64,000 nt of DNA. It comes from Meghimatium bilineatum (Eukaryota; Mollusca; Gastropoda; Stylommatophora; Philomycidae). Shown piece by piece: positions 1 to 64,000 of the stretch; the first letter of the stretch is position 1, and each line of letters starts with the position of its first letter. The stretch lies in assembly GCA_034231615.1 (NCBI GenBank), contig CM067299.1:15119863-15183862 (forward strand). The letters run 5' to 3'. A program made the translations under genes and the position numbers. Under the pieces are notes generated by a model. It worked only from the letters and a program-made list of their open reading frames with translations, was not told the DNA's origin and did no database searches.

Positions 1-1230
1 TTGGTTACAACTAGGTTTATGTTTAACCTGGTAATAATCCAATGTTTATGTTTAATTTGTCCCTTTGATTTCCTACCAACAAACCACAGCGAGAAGTATG
101 CTGCCGTGTTATCAGTGGGTTAGATAACATGTTATGCTTGAATCTAAAACATTAATGCTCTCTTCCTACACATAAATATTTAAATACGTTTATTATGTTC
201 ACAGTTTTCTCCTTTTACTCTTTAGATACTTATTTTTTTTTTTTTAATTTACGCACGTCACGCAAATATGATAATAGACACAATGATAAGTTTGACATGC
301 CTGATTGCACTGTAACTGTGTAAGAATAGATTTATCTGATCTACAACGCTTTTTCAAAACGACAGAATTATTTAAAATGAGTGTAAATTTTTTTTTCATA
401 TCGATATAGTTCTACAAATCGGTTTAGTTATTTTCCAAATCGATATCTATCATACAGAACGATGACCGCGACGGAGTTTGTGATAAACTTTATTTTATGT
501 CACAGTGTAAGATTTATATGTTTCTTGTGTTACGTATTTTGTGCAAGAGATATATGTGGCGACATCACGCGCATGCGGCCTTTATCACACAGCTACAAAA
601 TCTCTTTCTGCACCTCCCTAGCGGGAAACATGCAGTATTTGAGTCTAAGTATTTGGTTTGACAATTATATGAGTACAGATAAGGACCAACACCCTACTCC
701 CAAAAACAACACTCTTTTTTGAATTAGCACAGTTGATTTCAAGCACAGACATCAATAAAATTTTAAAAAAATAAAAAATCAACCCAACTTTGTACTTCTG
801 AGCAACATTTTTTTCCAGCATGTTTGCTGCGTTTAATTCTTGTCTCACGCATTGTAGCCCATGCTGTGCGTGTTAATTGTTTGTTATTCAGGATATCCAC
901 TCTCAGAATACATGTTTATAAAAGAAATTTGTTTCTCATTTTTTGTACATTTGGTTTATTTCCAGCTAGTAGTCAGTCCTTAACTTGTTTTGAAGGGCAT
1001 ATATTAACTACTATTTCTATGTGCTATATTCCTTACTGACACGTTTTTATATTATTCATATTTTAAGGTGTTTGTTAAAACTAAAATTGCGTTCAATATT
1101 TCTTAAATATTTTTTTTACATAGTTTACTATTATATTCGCAGTCCCAGAGAAAATAATCTTGTGGGTGCACGACCCTTGACTTGGGACACGACCCATTAA
1201 AGGGGACTCAGCCAATAACTTGGGACTGGG
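1..1230. other. AT-rich DNA, no recognised feature
   Basis: No coding signal, tandem repeat or transposon domain is recognisable here. Short open frames (for example 462-722 on the plus strand) have no familiar motif and a composition like the surrounding AT-rich sequence. Confidence 0.5.
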
Positions 1231-1234
1231 TCAA

Positions 1235-1514
1235 ATTGTGGAATATTACTTCATTGTTCACAATATTTTGTTCAGATTGGGGAATACCACTTCATTGTTC
1301 ACAATATTTTGTTCAGATTGTGGAATACCACTTCATTGTTCACAATATTTTGTTCAGATTGTGGAATACCACTTCATTGTTCACAATATTTTGTTCAGAT
1401 TGTGGAATACCACTTCATTGTTCACAATATTTTGTTCAGATTGTGGAATACCACTTCATTGTTCACAATATTTTGTTCAGATTGTGGAATACCACTTCAT
1501 TGTTCACAATATTT
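1235..1514. repeat. Minisatellite, 41-bp unit, about 7 copies
   Basis: Head-to-tail copies begin at 1235, 1276, 1317, 1358, 1399, 1440 and 1481. The unit contains GTGGAATACCACTTCATTG and TTCACAATATTTTG. Copies after the first two are essentially identical, so the array is young or homogenised. The unit is not a multiple of 3 and has no stop in the plus frames, which explains the overlapping open frames of about 100 codons. They are not evidence of a protein. Confidence 0.95.
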
Positions 1515-1752
1515 TGAAACAACGTACTCTCATCTAATATGTACTAGCATTGAGTATTCTCAAACCGGAGACTGCGGTGACTAGATTACAATAAGAACGA
1601 CTTACACTATTTGTTTATAGTTAAATCTCTGATATAAACTAGTTCTGATAAAATCTTCTTTTGAAAGGAGCGTACCTCACAATGAGAGTTAATTCTTATT
1701 TTACCAGTCCAGTAATCTTTGATGTGTTCCTTTAATGTAATTTGATTTCTAT

Positions 1753-1930
1753 GCTCCATCGAAGACGGTTATGTCGGACTATTGGAGCAAATAAATCGGC
1801 GACACAAATCATTTTCATTCTCTGGACAACATCCTGCTGGAAATCTAGTAGGACCATGATCCTGCTGCAAGGGAGATCCAGCAGGAGTTTGAGAATGAAC
1901 GCCCAAGAAGAGGAAGAAGAAGAATTCAAT
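1753..1930 (+). repeat. SINE-A copy (GAA-tailed dispersed repeat)
   Basis: Member of the commonest dispersed family in the window. In order it has a head around CGAAGACGG and TGTCGGxCxATTGG, then a CAAATAAA block, a central part containing GGAAATCTAGTAGGACCATG, then CAGGAGTTTGAGAATGAACG and an A/G-rich tail of AGAAGAGGAAGAAGAAG. The best comparison copy is at 46733-46908. It encodes no protein. The tail marks the 3' end and gives the orientation. Confidence 0.85.
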
Positions 1931-2364
1931 GCCATCGTCATAATCAGGTTCGTGTTGACTGGCGTAGGCGATCATGAATCTCCATAACTGTCTCTTACCA
2001 GTACGTTGTATTAGGATATGTGTTGACTTTTTCATTTCCCCAATGCCAAACTACCTAATAGTTTCTCACTCTGTAGTCCTCGATATATCTTGCCTTCCAT
2101 CTTGCCTGTTGTAACTATATTATCTAGATATCCCTGTCTCAAAGTGTGTCCAAGAAAATAAAGATTGTCTGTTTCTGATATTATAAATCTATGAATCGTG
2201 AGTTGTGAGCTTCATTGCACTCTGAACAGACCCATTGGTACTCAGATTTCCTCAGAAAATGTTGAATGGATGCATGCTAATTGTTCACGTGGCTCGCTTG
2301 TTGAATACTCTTCTCATTCTATAGGAAGGTATCTAGATGTACTACTACCATGTTTAATACCAAA

Positions 2365-2525
2365 TTCTCAGAATCTTAGCCTTGATGTCTCGTCAATTCT
2401 CAGAATCTCAGCCTTGATGTCTCGTCAATTCTCAGAATCTCAGCCTTGATGTCTCGTCAATTCTCAGAATCTCAGCCTTGATGTCTCGTCAATTCTCAGA
2501 ATCTCAACATTGATGTCTCGTCAAT
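2365..2525. repeat. Minisatellite, 32-bp unit, 5 copies
   Basis: Copies start at 2365, 2397, 2429, 2461 and 2493. The unit core is TCTCAGAATCTCAGCC followed by TTGATGTCTCGTCAAT. Divergence between copies is one or two bases. Confidence 0.95.
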
Positions 2526-2759
2526 CCCTGTGTCCACATCCAAACTACACTCATGAAGCTGTTTCTGCACATTCCCCCTTGAATCAACTCCCCGTTTATT
2601 GATGTATTGGATGCAAGTCTGTCTACTCTCTCATTACTAAACCGCCTGCTCGTCCCGCACAGTAAGCTCATGTAACACCACGGAATTTAGAAGTACCTAT
2701 AGATGCCTATCACTCATGTCGACATCATCATGAATCCCCGTTTCATATTTAACTTCATT

Positions 2760-2950
2760 TTCTGCGTTCGTTCTCACACTTCTGTAAATTAGCAGGATGT
2801 ACTCTAGAAAACGTAATGCTTTGCACCATGGTTTACAGCCTTGCTACGATATCTGCGACATTCGGCCTCACACATCCGACTTCTGGATAATTTATGGGTG
2901 ACTTTCACTGTATGTGGGATGTGACAGCAAGCTCCAGCAAATTGCAAATT
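2760..2950 (-). repeat. SINE-A copy, reverse orientation
   Basis: It begins with TCTGCGTTCGTTCTCACAC, the reverse complement of the SINE-A 3' end. It continues through AGCAGGATGTACTCTAGA and a CACATCCGACTTC block, which is the reverse complement of the family's GAAGACGGATGTGTCGG head. It is diverged, with a family-internal insertion around 2825-2860. Confidence 0.75.
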
Positions 2951-2964
2951 TGATAGAAATAAAC

Positions 2965-3105
2965 ATAATGCAGCTGACGGGATTTGAACAAGGTCCGTTC
3001 AGCAAAGAGATGTGTATTGGTAGAATTTATAAAACGTGTTCACTCAAGTTGCGAGGCTAATATGTGCCAGCTGAATGGATCTAATCAAATCCAGTATGCT
3101 GCATT
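2965..3105. repeat. Foldback element FB1 (inverted tRNA-like arms)
   Basis: The left arm 2980-3003 (gatttgaacaaggtccgttc) and right arm 3070-3092 (ctgaatggatctaatcaaat) are imperfect reverse complements. The interior carries GAGATGTG and AACGTGTTCACTCAAGTTGC, which recur in the element at 36035-36150. A matching element with perfect arms lies at 26391-26568. No TSD was identified. Confidence 0.65.
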
Positions 3106-3519
3106 CTGATTTTTTTTTTCAGAAACTTCTCGATGATCCCTAATTATATTAATCATTGAAAGACATAATATTTGAACCTGGGCATTCCAGATTGTGAGAA
3201 ATGTGCTCTGCAATCTGCCACGTGTTTCACTACTACACTTATTAAACTAAATCGTCGTCCACAATCTGACTATATAGATCTTGTCTACAAATCAACTCTA
3301 CCTGTCGCTTTTATGATGATGACTGCCTCAAGTGACAGTTATGTCCTTATTGTATCTACGAAGCTTTCAACTCAAAATTCACAGATATGTTATCTGGTCA
3401 GTCCATAGACAATCATTACTGGTCCCTAACCGTTCTCAAACAAGTATTGACAATTTTATGTTACCCGTCCCTAGTGAAATAAACGAAAAGTTATTTGTAC
3501 ATGTTGGTATGTACGTCTG

Positions 3520-3546
3520 TGTGAATGTGTGAGTGTGTGTGTGAGT

Positions 3547-3583
<37 letters not shown>

Positions 3584-3584
3584 T
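3520..3584. repeat. (GT)n microsatellite
   Basis: Interrupted (GT)n tract with early GAGTGT and CTGT variants, then about 14 uninterrupted GT dinucleotides. Confidence 0.95.
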
Positions 3585-3734
3585 GCGCAGAATTTAGAAA
3601 ATATGAAGTAACTAAACATGGACCACTTAAAAGATTTTAAAATTATATTTATAGATTGGTATATAGGCACATTAGTCGACAAGATTAACACGTCGCAGAT
3701 GATTGACACCATCTTACACTGGTTACCCAAATAT

Positions 3735-3800
3735 ACCTCGTATGTACCCCATATGTACCGCGTATGTACCTCAAATGAACCTCCTATGTACCAAATATGA
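3735..3800. repeat. Degenerate short tandem repeat, about 13 bp
   Basis: Recurrent TATGTACC blocks (TATGTACCCCA, TATGTACCGCG, TATGTACCTCA, TATGTACCAAA) spaced 13-26 bp apart, with one decayed unit. Confidence 0.6.
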
Positions 3801-3873
3801 GAACAATACAAAAAAGTAAATATATGTCTTTAAAATTTGCAGCAGCTTGTCTTTCTTCTTTTATATCTGCGTT

Positions 3874-4470
3874 CGCTCTCTGATAACCAACATGAAAGTT
3901 CGTGTGATTTCCTCGCTCTCTGATAACCAACATGAAAGTTCGTGTGATTTCCTCGCTCTCTGATAACCAACATGAAAGTTCGTGTGATTTCCTCGCTCTC
4001 TGATAACCAACATGAAAGTTCGTGTGATTTCCTCGCTCTCTGATAACCAACATGAAAGTTCGTGTGATTTCCTCGCTCTCTGATAACCAACATGAAAGTT
4101 CGTGTGATTTCCTCGCTCTCTGATAACCAACATGAAAGTTCGTGTGATTTCCTCGCTCTCTGATAACCAACATGAAAGTTCGTGTGATTTCCTCGCTCTC
4201 TGATAACCAACATGAAAGTTCGTGTGATTTCCTCGCTCTCTGATAACCAACATGAAAGTTCGTGTGATTTCCTCGCTCTCTGATAACCAACATGAAAGTT
4301 CGTGTGATTTCCTCGCTCACTGATAACCAACATGACAGTTCGTGTGATTTCCTCGCTCTCTGGTAACCAACATGAAAGTTCGTGTGATTTCCTCGCTCTC
4401 TGATAACCAACATGAAAGTTCGTGGGATTTCCTCGCTCTCTGATAACTAACACGAAAGTTCGTGTGATTC
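3874..4470. repeat. Minisatellite, 40-bp unit, 15 copies
   Basis: Exact 40-bp spacing from 3881 to 4441. The unit core is TGATAACCAACATGAAAGTT plus CGTGTGATTTCCTCGCTCTC. The inner copies are identical. The last four, towards 4470, carry scattered substitutions, so the array is homogenised in the middle and decays at the 3' edge. The minus strand is open for over 200 codons with a 40-residue super-period (three units). This follows from a stop-free 40-bp unit and is not taken as a gene. Confidence 0.97.
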
Positions 4471-4539
4471 CATGGCAGAGCACCAAGTAGTGTGTTCTGC
4501 TAGTTTACAGCATATCTGCATTATGTGCACCTCGAAAGT

Positions 4540-5056
4540 TTGATCAATATCACTAGTTTGATCAAGCTATACATGCCATTAGTGTGATCAAGCTATACAT
4601 ATCATTAATGTGATCAAGCTATACATATCATTAATGTGATCAAGCTATATATATCACTAATGTGATCAAGCTATACATATCATTAATGTGATCAAGCTAT
4701 ACATATCATTAATGTGATCAAGCTATATATATCACTAATGTGATCAAGCTATACATATCATTAATGTGATCAAGCTATATATATCACTAATGTGATCAAG
4801 CTATATATATCACTAATGTGATCAAGCTATATATATCACTAATGTGATCAAGCTATATATATCACTAATGTGATCAAGCTATATATATATCACTAATGTG
4901 ATCAAGCTATACATATCATTAATGTGATCAAGCTATATATATCACTAATGTGATCAAGCTATACATATCATTAATGTGATCAAGCTATATATATCACTAA
5001 TGTGATCAAGCTATACATATCATTAATGTGATCAAGCTATATATATATCACTAGTG
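4540..5056. repeat. Minisatellite, 26-bp unit, about 20 copies, two alternating variants
   Basis: The unit contains TGATCAAGCTATA and then either CATATCATTAATG or TATATCACTAATG. The two variants are interspersed. Two units carry an extra AT dinucleotide (28 bp). Each unit contains the palindrome TGATCA. Confidence 0.95.
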
Positions 5057-5095
5057 CCATCTGTTCTTAAATATGAATTGAGAGCTCGATGCACA

Positions 5096-5268
5096 TTACA
5101 AATACAGAAAGAAAGATTCAGACACTTGGTATGATTGCTATAGGCATCTGTTACAAATACAGAAAGAAAGATTCAGACACTTGGTATGATTGCTATAGGC
5201 GTCTGTTACAAATACAGAAAGAAAGATTCAGACACTTGGTATGATTGCTATAGGCGTCTGTTACAAAT
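5096..5268. repeat. Minisatellite, 55-bp unit, about 3 copies
   Basis: Copies start at 5096, 5151 and 5206, with a partial fourth at 5261. The unit contains TACAAATACAGAAAGAAAG and ACACTTGGTATGATTGC. The copies differ at one site (CATCTG versus CGTCTG). Confidence 0.95.
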
Positions 5269-5269
5269 G

Positions 5270-5640
5270 TTTTTTGTAGATCATTAGGTGAATGTATTTG
5301 TCTGAAATAAAATAACTGTTGACTGTGGTGAAACGTGTATGATAACCTGATATGGACAAGTAACAAGACACTCTTCACTTTCAAAGATGAGTCTAACCTG
5401 CAGTGGTTGAGAGTGAAAAGAGAAGAGGTGATACAGAAACAGTTTCCAACATAGAGAAATTATCCGAGAGTGATATTACCACAGACGCGTGGGATGCTGA
5501 GGATAAGGAAGTTTTGAGGGGTTTTTTGTTCTTTACTCCAATGTAGTCAGTCACAAGAAGAATTACAATGGCGACATTAAAACTTGCCCACATGAAACAT
5601 CTTTAGCAAGGTACAAACAGCATAGTCAAACATGCGCACT
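5270..5640. other. Unique DNA, nothing recognised
   Basis: AT-rich sequence between a minisatellite and a LINE remnant. No domain, repeat unit or splice-supported exon was identified. Confidence 0.4.
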
Positions 5641-5649
5641 ATGATTAGT

Positions 5650-6072
5650 ACATGCGTATTTGGGGTGGCAATGTAAGGCTGTGAGGCATGAACAATACAT
5701 AAAACAGTAGCACAGAGAATCACTGATTTCAAAATTAAATGCTACAGAGGAATTTTACGTATACCATGAAAAGCTAAAAAAGAAAAATCAAGAAGTGTTA
5801 AGATCAATAAACGTCGAAGAGGGTAAACATATTTTAACAAGAAAGTTGTTGTTTTTTGTCATATAAACGGACAATACAGCATGGAAATATTAATAGTTGA
5901 AGGCAGAATAAACGGCAACAGGCGAAGAGGGCGCCCAAGACGACGATGGTGCAGCGATATATCAAATTGTTTAAACATGTCTCTAACAGCGGCAGGTCAG
6001 CTCGATAAAAATCGCGGAGTGTTCAGAGAATCCATAAGAAAAATAACGCCGTGGAAAGAAAATGTCACATGA
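5650..6072 (+). pseudogene. Non-LTR retrotransposon RT, C-terminal remnant
   Basis: Frameshifted remains of the part downstream of the RT palm. A CEAWTIH stretch matches the usual YGSETW-type motif. It is followed by a region reading VLRSINVEE and then an open tail of 63 codons (5881-6072) with NRRRGRPRRRWCSDI, LTAAGQL and DKNRGVFRES. The G-R-P-R-R-R-W-x-x-D-I signature with a following AGQLxxxRxxxR is the standard C-terminus of animal RTE-like or related LINE ORF2 proteins. Several stops and frame changes upstream make it non-functional. The 52-bp array starts within a few bases of its stop codon. The clade is not certain. Confidence 0.8.
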
Positions 6073-9000
6073 TGATGAACTCAAATGTGGCTCTCCTACA
6101 ACCCTCACTGGTTACTGGTTTCATAACTTGTCTCCAATGTGGCATTCCTACAACCCTCACTGGTTACTGGTTTCATAACTTGTCTCCAATGTGGCATTCC
6201 TACAACCCTCACTGGTTACTGGTTTCATAACTTGTCTCCAATGTGGCACTCCTACAACCCTCACTGGTTACTGGTTTCATAACTTGTCTCCAATGTGGCA
6301 TTCCTACAACTCTCACTGGTTACTGCTTTCATAACTTGTCTCCAATGTGGCATTCCTACAACCCTCACTGGTTACTGCTTTCATAACTTGTCTCAAATGT
6401 GGCACTCCTACAACCCTAACTGGTTACTGTTTTCATAACTTGTCTCCAATGTGGCATTCCTACAACCCTCACTAGTTACTGTTTTCATAACTTGTCTCCA
6501 ATGTGGCACTCCTACAACCCTAACTGGTTACTGTTTTCATTACTTGTCTCCAATGTGGCATTCCTACAACCCTCACTGGTTACTGTTTTCATAACTTGTC
6601 TCAAATGTGGCTCTCCTACAACCCTAACTGGTTACTGTTTTCATAACTTGTCTCCAATGTGGCATTCCTACAATCCTCACTAGTTACTGTTTTCATAACT
6701 TGTCTCCAATGTGGCACTCCTACAACCCTAACTGGTTACTGTTTTCATAACTTGTCTCCAATGTGGCACTCCTACAACCCTAACTGGTTACTGTTTTCAT
6801 AACTTGTCTCCAATGTGGCACTCCTACAACCCTAACTGGTTACTGTTTGCATTACTTGTCTCCAATGTGGCACTCCTACAACCCTAACTGGTTACTGTTT
6901 TCATAACTTGTCTCCAATGTGTCACTCCTACAACCCTAACTGGTTACTGTTTGCATTACTTGTCTCCAATGTGTCACTCCTACAACCCTAACTGGTTACT
7001 GTTTTCATTACTTGTCTCCAATGTGGCATTCCTACAACCCTAACTGGTTACTGTTTTCATTACTTGTCTCCAATGTGGCATTCCTACAACCCTAACTGGT
7101 TACTGTTTTCATAACTTGTCTCCAATGTGGCACTCCTACAACCCTAACTGGTTACTGTTTTCATAACTTGTCTCCAATGTGGCACTCCTACAACCCTAAC
7201 TGGTTACTGTTTTCATAACTTGTCTCCAATGTGGCACTCCTACAACCCTCACTGGTTACTGTTTTCATAACTTGTCTCCAATGTGGCACTCCTACAACCC
7301 TCACTGGTTACTGTTTTCATAACTTGTCTCCAATGTGGCACTCCTACAACCCTAACTGGTTACTGTTTTCATAACTTGTCTCCAATGTGGCACTCCTACA
7401 ACCCTAACTGGTTACTGTTTTCATAACTTGTCTCCAATGTGGCACTCCTACAACCCTAACTGGTTACTGTTTTTATAACTTGTCTCCAATGTGGCACTCC
7501 TACAACCCTAACTGGTTACTGCTTTCATAACTTGTCTCCAATGTGGCACTCCTACAACCCTAACTGGTTACTGCTTTCATAACTTGTCTCCAATGTGGCA
7601 CTCCTACAACCCTAACTGGTTACTGTTTTCATAACTTGTCTCCAATGTGGCACTCCTACAACCCTAACTGGTTACTGTTTTCATTACTTGTCTCCAATGT
7701 GTCACTCCTACAACCCTAACTCGTTACTGTTTTCATAACTTGTCTCCAATGTGGCACTCCTACAACCCTAACTGGTTACTGTTTTCATAACTTGTCTCCA
7801 ATGTGGCACTCCTACAACCCTAACTGGTTACTGTTTTCATAACTTGTCTCCAATGTGGCACTCCTACAACCCTAACTGGTTACTGCTTTCATTACTTGTC
7901 TCCAATGTGTCACTCCTACAACCCTAACTGGTTACTGCTTTCATAACTTGTCTCCAATGTGGCACTCCTACAACCCTAACTGGTTACTGCTTTCATTACT
8001 TGTCTCCAATGTGTCACTCCTACAACCCTAACTGGTTACTGCTTTCATAACTTGTCTCCAATGTGGCACTCCTACAACCCTAACTGGTTACTGCTTTCAT
8101 TACTTGTCTCCAATGTGTCACTCCTACAACCCTAACTGGTTACTGCTTTCATTACTTGTCTCCAATGTGTCACTCCTGCAACCCTAACTGGTTACTGTTT
8201 TCAGAACTTGTCTCCAATGTGGCACTCCTACAACCCTAACTGGTTACTGCTTTCATTACTTGTCTCCAATGTGTCACTCCTACAACCCTAACTGGTTACT
8301 GCTTTCATAACTTGTCTCCAATGTGGCACTCCTACAACCCTAACTGGTTACTGTTTGCATTACTTGTCTCCAATGTGGCATTCCTACAACCCTAACTGGT
8401 TACTGTTTGCATTACTTGTCTCCAATGTGGCATTCCTACAACCCTAACTGGTTACTGTTTGCATTACTTGTCTCCAATGTGGCATTCCTACAACCCTAAC
8501 TGGTTACTGTTTGCATTACTTGTCTCAAATGTGGCATTCCTACAACCCTAACTGGTTACTGTTTGCATTACTTGTCTCCAATGTGGCATTCCTACAACCC
8601 TAACTGGTTACTGTTTGCATTACTTGTCTCCAATGTGGCATTCCTACAACCCTAACTGGTTACTGTTTGCATTACTTGTCTCCAATGTGGCATTCCTACA
8701 ACCCTAACTGGTTACTGGTTGCATTACTTGTCTCCAATGTGGCATTCCTACAACCCTAACTGGTTACTGTTTGCATTACTTGTCTCCAATGTGGCATTCC
8801 TACAACCCTAACTGGTTACTGTTTGCATTACTTGTCTCCAATGTGGCATTCCTACAACCCTAACTGGTTACTGTTTTCATAACTTGTCTCCAATGTGGCA
8901 TTCCTACAACCCTAACTGGTTACTGTTTTCATAACTTGTCTCCAATGTGGCACTCCTACAACCCTAACTGGTTACTGTTTGCATTACTTGTCTCCAATGT

Positions 9001-10809
9001 GGCACTCCTACAACCCTAACTGGTTACTGTTTGCATTACTTGTCTCCAATGTGGCACTCCTACAACCCTAACTGGTTACTGTTTGCATTACTTGTCTCCA
9101 ATGTGGCACTCCTACAACCCTAACTGGTTACTGTTTGCATTACTTGTCTCCAATGTGGCACTCCTACAACCCTAACTGGTTACTGTTTGCATTACTTGTC
9201 TCCAATGTGGCACTCCTACAACCCTAACTGGTTACTGTTTGCATTACTTGTCTCCAATGTGGCACTCCTACAACCCTAACTGGTTACTGTTTGCATTACT
9301 TGTCTCCAATGTGGCACTCCTACAACCCTAACTGGTTACTGTTTGCATTACTTGTCTCCAATGTGGCACTCCTACAACCCTAACTGGTTACTGTTTGCAT
9401 TACTTGTCTCCAATGTGGCTCTCCTACAACCCTCACTGGTTACTGTTTGCATTACTTGTCTCCAATGTGGCATTCCTACAACCCTCACTGGTTACTGTTT
9501 GCATTACTTGTCTCCAATGTGGCATTCCTACAACCCTCACTGGTTACTGTTTTCATTACTTGTCTCCAATGTGTCACTCCTACAACCCTCACTGGTTACA
9601 GTTTTCATTACTTGTCTCCAATGTGTCATTCCTACAACCCTAACTGGTTACTGTTTTCATTACTTGTCTCCAATGTGTCACTCCTACAACCCTCACTGGT
9701 TACTGTTTTCATTACTTGTCTCCAATGTGTCACTCCTACAACCCTCACTGGTTACTGTTTTCATTACTTGTCTCCAATGTGTCACTCCTACAACCCTCAC
9801 TGGTTACTGTTTTCATTACTTGTCTCCAATGTGTCACTCCTACAACCCTCACTGGTTACTGTTTTCATTACTTGTCTCCAATGTGTCACTCCTACAACCC
9901 TCACTGGTTACTGTTTTCATAACTTGTCTCCAATGTGGCATTCCTACAACCCTAACTGGTTACTGTTTTCATAACTTGTCTCCAATGTGGCATTCCTACA
10001 ACCCTAACTGGTTACTGTTTTCATAACTTGTCTCCAATGTGTCACTCCTACAACCCTAACTGGTTACTGTTTTCATAACTTGTCTCCAATGTGTCACTCC
10101 TACAACCCTAACTGGTTACTGTTTTCATAACTTGTCTCCAATGTGTCACTCCTACAACCCTAACTGGTTACTGTTTTCATAACTTGTCTCCAATGTGTCA
10201 CTCCTACAACCCTAACTGGTTACTGTTTTCATAACTTGTCTCCAATGTGTCACTCCTACAACCCTAACTGGTTACTGTTTTCATAACTTGTCTCCAATGT
10301 GTCACTCCTACAACCCTAACTGGTTACTGTTTTCATAACTTGTCTCCAATGTGGCACTCCTACAACCCTAACTGGTTACTGTTTTCATAACTTGTCTCCA
10401 ATGTGTCACTCCTACAACCCTAACTGGTTACTGGTTTCATTACTTGTCTCCAATGTGTCACTCCTACAACCCTAACTGGTTACTGTTTTCATAACTTGTC
10501 TCCAATGTGGCACTCCTACAACCCTAACTGGTTACTGTTTTCATAACTTGTCTCCAATGTGGCACTCCTACAACCCTCACTGGTTACTGCTTTCATTACT
10601 TGTCTCCAATGTGGCATTCCTACAACCCTAACTGGTTACTGTTTTCATTACTTGTCTCCAATGTGTCACTTCTACAAACCTAACTGGTTACTGTTTTCAT
10701 TACTTGTCTCCAATGTGGCACTCCTACAACCCTAACTGGTTACTGTTTTCATAACTTGTCTCCGATGTGTCACTCCTACAACCCTAACTGGTTACTGTTT
10801 TCATAACTT

Positions 10810-11524
10810 GTCTCCGATGTGTCACTCCTACAACCCTAACTGGTTACTGTTTTCATAACTTGTCTACGATGTGTCACTCCTACAGCCCTAACTGGTTACT
10901 GTTTTCATAACTTGTCTCCGATGTGTCACTCCTACAACCCTAACTGGTTACTGTTTTCATAACTTGTCTCCAATGTGGCATTCCTACAACCCTCACTGGT
11001 TACTGTTTTCATAACTTGTCTCCAATGTGGCATTCCTACAACCCTCACTGGTTACTGTTTTCATAACTTGTCTCCAATGTGGCATTCCTACAACCCTAAC
11101 TGGTTACTGCTTTCATAACTTGTCTCCAATGTGGCATTCCTACAACCCTAACTGGTTACTGCTTTCATAACTTGTCTCCGATGTGTCACTCCTACAACCC
11201 TAACTGGTTACTGTTTTCATAACTTGTCTCCGATGTGTCACTCCTACAACCCTAACTGGTTACTGTTTTCATAACTTGTCTCCGATGTGTCACTCCTACA
11301 ACCCTAACTGGTTACTGTTTTCATAACTTGTCTCCAATGTGACATTCCTACAACCCTCACTGGTTACTGTTTTCATAACTTGTCTCCAATGTGGCATTCC
11401 TACAACCCTCACTGGTTACTGTTTTCATAACTTGTCTCCAATGTGGCATTCCTACAACCCTAACTGGTTACTGCTTTCATAACTTGTCTCCAATGTGGCA
11501 TTCCTACAACCCTAACTGGTTACT
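10810..11524. repeat. Higher-order duplication of 7 units (364 bp) inside the 52-bp array
   Basis: The order of variants in about 10810-11160 (CCGATG units, two GGCATT/CCTCAC units, then CTTTCATA units) is repeated at about 11174-11524, an offset of 364 bp or exactly 7 units. Small differences exist (GTGGCATT versus GTGACATT; a CTACGATG unit in the first copy). Confidence 0.8.
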
Positions 11525-11639
11525 GCTTTCATTACTTGTCTCCAATGTGGCATTCCTACAACCCTAACTGGTTACTGCTTTCATAACTTGTCTCCAATGT
11601 GGCACTCCTACAACCCTAACTGGTTACTGTTTTCATAAC

Positions 11640-14020
11640 TTGTCTCCAATGTGGCATTCCTACAACCCTAACTGGTTACTGTTTTCATTACTTGTCTCCA
11701 ATGTGCCACTTCTACAACCCTAACTGGTTACTGTTTTCATAACTTGTCTCCAATGTGGCACTCCTACAACCCTCACTGGTTACTGGTTTCATTACTTGTC
11801 TCCAATGTGTCATTCCTACAACCCTAACTGGTTACTGCTTTCATTACTTGTCTCCAATGTGGCATTCCTACAACCCTAACTGGTTACTGTTTTCATTGCT
11901 TGTCTCCAATGTGCCACTTCTACAACCCTAACTGGTTACTGTTTTCATTGCTTGTCTCCAATGTGGCATTCCTACAACCCTCACTGGTTACTGTTTGCAT
12001 TACTTGTCTCCAATGTGTCACTTCTACAACCCTAACTGGTTACTGTTTGCATTACTTGTCTCCAATGTGGCTCTCCTACAACCCTAACTGGTTACTGTTT
12101 TCATTACTTGTCTCCAATGTGGCATTCCTACAACCCTCACTGGTTACTGCTTTCATTACTTGTCTCCAATGTGGCACTCCTACAACCCTAACTGGTTACT
12201 GTTTTCATAACTTGTCTCCAATGTGTCACTCCTACAACCCTAACTGGTTACTGTTTTCATAACTTGTCTCCAATGTGTCACTCCTACAACCCTCACTGGT
12301 TACTGCTTTCATTACTTGTCTCCAATGTGGCACTCCTACAACCCTAACTGGTTACTGTTTGCATTACTTGTCTCCAATGTGTCACTTCTACAAACCTAAC
12401 TGGTTACTGTTTTCATAACTTGTCTCCAATGTGGCATTCCTACAACCCTAACTGGTTACTGCTTTCATTACTTTTCTCCAATGTGGCACTCCTACAACCC
12501 TAACTGGTTACTGTTTGCATTACTTGTCTCCAATGTGTCACTCCTACAACCCTAACTGGTTACTGTTTTCATAACTTGTCTCCAATGTGGCATTCCTACA
12601 ACCCTAACTGGTTACTGTTTGCATTACTTGTCTCAAATGTGTCACTCCTACAACCCTAACTGGTTACTGTTTTCATAACTTGTCTCCAATGTGGCATTCC
12701 TACAACCCTAACTGGTTACTGTTTTCATAACTTGTCTCCAATGTGGCATTCCTACAACCCTAACTGGTTACTGTTTTCATTACTTGTCTCCAATGTGGCA
12801 CTCCTACAACCCTCACTAGATACTGTTTTCATTACTTGTCTCCAATGTGGCATTCCTACAACCCTAACTGGTTACTGTTTTCATTACTTGTCTCCAATGT
12901 GGCATTCCTACAACCCTCACTGGTTACTGTTTTCATAACTTGTCTCCAATGTGGCATTCCTACAACCCTAACTGGTTACTGTTTTCATTACTTGTCTCCA
13001 ATGTGCCACTTCTACAACCCTAACTGGTTACTGTTTTCATAACTTGTCTCCAATGTGGCACTCCTACAACCCTCACTGGTTACTGGTTTCATTACTTGTC
13101 TCCAATGTGTCATTCCTACAACCCTAACTGGTTACTGCTTTCATTACTTGTCTCCAATGTGGCATTCCTACAACCCTAACTGGTTACTGTTTTCATTGCT
13201 TGTCTCCAATGTGCCACTTCTACAACCCTAACTGGTTACTGTTTTCATTGCTTGTCTCCAATGTGGCATTCCTACAACCCTCACTGGTTACTGTTTGCAT
13301 TACTTGTCTCCAATGTGTCACTTCTACAACCCTAACTGGTTACTGTTTGCATTACTTGTCTCCAATGTGGCTCTCCTACAACCCTAACTGGTTACTGTTT
13401 TCATTACTTGTCTCCAATGTGGCATTCCTACAACCCTCACTGGTTACTGCTTTCATTACTTGTCTCCAATGTGGCACTCCTACAACCCTAACTGGTTACT
13501 GTTTTCATAACTTGTCTCCAATGTGTCACTCCTACAACCCTAACTGGTTACTGTTTTCATAACTTGTCTCCAATGTGTCACTCCTACAACCCTCACTGGT
13601 TACTGCTTTCATTACTTGTCTCCAATGTGGCACTCCTACAACCCTAACTGGTTACTGTTTGCATTACTTGTCTCCAATGTGTCACTTCTACAAACCTAAC
13701 TGGTTACTGTTTTCATAACTTGTCTCCAATGTGGCATTCCTACAACCCTAACTGGTTACTGCTTTCATTACTTGTCTCCAATTTGGCACTCCTACAACCC
13801 TAACTGGTTACTGTTTGCATTACTTGTCTCCAATGTGTCACTCCTACAACCCTAACTGGTTACTGTTTTCATAACTTGTCTCCAATGTGGCATTCCTACA
13901 ACCCTAACTGGTTACTGTTTGCATTACTTGTCTCCAATGTGTCACTCCTACAACCCTAACTGGTTACTGTTTTCATAACTTGTCTCCAATGTGGCATTCC
14001 TACAACCCTAACTGGTTACT
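11640..14020. repeat. Higher-order tandem duplication, 25 units (1,300-bp offset)
   Basis: Positions 11640-12720 match 12940-14020 at a constant 1,300-bp offset (25 x 52). Line-by-line comparison shows only about three substitutions over roughly 1,080 bp, near 12474, 12483 and 12635. The match breaks down on both sides. Rare unit variants (TTTTCATTGCTT, GTGCCACTTC, CACTTCTACAAACC) occur in the same order in both copies, so this is one recent block duplication. Confidence 0.93.
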
Positions 14021-14514
14021 GTTTGCATTACTTGTCTCCAATGTGTCACTTCTACAAACCTAACTGGTTACTGGTTTCATTACCTGTCTCCAATGCGGCA
14101 CTCCAACAACCCTAACTGGTTACTGTTTTCATTAATTGTCTCCATTGTGCCAGTTCTACAACCCTAACTGGTTATTGTTTTCATTACTTGTCTCCAATGT
14201 GCCACTTCTACAACCCTAACTGGTTACTGTTTTCATTGCTTGTCTCCAATGTGGCACTCATACAACCCTAACTGGTTACTGCTTTAATTATTACCACTAT
14301 TGTTTTTATATTACCCATACTTGAGAAAATGTCACTATCTGAACGTATTAATAACAGACGAGACAGAGTTGTGGAGAAACATGGTCGCCTATCCACTCGG
14401 CATAATACTCAATTGATTGGTATTTGACGTAGACTTTATAAATATATAAAATTGAAGAAATATTCATGCGATGTAGCTGTTGTTCCCTGTTGACTTCTTT
14501 ACGCGCGGTTTTAT

Positions 14515-14772
14515 TTTTCACTATTAAAAGAGAATTGAAACTATATTAACATCTAAACAAATTACAAATAAGCTAAAAATTGAGAATTGCAAAAATACTA
14601 CATCTATTCTATATTAATGTATGGTTCAGAAACATGGACAATAAACAAATAATTAGAAGACAGAATTGATGCCTTTGGGATATATAGGAGAACATATTGG
14701 AAGGAGAAGAAAACAAAGAGGTTCTAGCACCACAATATGAAAACAAAGAACTATTAAAGGAAATAAAGATCA
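14515..14772 (+). pseudogene. LINE RT remnant, 5' part of an interrupted plus-strand copy
   Basis: One frame reads YSILMYGSETWTINKQ and then DAFGIYRRTYW-type residues. YGSETW is the classic motif after the RT palm in many non-LTR elements. It runs on to KEVLAPQYENKELLKEIK and then stops abruptly where minus-strand LINE sequence begins. Its continuation resumes at about 15551 (see the separate entry). Stops and frame changes are present. Confidence 0.7.
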
Positions 14773-15435
14773 TCATCAAGTGCCGTCTCCGCAACGAAGG
14801 TTGGCTGCAACAGGCCTCTAACATCCCCTATCTCTTGTATTGATGGTGCACTCTGCTATACTGTAACCTGTCCAGCTTGTGATGTTATTCCCAATTGTAT
14901 CTCTGTCTACCTCTTGCTCGCCTCCCTTTGACTCTACCCTCATGTAAGGTCTTCAACAAGATCTTTTAAGGTGTCCAAAAGATTTCATTTGCGTGATCTT
15001 TATTTCTCTTAGTAATTCTTTCTTCATATTAAGTGATTTAGAACTTCTTTGTTTGTTTTCTTCTCTTTGCATGATATTCTCTCTATTCTTCTATATACAT
15101 ACATCTCAAAGACATAATTCTGTCTTCTAATTGTTTGTTTAGTGTCATGTTTCTGAGCCATACATTATTGTAGAATAGATGTAGCATTTTATAATTATCA
15201 TTTTTAACTTGTTTGTAATTTGTTTAGATGTTACTATTTTCCTCATGTCATTGAAGTTACTTTTAGCCATTTCTATTTTCCATTTAACGTCTGTTTCATA
15301 TCTGCCATCATTTGTGACTATTATGTCCAAGATATTAATATTTGTTGTAGTTTCTTTCCATGTATATGTATGTTTAACTCTTGTTTTTCTGTGTCTTCGC
15401 TGATTATCATGGTTTTTTATTTTTGGATATTAATA
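14773..15435 (-). pseudogene. LINE 3' part, minus strand, nested in a plus-strand relative
   Basis: Read on the minus strand from about 15435 down, it encodes TMIISEDTEKQELNI, then HGKKLQQ, VTNDGRYETDVKWKIEMAKS and IKCYIYSTIMYGSET. This order corresponds to the RT region just after the catalytic palm, followed by the YGSET motif. Further on, frames read LHEGRVKGRRARGRQRY and NLRCGDGT near the 3' end at about 14773. The plus-strand fragments on either side are the same family. The minus copy lies between two halves that would join, so it probably inserted into the plus copy or the pair formed by inversion. Frameshifts make it inactive. Confidence 0.75.
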
Positions 15436-15550
15436 TCAATAACGGCGACACAACTGGCGTTGGAACGACATCTTAAGCTCCCACCCCTACTCTTAACGGT
15501 AAGTGTGAATGCGATCAACAATCATTCACCTGGGAAAAGACAATAGACAA
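15436..15550 (+). pseudogene. LINE 3' end fragment (ATQLALERHL type)
   Basis: A short plus-strand frame reads ATQLALERHLKLPPLLLTVS, followed by NAINNHSPG. The same order occurs at 63450-63560 (ATHLTFEQQL, then LLRLTASVNTINHQSPGD) downstream of a recognisable GHKAKGRAK/RWLENIK C-terminus. This is therefore the C-terminal end plus 3' flank of that LINE family, truncated here. Confidence 0.6.
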
Positions 15551-15792
15551 TATAAATAACGATCAAGTAAACAAAATATTTTGGACACAGTAAAAGACAT
15601 GACACCTTGTTGAAGATCTTACTTGAGGGTAAAGTCGACGGAGGGGAGCAAGAGGTAGACAGAGATACAAGTGGGAGAATAGCATCACAAGATGGTCAGG
15701 TTAAAGTCTAGCAGAGTGCACCACCAAAACAAGGATAGGGGAGGTCTCTTTTGCAGCCAACCATCGTTGCGGAGACGGTACTTGAATAATAA
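15551..15792 (+). pseudogene. LINE RT remnant, 3' part of the interrupted plus-strand copy
   Basis: It resumes the family seen at 14515-14772. Frames read KIFWTQ, then RRRGARGRQRYKWENSITRW, then SLAECTTKTR and FAANHRCGDGT. It is about 200 bp homologous, in inverted orientation, to 14775-14990, so the two LINE copies form an inverted pair. It ends near TGCGGAGACGGTACTTGAAT. Confidence 0.7.
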
Positions 15793-15821
15793 TGAATCTT
15801 AATGACAATTATTTATTGACT

Positions 15822-15867
15822 CACTCCTGTACGTGCCACTCCTGTACTTGCCACTCCTGTACTTGCA
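15822..15867. repeat. 15-bp tandem repeat, 3 copies
   Basis: CACTCCTGTACGTGC or CACTCCTGTACTTGC at 15822, 15837 and 15852. Confidence 0.9.
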
Positions 15868-15869
15868 AG

Positions 15870-17440
15870 CCAGCCAGTGTAATAACATTTTTTAATGATC
15901 TTGTGATTCCAACCAGGTTTTTTTAGTAACCGGTGAAGTTTGTTGTGTCAGGTCATTGCCTCAAATAAAACTAGGATATACATCATTACCATTCAAAGGA
16001 CCGCATCTGTCTGAAAATCCATTAAGACCATTGTCCGGCTACAAGAGAGATGGAGCGGGAATTTGCAAATGAATTTTGTAGCTTACTTTTTTGTTAAACA
16101 TTTGGAAATCGAATCTGATGAATTTAAGAAAGGGAAATAAATGTTGTCGCCGTATGCGTTCCTTTATCTCAAAGGATATTGTCCCTTTAGTATATTCAAT
16201 CTTTTTCCTGCCCATTTTGGTATTCCCATTTAAGGTACGCTACCTGCACCATTGTGATACCAGCCACCAATGGGCGGGTTTGTTTCAAAATTGAGCCTGC
16301 GATTGCCCCTCTCCCCTTTTTGCTAAAACGAAAAATTCACAGGGAGTCCAAGGCATAGCGTGTTGGCCGCGCGCGTTTTGGCAGCCCCTCAGAAACACAG
16401 TTTACCTTTGCGCAGTCATCCAAGTGGAGTCTTTGGCTATGTATCACAACATGAGGCTACAACGTTCAACAGTGGCCTCTTTCTTTCTGATTGATAAAGT
16501 CTCCATTTGGTTCCCTCTGATTGATCTTCCGTTGTCACCCCCTTATCTTCACAATTCGCTTAGTAGTGCAGATTGACAAGCTGATTTGTTGGAAGGAAAG
16601 GAAAAAAAACGATTTCCACCCACATACTAGCACACACCTGAGTCGCACTTTTGGATATAATTACTGCACTTTTTTGGAGTCATGACATATTTGATCGTTG
16701 GCCTACTCAATTTCGTCGGAGTTTGAAATTTTCAAATTCAAGTGGAAATGTTAATTTTGTGTATTAAATTGAGAAAAGTGTATTTAGAATTCAGTAATGG
16801 AACATTTTACTATGCATAATACAATTCGGTTAGCAGTGATAGATGTATCTAGTGGATACATTGTGGCTTGATTTTTACCATAAGTTATCGTGATAAGTTA
16901 TCAGATAAGATACACGAGATGATTACACACAACACACTGTGCGACATACAATCTCTGAGTGTGTACATTCCACTATCAAATCATGTTCTCTCGCATTAGA
17001 TAGGATTTGATTTTCTATTAGAAAATTGGTAGCATTACAAGTTTAATCCTTCATTGTTTTTATAATGTTTGCAAAGATCGTTTCTATTGTGTGTTCGGTT
17101 GAAGAAGTGTGGTAACTGTGTGTGTTTATTGTGGGGATATTATTCTTATTCAGTTTTGGATAACTATTGATAAAATACAGTGAATAAATTCATGTGTACA
17201 CGTGGATACAAATTATCAAACAACGAGGTACTCGATTCTTCAGGACAATCTGCCTGTTTTTTTGAAGAGGGAATACTGCCATGAAAATTGTAGGCCTAAC
17301 TAATGTAGATTAATCTCGTTATGTTGATTGTTTCAAGGTGTCAACTCCTGATTTGTAAGCGCAGACCGTCAACATTTATTTTTAACAAGTGAGTTTCTTT
17401 TTACCACAAAGACATAAATAATAATTTTTGTATACATAGA
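15870..17440. other. Unique DNA with a small CpG-rich patch
   Basis: No coding domain was recognised. Around 16360-16420 the sequence is less AT-rich and carries a GGCCGCGCGCG cluster, with CT-rich sequence after it at 16480-16560. This could be a promoter-like patch of a gene outside or spread across the window, but no exon, TATA box plus start or splice pair could be tied to it. The rest is AT-rich. Confidence 0.3.

Positions 17441-17442
<2 letters not shown>

Positions 17443-17476
<34 letters not shown>
17443..17476. repeat. (TA)n microsatellite
   Basis: About 16 TA dinucleotides. Confidence 0.97.
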
Positions 17477-17481
<5 letters not shown>

Positions 17482-17639
17482 TGTTAATGAAATTGTGTAA
17501 TGGGTATTATAAGTGTTAATTTCTAAATAGTATATTTATATTATAATTCAATAATGAACATGTACCTGTGTACGCTTGGAATTACTCAGCTAACTCTATA
17601 GTAACAGAATGGGAGGGGGTGGGGAGAACTACCACTTCT

Positions 17640-17740
17640 GATAAAATTAGGCGGGCAGCGCCGTGCAGACTAGATAAAGAGCAGTGCCGTGCAGTTAGTC
17701 GGGCAGTGCCGTGCAAATTACATCAGACAGTGCTGTTCAT
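17640..17740. repeat. Degenerate tandem repeat, about 30 bp, 4 copies
   Basis: GGGCAGCGCCGTGCAG, GAGCAGTGCCGTGCAG, GGGCAGTGCCGTGCAA and GACAGTGCTGTTCAT follow one another at roughly 27-34 bp spacing. Confidence 0.75.
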
Positions 17741-17931
17741 AAATTAAGTCAAAATTTCTTGCGAACTTTGTACACTCTCAGGCCCGTAGATAAGGAGGGT
17801 GGGGGTAGAATGTTCAACACTCCCCCGCCCCCTCTAGGAAATCGGAACATGACCTTTAGTATTATTTGCAAAATAATGGGCCAAAATTCAAACTACTCCC
17901 ACTTCCACCTTTTTAGCAATTTGTCATAGAA

Positions 17932-18062
17932 TGGTCATGAAATTGTAATACTGTCATAAAAAAAAGTTGATCTGACACATGAAATTGTCATACTGTCATT
18001 AAATAGTTGATCTGACACATGACATTGTCATACTGTCATCAAAAAGTTGCTCTGACACATGA
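17932..18062. repeat. Tandem repeat, about 46 bp, 3 copies
   Basis: Units contain TGTCATACTGTCAT, an A-rich patch and AGTTGATCTGACACATGA. They differ mainly in the length of the A run. Confidence 0.85.
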
Positions 18063-18144
18063 ATAGTCGCGGATGGCTTTTTTATAGAATAAACCCCACC
18101 TCCTTGAGGGGAACATATCTGCGGCCTTGCACGTTCTTCTTGTC

Positions 18145-18420
18145 ATCAATATTCAAACTTTCAGGGACTCGTCCCTCTCTGCTTAATTATGGCAACAATA
18201 TTTACCTACTTCCATCCCCCTCCTTCCCTCACCCCCAAAAATATCAAAATTGTGCATGATAATGTTTATTTTAGAAAAACATTTGAAATTCAAATAACGT
18301 GATTGGTACATTACACACAAAAAATATTTATGACATCAACCTTTGTCAATTACTCATCCCCCCTTGTCAAACTGTTTCAGACCCCATTCCCTAAATTCAT
18401 AGACAGCTTCTACCTAACAA
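18145..18420. repeat. Dispersed repeat E, copy 1
   Basis: Shares an ordered series of blocks with 32240-32520: TTCAGGGAC, TAATTATGGCAAC, a C-rich stretch, TTAGAAAAACATTTGAAATTC, GACATCAACCTTTGTCAA and CTTGTCAAACTGTTTCAGAC. The two copies are strongly diverged but collinear. Termini and coding capacity are unknown. Confidence 0.6.
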
Positions 18421-18884
18421 GGTATGCTTTTGGAAATGAAGGCATATGGGTCTTGTTTGTGCCACGTTTCATATTGAATTTGCTCCAATCAGAGAATAGA
18501 TTTGTCATCAATGACAGTATCATCTAGTAGACATCACTTAACTGGAGGCTAAAGACACACAACTTCAAATCTCTCGGAAGGAACATATCATTTTCAAACA
18601 AGACATTCTTTATTAACTGTAAGTAGTATATGCTAACTCTTTATCGCCGTGTGTTCACGACAAGTCGACAAATATATTTAAAATCAACTATATGAATTAA
18701 CGATGCGTCGGCTTACCGGTGAAGCGTGTAGATCTAATTGACGAATACGGTGTCTTGAGAGATAAAGAGGTTCATTGAGATAAATTGGTAGGTCTGATTT
18801 GTGGAATGAATACAAAGGCTAGAACAGATCGGTAATGATTTCGAAGTAAAGAGAGAGAGAGAAAATATGGCAATATAAGCTCGT

Positions 18885-19090
18885 GAGCTCACGCCATTTC
18901 ATACAATGGAATAGTATGAAAGTTATGAGATTCCATTAGGTGATAGGTTCAAATCTCGTTTCAGACAATTGTGTATCCAGATTATTCAGAAAAAAATGGC
19001 AAAACTACTTAATGTATATATAGTGCCTGGGAAAACACTACAACCAGAAATGCTGGGTTGATGGCTGCATCTTGATTAGGGTATGCTTCC
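18885..19090 (+). repeat. SINE-1 copy (tRNA-derived)
   Basis: It has a GGTTCAAATCTCG B-box-like sequence at about 18949-18961, then CAATTGTGTATCCAG, a TGGCAAAACTACTTAATG block and AATGCTGGGTTGATGGCTGC. The same body follows a better tRNA-like head at 44468-44690. The 44-bp minisatellite starts about 30 bp after its 3' end. Confidence 0.75.
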
Positions 19091-19116
19091 AATGACATTC
19101 TAAATCGTAACGTATA

Positions 19117-19930
19117 TGACAGCTGTACCAATACATACAGACAGCCATAAGAATAGATGATGACAGCTGTACCAATACAGACAGCCGTAAGAATATATGA
19201 CAGCTGTACCAATACATACAGACAGCCGTAAGAATAGATGATGACAGCTGTACCAATACATACAGACAGCCATAAGAATAGATGATGACAGCTGTACCAA
19301 TACAGACATCCGTAAGAATATATGACAGCTGTACCAATACAGACAGCCGTAAGAATAGATGATGACAAATGTACCAATACAAACAGACAGCCGTAAGAAT
19401 AAATGATGACAGCTGTACCAATACAAACAGACAGCCGTAAGAATAGATGATAACAGCTGTACCAATACAGACAGACAGCTGTAAGAATAGATGATGACAG
19501 CTGTACCAATATAAACAGACAGCTGTAAGAATAGATGATGACAGCTGTACCAATACAAACAGACAGCTGTAAGAATAGATGATGACAGCTGTACCAATAC
19601 AAACAGACAGCTGTAAGAATAGATGATGACAGCTGTACCAATACAATCAGACAGCTGTAAGAATAGATGATGACAAATGTACCAATACAAACAGACAGCC
19701 GTAAGAATAGATGATGACAGCTGTACCAATACAAACAGACAGCCGTAAGAATAGATGATTACAGCTGTACCAATACAAACAGACAGCCGTAGGAATAGAT
19801 GATGACAGCTGTACCAATACAGACAGCCGTAAGAATAGATGATGACAGCTGTACCCATACAAACAGACAGCCGTAAGATTAGATGATGATAATTGTATCA
19901 ATACAAACAGACTGCCATAAGAATAGACGA
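19117..19930. repeat. Minisatellite, 44-bp unit with shorter length variants, about 19 copies
   Basis: The unit reads GACAGCTGTACCAATACAAA, then CAGACAGCCGTAAGAATAGA, then TGAT. Some units lack a 3-4 bp block (AATACAGACAGCC in place of AATACAAACAGACAGCC) or end in GAATATAT, giving lengths of about 37-44 bp. CAGCTG palindromes occur in most units. Long minus-strand frames (up to 252 codons, rich in Y, C, L, S) come from the stop-free unit and are not supported as genes. Confidence 0.96.
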
Positions 19931-20439
19931 ATCGTCGTCAGATGTGCTCAGAAAAGCTATCAGTAAAGACAACGTTGTGGAGAAATGTTACCAGAGAAAG
20001 AATATGTAGTGAAAACCATGTGATCTCGTTATCTAATCCATCTTCATATGAACTTTATTCAACCAATGCCATTCTATATTCTATATGTCTCTAGCCTCAA
20101 GTTCACTTCCTCATTGATGGCTCTGTCATTAGGGAAAATTCTGTCATGAGAGTACGTTTAGTGTGTTGACAGATTTAATAAGTCAAATAATTGAATAAAT
20201 ATATTACTATAATTTTAAGGAATCCGCGATAGTACAATACATTTCAAACTCGCTTCCTACAATTGTGGTATGTGGTTCAATTCGTAGATACACAGCAATG
20301 TTTGGTACATTACAAATGTACTCGGGATAATCCACAAATGAAAAGATAACTATTTTAACTCATTCATTACAGAGACATTTACATCTATCAGTGTATCTCA
20401 TCAAGACATAGGCACTTGAAACAGCATTTCAACGCACGC

Positions 20440-21563
20440 ACGTCTAGCATTGGATCCCTAGACATAGGTATATACCTCTAACAGTGGATCCCTAGACATA
20501 GGTATATACCTCTAACAGTGGATCCCTAGACATAGGTATATACCTCTAACAGTGGATCCCTAGACATAGGTATATACCTCTAACAGTGGATCCCTAGACA
20601 TAGGTATATACCTCTAACAGTGGATCCCTAGACATAGGTATATACCTCTAACAGTGGATCCCTAGACATAGGTATATACCCCTAACAGTGGAGACCCTAG
20701 ACATAGGTATATACCTCTAACAGTGGATCCCTAGACAATGTATATACCTGTAACATTGGATCGCTAGACATAGGTATATACCTCTAACAGTGGATCCCTA
20801 GACATAGGTATATACCTGTAACATTGGATCCCTAGACATAGGTATATACCTCTAACAGTGGATCCCTAGACATAGGTATATAACTCTAACATTGTATCCC
20901 TAGACATAGGTATATACCTCTAACAGTGGATCCCTAGACATAGGTATATACCCCTAACTGTGGATCCCTAGACATAGGTATATACCCCTAACTGTGGATC
21001 CCTAGACATAGGTATATGCCTCTAACAGTGGATCCCTAGACATAGATATATACCTCTAAAATTGGATCCCTAGACAAAGGTATATACCTCTAACAGTGGA
21101 TCCCTAGACATAGGTATATATTTCTAACATTGGATTCCTAGACATAGGTATATACCTCTAACAGTGGATCCCTAGACATAGGTATAAACCTCTAACAGTG
21201 GATCCCTAGACATAGGTATATACCTCTAACAGTGGATCCCTAGACATAGGTATATACCTGTAACATTGTATCCCTAGACATAGGTATATACCTCTAACAG
21301 TGGATCCCTAGACATAGGTATATACCTCTAACAGTGGATCCCTAGACATAGGTATATATTTCTAACATTGGATTCCTAGACATAGGTATATACCTCTAAC
21401 ATTGGATCCCTAGACATAGGTATATACCTCTAACAGTGGATCCCTAGACATAGGTATATACCTCTAACAGTGGATACCTAGACAAGGTATATACCTCTAA
21501 CATTGGATCCCTAGACATAGGTATATACCTCTAACATTAGATCCCTAGACATTCTATACCCTA
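20440..21563. repeat. Minisatellite, 34-bp unit, about 33 copies
   Basis: The unit is TGGATCCCTAGACATA followed by GGTATATACCTCTAACAG. GGTATATACC is a perfect 10-bp palindrome and GGATCC a 6-bp one, so each unit has two dyads. Variants include ACATTGGATC, CCCTAACTG and TATATTTCTAACATTGGATT, the last recurring at two separated places. It decays after 21540. Confidence 0.97.
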
Positions 21564-21564
21564 A

Positions 21565-22390
21565 ACATACCTCTAACAAATAAACTCAGAGACATGTTAG
21601 GCCGACACTCTCACTAAGATAGACAAGTTAGACCAACACTCACAAAGTATCTGTATTTCCGCTAATACAGAGGCAATCTGTGTCTAACCTGATTTAACTT
21701 AGACTTAAGCAGTCTAGTCTAATAAATGAGCTCACAAAGACGGAAACCCTAACAGTAATCTTACCAAGGTCTAGACAGACTATGCCAACAGTCTAGCAAA
21801 GATACAGACAAGCATGTCTTGCAGAGTGTCTTACTTATACATTGACAAACACGCGTAACAGAATGATCAATCATGGCCGAAACACAAACATTCACATTTA
21901 GATTATAACAATTAATCAAAATTTGCATGAATCAAACTACGTACACAGACGCCTGTTTTACCTGAGTCCAAAACGGGAGAATATCATAACAATACTACTT
22001 GCGTAAAACGCATGTCCATCAGCTTTACAATCAACAGATAGACTATCAAGCTATTGGGTATTGTCACGAAAGAATTCAGATAACAGTATACAAGACAGTT
22101 TCATCGTTTCAACCTTAACTTAAGGTTAAGGTCTTTTTCCAATAAAATACAAGACAACAGTGAAAAAACATTTTGTGTAAAGTAAAAATAATTACGTTAT
22201 CAGAAAAGCACTAGCCTGCAGACATTTAACTGCAGAGACATCTAAAGTAATCATGACGTATTGTATGTTTACACAAGTATTGTCATCGAAGCGAGTATTA
22301 AAAAAAATATGTGGAATGAGTACGAAATACAATAAATGTGCCTAATGACAACACAACAAATGTCTTCATCCACCCCCAAATCTACATAAA
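21565..22390. other. Unique DNA, nothing recognised
   Basis: The first part (21570-21800) repeats short GTCTAGACAG and CTAACA-type words and may be a decayed edge of the preceding array. There is no coding domain and no transposon terminus. Confidence 0.4.
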
Positions 22391-22393
22391 TGT

Positions 22394-22635
22394 ATGATCC
22401 GTATTAAGACCGAAAGACAGAAAGAGCAAAGTATTATCCAAAAAACACTTAACAAACGATACGAAAACAGGAGACCTATTGGACTCCCTCGTAAAAGGTG
22501 GATAGATAGTGTATTAGAGACACTCGGAAATATAACAGCAGAGGAGGCAAATAGAAGGGCAAAAGACCGTACACTAACTCTCCCCTGAAAACCGAAAGGT
22601 ACATGAGGACAGAAAGAAGAAGAAGAAGAAGTATT
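22394..22635 (+). pseudogene. LINE C-terminal fragment with (GAA)n tail
   Basis: An open stretch of 64 codons reads IIQKTLNKRYENRRPIGLPR, then KRWIDSVLETL, then EEANRRAKDRTLTL. R-P-x-G-x-P-R-K-R-W-x-D with a following AxDR is the C-terminal signature of animal LINE ORF2 proteins. The stop at 22586 is followed by about 30 bp and then GAAAGAAGAAGAAGAAGAAG, a microsatellite 3' tail. It is strongly 5'-truncated with no RT palm, so it is inactive. Confidence 0.8.
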
Positions 22636-22639
22636 AAGA

Positions 22640-23275
22640 CCAAATGGCTTAATAGTGCCAAACTGCAATATATAGTGATTTTCAAGGGTGAATATAGCTC
22701 CATCGTCAGTGGTGTAAGATCTTAATACAGTGACTTGTATATCACGGGCACTACGATGGTCAGCTACTGTGACATGTATGGTAACATGAGTAGGTGTTCT
22801 GTCACTAAATGACGTAAAGATGTTAGCAGAAACTGGCACTCAGTTTTAAGTCAGTATTACATTTCATGCAAATCAAAAGAGGTGACTAAGGATGTTATAT
22901 GGTGGATTTGGAGGTTCCATCCCATATAGGGTCAAAATGACACAACGGCTACGTTGAAATCTATTGCAAGCCGAAAGGCGCAGATATCGCTGCAAAGCTT
23001 TAATCCACGAAACAGCGCAATCCATTTTCCGGTATACATTCTTCTAATTTGCAGAGCTTGAGAACAAACGCAGAAGAAAAAGATACAAACATTTTCATAA
23101 ATCAGAGTGTGTCACAATAACTTCCAAAAATCAGAATTCACCACATAAAGACATTGACGTGAACTAAAGCTTACAGGCTAGAAAAAGACATTTTATTGCT
23201 ATCAACTCATATCATAGAAAGACAGTTACATTAATTAAAATCACCAAAAAAAACATACAAATAAAATCTGGGATA
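22640..23275. other. Unique DNA, nothing recognised
   Basis: A minus-strand frame of about 157 codons ends in this interval, but it mostly runs antisense to the LINE fragment and shows no domain. No other signal was seen. Confidence 0.4.
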
Positions 23276-23279
23276 TATG

Positions 23280-23995
23280 TCAGCCAAACATCATGGCTAG
23301 GCAGACAATCTTTTCCTCAATGCAAAAAAACAAGTAATGCATATCAGCAGAAATGAACGAACACATACAATAACCGTTGACAAAGAACAACTAGAAAATG
23401 TCAGTAACTTTAAATATCTTGGGTCAACCATCAACACCACAGGAGATTGCTCTGCAGAGATCAAAAAGTGATTAGCAATTGCCCTACACAAAAAATCAGA
23501 TGAAAAAATCTATGGTAAGGGGCAAACAGAAAAACAAAATTACAAATGTGAAGAAGCTTTATCTTTCCAGTGGCAACATACGGTTGCGAGACTTGTGCAA
23601 TGACATCTGCAATGGAAAAGAACATCGTCATTTGAAATAAATGAACTGTTATAGAATGGTGATAAGAATATCATGGACATAAAGACGAAACAACGAAGAT
23701 GTCCAACAAAGACTTGAACATAGAAGAGGACTGGCTTCTCAAAACTATAAAAGAGAACGCAAGCGAACTTGTTTCGAACATATAACGAGACACAGTTGAT
23801 TAGAAAGATTAACCACGGAGGGAAAAGTTCCAAGAAAGAGAACAGGAGTCAGACCAAGAATACGATGGACACAGGACTTCGAAGACCTTCTGAACATGAC
23901 ACTAGAAGAAGCTGGGCAGCTCGCACATAATCGAGAGGCTTACAGAGTGGCAGTGAGGACAACGTTCTGTAAAGGACACGTTACATAGATAGATA
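23280..23995 (+). pseudogene. LINE RT remnant (FKYLGS to C-terminus)
   Basis: Successive frames read NAKKQVMHISRNERTHTI, VDKEQLENVSNFKYLGSTIN, then DCSAEIKK and LAIALHKK. After a decayed middle come RKRTGVRPRIRWTQDFEDLL, NMTLEEAGQLAHNREAYRVA and VRTTFCKGHVT with a stop near 23990. The FKYLG motif and the RxRIRWxxD...AGQLAxxRxxYR tail place it as the segment downstream of the RT active site in an RTE-like or similar LINE. There are at least three frame changes and internal stops. The catalytic YADD-type motif is not in the fragment. Confidence 0.85.
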
Positions 23996-23999
23996 GAGC

Positions 24000-24623
24000 A
24001 GGTGATTTTCGGTTCTCAATAAAACTTAACCATTCATTAAGAGACGGCACCTCCATCTAACAAGCAACTTAATGTAGTTTATTTATACCTGGTATACCAT
24101 TTTAGTTCGTTATTTACTCTTAAGTAGACAGACAGATGTCTCCTGTAAATCTCGAATTCATTCACAGTTTCAATGGGCTGCTGTCTCCCACGTAGTAATG
24201 TAAGTATAGTGCCACGTATGTTAGAACAAGTGGGAGGAATGTGAGGCTGTGCCGGCTCCATCGACGTGAAGAACCATCTTAAAGGTTAGGGGAAGTAACT
24301 CTTTGCTGAGAATGACAACTTGTGGGTGAGGTGATGCTGTGACGCTATAGGCAAAGCTAGCGATCAACTTGTCGTGAGCGGAACAGCGTTTGGCAGTGTG
24401 AGTTGGTGTGAGTTTTTGAGTGTGGTAAACATAATGAGGAAGACGAGAGAGGTTTTCAATTTGAGAAATGACTGGTCAAAAATCAAGGAAATGTGCACCT
24501 AATCAAGCGGCAACATCATATAAAACGACAGCTTCTTTCTCACTGGTCAAGTATTCCTGAAAGTCAGTCAGTTGAATCCATCGCGATTATTGCAAGCCAC
24601 ACAACGTCAGTTGACGACACACT

Positions 24624-24625
<2 letters not shown>
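24000..24625. other. Unique DNA, nothing recognised
   Basis: No repeat partner or protein domain was seen. It is slightly less AT-rich around 24230-24400. A GATAGATAGA string directly after the LINE remnant may be its 3' tail. Confidence 0.35.

Positions 24626-24626
<1 letters not shown>

Positions 24627-24667
<41 letters not shown>
24627..24667. repeat. (TA)n microsatellite
   Basis: About 20 TA or AT dinucleotides. Confidence 0.97.
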
Positions 24668-24669
<2 letters not shown>

Positions 24670-24959
24670 GTTTTACTTTATCTAATCGTCTCTTTATTTG
24701 TGTAAGACCGTTTCTATTTTGCGAGGGAGCTGTAAAAGTAGTATGTTTAATCAAGAATTCATAAATATTTATTATGTTTTGGTGTAATAGGGTATTTTTA
24801 AAAAGTCTTTCAAGAAATCTTTTGTTCTGCGTGTTTTCCTTCTAAGGATTCCAAGGGATTTTTTAATTTTGCTGTGAAAATAGAAGCCAATTTTCCATAG
24901 TTATCGCCGCGACGTGTGCAGAAAGAATCTGTTATTGCACGAAAGACCAAAGTTCTTTT

Positions 24960-25035
24960 CCCAATCATAGTTTGAAACCGGAACCTCAGGCGTCTATGCC
25001 TAGCGTTCTAGCCATACGGCCTCGCGCTCCACACA
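24960..25035 (-). repeat. tRNA-like sequence, probable SINE head
   Basis: Read on the minus strand it has GAGCGCGAGGCCGTATGGCT, then AGAACGCTAGGC, then GAGGTTCCGGTTTCAAACT. This resembles the order of a tRNA-derived pol III promoter, but neither box is a perfect match and no body repeated elsewhere was found. Confidence 0.3.
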
Positions 25036-25239
25036 AAAAAAGCAATAAAAAATCTAAGGTATTTATGATCACGATATTTGTAATTTCTTTAACTTCGATT
25101 TTAAACCGTTGATCTTCCATAGTTTATAAATATCGGAATCAACAAAGGAAACAGAATGTCTTCATTGAAAAATCCCAATATACACAGTTGGAAGAGAGTT
25201 GGAGGAGACCTGTAGTAGAGATGCAGGTGACATTCCAGA

Positions 25240-26390
25240 AAAGATCAAAGGAAATAATTGTAAGATATGGACTGTTCTAGGAAACAATGAAAATACTATT
25301 AGAAAACCGCACAGAAATATATGTAGGAAAGAATTACGATACACATGTAAGATAAATGATTCCGTAGGCAACTTACAGACTTACTTGAAATTGACAGCTC
25401 CTAAAAATCTGTACCAGAACAAACTCCTTGGAGTGAAAGGTATGGAATGCCAATATACATTCAGATCCACGTGAAAGGAATTCTAAGTGAGAACGAACAG
25501 AACAGTGTGCAGCGAAAGACAGTATCCTCTGTTTCCTGGACGAGGAATATTCAGACGAGATATTTATCAGAGTATACACAGATCGATCAGCACAGAATGC
25601 AGTGAGGAATGGAGGTGCAGGTGTATATATAGAATATCCACACAAGCCTAGAGATACGATCAGAACATCGCAGGGAAATTCTGCAATAATTATGATGCAG
25701 AGATCTAGGCAACTGAAAAAACGCTGAATTTCAACCCTGGCACACAGCCTGTGGCATTCTTGATAGATGCAAGGTCTGTGTGCTTCAAGCTCTCCAGTCT
25801 GAAAAACTAACAGACTTACAAAAACTACTTAAATAAACTGTCTTACCAGTATAGGGTAACCATGCAGCGGATACTTTCTCACTGTGGAATACCAGGAAAT
25901 GAAGAAGCAGACCAACTGGCTACGAAAGGTGCTGCCGAAGACTAGCCAGATGTACCAATCACCTACCATCAGGAAAAAAACCAAATGATCAAGTCAATAA
26001 GAAACCACCAATACAAGATGACAATCACATTATGAACAGACCAGAACAAGTTGTAATTCTACGCCTCAGAACAGGACACAATCAACTTCGCAGTCACATG
26101 TACACAAAGTTCAAGAGTGGCAACACTGCCATGTGTACATGTGGAAGACAGCACAGAGAGCCAAACATACTTTAAGAGTATTTTGAGTATGAAACGCTGA
26201 GGCAGACACATTGGCTAGAGGAAACAACACTGGAATCAAAGCTCTATGGGCCACTGTATGAACTACAAATGACAGGAGTTTTATTCAGATGACAGAATTA
26301 CAGATATAGACATGTTTCAAGTGAACGAAATAAGAAGAAGAATATATGATTGGATTGGTATAGCAGAAGAAAAAGAGCCCATGATAGAAG
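25240..26390 (+). pseudogene. LINE with RNase H domain, 3' remnant
   Basis: Frames read in order: RVYTDRSAQNAVRNGGAGVY (the first catalytic Asp block of a retroelement RNase H, normally YTDGS), then SHCGIPGNEEADQLATKGA (the H-x-G-I-P-G-N-E-x-A-D signature with the last catalytic Asp), then VVILRLRTGHNQLRSHMYTK with MCTCG, and finally ESKLYGPLYELQMTGVLF. This order, RNase H then LRTGHxxLxxH/CxCG then KLYGxL, is typical of the C-terminal half of I/Jockey-superclade LINEs with RNase H. Stops and frame changes are frequent. It ends in AAGAAGAAGAATATATG at about 26350. Confidence 0.85.
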
Positions 26391-26568
26391 ATAATTCTTA
26401 CAGCTGACGGGAATTGAACCAGGTCTGTTCTAGCAGCACCTCTCGCACCACATCTTTTTGGGGGGGATGTGGTTGGTCTCGTACGGAAACCTGTTTACTT
26501 GTGTTGCAAAGCGATTCAGGTGCTGCTAGAACAGACCTGGTTCAATTCCCGTCAGCTGTAAGAATTAT
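26391..26568. repeat. Foldback element FB2: perfect 51-bp inverted repeat with tRNA-like promoter
   Basis: The left arm 26391-26441 and right arm 26518-26568 are exact reverse complements (51 of 51), separated by a 76-bp spacer. The spacer has its own hairpin: ACCACATC at 26447-26454 pairs with GATGTGGT at 26466-26473 around a T5G6 loop. The right arm reads CCTGGTTCAATTCCCGTC, which contains a perfect pol III B-box (GGTTCAATTCC). TTGCAAAGCGATT about 34 bp upstream is a near A-box. Relatives are FB1, FB3 and FB4. Confidence 0.9.
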
Positions 26569-26804
26569 TTTCATTTATCCTCATGCTTCCTACTTGAATT
26601 TATTTGTCCATGATAAAAGATGTTTTTTTGAGAATCTCTGCCTCGTAGGGAGTTGCAAGGCGAATGAATAAATATATACTTTTTATTTCTTGTGTGCAGT
26701 TATGGTTTCTTATGCAGCAATATTTGTGACGTTTGGAAGACAATTGAAAACAATAGTCTCGGCTTAAATTAGTCACAAGATGGAATTTGAATTACCTATA
26801 CGGA

Positions 26805-27030
26805 AGTTAAAGTAGTCACAAGACAGCGTTATAATTGCGTGAAAGAAAGACAAAGTAATCACAGGATGGCGTTACAATTACATGAAATAAAGATAAAGTA
26901 GTCACAAGACGGCGCTATAATCACATGTAGGAAAGATAAAGTAGTCACTTGACAGCGTTATAATCATATGTAGGAAAGATAAAGTAGTCACATGACAGCG
27001 TTATAATCACTTGACAGAAAGACAATCATT
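26805..27030. repeat. Diverged minisatellite, 43-bp unit, about 5 copies
   Basis: GATAAAGTAGTCAC recurs at 26892, 26935 and 26978, followed by GACAGCGTTATAATCA and TGTAGGAAA. Outer units are more diverged (CAAAGTAATCACAGGATGGC). Confidence 0.9.
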
Positions 27031-27569
27031 ATAGAATATATGAGCTTTCACTATCTCTGAGTACGAGGCATCTTCGTAAAGAATGTCACAATGCTGAGAG
27101 TTGGAACTTTCTGGGTATTAAATAAAGCTTTAAAGAAAACTTTCAATTAACAAAAGGATACAAGTGATCTATTACTTTTAATTCCTAGGGATGGAAACAA
27201 ACCGAGAAACAATAACGCTACATTAAAGACAGCTTAAAGAAAGTTATAGAGTATATGAAGCTAAGGTAACATCCAAGAAAGAAGAGGCATCCTATGCAGC
27301 AGATCAGTGAGTGTTTAAAGACGAAGAATAGGTTTTAGAGTTACAGAGATCCAATACTCTAACATATGACAGAAAATCAACGACAATCAACAAGCAGCTC
27401 AGACAATTTACATACTAGCACAGATATACGGCATTATATGAAAGTTATGGGTGTGCTGAGAGGTCAAATAAAGAAGGACATTTTTGCCAAATATATTAGT
27501 CAGCTTCTGAAGTCCACGTAATCACATTTAGCTCAGTTGGTATGAAGATGAAAGTAACTACGGCGTCTT

Positions 27570-27970
27570 GCTTGCTTGGAATGTCTGGCTGTAACTAAGG
27601 AGACATACTTGCCAGAAATGTCTGACTGCGACTAAGGAGACACGCTTATGTGGAATGACTAATTGTGAAATGCTTGCTAGAAATTTCTAACTGCGACTAA
27701 GGAGATATGCTTGTCTGGAATGTATGGCTGCAACTAGTGAGACATGTTCGCATGTAATATCTGGCTGCGACTAAGGAGACATGTTTGCCAGGAATGTCTG
27801 GCTGCGACTAAGGAGACATGCTTGACTGGAATGTCTTGTTGCGACTAAGGAGATATGCTTGCCAGGAATGTCTGACGGCGATTACTGAAACATGCTTGCC
27901 TAGAATGTCTGGCTGTGACAAATGCGAGTTGATTGCCTAAAATGTCTGACGTCGACTAAGTAGACATCCA
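27570..27970. repeat. Diverged minisatellite, about 37-bp unit, about 11 copies
   Basis: The unit contains TGCTTGCCTGGAATGTCTGG and CTGCGACTAAGGAGACA. Copies differ at many sites and some are shortened, so the array is old. Confidence 0.88.
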
Positions 27971-27999
27971 TGTCCGGGAAGTATTTCAACACTCTAAAC

Positions 28000-28850
28000 A
28001 TGTGTTGGGTGAGTGTGAGACAGTGAGTTGCTATTGTCTTTCTATCTAGCTCGTTTTCGTTGAGCAGCGACGTTTTGTTGGGGGGGGGGGGTGAATACTG
28101 CTTAATCACTTCAGCTGCAGCAATTTTTAATTGCACCAGTCGGGTCTTTCTTGGCGTAGACTATCTGACTAATGTATGTACATTGAAGTCACTCAGTACA
28201 AAACGCTTCTGTTCTCCACGAGGAACCCCGTCTAGAGTTCTCCATATAGAATTTTAGGTACAATACAAGAATCAGTGGATAAATCACGTGACAACATACC
28301 AACTTTTTAATTTCATATGCTATTGTACTATCTCGGAAACTTAAAAAGTCGTAACTTAAAGTAACGATCTAGCGATTTGCGCGCAGTGAACTGGCCATCC
28401 ACCTCCCACTCAGTGTGCAGCGCGCATATCGAGTGGTCAGGGGTTCTCATCGTGCAATGTGTCGAATATTGGTTGCGTCGGTAAATGCGACTTTATCGGA
28501 ATTTTGTTCCGTTTAATTATGTTTGCTATTTGTTCCGTAGAAACCTGTCCACTGATTATTATATTGTACCGAATTATGTGACAAATATATTATGGAATTA
28601 GTCATAATTTTGATACGTATTTTTAAAATCACGGACGGAGTAGATAATGACAACAGGACAATTGCTGGAATGAGAGATTGAGGACGACAGAAATAATATA
28701 AATTTGGTAACCTTATTGTCGTGTCATGGAAGGATGTTAGCGACGGATTTGATCACCACCACTAGTATCTTGTACCCGACAAGGGAGCACATAATAGTAA
28801 CACTGCCACATATGGTATGTATCGCTAGAGGCGACAGTAAAGTATTAAGC
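28000..28850. other. Unique DNA with a poly-G run
   Basis: A run of about 13 G near 28079-28091 is the only low-complexity feature. No exon or transposon domain was recognised. Confidence 0.4.
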
Positions 28851-28867
28851 AAGAGTGTCTACGTCTA

Positions 28868-29368
28868 GTGGTTCTAAACTTGGTCACGCCTGTGACTCCT
28901 TTGTTTTTCCCATTAACCTAAAAATGTGGTTCATGTTAATTACAAGGATTTTTATCTTTAAATCAATGGGCTATTGTCCAATCCACATAGTTTCAGATAT
29001 GTGCCTTTCTATGCTTTCCCATTCCTTTCACCCTTAGACGAGTTTTAAACCATCTTTTTTTTTTTAACTTCGTGGTCCATTGAGTATAGCTGCACTTTCC
29101 TGCGGGATCTATGCACGCTGATAACCACTATCTTTAGAAAGGCGAGGTAGCAAATTCTGAAGACTTACTAATAGAACCACGCAAATATCGCAGCCAACTA
29201 GGAAACCATAAAGATAAACTTTCCGTTCTACGACTACAGATCTACTAACCAACACAATTTGAAAACAAATTAGAAAGGAACACGCGAATACACCCGGAAC
29301 ATATATTTATGTACACAGAAAATCTTCTATACTATAAGACTCGATAAAGTTTGAGAAGCTCTGCTTTA
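28868..29368. mobile_element. Possible degraded hAT-type DNA transposon remnant
   Basis: The left end TAGTGGTTCTAAACTTGG and the right end (reverse complement CAGAGCTTCTCAAACTT) resemble imperfect terminal inverted repeats of the CAGxGGTTCTCAAA type found in hAT MITEs. No matching 8-bp target duplication was found and the interior is noncoding. Treat it as a weak call; the clear example is at 56168-56408. Confidence 0.35.
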
Positions 29369-29515
29369 AGCGTATTCTGTTTGACAATGCATGTGTCATT
29401 AAATATATTGAGAAATTTCGCTTACACTTGTTTTCCCTACATCCCTGTTATAATGATGTGTTGAACAGTTATCTTTTCTTTCATTACCTACATGAAATAC
29501 ATAATACATATTACA

Positions 29516-29539
29516 TATATATATATATATATATATATA
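29516..29539. repeat. (AT)n microsatellite
   Basis: About 12 AT dinucleotides. Confidence 0.95.
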
Positions 29540-29859
29540 CAGTGCAAGGATTTTCAAATCTGCTTATGAAAAATTTAACAGAACATACAGTGGAAAGGTG
29601 ACCTAATGAGCCGTCCTATAATCAACATTTAAATATATCTTGCTACACAACCAGGTTGTGTACCATTTGATCGTTCGTATTGTTTCTGAGTAATAGATTT
29701 CCAGTCTTGTGCGTTATATTTTAAACGACTAGTCAAAAGCCAATGTCACAGTCAGAAGCGGTGTCTGTTCATAATAACGTGCTCAGAAGGACCCATATGT
29801 GACTGTCTGCTTACAAATTTCTGGGCACACATAGAAAATATACGGTTGTGGTCATACCT

Positions 29860-30081
29860 TCAAAGTGTTTCTGCAAGTTCATCGCGTGTGTTGGAGAGCT
29901 GCATTCTTTCAATCGGTTGTCCGGAGATTTTCACGATGGAAGGACCAACATAACACAAGGAAACGGCAAATTTCTCGAGATCTGGCATGGGGTCTGGAGA
30001 TGCCTCTTCGGGCGAGTTTTCCCACTCATTATGAGGAAGAAGTTTGCAATTTTCCAAGCTAGCCCACGCAGGTGAGTACAT
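29860..30081 (-). CDS. Possible orphan exon, unknown protein
   Basis: I do not recognise a family. On the minus strand this is an open stretch of 73 codons with normal-looking protein composition: MYSPAWASLENCKLLPHNEW, then ENSPEEASPDPMPDLEKFAV, then SLCYVGPSIVKISGQPIERM and NTRDELAETL before a stop. Local base composition is clearly less AT-rich than the flanks and codon choice looks coding. A good minus-strand donor (GAAG|GTATGA) lies just past the stop, so the true frame or exon end may differ. The plus strand also has a consensus donor (GCAG|GTGAGTA, after 30071) and an open frame, so the strand is not settled. It is not repeated elsewhere in the window. It could be a single exon of a long-intron gene, a gene fragment or chance. 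Confidence 0.3.
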   Translation of the reverse strand: MYSPAWASLENCKLLPHNEWENSPEEASPDPMPDLEKFAVSLCYVGPSIVKISGQPIERMQLSNTRDELAETL

Positions 30082-30366
30082 ACTGCTTATGTGTAATCGT
30101 GTCCGTGAATAGATTCATTCATTGATTGGCTTTGTCTTTAAACAAACTTGCAAGTTATATACAAATCGCATATGTACATGTATTGTATGTGTGGTTTCAT
30201 ATACGCACTCTTAGGCTACGCCTTCTAGATAAGCTCTATCGTTGTCTGGTGTACATCTCAGGAGAAAACATGGCAGGAGCTACCGGGTAGGCCGCCAATA
30301 ACTCGAATCTCAAAAGCATTACTCAAGGGAGTCAGAACCAGAGTGAACATAGTTTCTGTAAAGAGA

Positions 30367-30900
30367 AGAAGCAGGAACAAGAGTTTATCCTAGGTTTTTG
30401 ATGGTCTAGACGCAGGGACCAGAGCTTATTCTGGGTGTTTGATAGTCTAGACGCCGGAACCAGAGCTTATCCTGGGTGTTTGATGGTCTATGAAGCAGGA
30501 ACCAGAGCTTATCCTGGGTGTTTGATGGTCTAGGAAGCAGGAACCAGAGCTTATCCTGGGTTTTTGATGGTCTAGGAAGCAGGAACCAGAGCTTATCCTG
30601 GGTTTTTGATGGTCTAGGACGCAGAGACCAGAGCTTATCCTGGGTGTTTGATGGTCTAGGAAGCAGGAACCAGAGCTTATCCTGGGTGTTTGATGGTCTA
30701 GGAAGCAGGAACCAGAGCTTATCCTGGGTTTTTGATGGTCTAGGACGCAGAGACCAGAGCTTATCCTGGGTGTTTGATGGTCAAGGAAGCAGGAACCAGA
30801 GTTTATCCTGGGTGTTTGATGGTCTAGGAAGCAGGAACCAGAGTTTATCCTGGGTGTTTGATGGTCCATGAAACAGGAATCAGCATATCCTGGGTGTTTG
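30367..30900. repeat. Minisatellite, 42-bp unit, about 12-13 copies
   Basis: The unit reads GGAAGCAGGAACCAGAGC, then TTATCCTGGGTGTTTGATGG, then TCTA. A variant with GACGCAGAGACC recurs at every third unit in the middle (3-unit, 126-bp higher-order period). The unit is 14 codons long and stop-free on both strands, so a plus frame of 117 codons (repeat FDGLGSRNQSLSWV) and a minus frame of 171 codons (repeat LDHQTPRISSGSCF) coexist. Coding on either strand is unsupported. Confidence 0.95.
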
Positions 30901-30904
30901 AGTA

Positions 30905-31575
30905 CATAATTTCTGCGCTGTGTAAATAGTATATGTATGTTAGCTTTCTGTTTCAAACTCATGCTAGTTCTCTCTTGTAGCAGGATAACAGTCCTACTAC
31001 AATTCCAACAATATGTAGTATAGAACGGATATGCGTAGTGTCGACGTTTAAGTTGTTACTAATGGCCCAATACATCAGACTTCTGTTGTAAATCATATAT
31101 TAAAGCAGTCGTGAAGTGTTTCTCTATAATATTTACTGTCTGACTATAATTTAAAAAATATTAGTGTACATTATACACATTCTTCTTTGCGAGTATATAA
31201 TTTGTGTACATTCTTTATAAAAGAGATAAGTATTAAGTAATTGAAGAAATGTGAAGATTATAATTAAGTATTTGAAGAAGTGGTAAGATAAGGATTAAGT
31301 AATTGCAGTTTAACAAACATGTAATAAACAGAGAGTGGAAAATTGAAGGTTATAGAGATATTGTTGAGAAAATAGATTATGGAAGTATGGTTTTATACAA
31401 AAATTGAAGGTTATAAAGGTATGGTTCTGTAAAATATCGAAGGTTATAGAGGTATGGTTGTATAGAAAATAGAAGGTTATAGAAGTATGTCGGTATGGAA
31501 GAATACTGAAAGCATCTAAGACAGCTATAGAAAATATGGAGAAGTTGTAGGGGTGAAGTACGAAATGACGGTTAC
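30905..31575. other. AT-rich DNA, weak internal repetition
   Basis: Between 31200 and 31500, GAAGGTTATAGAGGTATGG-like words recur irregularly (AAAATTGAAGGTTATA, AATATCGAAGGTTATAG, AATAGAAGGTTATAG). This suggests an old degenerate tandem array of about 48-60 bp. No gene was recognised. Confidence 0.45.
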
Positions 31576-31590
31576 TTGTTAGTGGCAGAT

Positions 31591-31921
31591 GGTTGGTTGG
31601 TTTGTTGCTGATCCAGCGGTCCATGGGCTCATGCCTTTGACCCAATGTCATTCTGTGATAAATGCATGTGTTTGTGAGCTGTTGTTTTGTTCCATATAAT
31701 GAATGTGTTCATTTATCTGCCCTAAATGGAGAAAAATTCTGCTGACATCCAGCACAGGACATTCAAAAAGGTGGTGGTCAACAGTTTCATAGGCATGAGT
31801 GCACATAAGGCACCCTGGAGTGTGTTGTAGTTGTATTCTGTTCAGGTGACTGTTAAGCTGTACATTTTGTGTGCGTAGTCGGAAGATGATACTCTGGTCT
31901 TTTCTTTCCATGAGGTTGATA
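31591..31921 (-). pseudogene. 5'-truncated LINE 3' end with target-site duplication
   Basis: The minus-strand open frame (31648-31911, 87 codons) reads SIIFRLRTQNVQLNSHLNRI, then GCLMC and ETVDHHLFECPVL. This is the FRLRTxxxxLxxHLxRI...CxxC...ExxxHxLxxCP block at the C-terminus of RNase H-bearing LINEs. The 3' UTR holds GGGTCAAAGGCATGAGCC and GCTGGATCAGCAAC, then a CCAACCAACC tail. The insertion is flanked by GTTAGTGGCAGAT (31578-31590) and GTTAGTGCAGAT (31922-31933), a 12-13 bp target duplication with one indel. It is therefore a complete, short, 5'-truncated insertion and still open. Confidence 0.9.
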
Positions 31922-31944
31922 GTTAGTGCAGATAGGGACCGTAA

Positions 31945-32175
31945 GTTTTAGATGGTCTTCCTCGCATAGCGGTTAAGTCGTTCTATTTGTGACCAAGATA
32001 TCACAGGTTCGAATCATGCACGAGATATCTTGTTTATAAAATGGATGTTTAACGATCAATATGGATTACCGTTTCAATCTACGGAGTTACATGTTAGGAA
32101 GGGTACCATCGGCAGGCGGCATTCCGCTTCATTCAAAGAAAGATGAGGTACATATTGCGTAAGTGGATGTGCATA
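31945..32175 (+). repeat. SINE-D copy (tRNA-like head)
   Basis: TCGCATAGCGGTTAAG matches an A-box and CAGGTTCGAATCATG a B-box, at tRNA-like spacing. An unrelated-looking body follows, with TACATGTTAGGAAGGG and ATCGGCAGGCGGCATTCC. Only one copy is in the window, so the 3' boundary is approximate. Confidence 0.55.
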
Positions 32176-32239
32176 AATTGCGTAAAGAGTTTCTAACCAA
32201 TTTTTTGAAGAGGTCAAAAAATGGCTTATTTGGTTTCAA

Positions 32240-32520
32240 AATTTATCAAGTATTCAGGGACCCCCTTCTGTAATTATGTCAACCAAATATAACCCCATCC
32301 ACACCCCCACCACCAAATGTGCAAAATAAAAATACGAAAAAAGATACATTTTTTTCGCAGTTTTAGAAACAAAAATGCTTCAAATTCATATTTCATTGGT
32401 GTATAAAAGATGGTGTTGTTGACGTCAACTTTAGTCAAACCCTCCCCATTATTCACATTTGTCAAACTTTTTCAGACTAATTATTATTGACGTAGTTTAT
32501 GGACAGTATCTGACCGTATT
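32240..32520. repeat. Dispersed repeat E, copy 2
   Basis: Collinear with 18145-18420: TTCAGGGACCCCC, TAATTATGTCAACCAAAT, a C-rich patch, TTTAGAAACAAAAATGCTTC, GACGTCAACTTTAGTCAAA and TTGTCAAACTTTTTCAGAC. Confidence 0.6.
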
Positions 32521-32559
32521 GCAAAGAAGTCAATCCCCTACTCCCTGTATACAATCTTG

Positions 32560-33040
32560 AGCCCTAAATGACATTGCGCCTATAGGACATTACCTACTCA
32601 GCAGATACATTGATCATTACACACAGGTAATAATAGCACACTTACTGTGGACTCTTAACAGGTGAGTCTTGTCTTTCCAGTATTATATAACAGAGTATAA
32701 AAAACGATAATTGAGGAAAGACTGCCTCCCCCGATCTATGTTGATTTCATTTGTGTGGCAGTAATCCAGTTCACAGTCAGTGTTGCCAGATTTAAATTGA
32801 CATTTAAAACCAAACAATACTAAGCGTTGAAATAAGGCTGATAAAGCCAAACAGAACAGAACATTATTTTAGATTCCAGCAGCACGTTGACAAGTCTGGT
32901 CCCGGTTCATGCATGCAAACCTGCTCCACTAGCTTGATCATGATTTTGGCTTTTAAAATCATTATCACATAAAAATTCTCGGATAATTTTTATAACATTT
33001 TTATTTTTATCTTTTGGTTTTTAATGTTTTGTTTCGTATA
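32560..33040. other. Unique DNA, nothing firm
   Basis: A TCCAGCAGCACGTTGACAAG to CGGTTCATGCATGC segment at 32875-32925 resembles tRNA-like repeat debris, but it is too diverged to call. Confidence 0.35.
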
Positions 33041-33044
33041 CACG

Positions 33045-33690
33045 TGCAGGAATTTAAACAAGTGTAGGAATTTAAATATCTCGGGAGCATTTTTACAGAC
33101 GACAGAAGAATGGACAGAGAGCTCTAGACAAGAATTCAAAAAGTCAACAACGTAAATTATGAACGTATTCCAATAGTGAAACATATCTATCCCGATGGAA
33201 ACCAAAAGGCAAATCATAAATTCAATATTCATTCCAAAAATGTGTTATCAATATCAGATATGGACATTAACAAAAAAAACAAGAGAGAATGTTTACTACG
33301 TGTGAAATGAGATGACTAAGAAAACAAGCAAATAGAACAAGAAGAGATCATGTGAGAAATGATGAGATTACAAGAACTGTTGGAACAACATAAATGGTCA
33401 CATGTATGAAAAAAAGAGATTGTAATGATTCGGTCACCTAATGAGAATGAACCCTTTCTGACCAGCGGCAAGAGAATACAACATGAAAATGAAAACAACA
33501 TGAAACAGAGGAATACCAAGAAAAATATGGATTGAAGGAGTTACCAACATTCTGACACAACAGAGTATTACTGCATATCAAGTGACCAAACTTACAATAG
33601 CTAGAAAACCGATTTCCATCCAATCCGGCGACGTCGTACAGCAAAAGCAGAGAAAAGACAAAAAATTTAGCAAACGGAATTTGAACCGGT
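33045..33690 (+). pseudogene. LINE RT remnant (EFKYLGS to C-terminus)
   Basis: Frames read EFKYLGSIFTDDRRMDREL, then KSQQRKL or VNNVNY depending on frame, IINSIFIPKMC-like and YQYQTWTLTKKTKREC-like residues, TTCEMRxLRKQANRTRRDHV, WFGHLMRMNP-like remains, and RGIPRKIWIEGVTNILTQQS. This is the FKYLG, CYxxxTWTLTK, EMRxLR and GHLxRMNP order typical of the region after the RT palm. Many stops and frame changes make it inactive. GHLMRMNP also occurs in the fragment at 63280. Confidence 0.8.
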
Positions 33691-33840
33691 CGTTTAGTTG
33701 ACATCTACTCGCCTTGCTATTTTATTCAACACGTTTTCAGTATTCGACTATAACGCATTCCTATTTGTGAGTTTAGTCAAGACTTCCGATATGCATAATC
33801 TCGCACGTTGAAAGATTTGGCTAAATCGCACCGCTATTAA
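33670..33840 (-). repeat. Partial foldback-family copy (single arm)
   Basis: The sequence AATTTGAACCGGTCGTTTAG at its left edge and ACACGTTTTCAGTATTCGAC inside match the arm and interior of FB1, FB3 and FB4. No second arm was recognised. Confidence 0.5.
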
Positions 33841-33844
33841 CTTA

Positions 33845-34920
33845 GTATAGACACCTACGCATGAGGAAATAACACGATTAAATTTCTGTTGTTAGATGAG
33901 CTTAATGATAAACAGAAAGCTAGGTCTTTTCATTGTAAACCTTACCCTGCGTAAGAATACGTCTCAATGTCATGCAAAAGGGAAACTTTGTAAGTAACCA
34001 GATTTAAAGATTACAGTGACGTAACTATAGGAGTTGGTTGTGGGGCATCAATTCTATGCGAAATGTTTTATGGTCTTATTTGGGAAGACACAATTTTAAA
34101 GTTCTCCACTTGTGAGAGAGGATGTGTTAAATTGTTAGTTTACCCCTGGCGCCACATACGCTATCTACTGAACACATACATTAACTTGTTTGTTATTGGT
34201 AGGCTTATTATAGAAAGTAAATCCGTTTTCAATTCGTACCATAGATACACCTGACACTGCAACTTCGCGACCTGTTAACCGTCAAAATATCTTCTGGTGG
34301 TATAAAAGATCAGACTTTCAAAATTTAAGTGGGGTGGGCGTCTAGTCTGAGCTATTAAGATACATATCTAATTGGAGGACATAGTTTTAAACCCAAGTAA
34401 GGTCATGGTGTCTTCAATTGCAGAGGGTTACATTACAACGGTGACCTTCGTTAATCTAGCAATAGTACAGCGTCAGTGCGTTAGGCTACTCCGACCATTG
34501 CCACGATTTCTTTTATCATTTACTGATACTTTTTCTTCCGCGAGCCAATGAAAATAACCAAAATAGTTGGATTGGCCTGACAAAGTGACGCAAAATTGGT
34601 TAGGACTCCGGCGTGTATAACGACGGTCACGAAAGCAACAACCACATAGCTCCAATGTTATATCATATGGCTTTATTACAGGTTTGCCAGATATTTGATA
34701 GTATTGAATGCCAAATTTTATATATAAAAATGGCAAATATTTTAAATTTTGTACAAAAGCTATCGAAAAAAACACATTAAGGTGCTTTATTTCTGTGAAA
34801 TACAATTTCAATTCCAACACCTACATTTAAAAGATAGACCTTTCATCTATTTCTTGGTCGTGATTAACAGAAGTCGCGAGAGAAACAATTCAACCAACAC
34901 CATGCTTCTGTGACTTATCT
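33845..34920. other. Unique DNA, nothing recognised
   Basis: A minus-strand frame of 115 codons (34473-34820) has no domain, a biased hydrophobic composition and no splice support. It is probably chance. Confidence 0.4.
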
Positions 34921-34921
34921 A

Positions 34922-34924
<3 letters not shown>

Positions 34925-34977
<53 letters not shown>
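34925..34977. repeat. (TA)n microsatellite
   Basis: About 26 TA dinucleotides. Confidence 0.98.
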
Positions 34978-34979
<2 letters not shown>

Positions 34980-36030
34980 TCCATAGACATGGAAGCGGTT
35001 TGGGTGTTCAAACCCCCTTGAAATCCCCCCCCCCAGCCCCACCTCCCCAGCAAATCTCAACATTACTTTTAGTACTAGGAAATTAACTAAATGGTTGATG
35101 AAAACCCAACCTTTCGCGTTTTTTTCACACAAAGGATAGGATTCAAATGTCCTGTTAAACACTGAAATTTACACATGAAAACGGACAAATTACCTTTTTT
35201 TCTAGGCAAAACACAACACAACTAGGTAATCATATCTTCAGCCCTGAACCTGTTTATCTGTACAAAACCTGTATTTCTGAACAAGCAATTTCGACGGAAC
35301 CCCAGAAAACAGAAATATCAAGTACAATATGCACTAAATAAAACTGTTTAATATAGAAATAAAACATAAAAGAAGTTATTTGAGCTAGCAATATTTAAGC
35401 TAAATGAATCAAACCGGTGCACACTTCCTGTGCGAACGTGTTAGTATATCTGGTATACTAGAGTATAGCTTTAATAGAAAGGCAATAAAATAACTTGTGT
35501 GTTATCAAAATCAATTTGAATATCTTCAGCAAGACTTTTTACGATCTGAGAACTCCAATCTATTCTGTTACGAAGTTACAACAGACAGAACAACATTGAA
35601 GTTACCTGCCTTGAAAATAATCACCCACGCTAAGTTGTAAATCAAAGCTTGAGATTTTTTTTTTCACGAAAATAAAGATAATAAAACATTCTTTATCTTA
35701 TTTTTCCTTTCTGTTGATGAGTTCAGGAAAGATTTTATAGTTTTCTTCTTTACTCGCTTTCAAATTTCCACATTGATGACCCTGACATAGGTAGGTAGTC
35801 AAGACCAGGCTCCAAGCAGTGCCGCAGAATTCTTCATGAAAGGTTACGGAATGGCGAAGCGCTTCTCTGTTCTTCATGGTATGTTGGACAGGTCTGCAAA
35901 AAATATTCGGTTGTCATCTAGTGCCACAGATGAGCAGGTCTGTTGTTAGAGTAATTTTTGGCTAATGATGGCAGACTGAACAGTGGTAAATGAATAGTGT
36001 AAATAGAAAGAATCGAGGAGTTATATAACA
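34978..36030. other. Unique DNA with a poly-C run
   Basis: The start (34978-35110, GTGTTCAAACCCCC then a run of about 10 C) resembles 17778-17900 loosely and may be another diverged dispersed repeat. Nothing else was recognised up to the foldback element. Confidence 0.35.
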
Positions 36031-36034
36031 AATC

Positions 36035-36150
36035 AGAAGGCAGTAGACAGGATTAGAACTAGATCCGTTCAGTTTGAGATGCGGTCGAATTCGGAAAACG
36101 TGTTCACTTAATGTGCGAGGTGAATAGGTTCCATCTAAACGGACCTTGCT
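36035..36150. repeat. Foldback element FB3
   Basis: The left arm GGATTAGAACTAGATCCGTT and the right arm CATCTAAACGGACCTTGCTA are opposed. The interior has GAGATGCGGTCGAATTCGG and AACGTGTTCACTTAATGTGC. It is the same structure as FB1. Confidence 0.6.
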
Positions 36151-36455
36151 ATTCTTCTTCTGCGTCCAGGATTATTTTGGTTTTGCTAGATCTTCAGGTC
36201 AGTTGCCAGAATGAAGTTCCCAATCTTCTCCAGGTCAGAGCAGTTTTTGCCTCAGTTCATTCCAGTGTGACAATGTCTTGCCTATCGGTTCTTTGTAATC
36301 TGCACAGTCTTGAAAAATATGTTCAGCGATTTGCATGTCTTTTGCGCATGATCATTTATTTGTGTGGGATATCCTGAAGGGTACAGGTGGCCCTGGAGTC
36401 TGCAGTTACCAGTTCTAAGTCGAAAGATGATTGTCTGCTGTTGCCTATTAGGACC
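36150..36455 (-). pseudogene. LINE C-terminal fragment, GAA-tailed family
   Basis: On the minus strand it reads IIFRLRTGNCRLQGHLYPSG, then after a frame change HIFQDCADYKEP, then a 3' UTR with CTGACCTGAAGATCTAGC and a terminal GACGCAGAAGAAGAA. The FRLRTGxCRLxxHLY and CxDY blocks mark the end of an RNase H-type LINE ORF2. The same 3' UTR occurs at 63925-64000. The terminal GACGCAGAAGAAG resembles the SINE-A tail. Confidence 0.8.
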
Positions 36456-36692
36456 TGGCTAGTATCCGATCTACAGCCCTCTGACTGCTTCCTCTAATGC
36501 ATTTCCTTTTTTGATAGCAGGATTTTTTTCTCAAAGCACTGGTTTCCTCAGAGATTTGAAAGTCGTTTGAGTATGAAATAACGCTCTGGAGAAAACCATT
36601 GCAGAGCAGAAAAAAACAAGAGCTGTATTGCTCGTAGCTCCCGTGGATGGAAAGAAACAACGGCAAATAATGCAAAATAGTACGAGTATGTG

Positions 36693-36965
36693 TCGCAAAA
36701 TCTGTCTTCACTCTTTTATTGACAATAGAAGTGAATATCACAAAATCTGTCTTCCCTCTTTTATCGACAATACAAGTGAATATCGCAGCATCTGTCTTCC
36801 CTCTTTTATCGACAATACAAGTGAATGTCGCAAAATATGTCTTCCCTTTTTTATCGACAATACAAGTGAATGTCGCAAAATTTGTCTTCCCTCTTTTATC
36901 GATAATACAAGTGGATGTCGCAAAATCTGTCTTCCCTATTATATCGACATTACAAGTGGATGTCA
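36693..36965. repeat. Minisatellite, 45-bp unit, about 6 copies
   Basis: The unit reads CGCAAAATCTGTCTTCCCTC, then TTTTATCGACAATACAAGTG, then AATGT. At 15 codons and stop-free on both strands, it gives open frames of 113 codons (plus) and part of a 191-codon minus frame (repeat KGRQILRHSLVLSIK or VDKRGKTDFATFTCI). These are read as by-products. Confidence 0.95.
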
Positions 36966-36969
36966 ATAA

Positions 36970-37795
36970 CCAAGAGATAAGCCTTGCAAGCGAAATATAA
37001 ACCACTTTTGTGGTACTTCCCATGCTATTTATAATTTCTTCTGCAACTATGCATGTTTGAATTTGTTTCGAAGCCTACGTTCTATACATCAGTAGTTCCC
37101 CACTATGTTTTAGCCTGTTCTCTCTTTCAAGTCAACTTACTTTACGTGGCCCATTGGGGCCTTACTAACCGGTTCAACTTTGTTTATAACTTACTATTAT
37201 TTATCTTCCGAATAATTTCAAATAGTTACTCATTGTTGGCTTGCGCTTCATTTGTCCGTGGCCTACATTGTCATTCGTTTTTCCTCTAGTCCTCTAGGAA
37301 AGCCTAAGCACAAATAGGGCTGTATAGTCCACAATGTTAACCTTCGGTGATATCTCGCAATCTATGCACATAATATTACACAACTGAATAGAATAATGTC
37401 CTCAAACAAGACAGAAAATGTCATTCTCATAGATAGACCAACAGCATTCCTAGTACACAGAACACCCCCCCCCCACATGCCAACACTCATATACATACAT
37501 ACATATATGCACGGAAGAATATTTCTTAGCCGGTATGGTGATAATACCTATTGAATCCACGCTATTCAACGGGCACTACACGCATCAGTGACAGGACCCT
37601 GAGAATTTTCAAGATTACTATATACACATATAAATAAATATATATGTAGGTATTTACATATGCAATCATACTTGTATAGAATATTTTGGATTTGAAAAGA
37701 GCTATATAGGTATTGTTTAGATTTCGATAGGAAAAATATTTACATCATATACATGCATGATAGCAAGTCTAGACATAACAGTAGAATATACATTC
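36970..37795. other. Unique DNA, nothing recognised
   Basis: No domain. A run of about 9 C at 37466 and short TACA or TATA-rich stretches at 37490-37660. Confidence 0.4.
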
Positions 37796-37799
37796 AGGA

Positions 37800-38320
37800 T
37801 AGCAACTATAGATAATAACAGTAGAATATGGTGATGTTGTTCTCTTTCGCAAACGTAGATGAGCATGGCATAAAAAACGATAAATGTGAAGAACAAGAGA
37901 AAAAAAAACATTTGTGATTGTCTAATTTAGTTTGTGTGTTTGTAGATGCCCGATACGTCCGATTTGCGCAAGGAAAGTTCTGTTGCCGTGCATGCATGAG
38001 TGCACAGTGTTCGGGGTAGGAGAGTCTTTGGAATTGTCCTTCTGCTTCTGTCACTCGTAAAATATTCGCAGTGTTTTTTCTTTTTCAAATAAAGTGATGC
38101 CAGCAGAAACCTGGGTGTGCCAAGCTGAGCGATCAATGGCTGTAGTCTCCCATGAGCTAGGATTGATGCTGCAGTGCTTGAGAGTTTTTAGGTGATCCCT
38201 GAAGCGCTTTCTGCTCTCCGCTTGAAGGTTTACTATCGCACAGCTCCTCGTAGAATAATCTCTTAGGAATCGCTCTGAGACCACTCCTGATTCAGACGTT
38301 GGCACGATTGCTCCCTAATG
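37800..38320 (-). pseudogene. LINE-Z 3' end, copy 1
   Basis: On the minus strand, 38305-38051 reads SRKRFRDHLKTLKHCSINPS, then SWETTAIDRSAWHTQVSAGI and FEKEKTLR, followed after a frameshift by ARQQNFPCANRTYRAST. QKRFxDxLKxxLKxxxI...WE.AxDRxxWRxxx is the usual RTE-like C-terminus. The related copies at 50850 and 60310 add RIGLIxHLRTHKP, a zinc-finger-like tail. The 3' UTR ATGCCATGCTCATCT is shared by all three copies. Inactive. Confidence 0.85.
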
Positions 38321-38324
38321 CAGC

Positions 38325-38520
38325 ACTGGCACGATCAATACGCATAACACATATACCTGTGAATACATTCATGTCAGGCATTATTAGCAATCATTTGAAC
38401 ATTTTCGAGGTTTGCCTTTTTCTTTGCCCCAATCTCTACATTTCTTCCCATTAGAAATTATTAGACTGTGAAAGTCTACCATCGTTTCATCATGCAATTG
38501 GGGATGACTTTATGTATTTG
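38325..38520. other. Unique DNA, nothing recognised
   Basis: Short AT-rich stretch between a LINE fragment and a SINE fragment. Confidence 0.35.
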
Positions 38521-38521
38521 A

Positions 38522-38608
38522 ATGCATTTCCGCCGAAAACGGATGTGCCCGGCCATTGGCACAAATAAAATTGTGATACAACACATAAACCCAGAAGAAG
38601 AAATCATG
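38522..38608 (+). repeat. SINE-A 5' fragment
   Basis: CCGCCGAAAACGGATGTGCC, then GGCCATTGGCACAAATAAAA, then directly AGAAGAAGAAATC. The middle of the element is missing, so this is an internally deleted copy. Confidence 0.8.
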
Positions 38609-38609
38609 A

Positions 38610-39190
38610 AAAGCGACGGCTTCATCTTGAACCATCTGTATAAATGTCCAAATTATCATCTGTATAAATGTCCAAATTATCATCATCTTTACACCTGACA
38701 CATGTGATAATTTATAATGCAAAATGGAAAAAAATTGACCTGCACAGAATATCGTAAGATGCGACTAAGAAGGGGTTGGTGTCAATTAGCAGGAAATGAA
38801 AGTGGCTGAATGCAAAAAATACCGTCGAATGAAGTTGAAATATTTCTAGTAGGAAAATGCGTATATCAAAGATGTGCTCTAAAGCTGCAAAGAATTCCTT
38901 TTATCGTACTAAATACTGCTAATCTGTAGGAGTTTAAGCACGAACTTTAAATGAGTTACTTTTATTAACTACAATTTTCCAGTTTTTAATATATATTGTT
39001 TTTTCCAATAGCTACTGTAGTACTGACGCTACACTTATAACTGTAGCACTGACGCTACCTAGACGCCATTACGATTTGTATTTATGAAGATATTGAAGTA
39101 ATTCTTGTATGTCACAGCAGGTATCTCTTGACAGCCAATAATTTCTGGTTATTGCAAATAAGGTTCGCAGTCTCAAAGTCATGTTTGTAT
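38610..39190. other. Unique DNA with one short duplication
   Basis: TGTATAAATGTCCAAATTATCATC occurs twice in direct tandem at about 38637-38684 (21-22 bp period). A 24-bp near-duplication with ACTGACGCTAC lies at 39015-39060. No gene. Confidence 0.45.
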
Positions 39191-39194
39191 TAGC

Positions 39195-39350
39195 GTCGTG
39201 GGTTAAAAATACATATTTGGTCCCTGGAGGGATGCATTCCAGTGCAGCAGTACTGATCTTTCCCGGACTGTAACATGTACTTCTGAGTCAACTAGCTCAT
39301 CATTTTCTATCAGATTTGTTGACCCATATGCAGGGTTTTAATTCTGTCAT
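39195..39350. repeat. Dispersed repeat D, copy 1
   Basis: Shares TGTAACATGTACTTCTGAG, CAACTAGCTCATCATT and TTGTTGACCCATATGCAG with 49010-49155 in the same order and orientation. Element type unknown. Confidence 0.6.
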
Positions 39351-39474
39351 TTCACTGTACATTGGGAGTTTATCAAAGAAAGACAAGGCTGCCCACTCAC
39401 CTAGATCTTTTCGTCATCATTGGGGATTATTTGATAGAAGGTAAAAGAAATAAATTGAGACAATACTTTCATTT

Positions 39475-39575
39475 AACCCATGAGTGGGGGACATGACATT
39501 GAACCCATGAGTTGGGTACAAAATATTGAATACGTGATTGAGGGACAAGACATTGAATCCATGAGTGGGATACAA
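39475..39575. repeat. Degenerate tandem repeat, about 36-38 bp, 3 copies
   Basis: ACCCATGAGTGGGGGACATG, ACCCATGAGTTGGGTACAA, ACGTGATTGAGGGACAAG and ATCCATGAGTGGGATACAA follow one another. Confidence 0.75.
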
Positions 39576-39825
39576 CAGGACAACTATGAAACTTCTCTGT
39601 CTGTGAAGATGAATGTATGAAGGGTTTTCACTGGAAGAAAATGATTTCTCTTGTTATATACAACTAGTTGAGTTATATCATCTGCTAGAACTATAATGTA
39701 CCGGGAACTTGACTGTTTGCCTGATTGGTCACTGGTAAAACCCGCAGACCTTTCGCATACGGAAATTTGTTATTGTTTTGTTGGGTTTTGTGTTTTCTTT
39801 GAAGCATATTTTTATTTTAATCACT

Positions 39826-39985
39826 TTCCGCCGAATACGGGTGTGTCGGGACATTACCCCAAATAAAACGGCGACGCAACACATTTCCATTCCATGAACT
39901 ACAACCTGTAAATCTAGTAAGAGCATGATCACTCTACAAGAAAGATCAAGCGGGAGTTTGAGAATAAATGCTGAGGAAGAGATTA
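39826..39985 (+). repeat. SINE-A copy
   Basis: TTCCGCCGAATACGGGTGTG, then CCCAAATAAAACGGCGACGC, the AAATCTAGTAAGAGCATG block, GCGGGAGTTTGAGAATAAAT and an AGGAAGAG tail. Full-length structure with many substitutions. Confidence 0.85.
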
Positions 39986-40039
39986 AAATACTTAACTCTG
40001 TCGATAATGTCTTAAAATTTAAAAAAAAAATATATTAAC

Positions 40040-40200
40040 AAAAATATTTTATCCAAAAAATATTTTTTCGGTCCACAACTTGAAAACAAGATAATACTAT
40101 TTTGTTAATCACTTTAAACATACAGGAATGCACAAAAAATTCGACGTTTCGACCAAAATCCTTTTATCAAGATGACAACATAGCACACTATAAGTAATAG
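40040..40200 (-). repeat. Possible Penelope-like element 3' terminus
   Basis: On the minus strand, CATCTTGATAAAAGG is followed by GGTCGAAACGTCGAATT. The arrangement of a TGATxAA stretch followed by a CGAAACGTCG stretch is familiar to me at the ends of Penelope-like retroelements in many animals. A second example (GTTCTGATGAA then ATCGAAACGTCATT) lies at 43600-43740. There is no coding part here, so this is a weak assignment. Confidence 0.35.
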
Positions 40201-40895
40201 AGGGTATTGTTAAAGGGCACCATAACATATCTTTCGAACCGATTATCGATATATTCTCAATACATTCAGTGTTACAATGTTCGATTCATTGATCTGTACA
40301 TGTCCCTTGTGAATTTTAACGCTTTAATCGTTCCCAGTTGGAAGGATAAATAATAATAACAATTCCGTTTCCTTTAATTTGTCGTCACTTTTTACATAAA
40401 TCGTAGTTGTTTCTCTACATTCTAAGATGTTCTCATTCCTCTTACCACTCCCTCACAAATGCATACTCTCATCAAGCCGTTTCTCCTGCTGCACACAAGC
40501 ACTGTCGCGCACATATACACTTATTAATAACACCGATCACCGCATGAAGATTTTTGAAAAGTAGAAAATATTTCCAAGAGCCAACGCCTGCGTCATTACA
40601 TAACTTCAAGGCCATGGTTATGTGGGCCAGCAACCAATGTTCGCACATAATTGCACCGAACGAGATATCCTGGAGGGGCTATAAGCCACACGAAATGACG
40701 ATCTTCTCAAGTGGAGCACTTCATTACAAGTACATGTACTTGTAAGCTTATGACGTGCTCATGGACAGGCATTACACGCGGAAATAGACGGAATGTCGTG
40801 CAATTTCTCATGAGCAAAACTGAGCTACAAATTTACAGATTAGGAAGTTCTGATATAGCAGACTAGAAATCATATCTATATCGAGAGTCTGTTGG
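40200..40895. other. Unique DNA, nothing recognised
   Basis: No domain, repeat unit or SINE box was seen. Confidence 0.4.
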
Positions 40896-41195
40896 TTTCT
40901 GATCAAGCGGCTGTTTGGTCCAATATTGTTTATGATCAAGTGATCGTTTAGCCCAATATTGTTTATGATCAGGTGACCGTTTAACCCAATATTGTTTATG
41001 ATCAGGTGATCGTTTAACCCAATATTGTTTATGATCAGGTGATCGTTTAACCCAATATTGTTTATGATCAGGTGAACGTTTAACCCAATATTGTTTATGA
41101 TGAAGTGATCGTTTAGCCCAATATTGTTTATGCTCAGGTGATCGTTTAGCCCAATATTGTTTATGATCAGGTGACTGTTTAGCCCAATATTGTTT
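40896..41195. repeat. Minisatellite, 33-bp unit, about 9 copies
   Basis: The unit reads TGATCAGGTGATCGTTTAAC followed by CCAATATTGTTTA. Being 11 codons and stop-free on the minus strand, it gives a 142-codon frame with repeat QYWVKRSPDHK. The outermost units are more diverged. The frame continues into the adjacent SINE, which argues against a real protein. Confidence 0.96.
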
Positions 41196-41199
41196 TGTG

Positions 41200-41405
41200 T
41201 TGGTTATATCTGGGATATCCGACTCTATGGTTGAGACACCTGTAACATGCATGATGTCGGGTTTAAAACTCGGCCATTGGCAATTATCCATCCAGGCCGT
41301 TTAGAAAGCAGTAGCAAACTACTGAACTTAAATACAGTCAAGAAAATCATTACAACCAAACAATGCTGTGCTTGCGGTTACAGCCTCAGATGAATATGCT
41401 ACTAA
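41200..41405 (+). repeat. SINE-1 copy
   Basis: The body matches 44468-44690: CAATTATCCATCCAGGCCG, TTTAGAAAGCAGTAGCAAAC, TACTGAAC, then ACAACCAAACAATGCTG and ATGAATATGCTAC. The tRNA-like head is too decayed to show boxes. It lies directly after the 33-bp array. Confidence 0.7.
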
Positions 41406-41574
41406 TATGAGAGTTGGTTGTCATTTAAAGTAAAGTTTATTTTACCACACGTTTGAGACGTAATCGGGAATACGAGGTTTAAGTCAGTAGTTTTCATTGA
41501 CCAATGACGTACCACGGCTTGACAGGGTCAGCATCACGTCCGTCGCCTGTGTGTTCCCATGTGATTAGATACAC

Positions 41575-42043
41575 AGTTTGTAGTAATTGTTAGACATTTG
41601 CATATAACCAGACTGTAGTAGCAGGTATATATTTGCATATAACCAGTCTGTAGTAGCTGGTATATACTTGCATATAACTAGGCTGTAGTAGCAGGTATAT
41701 ATTTGCCTATAACCAGTCTGTAGTAGCTGGTATATACTTGCATATAACCAGCCGTAATAATTGGTACCTACAAACAAATATCCATTCTGTCGTAGTTAGT
41801 GTATCCATGCATATAACTAGTTTCTATGAGCTGGTATATACTTGCATATTACTAGCTGTATTAGTTCGTATATACTTGCATATTACTAGCTGTATTAGTT
41901 CGTATATACTTGCATATAAGGTACCTGTAATAGTTGATATATTTTTGCATATAACCAGCTGTAATAGGTACGTACATGCAAATATTCAGTTTTTCGTTGT
42001 TGGTGTATCTCCGCATATAGCCAATTTATAGTAGCTGGTAAGG
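41575..42043. repeat. Diverged minisatellite, 35-bp unit, about 13 copies (left part)
   Basis: The unit contains GTAGTAGCTGGTATATACTT and GCATATAACCAGTCT. A longer variant TAATAATTGGTACCTACAAA occurs at 41755. The array is interrupted at about 42043 by the GC-richer insert and resumes at about 42383. Confidence 0.9.
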
Positions 42044-42382
42044 ATGGCTCGGCGGCTTTATAAGCATCCATCAAACCCAACAGCCGTAGTGGATCAGTAG
42101 GGGAGTACTTTAGGCTAAGAGAGCAAACCCTGACAGAAAACCCCCCACTGCCTAGCGGGTTAGCACGGGAGTGCCCAAGGCTAAGTGGGGTAAACCCCCA
42201 TTAACAAATCCGAAGAGGGGGGACCTAAGGCATTTAATTCGACCATTATATAGCATCTCCTGCAGTTCTGCTTGCTTCCAGACGTATAGGCTTTCCCTTG
42301 GACTTCATCAACGGAACCGAGAAGGGATTATTACAAAATGGGTATGACACTTTCTCTATACATGCCGTCCGGACTTAGCAAG
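42044..42382 (+). mobile_element. Structured GC-rich insert splitting a minisatellite (type unknown)
   Basis: About 340 bp of sequence unlike its AT-rich surroundings interrupts the 35-bp array. It has no long open frame. It contains two tandem half-repeats at a 66-bp offset (about 42085-42131 and 42151-42197), sharing AGGCTAAG and AAACCC. The second half can fold: CCCCACT (42143-42149) pairs with AGTGGGG (42184-42190), and GCAC-GGGA-GTGC (42163-42174) is a stem with a GNRA-type tetraloop. The first half makes the equivalent 42097-42108 hairpin with a T-A in place of a C-G pair. A clear target duplication was not found. Strand is assigned only for description. Confidence 0.6.
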
Positions 42383-42455
42383 TTCATATATACTTGCATA
42401 TAACCAGCTCTAATAATTGGTACCTACAAACACACATATCCAGTCAGAATACTTC
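42383..42455. repeat. 35-bp minisatellite, resumed right part
   Basis: TTCATATATACTTGCATATA, ACCAGCTCTAATAATTGGTA and CCTACAAACACACATATCC match units at 41750-41880, so this is the other side of the interrupted array. Confidence 0.85.
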
Positions 42456-42950
42456 TTAGGAGCCAAAGCCATATTCATCTTCTTTGTTTGCTTTTCGACT
42501 TGGGTATTGCTGACCCTGACAATTGTAGCAGTCAGATTCATGGTATTCAATTTGCATTTGTTTTTAGTGTCGAGACAATTATGATGTTACTGCAACTATT
42601 GCAAATTTACGAAGAATATATGCAATGGAGAACGTCCATGGAATGTCGTGCACGGAACTATTCAAATTTCAATATTACATTTCTTAACAGTTAAAAAATA
42701 AAAATCGTGCATTTCAATGTGGGATTTGAACTGTGAATAGGAGTGTACAGTAAGCAGACAGTGCACATGTCCCGCTTTGACGTAATAATGGGCTGGTTGC
42801 AGGTCAAGACGATAAAAATCTCAACTTGTCAGTGCTCTTTTCAAGAAGTGAAACGTGTGGGGGTTCGGTAATACGAGACAAAATGTAATAAATTATTTGT
42901 GTCAATACAATTGTTACTATTCTACTTCTTCAATGTTCATTCTTAAATCT
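42456..42950. other. Unique DNA, nothing recognised
   Basis: A plus frame of 68 codons (42488-42694) has no recognisable family and no splice support. Confidence 0.4.
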
Positions 42951-42954
42951 TATT

Positions 42955-43110
42955 GGTCACCAGGGTGTAATTCGAAGAAGCAATTGCGCTGTGTCATAGT
43001 TTAAAACATGGTTGTGATGTTTCCATCATTCGATCTGACACATCCGACTTGAGCACGGCTTGTGGGTTACTTTAATATTTTATGGGATTGGACAGTCAGC
43101 TCCACCACCA
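42955..43110 (-). repeat. SINE-A copy, reverse orientation
   Basis: GCTGTGTCATAGTTTAAAAC, then TCGATCTGACACATCCGACT, then TGAGCACGGCTTGTGGG, matching the head-side half of the reverse SINE-A at 48340-48510 and 2760-2950. The tail side is missing. The 42-bp minisatellite starts within 20 bp. Confidence 0.75.
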
Positions 43111-43127
43111 AAATCTTATAGTTGCCT

Positions 43128-43378
43128 CTTACGACACGCGTAGAAGATAACACTTTCCCTATTCCAACTCTTACGACACGCATGGAAGATAAGACTTTCA
43201 CTATTCCAACTCTTGCGACACACGTGGAAAAAAACACTTTCCTTATTCCAATCTTTACGACACGCATGGAAGGTAAGAGTTTCCCTATTCCAACTCTTAC
43301 GACACGCGTGGAAGGTAACACTTTCCCTATTCCAACAATTACGACACGCGTGGGAGGTAACACGTTTCCTTGCTCCAC
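43128..43378. repeat. Minisatellite, 42-bp unit, about 6 copies
   Basis: The unit reads CGACACGCGTGGAAGGTAAC, then ACTTTCCCTATTCCAACTCT, then TA. The array is diverged (ACGCATGGAAGATAAG, ACACGTGGAAAAAAAC). Both strands lack stops, giving 90-104-codon frames, as expected for a 14-codon unit. Confidence 0.93.
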
Positions 43379-43384
43379 TTTCGA

Positions 43385-43520
43385 TCAGGCAGCACACTGG
43401 TAGTATTACTAATCGAACAACGCAGCACACGTGGCATCCGGATTATTTAAAAAGCAATGGCAACCTACATCATATATTTATATTGCCTTGAAAATTACTA
43501 CAGTCAAACAATGATAAGTA
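43385..43520 (+). repeat. SINE-1 body fragment
   Basis: CACGTGGCATCCGGATTATT, AAAAAGCAATGGCAACCTAC, TATATTTATATTGCCTTGAA and CTACAGTCAAACAATG match the SINE-1 body. The head is not recognisable. Confidence 0.7.
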
Positions 43521-43541
43521 TAGATACATCCGGAAAAGGAT

Positions 43542-43590
43542 GGTTAGTTGCTGATCCAGCGGCCCATGGACTCATGCCCTTTGACCCAAC
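43542..43590 (-). mobile_element. Extremely short LINE 3'-end insertion with 12-bp target duplication
   Basis: A 49-bp insert reading GGTTAGTTGCTGATCC ... ATGCCCTTTGACCCAA on the plus strand is flanked by CCGGAAAAGGAT on both sides (about 43530-43541 and 43591-43602). It equals the last part of the 3' UTR of the LINE at 31591-31921. It therefore looks like target-primed insertion that aborted almost at once. Confidence 0.85.
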
Positions 43591-43599
43591 CGGAAAAGG

Positions 43600-43740
43600 A
43601 TAAACTACCAACTTTACTTTATGACAAATCGTGTATAAGAAAATGGAACACACACAAAATAAAAATAAATGAAACGCTAACAAGAATAAAAAATGACGTT
43701 TCGATATTATAATATTCATCAGAACACAAGTATAAAATGC
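43600..43740 (-). repeat. Possible Penelope-like element 3' terminus, second copy
   Basis: On the minus strand it has GTGTTCTGATGAATATTA and ATATCGAAACGTCATTTTTT, then TTCATTTATTTTTATTTTG. See 40040-40200 for the argument and its limits. Confidence 0.35.
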
Positions 43741-43744
43741 TCGT

Positions 43745-44030
43745 ATTAAAAAAAGGAACTGTCATCACTGCATATTTTCAGGTTTGATATGGGCGTATTT
43801 GTGGCTGCATATAAAGATGTTCTCACTGTCATCACGACATGTACACGATGAGGTATTCCATTTACTCTCCGACCTTACATACTGCTATAACTAAAGTTGA
43901 AAAATGAAACATTGCTGAGTGAAGGGGGCTGGGGAACTAGTGCACTATCACAAAGTTACAGGTCAAGTTAGCCCAACAAACATACAGTCCAGATCCCAGA
44001 GTTCTATATACTTCAGATACAAGAGTGCAG
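43745..44030. other. Unique DNA, nothing recognised
   Basis: No feature was identified. Confidence 0.35.
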
Positions 44031-44034
44031 TTCC

Positions 44035-44122
44035 ATCCCACATTGCAGACATTATCCCACATTGCAGACATTATCCCACATTGCATACATTATCCCACAT
44101 TGCAGAAATTATCCCACATTGA
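44035..44122. repeat. 19-bp tandem repeat, about 5 copies
   Basis: The unit CCCACATTGCAGACATTAT is repeated with single-base variants (CATACATTAT, CAGAAATTAT). Confidence 0.95.
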
Positions 44123-44161
44123 GACTGATAGAAAAAAAATTGTCATTCCCATTAAAATTAC

Positions 44162-44222
44162 ATTTAATGGCACTGGGTCAAAGGGCATGATCCCATGGAC
44201 TGCTGGATCAGCAACCAACCAA
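44162..44222 (+). mobile_element. Short LINE 3'-end insertion with 13-bp target duplication
   Basis: A 61-bp insert (CACTGGGTCAAAGGGCATG ... GCTGGATCAGCAACC and an AACCAACCAA tail) is flanked by CCATTAAAATTAC at 44149-44161 and 44223-44235, a perfect 13-bp duplication. It has the same 3' UTR as 31591-31921 and 43542-43590. Confidence 0.88.
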
Positions 44223-44235
44223 CCATTAAAATTAC

Positions 44236-44465
44236 GAATAATTTAGAAAATGCTTTTGACTTTTAAATGTTTATAATTAGCTTTTGAACTGTCTGTCGTA
44301 AAAGTATTTAAAAGTGAGTTTCTCAATATAGACTGGATAGAAATTGATGTTTGCGTACACAATACACCCACAGAATTGAAAATACTAGATGCATACTAGA
44401 ACACTACCATGAAAGACTATGAATAGGCGTCTATGTAATCTATATAACGTTACGCAAGTGTTACA
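44236..44465. other. Unique AT-rich DNA, nothing recognised
   Basis: No feature was identified. Confidence 0.35.
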
Positions 44466-44467
44466 AT

Positions 44468-44690
44468 ATAGCGTAGTCCGGCTCTGTGGCAAAGTGGTAC
44501 AGAGTGTGTCTGTGATGGCAAAGGTAACTAGATCGATTCCCACCACAGGCAATTGTGCATCCGGACCGTTCAGTAAGCAATCGTAAACTACTGAATGTAT
44601 TTATATTGTCTAGAAAATCACCATAGACAACAAATGCTGGGTTGATAGCTACATCCTGGATAGCATATGCTACAAATAATTTTATTTTTT
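44468..44690 (+). repeat. SINE-1, best copy (tRNA-derived)
   Basis: The head has a perfect A-box, TGGCAAAGTGG (44487-44497), and a B-box-like AGATCGATTCC (44530-44540), at the spacing of a tRNA gene. The body follows: CAATTGTGCATCCGGACCG, TTCAGTAAGCAATCGTAAAC, TACTGAATGTATTTATATTG and AATGCTGGGTTGATAGC. It is not a tRNA gene, because acceptor-stem pairing and a cloverleaf are absent. The 32-bp minisatellite starts within about 10 bp of its 3' end. Confidence 0.9.
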
Positions 44691-44698
44691 TTACGCAA

Positions 44699-45212
44699 TA
44701 GAAGGTGGTAATATACACAAAGTTAGGTAGTAGATGGTGGTAATATACACAAAGTTAGGTAGTAGAAGGTGGTAATATACACAAAGTTAGGTAGTAGAAG
44801 GTGGTAATATACACAAAGTTAGGTAGTAGAAGGTGGTAATATACACAAAGTTAGGTAGTAGAAGGTGGTAATATACACAAAGTTAGGTAGTAGAAGGTGG
44901 TAATATACACAAAGTTAGGTAGTAGAAGGTGGTAATATACACAAAGTTAGGTAGTAGAAGGTGGTAATATACACAAAGTTAGGTAGTAGAAGGTGGTAAT
45001 ATACACAAAGTTAGGTAGTAGATGGTGGTAATATACACAAAGTTAGGTAGTAGATGGTGGTAATGTACACAAAGTTAGGTAGTAGATGGTGGTAATATAC
45101 ACAAAGTTAGGTAGTAGAAGGTGGTAATATACACAAAGTTAGGTAGTAGAAGGTGGTAATATACACAAAGTTAGGTAGTAGAAGGTGGTAATGTACATAA
45201 AGTTACGCAGAA
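44699..45212. repeat. Minisatellite, 32-bp unit, 16 copies
   Basis: The unit reads GTAGTAGAAGGTGGTAATAT followed by ACACAAAGTTAG. It is very homogeneous; the only frequent variant is GTAGATGG in place of GTAGAAGG. Confidence 0.98.
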
Positions 45213-45239
45213 TAGACGAATATTATCTTTTCTCTACAA

Positions 45240-45440
45240 GACATGACAAGTGATATAGCGATGTAGCCTTTCTGCAGACGTCATAACAAGTGATATAGCG
45301 ATGTAGCCTTTCTGCAGATGTCATAGCAAGTGATATAGCGAAGTAGCCTTTCTGTAAAATACATGACAAGTAATATAGCGAAGTAGTCTTTCTGTACACG
45401 ACATGGCTAGTGATATAGCTAAGTAGCCATTTTTACCACT
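45240..45440. repeat. Minisatellite, 40-bp unit, about 5 copies
   Basis: ACAAGTGATATAGCGATGTA or variants start at 45246, 45286, 45326, 45366 and 45406, followed by GCCTTTCTGCAGACGTCAT. It lies 30 bp after the 32-bp array but is unrelated to it. Confidence 0.93.
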
Positions 45441-45925
45441 GCATATCATTTAAAAGACCACTGTTTTCCTTAAAAGTAGTTGCCGTAACTCGGTTGTTAG
45501 TAAACGCGTTTTCTACTCGGATGTTCCATAGTTCAATGTCCAGTTCAACCGGATTCAACTGCTCTTAGGTCACCCCTGCATAAAAAAATGGATTCTAGAT
45601 CTTCTTGGAAAGTAAAGGCGGCAGGCGTTATCTTGTATGTTGTTGGTCAGTGGCATATACCGGTCTAATATCGTATTCTAATACGCCTCAATGGCGGGAA
45701 AATGGGGAACTTACATAATCTTTTACCCGTGAATATGTAACATGAACTACTGAACGCGTTAGAGGTTGTGAATCATTGCTGTTTAGTACTACGTTCCTAT
45801 TAGTGAATTTTATATTTGATGGACGCCGCTGCACCTTATTTACACTTAGATACCTTACGCTGATCCCATTGGTGGTCACGAGGTTAAAGAACTTGTCTCC
45901 ATATCGATAAAATTCAAGGTGCAGC
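45441..45925. other. Unique DNA, nothing recognised
   Basis: No feature was identified. Confidence 0.35.
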
Positions 45926-45930
45926 CAGTT

Positions 45931-46012
45931 CTATGTATCTTAGTTAATCCAGGTGAAACTGCTTACCTTGCTATGTATCTTAGTTAATCCAGGTGAAACT
46001 GCTTACCTTGCT
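45931..46012. repeat. 40-bp direct duplication
   Basis: CTATGTATCTTAGTTAATCC then AGGTGAAACTGCTTACCTTG occurs twice, exactly in tandem. Confidence 0.97.
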
Positions 46013-46535
46013 TTGCTTGGTCAGAGAAAGTAATTGTGGAATAATTGTGTGGTTTCTTTTGGCAAGGAACTTATCTTTCAACCACATCGTTATTCAGGGC
46101 GCATGGCAGTGTCAACGTGAATCATGTCTCATACTTAAACGACTTAAGAATGTTCGTTCCAACACCCACCAGTATAGTCAACCAAGTACGATACTGGGGT
46201 GATAACCATATACCAAGTGGGGGTGATAAATACAACATTATATTACCATTGTCCTTCAGTCTATCCACATTGTTCCCATGCGAAGAGTGCGTCTCATGTT
46301 AGGACAGACTAGCTTATATAACAAACAAAATATGGGATTTAGTTAGTTGTGTGTTGTGAAGACAGTATCTAGTGGTGTTGCAATACAAGTGTTACCATGG
46401 TTGCCGGTATCTCTCGGTCTGTTATCTCCGACTTCAGCACCAGTGATTGCATGGGCGAGACTGTGGTCCTGCTCGATGTCAGGAATGGCGCGATCAATTT
46501 TAGTTTCCAGCATATGTTAGTTGGAGTAAATCCCA
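46013..46535. other. Unique DNA, nothing recognised
   Basis: No domain or repeat was recognised. Overlapping short open frames at 45993-46302 show no protein-like pattern. Confidence 0.35.
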
Positions 46536-46539
46536 TCTC

Positions 46540-46690
46540 CACGTCAAGGAGTTGACCTCGGTGGGGAAACTATTGCATGATAACGTTTATCGACTTCAAG
46601 GAGTTGGCCTCGGTGGGAAAACTATTGCATGATAAAGTTTCTTCACTTCAAGGAGTAGGCCTCAATGGGGAAACTATTGCATGATAACGT
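46540..46690. repeat. Tandem repeat, 52-bp unit, 3 copies
   Basis: CAAGGAGTTGACCTCGGTGG and later variants start at 46545, 46597 and 46649, followed by GAAACTATTGCATGATAACG. It has the same length as, but no sequence similarity to, the giant 52-bp array. Confidence 0.95.
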
Positions 46691-46732
46691 TCAGATGCTA
46701 AGTTCTGCTATAATTTTACTTTTAAAGAATTA

Positions 46733-46908
46733 TTCCCGCCGAAGACGGATGTTTCGGGCCATAGGCGCAAATAAAACGGAACACAGCGCATTTCCTTTCT
46801 TTGGACTACATCAAGCTGGAAATCTAGTAGGACCATGGTCCTGCTACAATGGAGATCCAGCGGGAGTTTGAGAATGAACGCTGAAGAAGAAGAAGAAGAA
46901 AGAATTAT
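46733..46908 (+). repeat. SINE-A, best copy
   Basis: CCGCCGAAGACGGATGTTTC, GGGCCATAGGCGCAAATAAA, ACGGAACACAGCGCATTTCC, CAAGCTGGAAATCTAGTAGG, ACCATGGTCCTGCTAC and CAGCGGGAGTTTGAGAATGA, then a (GAA)n tail. It is used here as the reference for the family. No clear A-box or B-box was found, so SINE is a working label; it could be a nonautonomous LINE 3' fragment. Confidence 0.9.
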
Positions 46909-46909
46909 T

Positions 46910-48335
46910 GTAGAATAAAACTATTCTTTCTCCTGTAAATGTTATTCTCGCGTATTGTGAGAATTACCATACTCTATAAAACATGTACTATAGTTTGAAA
47001 ACAGACCAGTACTGACTCAAACGGCACATGTACAAAGTTTGGAGTTGGTGACACCTACATGTGTTCCCTTGGACAGTTTCTAAAGAACACATAACGTTTT
47101 ATGTAGAACTGTCCATTGTACCACAAAAACCACACGTAGAAAACGTAGTCACCAGATACAACTCTGACGGAGAATCTCCACAACCATGTCTCAGGGCTGG
47201 TTACTACGGCACAGTTCATTGATAAAATCCATACCAGCTTCTGACCAACTGGAGAACGAGGTACAGGAAGAAGACGATATATACTACATTTTAAAATTAT
47301 TCTTAATTTTTCAAGGTTGAGCATTCTTTCTGGTCTCCTTTCTGGATACTGTGAAATCGCGATTCTGACCGAGTTAGCATGCTGCAGCCCCAGACCTGTT
47401 TAAACAGTTACTACTGTCGGTCCTGGACCAGCTGTGTCTTTCTACATGAGGCTTTGGGAACAACAAAATATTTGCCGACCCCTGCCATATACTGTAATGC
47501 CGGCCGTTGCAATATCTCTATCCATATTATTCTAAATATGTCAGTAATAGCACAACGCCAAAGTATAAAAGTGAAGGTAAAATACAGGTAAATGTAGGTA
47601 AGTAACAGATATGTGTAGGTAAGAAACAGGTGCAATGTATAATTTATACATCCCATCTTGTCTGAGTTAATTCCCTCTTAGAAAAATCATAGCATGAAAT
47701 ACACAAACAAAATAAACCTTAAACAATTCACCTTAACACACAATAAAATGGGTCTGTGGTCAGAGACAGGGGATCCCATCTAAAAGAAGATAACAACTCA
47801 AGTGAGCTGTCAGGACAAGGAGTTCACCTATCAACAACAGCTCTGACAATCCAGAGACCCTTCGCGTTGGCCTGCACCCCGCAAAGAGATGACACGCAAT
47901 CTCTAAAAAATCCGCAACATGTGATCGCAGTGCAATGATAATGTTTCATAATTACAAATTGACCCGGACCTCCCGTTAAAATCAAGGCGAAGTCTACGAC
48001 GAGAACGAGGATTGTCACAACCGATGTATTTATGCTATCTGAAGTGGCACAGTCCCCGTTTAGTGATTCTAACGCCCTTTGTATCACTCGTGACAAGAAA
48101 ACATTCACGGTTTGTCTGTTCCTATCTCCAAAAAAGAGGTTAGTCTCATTTATAAAATGTAGCGTGAATGTAAAACATCATAGAGCTATCTACACATGCA
48201 CCTCGGTTGGATTTTAAGCTATTTGGAGATTTCATGTCAGTATATAGAGACCTTAGGTAAGCACACCTTTATTCTTACAAGAAATATCATTAGGTTAACC
48301 AATTCAATGTATATATGTGTGTGTGTGTGTGTTAG
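46910..48335. other. Unique DNA with one possible membrane-segment frame
   Basis: A minus frame at 47824-48108 (94 codons) contains TSVVTILVLVVDFALILTGG, which would make a membrane helix, and several cysteines after it. There is no family match, no splice pair and no second helix, so it is listed only as a weak possibility. (GT)n of about 9 repeats lies at 48316-48333. Confidence 0.25.
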
Positions 48336-48339
48336 TTTA

Positions 48340-48510
48340 CGATCGTTCTCAAACTCCTGAAGATTAGCAGGATGTAGTCCAGAGAACGGAACGCGTTATG
48401 TCATAGCTTAGAACTCAACTGAAATAGCTGCGCCATTCAGCCTGGCACATCCGATTTCAGCATGACTTCTTGGTCACTATTAATCGTGACCTATAGGCAA
48501 TATGGATGAC
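48340..48510 (-). repeat. SINE-A copy, reverse orientation
   Basis: CGTTCTCAAACTCCTGAAGA, TTAGCAGGATGTAGTCCAGA, GAACGGAACGCGTTATGTCA and GCCTGGCACATCCGATTTCA. The central block present in the plus-strand copies is shorter here. Confidence 0.85.
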
Positions 48511-48572
48511 ATGTTCGCTAAATTAAATTGAAACCCATTCCTTATGTGTTATGATTATTGTTTGGCTTTCAG

Positions 48573-48643
48573 TTGGTTACTATCTATATACTTGACATGC
48601 CAAAACTAGCCAAGGCAATTCCAAGTATATAAGTTGTAACCAA
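48573..48643. other. 71-nt imperfect hairpin
   Basis: TTGGTTACTATCTATATACTTG (48573-48594) is opposed by CAAGTATATAAGTTGTAACCAA (48622-48643), 18 of 22 positions pairing, with an inner GCC/GGC pair and a loop of about 12 nt. Size and shape are like a pre-miRNA, but also like a small foldback element. No second copy was seen. Confidence 0.55.
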
Positions 48644-49005
48644 TTAAAATTCAAACAATCAAAACACGTCACGAATGGGGTCCAACTTAATTTAGCGAAC
48701 AGATCTTCTATAATTTCCGACGGTTTCGCTGTGATTCTATGAGACGGGGCAACCAACTCCATCCGAGCACCTCTTTAGTAGCCTATTACAACTTGCAAGT
48801 AACAGTGTTGATGTTCTTTGCTCCATCTTTGGGCCCCTTCAGCACAATCATGATATATACGATGATGATTAATTAAACTCTTTAGCTCTTGACGATCCAT
48901 CGCCTTTCTGACAAAATCACAGCTCCTCTTCAGTTGAGTAACCAAAGTGACACTTGAACGGGTTGGTTGTCTCAAAGCATGGTTGTATTAGGAGTGGAGT
49001 TATTA
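48644..49005. other. Unique DNA, nothing recognised
   Basis: Two short minus-strand frames show no recognisable domain. Confidence 0.35.
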
Positions 49006-49009
49006 GAGT

Positions 49010-49155
49010 GTGTTTAGTCCCCCAAGGGTGGTTTTCAGTTCCGCAGTCTCCCAGGGTCATCACGTCCAGCCAGGTGTAACATATACTTCTGGATATACTA
49101 GTTCATCATTCTTCTTTCAGATATGTTGACCCATCTGCAGTGATGGTACGAAACT
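49010..49155. repeat. Dispersed repeat D, copy 2
   Basis: TGTAACATATACTTCTGGAT, TACTAGTTCATCATTCTTC and ATGTTGACCCATCTGCAG match 39195-39350 in order. Confidence 0.6.
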
Positions 49156-49159
49156 TTTT

Positions 49160-49405
49160 TAAAAAGTGTTCAAAAATGGCATAGGATTGACTTCACTTTA
49201 CTCGGTTTCCCCATTATGTACTCGGGAAGAGGATTGACTTCACTGTACTCGGTTTCCCCGTTATGGACTCCGTCGCTCAAAACGAACCTGCTGAGAGTAC
49301 CGCTCATAGTACCACAAGACGACACGAGCCGGATTCGAACCCATGATCTCTTGAACACGGGGCGAACAATTTAGCCACTACGTTAGGCCCATCCCCGGTA
49401 GGTCA
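49160..49405 (-). repeat. SINE-C copy (tRNA-derived head)
   Basis: On the minus strand, CTAACGTAGTGGCTAAATTG contains an A-box (TAACGTAGTGG) and CATGGGTTCGAATCCGGCTC a perfect B-box (GGTTCGAATCC), followed by a body ending in ACCGAGTACAGTGAAGTCAA. Near its 3' end a 47-bp segment (GGATTGACTTCACTGTACTC ...) is tandemly duplicated. Sibling at 52030-52165. Confidence 0.9.
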
Positions 49406-50335
49406 ATAATTCTCAGCCATATAGGAGTTTGACACAAAAGGACAATGATACGTGTAATATCTCTTACTTGCTTCTCCTCAACTACGGAATTATTTGGTCA
49501 CTTGGAGCTGTTGGAAAGCACATGCCTAGTGTAGTTTATGTTAGTTTTGTTCGCTGACCTGCTTCTCCTCGTCAACCATAAGATAACTTGAAGATAAGCA
49601 TCATAAGTTTGCATTTATTAACTATAGCTCGGTTTTATTTTCAGATAGGTTTCGTTAACTTTGACATTGTATAGCTTACATTTGTTGTAAAAATTAGCTT
49701 TATTTGTACATTTATTTCTGTTTAAGCTATTCAATATATTATTTAACACCAGTAATCACGGAAATTTGATGATGATTATGACAACGATAATAGGAACATT
49801 CAATATCGATTTGAACATAGCAAGAAAACCCTGAAACATTTCCCCCCCCCCCCAAACTATCTCTACAAACATCAGCTAAGAATTCTCAATATTACAAACC
49901 TCCTAAAACCACATTATCTACTGGACCATATCTCCATTTACGAAATATTGCAAAACATGTCTCCCCATCTCTGAAACTGTGAGACCCTGTTGTGTGTATT
50001 GAGTTCTATCTTATACCCTAAGTGCTTAAAATGTCACACCTCTACGAATTTGAAAATATCCCTTTCATAGTATTAAGTTTGCATTTCATATTCCGTCTTC
50101 CATTGGCATGTGTCTTATCATGAGAGTTCACTGAGGCGAGAAATTGTGCTCTGAGATGGAATACTGAGTGTCTGTGTGTGCTTGTGATTGTATGAAGAAA
50201 TGTGTTGCTGAAGTTTATAGTGTCTGTTAGCTTACACTAATCTCAAAAATCTGTTCTACTTACAAACCGTGGTTTCCAAACGTTCCTAGAATTTAATGCT
50301 TTTCAGAATATGCTCACATCGTTTTTCTAATTGTT
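49406..50335. other. Unique DNA with a poly-C run
   Basis: A run of about 10 C at 49843. No other feature was identified. Confidence 0.35.
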
Positions 50336-50343
50336 TTGACCAG

Positions 50344-50435
50344 TTTACACACTAAATATAACATAATAAAGGAAGGGTCACACACTAAATATAACATAAT
50401 AAAGAACGGGTCACATACTAAATATAATATATTAT
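50344..50435. repeat. Tandem repeat, 36-bp unit, about 2.5 copies
   Basis: ACACACTAAATATAACATAA followed by TAAAGGAAGGGTC occurs with small changes (TAAAGAACGGGTC, ACATACTAAATATAATAT). Confidence 0.92.
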
Positions 50436-50454
50436 AACGAAATAATCAGTTTCA

Positions 50455-50630
50455 ATATTATTTTTAAATTGGTAGCATATCCCATAGGCAATATAAATAG
50501 GTTCGGTAGTTTTTCATTGCTTTATGGACGGTCCGGATGCACAATTTCCTGTGACGGGATTCGAACAAGGTATCTTTGCTGTCACAGACGCGCCCTGTAC
50601 CACGCCGCCACAGAACTGTACTGAATAGAA
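50455..50630 (-). repeat. SINE-1 copy, reverse orientation
   Basis: On the minus strand, TGTGGCGGCGTGGTACAGGG carries the A-box region and TTGTTCGAATCCCGTCACAG a strong B-box, followed by AATTGTGCATCCGGACCGTC and AAGCAATGAAAAACTACCG. It pairs with 44468-44690 over its whole length and has the better preserved B-box. Confidence 0.9.
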
Positions 50631-50774
50631 GGACACATATTTTTCTTTAACCACACAAATTATGTTAATAAAATCCTATTATCCTCTGACATAAGCACAC
50701 AATTTTATCACATAGAAAGGTATATCTTCTTTCATGTTTCAGCTGATTATTGCGATATTATTGGCCTAAGATTT

Positions 50775-50845
50775 CTTTTGTTCTTCTTCTGCGTTCGTAC
50801 CCAAACTCCTGCAGATTATCAGGATCTAGTCTCGGGCCCCGTCAA
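50775..50845 (-). repeat. SINE-A 3' fragment, reverse orientation
   Basis: TTCTTCTTCTGCGTTCGTAC, CCAAACTCCTGCAGATTATC and AGGATCTAGTC, then an abrupt change to LINE-Z sequence at about 50843. It shows the intact tail AACGCAGAAGAAGAA. Confidence 0.85.
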
Positions 50846-50849
50846 CACA

Positions 50850-51410
50850 CATGCGTCTATGATTTAAATACGGAAATTCTTCAGAAGTCCCGTATGCAAA
50901 GCATCCATGCAATGCTGACTAGGTCCCAACTCCGCTGGACTGGCCACATCGCCCGTATGCCAAGCGCCTTCCAAAGAGATTATTCTATGGTGAGCTGTGC
51001 GAAGGTAAACGTTCAAGTAGAGGACAGAAAAAGCGCTTCAAGAATCACATAAAAAGCTCTCTCAAGCACTGCAGCAGCGATCCTTGCTCCTGGGAGACTA
51101 CAGCACTTGATCGCTCAGCCTGGCATACCCAGATCACTGCTGGCATCATGAAATTTGAAAAAGAAAGAACACTGCGGGTAATCAACAAACGGAAGGACAA
51201 ATCCGTAAACTCTACCCCAAAACTTCAGCACTCCTGCAATAGAAATTTCCGTGCACGAATTGGACTCATTGGGCATCTACGAACTCACAAACCAAATTAG
51301 TTAATTACCAATTTTAATTATTATTATTATATTTTTTCCCATCACATTTAATATTTTTCATGCCATGCTCATCTTCGCTTGCGAATGAGGAACATCATCA
51401 TCAAGATTCA
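50850..51410 (+). pseudogene. LINE-Z 3' end, copy 2 (best)
   Basis: One frame reads LQKSRMQSIHAMLTRSQLRW, then TGHIARMPSAFQR and EDRKSASRIT. After a frameshift come HCSSDPCSWETTALDRSAWH-like remains, FEKERTLR and RIGLIGHLRTHKPN-like residues with a stop near 51300. QLRWxGHxxRM followed by the QKKRFKDxLK region is the canonical RTE-like C-terminus. The terminal RxRIGLxxHLRTH is a zinc-finger-like tail commonly fused to this LINE group. The 3' UTR is shared with the other two copies. Inactive. Confidence 0.88.
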
Positions 51411-52025
51411 TATCCACCGGCCCTTGTTGTAATCGCTCAATTTACACATCTCGCTTTTACCCGACTTCGTTTCCAAAAGAAACAACTGGCAAGTGACTTC
51501 GAAGCTGGTTGTTTTTTTGTGTAAACTCCATCTTACAGTGACTGAACCACGTCCTCATGAACAAGACAAAGTGTTCTAACTATCGACCCATCTCTATATC
51601 ACGCAGCTATGGAAAATGAGTTCAGACGAGATTTGACCAGAAATCGTTCAATATTCATAGATCATACCAGAAGAGACTTACCCACCAAGATACTACGAAG
51701 AACAATGAGAACGAGACAGTGGATATAAACACTACCCAAGAACTACAACAACTTGCAGCGAATACCAAAGCATGGAGATTTGCATGGAGAAAGCATGGAG
51801 AATCTCCAAAGCCGCTCTTGGCACCAAAGGAACAAACTGACTACGGAAAATGAAAACAGCAAGAAAAAACATTGACCCTTCACATGACAGAGGTTTAGAT
51901 CTGTATGGTAGAATATACTCCAACTTCTTTTGAATCATTACCGTACGTGCTCTTTCACACTACTAATACAAAACAGAGCGAAATTGAAGCTAACAGTTGG
52001 AGCTGAAGGAATAAGAGAGGAATAA
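51411..52025. other. Unique or unrecognised DNA
   Basis: Frames around 51590-51850 (RTMRTRQWI, WRFAWRKHGES) look like retroelement debris, but no motif is clear enough to call. Confidence 0.3.
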
Positions 52026-52029
52026 GGAA

Positions 52030-52165
52030 AATCTTGGATTGACTTCACTGTACTCGGTGTTCCACAGGGATCTCCGAAAAAATCCGACACAAGCCGGATT
52101 CGAACCCATGATCCCTTGAACACAAGGCGAACATCTTAACCACTACGCTAGGGAGATCCCCATAA
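52030..52165 (-). repeat. SINE-C copy (tRNA-derived head)
   Basis: On the minus strand, CCTAGCGTAGTGGTTAAGAT has a perfect A-box (TAGCGTAGTGG) and TGGGTTCGAATCCGGCTTG a perfect B-box. The body ends ACACCGAGTACAGTGAAGTC. It is not a tRNA gene: the body is shared with 49160-49405 and no acceptor stem forms. Confidence 0.92.
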
Positions 52166-53270
52166 AACAAAACAACAGGCTGACTTCATTGATTGTTTGT
52201 CATATTTAAAATGCTGATTTAATCATGGAACTTTACTAAACAAAAACAAAAAAAACATTTCAATACAGTTGATATTTCTTAATTTGAAGAACATAACACC
52301 ATTCAACAACATAGTGGATACCATTCAAAGCTATGATCCGAGTACTTTCCAATTTTGTATAAACTCAATTCGATTACACGTAAAAACAAAACAAAAATTA
52401 GTAGACCTTAATATGTGAATACTAGCTTTTTATGTGATGTCTATAAGCGTATATGTAAATATCTATTATTGTCCTGGGTCACATTGTCAACAATAGTCCT
52501 CTCCTATTTTTAGCCCTATTTGGGAAGCGGTTTTATTTAGTCAAAACGTCGTTTGTTTGTATTGATGTCGTTAGTGTGTTTTGCATTTTGCTACAACACT
52601 CTTTGCTTTTCTTTATTTTTCTTCTCCCCTTTAGCCCTATTATTTTATTTTCTGGAGATCAGCCAATAGAAAGTGCTTGTCGCTTCTGACGTATGATATA
52701 TAATCTCCTCTCGTTTTTGAGCATTGTTTACCAATCTATCTTGGTTCAAGTATTACCTATACCTCTCACCAAATTTTACACCTCTTTCCTGCATATTTAT
52801 TTATGTTATGAGTAATGCATGACATAAAAAGTACTTTAACTTTTAAAAAGTACTATTGCACCAAATAAATCAAAATTCAAATAGAGAACTTACGGGTTGT
52901 TGCACGTCAACGGAGAGAAACATGTGTTTAAAGTTATGTTGTTGTTTTTACTTAAGTAAAATATATTTTGTAGTAGTGTACATTTCTTTAAACGGACGTC
53001 AATCCAATGGGTTATATTAGTGCTTTACAGCCCCCAAAAAATACTGTTGATGTTGCAGTTCCGGTGAGTCACTACGACCCCCGTTTATAGTTATGTACAT
53101 TCGGCACTGTAAATAGTGCACAAATATGTATAATGACAGAATCTGTGACTGCACTGATTTATTCGAGCTTGCCGTAAATTGTTTTAACAAGTAGGCGGGT
53201 CAGTAATTAGAAAATGATGGAGTCAACGAGGTTTGTCAAATAGTTCACTATTACTGCGTTGTGTACATTG
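52166..53270. other. AT-rich unique DNA
   Basis: At 52530-52600, TTTAGTCAAAACGTCG then TTTGTTTGTATTGATG may be another Penelope-like or LINE terminus, too weak to call. There is no coding domain. Confidence 0.3.
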
Positions 53271-53274
53271 ATAG

Positions 53275-53585
53275 GAAAGGGTAAAGGATTTATTTCGCTG
53301 TACTTGGGATTCCCTATATGAATATAAGCCGAGGGTAAGATTCATAATCAGTCAGTAGCTTCAATCAATAATTTCTGGGGTAAAAAATTCTACATTCTAA
53401 GCAGGAAGTGATGAACCGGTTTCGAACTCACGACATATATATACATCCCTCGGGGGTTCATCGCTGGTAAATACGAAGTTGTGTGCAATAAATGACACTC
53501 TCGGTATGCGTCATGCCACATTGTTTTAAGAGACCAAGTACTTATGTGGTAAGCCGAGTACAATAAAGCAAATCCTCTACGCATT
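53275..53585. repeat. Degraded SINE-C-like inverted pair
   Basis: GGATTTATTTCGCTGTACTT at the left and AGCCGAGTACAATAAAGCAA at the right are opposed versions of the SINE-C 3' region (ACCGAGTACAGTGAAGTCAA). A B-box-like ACCGGTTTCGAACTC lies at about 53415. Two decayed copies in head-to-head orientation are the simplest reading. Confidence 0.4.
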
Positions 53586-53589
53586 TGAA

Positions 53590-54045
53590 GCATGCTGCGG
53601 TTAATTTTTCTCAAATTTTTGCAAAGTAGAACAGTTGCCACTGTAAACGACATCTACTTGTTAAAGAAAATTTTCTCTGAAAATGTAAGAGCAATATGTG
53701 GTTGCAGACGATTCTAAAATTGTGTAAGTCATTTAATGCATAATTCGTGCTCATGTTACCTCTGAAAACAAGAAACAAATAGCTGTAGTAGCCAGCTGCA
53801 AGCACTTTCTGTTTGATAAATACAATTAAATATTCGAGAATGATGTCTCTTAGTGACTTTAAAAAAGAAAATTAATTCAAATTTACGCCGATGTATCTAG
53901 TTGCAATTATTCACTCCAGAATGTACATCTAGTTTGATTCCGCGAAACTAACATGTACATTTAACTATAATAAGTCACTCTATCCGAAACGTCTATTTAA
54001 AATTGAACACTTCCGTAGGTTTATCTGAAAGAATACAATAAAGTC
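53590..54045. other. Unique DNA, nothing recognised
   Basis: No feature was identified. Confidence 0.35.
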
Positions 54046-54048
54046 GGT

Positions 54049-54405
54049 AGTCGGTACAGTTAGCTAAAATGTCTTGCCTGATCTGGCACAATGTGGTCAA
54101 ATGTCTCAATGAAGTCAAGTAAATTTAAGTAGGAAGCCAGAGGACAATTTTTAAAAATTCTTGAGACTAACGGGAATTGAACCAGTCCGTTCTACGGCAC
54201 CAAATCGCCTAGCAACAATTGCACACGCGTTTTTCAGTACTTGACTAACCGCATCTCCAAAAAAAAGATGCGATTTCATCAAGCCATTCAAATCGTGCAC
54301 ACAAAGTCACCCGAACGGACCAATCGAGACAAGGAAGTCAGTACAGTTAGTTCAAATGTCTTGCCTGATCTGGCAAAATGTGGTCAAATGTCTCAATGAA
54401 GTCGG
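54049..54405. repeat. Direct repeats (about 69 bp) flanking a foldback element
   Basis: AGTCGGTACAGTTAGCTAAA ... GTCTCAATGAAGTC at 54049-54117 recurs at 54336-54403 with few changes (AGTCAGTACAGTTAGTTCAA). The foldback element FB4 lies between. The repeats are too long for a normal target duplication, so a local tandem duplication later split, or an unequal exchange, is more likely. Confidence 0.9.
54160..54335 (-). repeat. Foldback element FB4
   Basis: The left arm has ACGGGAATTGAACCAGTCCG (a B-box on the minus strand) and the right arm CACCCGAACGGACCAATCG, which are opposed. In the middle, ACCGCATCTCC, an A8 run and GATGCGAT form the same inner hairpin as in FB2. The CGCGTTTTTCAGTACTTGAC block matches 33690-33770. 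Confidence 0.75.
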
Positions 54406-55085
54406 TACAGTACGTTGATAAGATTGGCATGCTTTGTTCAAATTAACTATAGGTAATATTACTAACCAAATCATAGACAGTCAATAAATATATACTAAAT
54501 GAAGTAAATGAATTAGTACATTTCAAATTGGCAATCAACTTTCTCCTGCACAACTTGTTAAATCTTGACTTCTGAGCGCACCTTGCGTGAAGGATAGACA
54601 TGAATGCCATCTATGTTTGGTGATGGAGTTTTCCAAATATGGTTTCCAACTTACGCTGCCTGGACGATCGAAAGTGTAGACTGTAGGTAAATATAGTTAA
54701 CGTTGGATTTCGCTCACCTTACCGTCGTAACCAGGTGAGGCAGTTAGTATCTACCTTCATGTATGCATTTTTAACAGAAAGAAATTGGTGTGAAAATACA
54801 CGTAACAAATTTTTTTTAATTTTGCATACATACGTCGTACGCCCATAAAGGACAAACATAAACCATACAAATGTGTGTGAATTTTAAATCAGTTCTTTGT
54901 CATACCTTTTTGTGCCCCGACAAAGCACAGAAAGTGAAGCTTGACCTGCGTACATGTACTTTGTTTGGAAAGTTTGCATGCAAAAATGTTCTGTTGTTTC
55001 ATTGCGAGAATTATATTGTTACTTTAGTTTCCTATATACAGGAGCTTAATGTACTTTAAGTGTCGGTACATATAAGTTTAACATA
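54406..55085. other. Unique DNA, nothing recognised
   Basis: A plus frame of 62 codons (54871-55059) has no known domain. No repeat was identified. Confidence 0.35.
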
Positions 55086-55089
55086 TTTT

Positions 55090-55145
55090 AGGTGCCGTTT
55101 TATTTGTGCCAATGACCCGACACATACGATTTCGATAGTGATACG
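55090..55145 (-). repeat. SINE-A head fragment, reverse orientation
   Basis: GTGCCGTTTTATTTGTGCCA then ATGACCCGACACATACGATT is the reverse complement of the SINE-A head (GTGTCGGGTCATTGGCAC, then AAATAAAACGGCAC). Confidence 0.85.
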
Positions 55146-55565
55146 TTATGAGTTTTGGGTTTTACCACTTATAATTAATAGTAGATTTCTGTAACAATGT
55201 CGCTAGTAGGCGAGTCGTACGTTGTAATATGTTTCCCGCACTGCACGCTGGTCAAAAACCTCAAACCTAGCCACAGTCAAATGTGCTTGAACTTTTTGCC
55301 GCTGTCTGTGTCGCTGTCGACATACGCACAGACACCTACGTTATCGTGTTATTTCATGTGCTATTATTCTATGGATAATAGGCCGTAACAAATTTTGGCA
55401 GTAATTTCGTGGTAGTCTTAAGTTTCTGTGCGAAAATATGAAAAAGTCTACAGTATTGAAGAAATTGTGTCCAATAAAATATCCAACTGTGTATTGCTGG
55501 TGTAAATAAATATATTTCCTCCACAATATATTGAATCTCTGGATCCACTCTTGGAATACATTCGT
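55146..55565. other. Unique DNA, nothing recognised
   Basis: No feature was identified. Confidence 0.35.
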
Positions 55566-55569
55566 GTGA

Positions 55570-56035
55570 CCATTAGATTTCATTCATTCATTTTCCTTTT
55601 GCGCTGAAATTAGCGCATAGGGCAGAGGTCAGATCTCTCCAATTCTGTCTGTTCAAAGCTATTCTGTGTAGTTCTTTAATAGTATGAATATTGGTTGTTT
55701 TACTTTCTCTAAGTATTGTTCTTCTGGGTGTTTCTTTTGGTCTACCCCTTGCTCTTTTGCCTGTAGGTATCCATCCAAAAGATTGGTGGTGTATTCTGTT
55801 GGTATCTGCGCGTAGGACATTGCCGATGTAGGACCAACGACGTTTTCTGATAACATTTGTGATGACATTTTGATGTGTCTCTTCTCTGATTTTATCATTC
55901 GATTTGAATTCACACCAATGGATGTTAGTTATCGTACGAAGACATTTGTTCTTGAAACTCACAATTTTTTTACTGAAGAGACAGAGCTTTTCCAGCTCTC
56001 ACATCCATATGATAGCACCGGAATAACGTAGGAAT
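55570..56035 (-). pseudogene. LINE RT C-terminal fragment (still open)
   Basis: The minus frame 55962-55588 (124 codons) reads MSFKNKCLRTITNIHWCEFK, then SNDKIREETHQ, RKRRWSYIGNVLRADTNRIH, GKRARGRPKETPRRTILRES and LHRIALNRQNWRDLTSALCA. RRWxYIGxVLR and GxRxRGRPxxTxRR are the classic C-terminal blocks of a widespread animal LINE lineage. Upstream, SYGCESW precedes it in another frame. It is the best-preserved LINE frame in the window but lacks the RT palm. The 3' tail has ATGAATGAATG. Confidence 0.9.
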
Positions 56036-56167
56036 TAAATAAGCGCATATGACAATTAGATAGCTCTGTTCAAATTGACACACACTGTTATCAGTATATA
56101 CTTGTGATATCTGAAACTGTAGGAATGCAGAACTTTATCTTTTCATAATTATGAATATTGTTTAGAT

Positions 56168-56408
56168 CAGTGGTTCTCAACGTGGGCTAGGGAGACTTGC
56201 AAGGGTACCACAAGAAGGTGTCCACATGAAAAACAAACAGCATATATGATAGTAATAGAGATGTGAAGCATGGGTGACTTACAAAGAAAGTCAACTCAAG
56301 TTTTTTTGGGGGGGATTTTTTTTTGCACTAGGAACAAGACGGGGGCACGTCAGAATATGTGTTCCAAAAGGGGCCCACTTGCCCAGAAAATTTGTTTGAG
56401 AAACACTG
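56168..56408. mobile_element. hAT-type MITE, 241 bp, with 8-bp TSD
   Basis: It begins CAGTGGTTCTCAACG and ends TTTGAGAAACACTG, imperfect terminal inverted repeats of the hAT superfamily type. It is flanked by a perfect 8-bp target duplication, GTTTAGAT, at 56160-56167 and 56409-56416. Eight bases is the hAT signature. There is no transposase coding, only G-rich and T-rich runs inside, so it must have been moved by a transposase encoded elsewhere. Confidence 0.95.
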
Positions 56409-56480
56409 GTTTAGATGATAAGACAAACTTGAAATATGCGAAATTGAAGTTCATAATGTTTTTGATATATGTGTGGTATT

Positions 56481-56510
56481 AATGTATATATATATATATT
56501 ATATATGAGA
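56481..56510. repeat. (TA)n microsatellite, short
   Basis: About 11 TA dinucleotides plus TATATATGAG. Confidence 0.85.
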
Positions 56511-56599
56511 AACATATGAACTGACAAAAACAAGAGACAACCTTCCATAGTCGGCGTAACTCAAAGATTCAGGGAGGTAAAGTTACTGCTAAAACAATC

Positions 56600-56920
56600 T
56601 ATGCGACTTCAGTGGAGAGTAGAAACTATAGCCCCAATAAAGTCTTAAACAAATTGACCAGAAATATACATATCACAATATTTCGACTGAAAATGGGACA
56701 CCGCAGTCTAACAGCACACTCACACCGAATCGATATCATCGAATATGGAGGAAGAGCAACAGAAACATCAGAACACATACTATAGAATATTTCCTGTTTC
56801 GCTGTTCACAAAATGATAATCTGACACACAGGAGCTTCTCTGCAGATCAAGTTGTGGGTATGCCAAGATACCTAAAACAAACCACCCTATCCACACGATC
56901 AATATCGAACTTGATGTTTA
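56600..56920 (+). pseudogene. LINE C-terminal fragment (RNase H type)
   Basis: One frame reads LNKLTRNIHITIFRLKMGHR, SLTAHSHRIDIIEYGGRATE and TSEHIL, followed by a stop. The FRLxxGHxxLxxHxxRI...ExxEHIL order is the block seen at 31648-31911 and 36150-36455. Later frames (FSADQVVGMPRYLKQTTL) continue past the stop. Inactive. Confidence 0.8.
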
Positions 56921-57009
56921 CCAACTGATCACGAAATCAGAAGATATGTTTAAGATCTATATAACAAATATAAGTTTTGGTAGACTTTAAGCAAATGTGG
57001 GGCATAGAA

Positions 57010-57540
57010 ATAGCGCTAGCTTACAGTGTGAGCTAGAGGTGTACAGAGCAGTAGTACTTCAAGTGCTGTTATACGCCTATGCAACATATACCCTATATAA
57101 AGGACACATAACTTCATCACAACTTGTCTCAGAAAGACGTGAATATATGACAAAAAGACAATTTTCCAGATAACACAGTCCTTGACAGAGCTAGCATTGA
57201 TTGAACTGATACTATTCTGATGCAGTCACAGATTACTTTGGCAGGGCACGTGGTGGGCATGACAGATCACATACCGAAGGTGCTCATCAATATTAAGATG
57301 CAGAAGGGTGCGCAACAAAGTAATGTGGCCATAATAAGTGCTACAATCTCTCCCTAAACGCCTCACTGAAAGTTTTTGACATTAACCATACTGCATAGAA
57401 GCTCCAAAAATTAGCATTACATAGTGCTCTATCGTCAAAATTGATTCAGTATCTTGGAAAGCAAAGGAAAATGCAGACGCTGAACAGCTAAAATGGAACG
57501 GGAAGATCCTATCTCAATTCATCACACCATGAACATCTTG
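57010..57540 (+). pseudogene. RTE-like LINE C-terminal fragment
   Basis: Frames read ELEVYRAVVLQVLLYAYATY (the KVYRAVVLxxLLYxxExW segment with the final W lost), then LMQSQITLAGHVVGMTDHIP and KVLINIKMQKGAQQ, then LNASLKVFDINHTA and LQKLALHS. MQSQLRWAGHVVRM and LKASLKxFxIN are the usual forms, so key arginines and tryptophans have decayed. The lineage is the same broad one as LINE-Z. The 43-bp minisatellite lies about 130 bp downstream. Confidence 0.85.
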
Positions 57541-57675
57541 TCCAAGGATGTTTTGGGCCACAAAATCAATTGCGAATTCATAGACACGAATTTAACTCTA
57601 ATCAAATATCGCAAAGTTTTGCCATGAGAAAATATGTTCGACTTGTTCCCGTTCATCTTCTACTGATACAAGTAT

Positions 57676-57842
57676 GCTTCGGGGCGTCTGTCAAGATGTG
57701 CCATATAAAGACAAGTTTGCTTCGGGGCGTCTGTCAAGATGTGCCATATAAAGACATGTTTGCTTCGGGGCGTCTGTCAAGATGTGCCATATAAAGACAG
57801 GTTTGCTTCGGGGCGTCTGTTATATGTGCCATATAAAGACAA
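57676..57842. repeat. Minisatellite, 43-bp unit, 4 copies
   Basis: GCTTCGGGGCGTCTGTCAAG starts at 57676, 57719, 57762 and 57805, followed by ATGTGCCATATAAAGACA. The last unit has a deletion (TCTGTTATATGTGCC). Confidence 0.95.
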
Positions 57843-57994
57843 CTGAAAGGCGAGCACATGATATCACCCTTGTATTCTACTATGGGTATTACAGGAGGTT
57901 TGTGGGTAGGATTGGTTATCATATCTCAAAGACACTCACAATCTACACTGAATTCAGATGAGTTTAAAAAAAAAACCTTTGATATAGTACTCAA

Positions 57995-58080
57995 TATAAA
58001 AAACCATAACACAACACATTTTGTTTGCCAAGTTGGATCCTGTTAGCCCGCAGGAGTTTGTGAACGAACTTAGAAGAATA
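57995..58080 (+). repeat. SINE-A 3' fragment
   Basis: ACACAACACATTTTGTTTGC, GGATCCTGTTAGCC, GCAGGAGTTTGTGAACGAAC, TTAGAAGAATAG. It has the tail-side half of the family. Confidence 0.7.
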
Positions 58081-58229
58081 GGGAGATATACGAGTACAAG
58101 ATATCAGCTCAGTGTTTATCAATTGCATTGAACGACAGATTTGCGTAGCCATAGTTATAGTAGGTCAATCAGTTCACCGTTCATCGCAGCATCTTTATCT
58201 TTGATAGAACACTCTACACTCTATGCTTT

Positions 58230-59475
58230 TTGGTATATATATATGCATACACACGTTGCGGTGCGTACGTCTTCAACACACCATCTTCGTCTTGTCCTAT
58301 CTTTAATTACTGTTTCCAGATCTTGCCTTGCTCTACCAGACCTTTGCATCTCTGCATTTAATTCTTTTATTCTGCTATCTATTTGCCTTCATCGTTTTCC
58401 CTTTCCCTGCGGACTTTAGTAAATGTATATTTCACGATGCTTTTCTTTGGTCTTTTAATGTATGCTCTATTCATCTCCGGCATCGTCTCCTTAATTTTTA
58501 CTCCACTGGAGTTTGTTTAGTTCTTCGCTTATTGCTTATTGATTGTCTTATCGTACAATTTCAAACCTTATAATCGACACAGTCATCTATTGATGAGGAT
58601 ATGTAGTTTTCTGCTTATCTGGCCTGTTGTACTCTATGTTTCTGAGCCATATACCAGAACTGGTTTAGCATTTGAGTTCAATAATTTTATTTGTGTATTT
58701 CATGTAATTAGTTCTGCTTTTCATATATTTCCTAATGCAATAACGATTCCTCATGCTTTCCGTATTCTTATTTTGACTTTATCTGATTCGCCCTTTTTGT
58801 CAATGTGTTGTGATTTATCATTTAAAATATTCACTTTTTTTCATTTGAGTGTAATTGTGGGACATAAATCTAGCAAAATACACGTCTTCTGGTTGTTTAT
58901 TAGGAATCCACTGGATTGCAAATCTGTTATATGTTGTTGTTAAATTCATAATCCAATCTATATCAAGCAAAAATATAAATAGTAACAAGAAACAACACTT
59001 TCGTACTCATGTTGTTATCTCAAAAGGGTCTGTTATAAGTCATTCATAGAGAACTATACATTTCAGTCCTTTGTATGCTTTTTTTCTATTGGAATTATGA
59101 ACTTGGAACTCCATAATACTGTAATAACTTCCAGTGCGACTACCTATTCAAACTGAGAAATGTCTTTTGGTAGTCCACAAAAGCTATATTTAGTGTTGTG
59201 CTTCATTCTAAGCTTTATAAGCTAGCTTTATTCTAAGCTAGATTACTATCTGGTTTTTTGCATGATCTGCTCTGTTGAAAACCTACATGTTCTTCTCTAA
59301 GTTGTTTGTTTATACACCATTTAATATATTGAGAAGAAACTTGTTGAGTACTTTTCCTGAAACTGTTAATATTACCATAACCTTTTAGGTCACCAAACCA
59401 AATTATGGTCAATATCGCTTTTCCTTTTTTGCATCTGTCTCGGTAGCTATCATATTTGCCACGTACCCTCTTTGT
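58230..59475 (-). pseudogene. RT pseudogene, longest in window (fingers/palm to C-terminus)
   Basis: Read on the minus strand it contains, in order and across several frames: KVLNKFLLNILN (RT fingers), KQLREEHVGFQQSRSCKK (the ExxGFxxGRSCxD block), GLKCIVLYE and ITDPFEITTxVRKCCFLLL (the VxxGVRQGCxLSPxLF block), FLLDIDWIM, IQWIPNKQPEDVYFARFMSH (FADD catalytic motif degraded to FARF), PVLVYGSET, MPEMNRAYIKRPKKSIVKYT (RWxGHxLRRPxxSI block) and DRTRRRWCVEDVR-like C-terminal residues. It is about 1.2 kb of an RTE-like ORF2 with many stops and frameshifts and a lost catalytic Asp. Plus-strand frames over the same interval (58141-59049) are antisense shadows. Confidence 0.9.
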
Positions 59476-59745
59476 CTTGCATCTATTTACCATATATCCT
59501 AATTGTCTTGCATCTATTTGCCATATATCCTAATTGTCTTGCATCTATTTACCATATATCCTAATTGTCTTGCATCTATTTACCATATATCCTAATTGTC
59601 TTGCATATATTTACCATATATCCTAATTGTCTTGCATATATTTACCATATATCCTAATTGTCTTGCATATATTTACCATATATCCTAATTGTCTTGCATC
59701 TATTTACCATATATCCTAATTGTCTTGCATATATTTTACAAACTA
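59474..59745. repeat. Minisatellite, 31-bp unit, about 8.5 copies
   Basis: GTCTTGCATCTATTTACCAT then ATATCCTAATT repeats every 31 bp from 59474 to about 59740. GCATCT and GCATAT variants are grouped. It lies directly at the upstream edge of the RT pseudogene. Confidence 0.97.
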
Positions 59746-60130
59746 ATTAACACTGGACCATTCTCATTCCTGACAGAGGTATCCACTTTCATAATAGCGT
59801 AATCATTCATTACAAACTGATATCGCATGATTATCTTTCAGGAAACATTACACCCAAGATGTTGAATTCCTCATTGTCTGAATAATCGTCTCATGCACTT
59901 CTGGAAGAAATCGGTTGTCATTACCTCGCCTAGAACATCAACTTGACTCTAATGACTAGGTCAGAGGAGACGTTATTTTAAACATCGCCCACGCTCCTTT
60001 TTGTTGACAAACAAATGTATTTTAAGTTCTAGATATTAATTTGATGAATATGTCTGTAGGTAACATGATTTCACTAAATATGAGCTGTTGGCGACACCAC
60101 CTCTGCAATTTCTGCCATCATCATTCATCC
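59746..60130. other. Unique DNA, nothing recognised
   Basis: No feature was identified. Confidence 0.35.
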
Positions 60131-60133
60131 AAG

Positions 60134-60136
<3 letters not shown>

Positions 60137-60204
<68 letters not shown>
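60137..60204. repeat. (TA)n microsatellite, about 34 repeats
   Basis: Pure TA tract. Confidence 0.98.
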
Positions 60205-60206
<2 letters not shown>

Positions 60207-60309
60207 AAGCAATTCTTTGAGCATTTTCTCAGGATTGGAGACTTTTCAAGTGTTAATATAACAGCAACAGAAGATTGTTGTTTTGCACGGGTACATAACT
60301 ATTTGAGCC

Positions 60310-60690
60310 TCTTTTAGCAAGATATGATGTTGTTCCTCCTTCGCAATTGAAGATGAGCATGACATGAAAAACAATAAATTTGATGAAGAAGTAGGAAAAA
60401 AACAACATTTGTGATTGTCTAATTTGGTTTGTGAGTTCGTAGATGCACGATGAGCCCGATTCGTGCCAGGAAAATTCTATTGAAATGTGTGCAGATGTGC
60501 AGAGGTTTCCGGGTAGGAGAGTTTTCGGATTTGTCTTTCTTCTTTCGTCGCTTGTAGATTGCCCGCTGTGTTCTTTCTTTTTCAAATGGAGTGATGCCAG
60601 CAGTGATCTGGGTGTGCCAAGCTGAGCAATCAAGGGTTGTAGTCTCCCAGGAGCTAGGATCGATGCTGGATATAAAATAATATAAGCAAA
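60310..60690 (-). pseudogene. LINE-Z 3' end, copy 3
   Basis: On the minus strand it reads SIDPSSWETTTLDCSAWHTQ, ITAGITPFEKERTQRA, NSPTRKPLHICTHFNRIFLA and RIGLIVHLRTHKPN then stop. The GxxxLHLRTH tail is best preserved here. The 3' UTR contains TTTTTCATGTCATGCTCATC, like the copies at 37800 and 50850. It is 5'-truncated. Confidence 0.88.
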
Positions 60691-60824
60691 ATATAAAATA
60701 ATAAACCTTTAAAAAAATTCGCAAGATTTTATTTTTATTTGTCTTAGATCCCAGGGTATGGGTAACTGACGAATTTTATTTTCTTGATAAAGGGGGCTAC
60801 GAGTGAAAAAAATTGTTTGGGAAA

Positions 60825-60965
60825 CATTACTATTTACAGGTCCCGAGTTCAATCCACAGTTGGGACAGGGTTTTTTCTTTCGGGGTACAATCAAAATCCT
60901 TCCTGTACATGTCGTGGCATCTGCTATGGCAAAGCGGGATTTATTTCCACATCCCATAGAAGTCA
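60825..60965 (+). repeat. Possible SINE fragment with B-box-like sequence
   Basis: CCCGAGTTCAATCCACAGTT is close to a B-box and is followed by GGGACAGGG and a T-rich stretch. ATGGCAAAGCGGG further on resembles an A-box but lies on the wrong side. No second copy was found. Confidence 0.3.
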
Positions 60966-61390
60966 CCCATGCACTCCTTCACAGGAAAACATGCAGTAAC
61001 GAAAGATTTTTTTTTATTAACTCTAGTAATGGTATTTATTCTATTCGATGTTGTTGATACAGACATTCTAATTACACTAAGGCTAGTTACTATTTTCAAC
61101 GTATGTAATTATTTTTCTTCAATTATAAGATTGGATTGATAAGCAGCGTATCGTATTAGTTAATCTTGTGAATTAATGTTTCAGATCATTAAAAGTACAG
61201 ACAATGAATTCCCTATTCTCTTGTCAATCCAATAATCTTATCTCGTCTAAGTATTTCTATAATGGTAAAATGAAATGTTCCTGTTCTTCAATGTGATCCG
61301 AGTTCACTGGCAAGTACATGCATATATAATTAGTGAAACAGGTAATGTGATACTTGTAACAATATACATGCTTTATACATACCAATACGC
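60966..61390. other. Unique DNA, nothing recognised
   Basis: No feature was identified. Confidence 0.35.
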
Positions 61391-61785
61391 GTGTATATAC
61401 TGGGTCTCATGGGTGAATTTACTTGTTATCATGTGTAGACACTGGGGTCTCATTGGTGAATTTACTTGTTATCATGTGTAGACACTGGGGTCTCATGGGT
61501 GAATTTACTTGTTATCATGTGTAGACACTGGGGTCTCATGGGTGAATTTACTTGTTATCATGTGTAGACACTGGGGTCTCATGGGTGAATTTACTTGTTA
61601 TCATGTGTAGACACTGGGGTCTCATGGGTGAATTTACTTGTTATCATGTGTAGACACTGGGGTCTCATTGGTGAATTTACTTGTTATCATGTGTAGACAC
61701 TGGGGTCTCATGGGTGAATTTACTTGTTATCATGTGTAGACACTGGGGTCTCATGGGTGAATTTACTTGTTATCATGTGTATATA
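61391..61785. repeat. Minisatellite, 43-bp unit, about 9 copies
   Basis: The unit reads TGGGTGAATTTACTTGTTAT, then CATGTGTAGACACTGGGGTC, then TCA. It is nearly perfect; the first and last units end in GTATATACT instead of GTAGACACT, so the edges are the diverged ends of a homogenised core. Confidence 0.98.
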
Positions 61786-61929
61786 CTCAAGTTTCTATCG
61801 AATAGAATAAAATAGTTTAGAGAATATCATTAACTCTTCTTCTTTGGATCGTTTGAAATGAGTATGCTTCTTCGGGTGATATATTATTTCTAGAACGAAA
61901 TCTTCTGTATAGATCGTCCTAACTTCTTG

Positions 61930-62300
61930 CGATTCTGAACGAGTTGACATGCCGCAATTTGAGATATCTCTTAATCATCGTCGTCTTTGGTATCCCTTAC
62001 CTCTGTTACTAGCAACAATGTCTTTTATTAATTTTTTCCATGTTGTTATGTCTTTTTATATGGCCAAAAACGTTTAGCTTTCTTATTAAAATATTGTTTA
62101 AGAGCCAAGCCTCTTCAAACACTTCATATTATTATCCGTTCTGGATTTTTTTATTGTTGCTGCCCATCGTGTTACCATATTCTTTGTGTAATATCTCATT
62201 TCGAAGGCAGTTATTCTCTTTACTACTCATTTATTAAGTGTCCATATTCTACAGCCATAATTTGTGACTGGAAATATGTTTCTCTAACCGGATGCAAATT
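61930..62300 (-). pseudogene. LINE RT C-terminal fragment
   Basis: On the minus strand frames read ITAFEMRYYTKNMVTRWAAT, LKRLG, DITTWKKLIKDIVASNRGKG and YQRRRWLRDISNCGMSTRSE. The ExMRYYxxxxxxxW and QRRRWxxDISN blocks match the C-terminus at 5881-6072 (PRRRWCSDISNCLNMSLTAA), so both derive from one family. Frameshifts are present. Confidence 0.78.
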
Positions 62301-63130
62301 AGCGTTACAGTTATACTGGGAAGAAAACCAACTGAATCACATCAAAAATCTTTGTCACAGATTTTTTACTTGAGCAAGTTTTGAAGTCGCTAGTGCAATG
62401 ATTCTCTTCATTTCTACAGCAAAATCCAATGAACTGTCAATGATGTCAATGTTCTCATGCAAATATTCCAGTTTAATGACATCTTCTAGTTCCCTTTTGT
62501 CATTATGACCTATGGTTAAGTTTTGACCAATTCAGTGCTGATTTCAAAAATGGTCTAGTACCATATAATCTATTATTTTGTCTGTATTTAAATATAAATA
62601 AGTAAATGCAGAGCATATTCTTTTAAGAATGCTCAGAATATGAAATTCCGAAACATATACACTGACCAAACAGTGGAAGAAAAACTGTACAGGGACCTCT
62701 GTACGAGTTCTAAAACAAAGCCAGGTTTATATAAAAGACAAAACTTCAGACATTCCAAAAGAAGATGAACATTTAAAAAAAAAATTAATCCAGGTAAGTG
62801 ATAACAAATGTTATCGACAAAAGTCTATAGAAAAATATGATAACATGCGTAACAACATGAGAACCTAGATAACCATAGATAACGCTAGAACATAAACAAT
62901 ATCAACATTACCACAATGCAGGATCAGTACTAACGCCTCATTTTTTTCTGATAAGTATGGTAATAGCTACTCGGTGTGGGCTCAAATAACATCCTAAACG
63001 CATTTAGACCAGGAAGCGACATTTATAATTACATATGAAAATATTTGTAAACGTGTTGTCTGTGTTGCATCGTGAGGGGGGGGTATTTTCTAAATATGGA
63101 GCAGTAATTTATGCGCTGGAAGCTTCATTA
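62301..63130. other. Mostly unique DNA, possible LINE debris
   Basis: Around 62665-62760, frames read QTVEEKLYRDLCTSSKTKP, which resembles the KLYGxLxxLxxT end of RNase H LINEs (compare ESKLYGPLYELQMTG at 26230-26280). It is too short to call. A run of G lies at 63076. Confidence 0.3.
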
Positions 63131-63136
63131 TAGTAT

Positions 63137-63205
63137 CTGAGAACTAATTTATTATATCATCTGAGAACTAATTCTCGTATTATATCATCTGAGAACTATT
63201 TTCAT
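63137..63205. repeat. Short tandem repeat, about 28-32 bp, 3 copies
   Basis: ATCTGAGAACTAATTTATTA, ATCTGAGAACTAATTCTCGT and ATCTGAGAACTATTTTC, each followed or preceded by TATATC. Confidence 0.9.
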
Positions 63206-63279
63206 ACATTTCCATCAAGTGTCGAGAACATAATTATATTTACAGACACAATGTATTCTAATTAACATAATGAAAGACA

Positions 63280-63560
63280 GCAAGTAACATGATTTGGCCC
63301 CCTCATGAGAATGAACCCACATCAAATACCAATACGAGCATATAATTAAAGAATATTCGGACATAAAGCCAAAGGTAGAGCAAAATAACGGTGGTTAGAA
63401 AACATCAAGATAACCTTGACCAAACACGGACTTAATGAAAGCAAGGCGACACATCTGACCTTCGAACAACAACTGATACACCCACTCCTACGTTTAACGG
63501 CAAGTGTGAATACTATCAACCATCAGTCACCTGGGGACATACAATAGGCAATAAACACAA
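63280..63560 (+). pseudogene. LINE C-terminal fragment (GHKAKGRAK type)
   Basis: Frames read WPPHENEP or FGPLMRMNPHQIPIRAYN, then FGHKAKGRAK, RWLENIKITLTKHGLNESKA and THLTFEQQLIHPLLRLTASV. KGRxxxRWLxNIKxxL...EATxLxxxRQL is a LINE C-terminal signature. The following NTINHQSPGD region matches 15480-15550. It is interrupted by stops. Confidence 0.8.
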
Positions 63561-63920
63561 TGTTTGCCCTTTAAAGTCTATAAAGTAGTGGACACTGTAC
63601 ATTTGAATTTTCCAGAATAAATACAGTTTGACCATCTTATTACATACATGACATTATGATCGACATGGAGTAGATTATTGAACATAAAATAAACCTAAAT
63701 TACGAGGAAGAACAGCTAGAAATAGAATAACTTCAATCTGACTCACTAACCCGAACAGACAACCCATCTTTGGATTATGCCACTGGGCAAGAACATTAAA
63801 ACACATCGAATAACCAAAGGAGTGAAGTGGAAGTTTAGAAATGAAATTATTACTTATAGTGAGGAATTCATCTTTCCACGGCGGACCCTTGGCCAGTTTT
63901 GTTCTAACAGAGCTGCAACG
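63561..63920. other. Unique DNA, nothing recognised
   Basis: A minus frame of 83 codons (63675-63926) has no recognisable family. Confidence 0.35.
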
Positions 63921-63924
63921 ATAC

Positions 63925-64000
63925 ACTACTTCTTCTGCGTTCAGGCATCTTTTGGTCTCGCTAGATCTTCAGTTCAGTCGCCAGGAAGAAGCTCCCAGTC
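63925..64000 (-). mobile_element. LINE 3' UTR, GAA-tailed family, cut by the window end
   Basis: On the minus strand, GAAGCTTCTTCC-type coding remains are followed by GGCGACTGAACTGAAGATCT, AGCGAGACCAAAAGATGCCT and GAACGCAGAAGAAG. The same UTR and tail are at 36150-36240. The element continues beyond the window. Confidence 0.8.

What the first reader, a model, noticed from the sequence alone, without database searches (positions are those of the whole stretch)
6075..14290. An 8.2-kb, about 158-copy 52-bp minisatellite starting at a LINE 3' end
The array is far larger than any other in the window and starts within bases of the stop codon of a LINE RT remnant (5881-6072). Variant units occur in blocks, showing repeated local spread by unequal exchange, replication slippage or conversion. 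The size and homogeneity are visible directly. That it was seeded from a LINE 3' UTR is inference. A locus of this size could be hypervariable and might act as a recombination, replication-pausing or chromatin element.
Basis: partly seen in the sequence, partly recalled or inferred. Interest (0 to 1): 0.7.

Follow-up and report, generated by a model that had tools for sequence, protein, structure and literature searches.

The report
Minisatellite grown from a LINE's tail
An 8.2-kb block of about 158 copies of a 52-base sequence looks like the last 52 bases of an old jumping gene copied over and over, and tails of the same family of jumping genes have started other, separate repeat blocks in this genome.

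Summary
The array is real: 6080-14290, 52-bp unit, 157.9 units, no indels, 95.7% mean identity, variants in blocks. The seeding idea is right in kind but names the wrong LINE. The adjacent LINE ("LINE A", 5547-6078) is a later intruder: the 39 other scored matches stop at window 6072-6082; 12 of 12 inspected ends lack the unit; it sits in a 10/12-bp target-site duplication; the emptied site aligns across the join with another family, "LINE B". LINE B is the parent: its body lies at 5037-5544, its last 52 bases match the unit ungapped at 40/52 (300 shuffles reach 31), and its ATT-rich tail follows the last unit. One old LINE B copy had its terminal 52 bp amplified; LINE A later hit unit 1. Genome-wide the LINE B end recurs in tandem (1,439 places; 17 loci among the first 100 listed; mainly periods 31 and 38), whereas a body word with 1,083 copies is tandem at 2 places. 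Array-bearing copies are scattered on a weakly resolved tree. What made the first duplication is open; no function was found or tested. Known kind: TE-derived minisatellite.

The parts
5037..5534 (+). Body of the parent LINE B copy (old, indel-rich), colinear with the 3' part of the LINE B family; it continues to 5544 through the 5' copy of the target-site duplication
   Evidence: nhmmer with a model from 28 LINE B copies: 5210-5544 = model 223-592, E 1.1e-15; 5037-5157 = model 158-282, E 6e-4
5096..5268 (+). Second, small minisatellite (55 bp x 3.1) inside the same LINE B copy; two of its copies align to about model 223-282
   Evidence: TRF; overlapping model ranges
5535..5546 (+). 5' copy of the target-site duplication of LINE A, inside unit 1 of the LINE B end
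   Evidence: ACTCCAATGTAG against ACTCAAATGTGG at 6079-6090, 10 of 12 identical
5547..6078 (+).
   Evidence: LINE A model hit 5550-5867, E 1.3e-46; family 3' end at 6078
6079..6090 (+). 3' copy of the target-site duplication, start of the remaining part of unit 1
6080..14290 (+). 52-bp minisatellite, 157.9 units, each matching the terminal 52 bp of LINE B (model 581-632)
11644..12683 (+). Units 108-127, first copy of the 1.3-kb (25-unit lag) internal duplication
12944..13983 (+). Units 133-152, second copy, 3 differences in 1,040 bases
14241..14322 (+). Last unit running on into an ATT-rich stretch that aligns with the LINE B tail (to about 14322)
   Evidence: nhmmer model 581-662, 26.9 bits, E 2.5e-8

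Best explanation
The array is the hugely amplified 3' terminus of an old LINE B (non-LTR retrotransposon) insertion. Shown by alignment: the unit is LINE B's last 52 bases, i.e. the end of its coding region by my reading, a short untranslated stretch and the start of its ATT tail; the LINE B body precedes the first unit and the tail follows the last. Shown: LINE A later inserted into the first unit. Inferred: after LINE B landed, its end was tandemly duplicated once, by slippage or short-homology repair or during target-primed reverse transcription; the duplication then grew by unequal exchange, slippage or conversion, which also keeps units far more alike (6% pairwise) than the surrounding LINE B body is to its relatives (71% identity at best). 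Inferred: it is a by-product without a selected function.
For: Unit against LINE B consensus 40/52 ungapped over the whole unit, at most 31 in 300 shuffles. LINE B body at 5037-5544 and tail behind the last unit; in the 64-kb window the only LINE B matches with E below 0.1 outside the array are the body and this tail. Emptied site (5481-5547 joined to 6091-6180) aligns to LINE B model 543-629 across the join with one extra base, which lies outside the duplication. The core is found single-copy at LINE B ends. 11 of 15 other arrays examined have LINE B body directly upstream on the same strand, and in 9 of 14 whose end was held the last unit runs into the ATT tail. The core is tandem at 1,439 places, reversed-pattern control 0; a body word with 1,083 copies at 2 places, a second body word at 9 places of one locus. 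Units 2 onward carry TGTCTCC (model 581-587), which LINE A cut off from unit 1, so at least two units preceded LINE A.
Against: 4 of the 15 other arrays (L016, L021, L022, L054) show no LINE B body upstream. The 14-bp linker alone matches the LINE B tail at only 8 of 14. Short direct repeats do not predict the period: mean longest repeat at spacing 52 is 1.68, below many others; 31 ranks second and 38 ties for eighth of 37 spacings. A region-matched comparison of array frequency with a body word is not significant (4/62 against 0/39, p 0.16). The small tree is poorly resolved. LINE B's clade was not determined.
Confidence: 0.9

Rival explanations
1. The array was seeded by the 3' untranslated region of the adjacent LINE (LINE A).
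For: LINE A ends within bases of the first unit.
Against: 39 of 39 other scored LINE A matches stop at window 6072-6082; 12 of 12 inspected 3' ends go from TGATGATGA (or a shorter form) into unrelated DNA without the core; the junction is a target-site duplication in LINE B sequence.
Confidence: 0.02
2. Tandem LINE B ends are born during retrotransposition itself: abortive or re-initiated target-primed reverse transcription lays down several copies of the 3' terminus at one target, which later expand. The hotspot would then be a property of the retrotransposition reaction.
For: Amplification is concentrated at the extreme 3' end, where reverse transcription starts, and is rare for two body words; periods differ between loci and array-bearing LINE B bodies are scattered on the tree; short direct repeats explain the periods poorly.
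Against: The two commonest periods, 31 and 38, recur at unrelated loci, and the 38-bp unit lacks the tail that each new round of priming should include. The LINE B body is still attached in 11 of 15 arrays, so any repeats would have to be laid down before a full extension.
Confidence: 0.2
3. A few LINE B source elements already carried tandem 3' ends (dimers) and spread them by retrotransposition; arrays then grew locally.
For: Two periods (31 and 38) account for 12 of the 17 loci in the listed part of the genome.
Against: Array-bearing copies do not cluster: 9 label changes against 10.0 in shuffles, 123 of 500 as low; three 38-bp copies are 0.69-0.76 and two 31-bp copies 0.79 identical, against 0.76 for the average pair.
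Confidence: 0.15
4. The copy number or part of it is an assembly artefact.
For: Long arrays are hard to assemble; a 1.3-kb internal duplication has only 3 differences in 1,040 bases.
Against: 61 unit types, local blocks, divergent 3' edge, and LINE B sequence on both ends are what a real old locus would show; they do not fix the exact length.
Confidence: 0.1

Closest known systems
TE-derived minisatellites of the human genome (PMC3389668, passages seen)
   Same: Minisatellites arise from pieces of transposable elements, expand by local duplication, and some element regions (in AluS and LTR12) are hotspots.
   Different: There mostly Alu and LTR elements by the passages seen; here the extreme 3' end of a LINE in an unnamed, probably invertebrate genome, with different periods at different loci.
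Satellites linked to LINE 3' regions: common cetacean satellite (L1 3' end), chicken HinfI/SCR1 (CR1 3' UTR and ORF2), Drosophila HeT-A 3' region (all as told in the review PMC9659126, passages seen)
   Same: LINE-type 3' sequence became a tandem repeat.
   Different: As reported there each is one satellite family; here many separate small arrays of different period come from one LINE end, and the 52-bp form was found at one locus only.
Tandem repeats in 3' UTRs of LTR elements (pea Ogre/PisTR-A, soybean Gmr9 minisatellite; review PMC9659126, passages seen)
   Same: The 3' region of a retrotransposon as a source of repeats.
   Different: Those elements carry variable repeats themselves; most LINE B copies seen here are single-ended (58 of 62 core loci in the listed stretch are solitary).

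Membership tests
Minisatellite | Head-to-tail units of roughly 10-100 bp, confined to a locus | tested here: met
   52 bp x 157.9; 73 of 103 genome matches of a two-unit query lie in this array, and no other full-length 121-base match with the 52-bp spacing was listed (tool counts are lower bounds)
Hypervariable minisatellite (VNTR) | Copy number differs between individuals | not testable with these tools
   one assembly only
Satellite DNA family | Same unit in long arrays at many loci or chromosomes | tested here: not met
   52-bp form found at one locus; relatives elsewhere have other periods and 73-95% identity
LINE-derived tandem repeat (parent LINE B) | Unit matches a defined part of the element | tested here: met
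   40/52 against model 581-632, shuffles at most 31
LINE-derived tandem repeat (parent LINE B) | Parent element contiguous with the array, in order and orientation | tested here: met
   body before, tail after, nested insertion removed
LINE-derived tandem repeat (parent LINE A) | Unit present at the 3' end of LINE A copies | tested here: not met
   0 of 12 inspected ends; 39 of 39 other scored matches stop at window 6072-6082
Non-LTR retrotransposon clade of LINE B | Reverse transcriptase phylogeny | not tested
   only about 660 bp of the 3' end were modelled; Pfam scan of the LINE A tail gave nothing

The most novel reading that the evidence does not exclude
The 3' terminus of one LINE family is a genome-wide minisatellite nursery, and the repeats are laid down by the retrotransposition reaction itself: reverse transcription that restarts at the tail leaves tandem 3' ends at birth, of a length set by where each start aborts, and some of these seeds then grow to kilobases.
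Probability: 0.2. Interest if true: 0.65.

Novelty: new member of a known kind. Interest (0 to 1): 0.45.

Why it matters
It gives a readable stratigraphy of how a large minisatellite was born: parent element, amplified end, later nested insertion with its target-site duplication, later internal 1.3-kb duplication. And because one LINE end has done this at many loci with few periods, it offers a natural replicate experiment on how the first tandem copy arises, which is usually lost in old arrays.

Tried and rejected
LINE A as parent: rejected. Coding role: 52 is not a multiple of 3, so the frame changes each unit; open stretches such as 9280-10026 only reflect T instead of A at unit position 46; not pursued. 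RNA families and tRNAs: none in the window at the default thresholds. Pfam on six window frames: no hit at its curated cut-off. The 26-bp array at 4547-5046 looked LINE B-like by eye but does not align (best match there E 0.18, in the flanking bases): dropped. Microhomology as the cause of the periods: only weak support, none for 52 (my first column-based attempt was misindexed and is not used). Exact count of 52-bp-spaced core pairs and the single count of the second body word: not completed. Structure prediction, prokaryote, viral, phage, plasmid and E. coli collections: not used, as unsuited to a eukaryotic repeat. Literature: eight searches; in their listings I saw no paper on LINE 3'-end minisatellites in cephalopods; most subscription papers are not held. 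Four papers were seen as passages only, none in full.

I think of a cephalopod from recalled repeat-protein tails; no call shows it.

Full report
OBSERVATION. The array is as described: 6080-14290, 52-bp period, 157.9 units, no indels. Cut in steps of 52 it gives 157 full units and a 47-base remainder; mean identity to consensus 95.7%, minimum 47/52, 61 distinct full units. Blocks of variants are far beyond chance: 34 identical neighbours against 5.3 +/- 2.2 in 2,000 shuffles. Units 108-127 and 133-152 form a 25-unit-lag duplication with 3 differences in 1,040 bases. The window is repeat-rich in general: 17,455 of 64,000 bases lie in my list of tandem repeats, 9,244 without this array.

WHERE ELSE THE UNIT IS. 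The own genome is held (1.61 Gb, 32 contigs; window = C2:15119863-15183862). A 121-base query of the array gave 103 matches: 73 in this array and 30 at 15 other places, with lower identity or different spacing (the tool calls its counts lower bounds). All 15 places were fetched. They share a core of about 38 bases, TGTCTCCAATGTGGCATTCCTACAACCCTAACTGGTTA. At several places it is single-copy, preceded by similar LINE-like sequence and often followed by an ATT-rich tail; at others it is in tandem with periods 31, 33, 38, 40, 42, 47 or 56.

THE PARENT. A 281-base query from one single-copy locus (L021) found a large family, LINE B (6,665 first-look candidates, 40 scored, 30 cut out). Its 3' ends show the core, then TGGGTCTTATTATT and an ATT tail. 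In copies that read CTACGACCCTGA the core codes, by my reading, for the last residues of the open frame and its stop. 38 core bases plus the 14 that follow make 52. The unit matches LINE B model positions 581-632 without gaps at 40 of 52; 300 shuffled units, tried in all rotations along the model, reach at most 31. The 14-base linker alone matches 8 of 14, so the tail part is supported mainly by the exact length and position. A model from 28 copies (of the 30 cut out; the query locus and its duplicate left out) finds the body of a LINE B copy at 5210-5544 (E 1.1e-15, model 223-592) and 5037-5157 (model 158-282), unit 1 at 6081-6124 (from model 585), and the last unit running into the ATT-rich tail at 14241-14322. 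In the window no other place outside the array reaches E below 0.1. The 55-bp minisatellite at 5096-5268 lies inside the same LINE B copy.

THE INTRUDER. The LINE next to the array, LINE A, is a different family (4,141 candidates, 40 scored). Apart from the window copy itself, the 39 matches stop at query base 233-243, mostly 239, which is window 6078. Of 12 copies (of those 39) fetched at the 3' end, 12 run from ...CACATGATGATGA or a shorter form into unrelated DNA, and none has the core in the 120 bases that follow. A model of its upstream part matches 5550-5867 at E 1.3e-46. ACTCCAATGTAG (5535-5546) and ACTCAAATGTGG (6079-6090) flank it: a target-site duplication, 10 of 12 identical, in LINE B sequence. 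Joining the flanks gives a continuous match to LINE B model 543-629 with one extra base, which lies outside the duplication. LINE A is old: 15 of 101 terminal bases differ from its family consensus, against 2-10 in the 12 others. Units 2 onward carry TGTCTCC (model 581-587), which LINE A separated from unit 1, so at least two units existed before LINE A arrived (inference).

RECURRENCE. Two core words 30-60 bases apart occur at 905 + 534 = 1,439 places, reversed-pattern control 0. The listing shows only the first 100; these fall in 17 loci on C1 and the first 15 Mb of C2: seven with period 31 (one with 32 as well), five with 38, and one each with 37, 48, 49, 52 (this window) and 56. The single core word occurs 4,061 times, reversed control 18; its first 100 places form 62 loci on C1, 4 of them arrays and 58 solitary. 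As controls, a LINE B body word occurs 1,083 times and in tandem at 2 places; a second body word is in tandem at 9 places of one locus (its single count did not complete). 4/62 against 2/1,083 gives p 1e-4, but the region-matched 4/62 against 0/39 is not significant (p 0.16); the stronger contrast is 17 core loci in a small part of the genome against 2 and 1 loci in all of it. Of 15 distinct arrays other than the window's (23 loci given to the call, of 45 array or core loci held; the 22 left out are further hits inside the same arrays; 3 of the 23 repeat an array and 5 have a single core), 11 have LINE B body directly upstream on the same strand, and 4 do not (L016, L021, L022, L054). In 9 of 14 whose end was held, the last unit runs on into the tail (model 636 or beyond).

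INDEPENDENT OR INHERITED? On a tree of 49 LINE B body pieces the 11 array-bearing rows need 9 changes (shuffles 10.0 on average, 123 of 500 as low); the three 38-bp rows are 0.69-0.76 and the two 31-bp rows 0.79 identical, against 0.76 for the average pair. This fits independent origins; 36 of 46 inner branches are drawn open, so it is not proof.

MECHANISM. Shown: parent, position, order of events. Inferred: how the first duplication arose. Short direct repeats do not settle it: over 28 copies spacing 31 ranks second and 38 ties for eighth of 37, and 52 is low (1.68 against 2.61 for the best). Growth and homogenisation by unequal exchange, slippage or conversion fit the blocks and the contrast between 6% mean unit difference and at best 71% identity of the surrounding LINE B body to its relatives. 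No function was found; none was testable.

COMPARISON. Minisatellites from transposable elements are well known (7,276 in human, 23% of those analysed; PMC3389668, passages), as are satellites from LINE 3' regions (review PMC9659126, passages). This is a new member of that kind, with an unusually complete history and many sister loci.

Noticed in passing
window 1-64000: About 27% of the window (17,455 bases in my merged list of TRF rows) is tandem repeat, mostly 20-55 bp units; minisatellites are common here.
   Followed up: partly
window 5096-5268: A 55-bp x 3.1 array lies within the same LINE B copy, so one insertion gave rise to two minisatellites.
   Followed up: partly
G000 C23:83842317-83842737: A 45-bp array made from the LINE B body, the single locus found for that body word.
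   Followed up: no
G000 C1:94991724-95096008: The LINE B body word recurs five times at spacings of about 26.05-26.08 kb, suggesting a 26-kb segment in tandem (listing).
   Followed up: no
L021 and L022 (C19, about 41 kb apart): A duplicated segment 98-99% identical over long stretches, whose inverted 40-bp LINE B-derived arrays differ in length (7.8 and 17.0 copies by TRF): a possible natural case of recent array change.
   Followed up: no
window 14543-15785: Two pairs of inverted LINE-like fragments, 78-81% identical, just beyond the array.
   Followed up: no
window 61391-61781 and 62517-62055: A 43-bp x 9.1 array lies downstream of a LINE A relative on the minus strand; whether it is linked to that LINE's end was not tested.
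   Followed up: no
L036, L039, L041, L045, L048, L053: Six of 28 LINE B copies lack three bases just before the core (gap), perhaps a subfamily mark.
   Followed up: no
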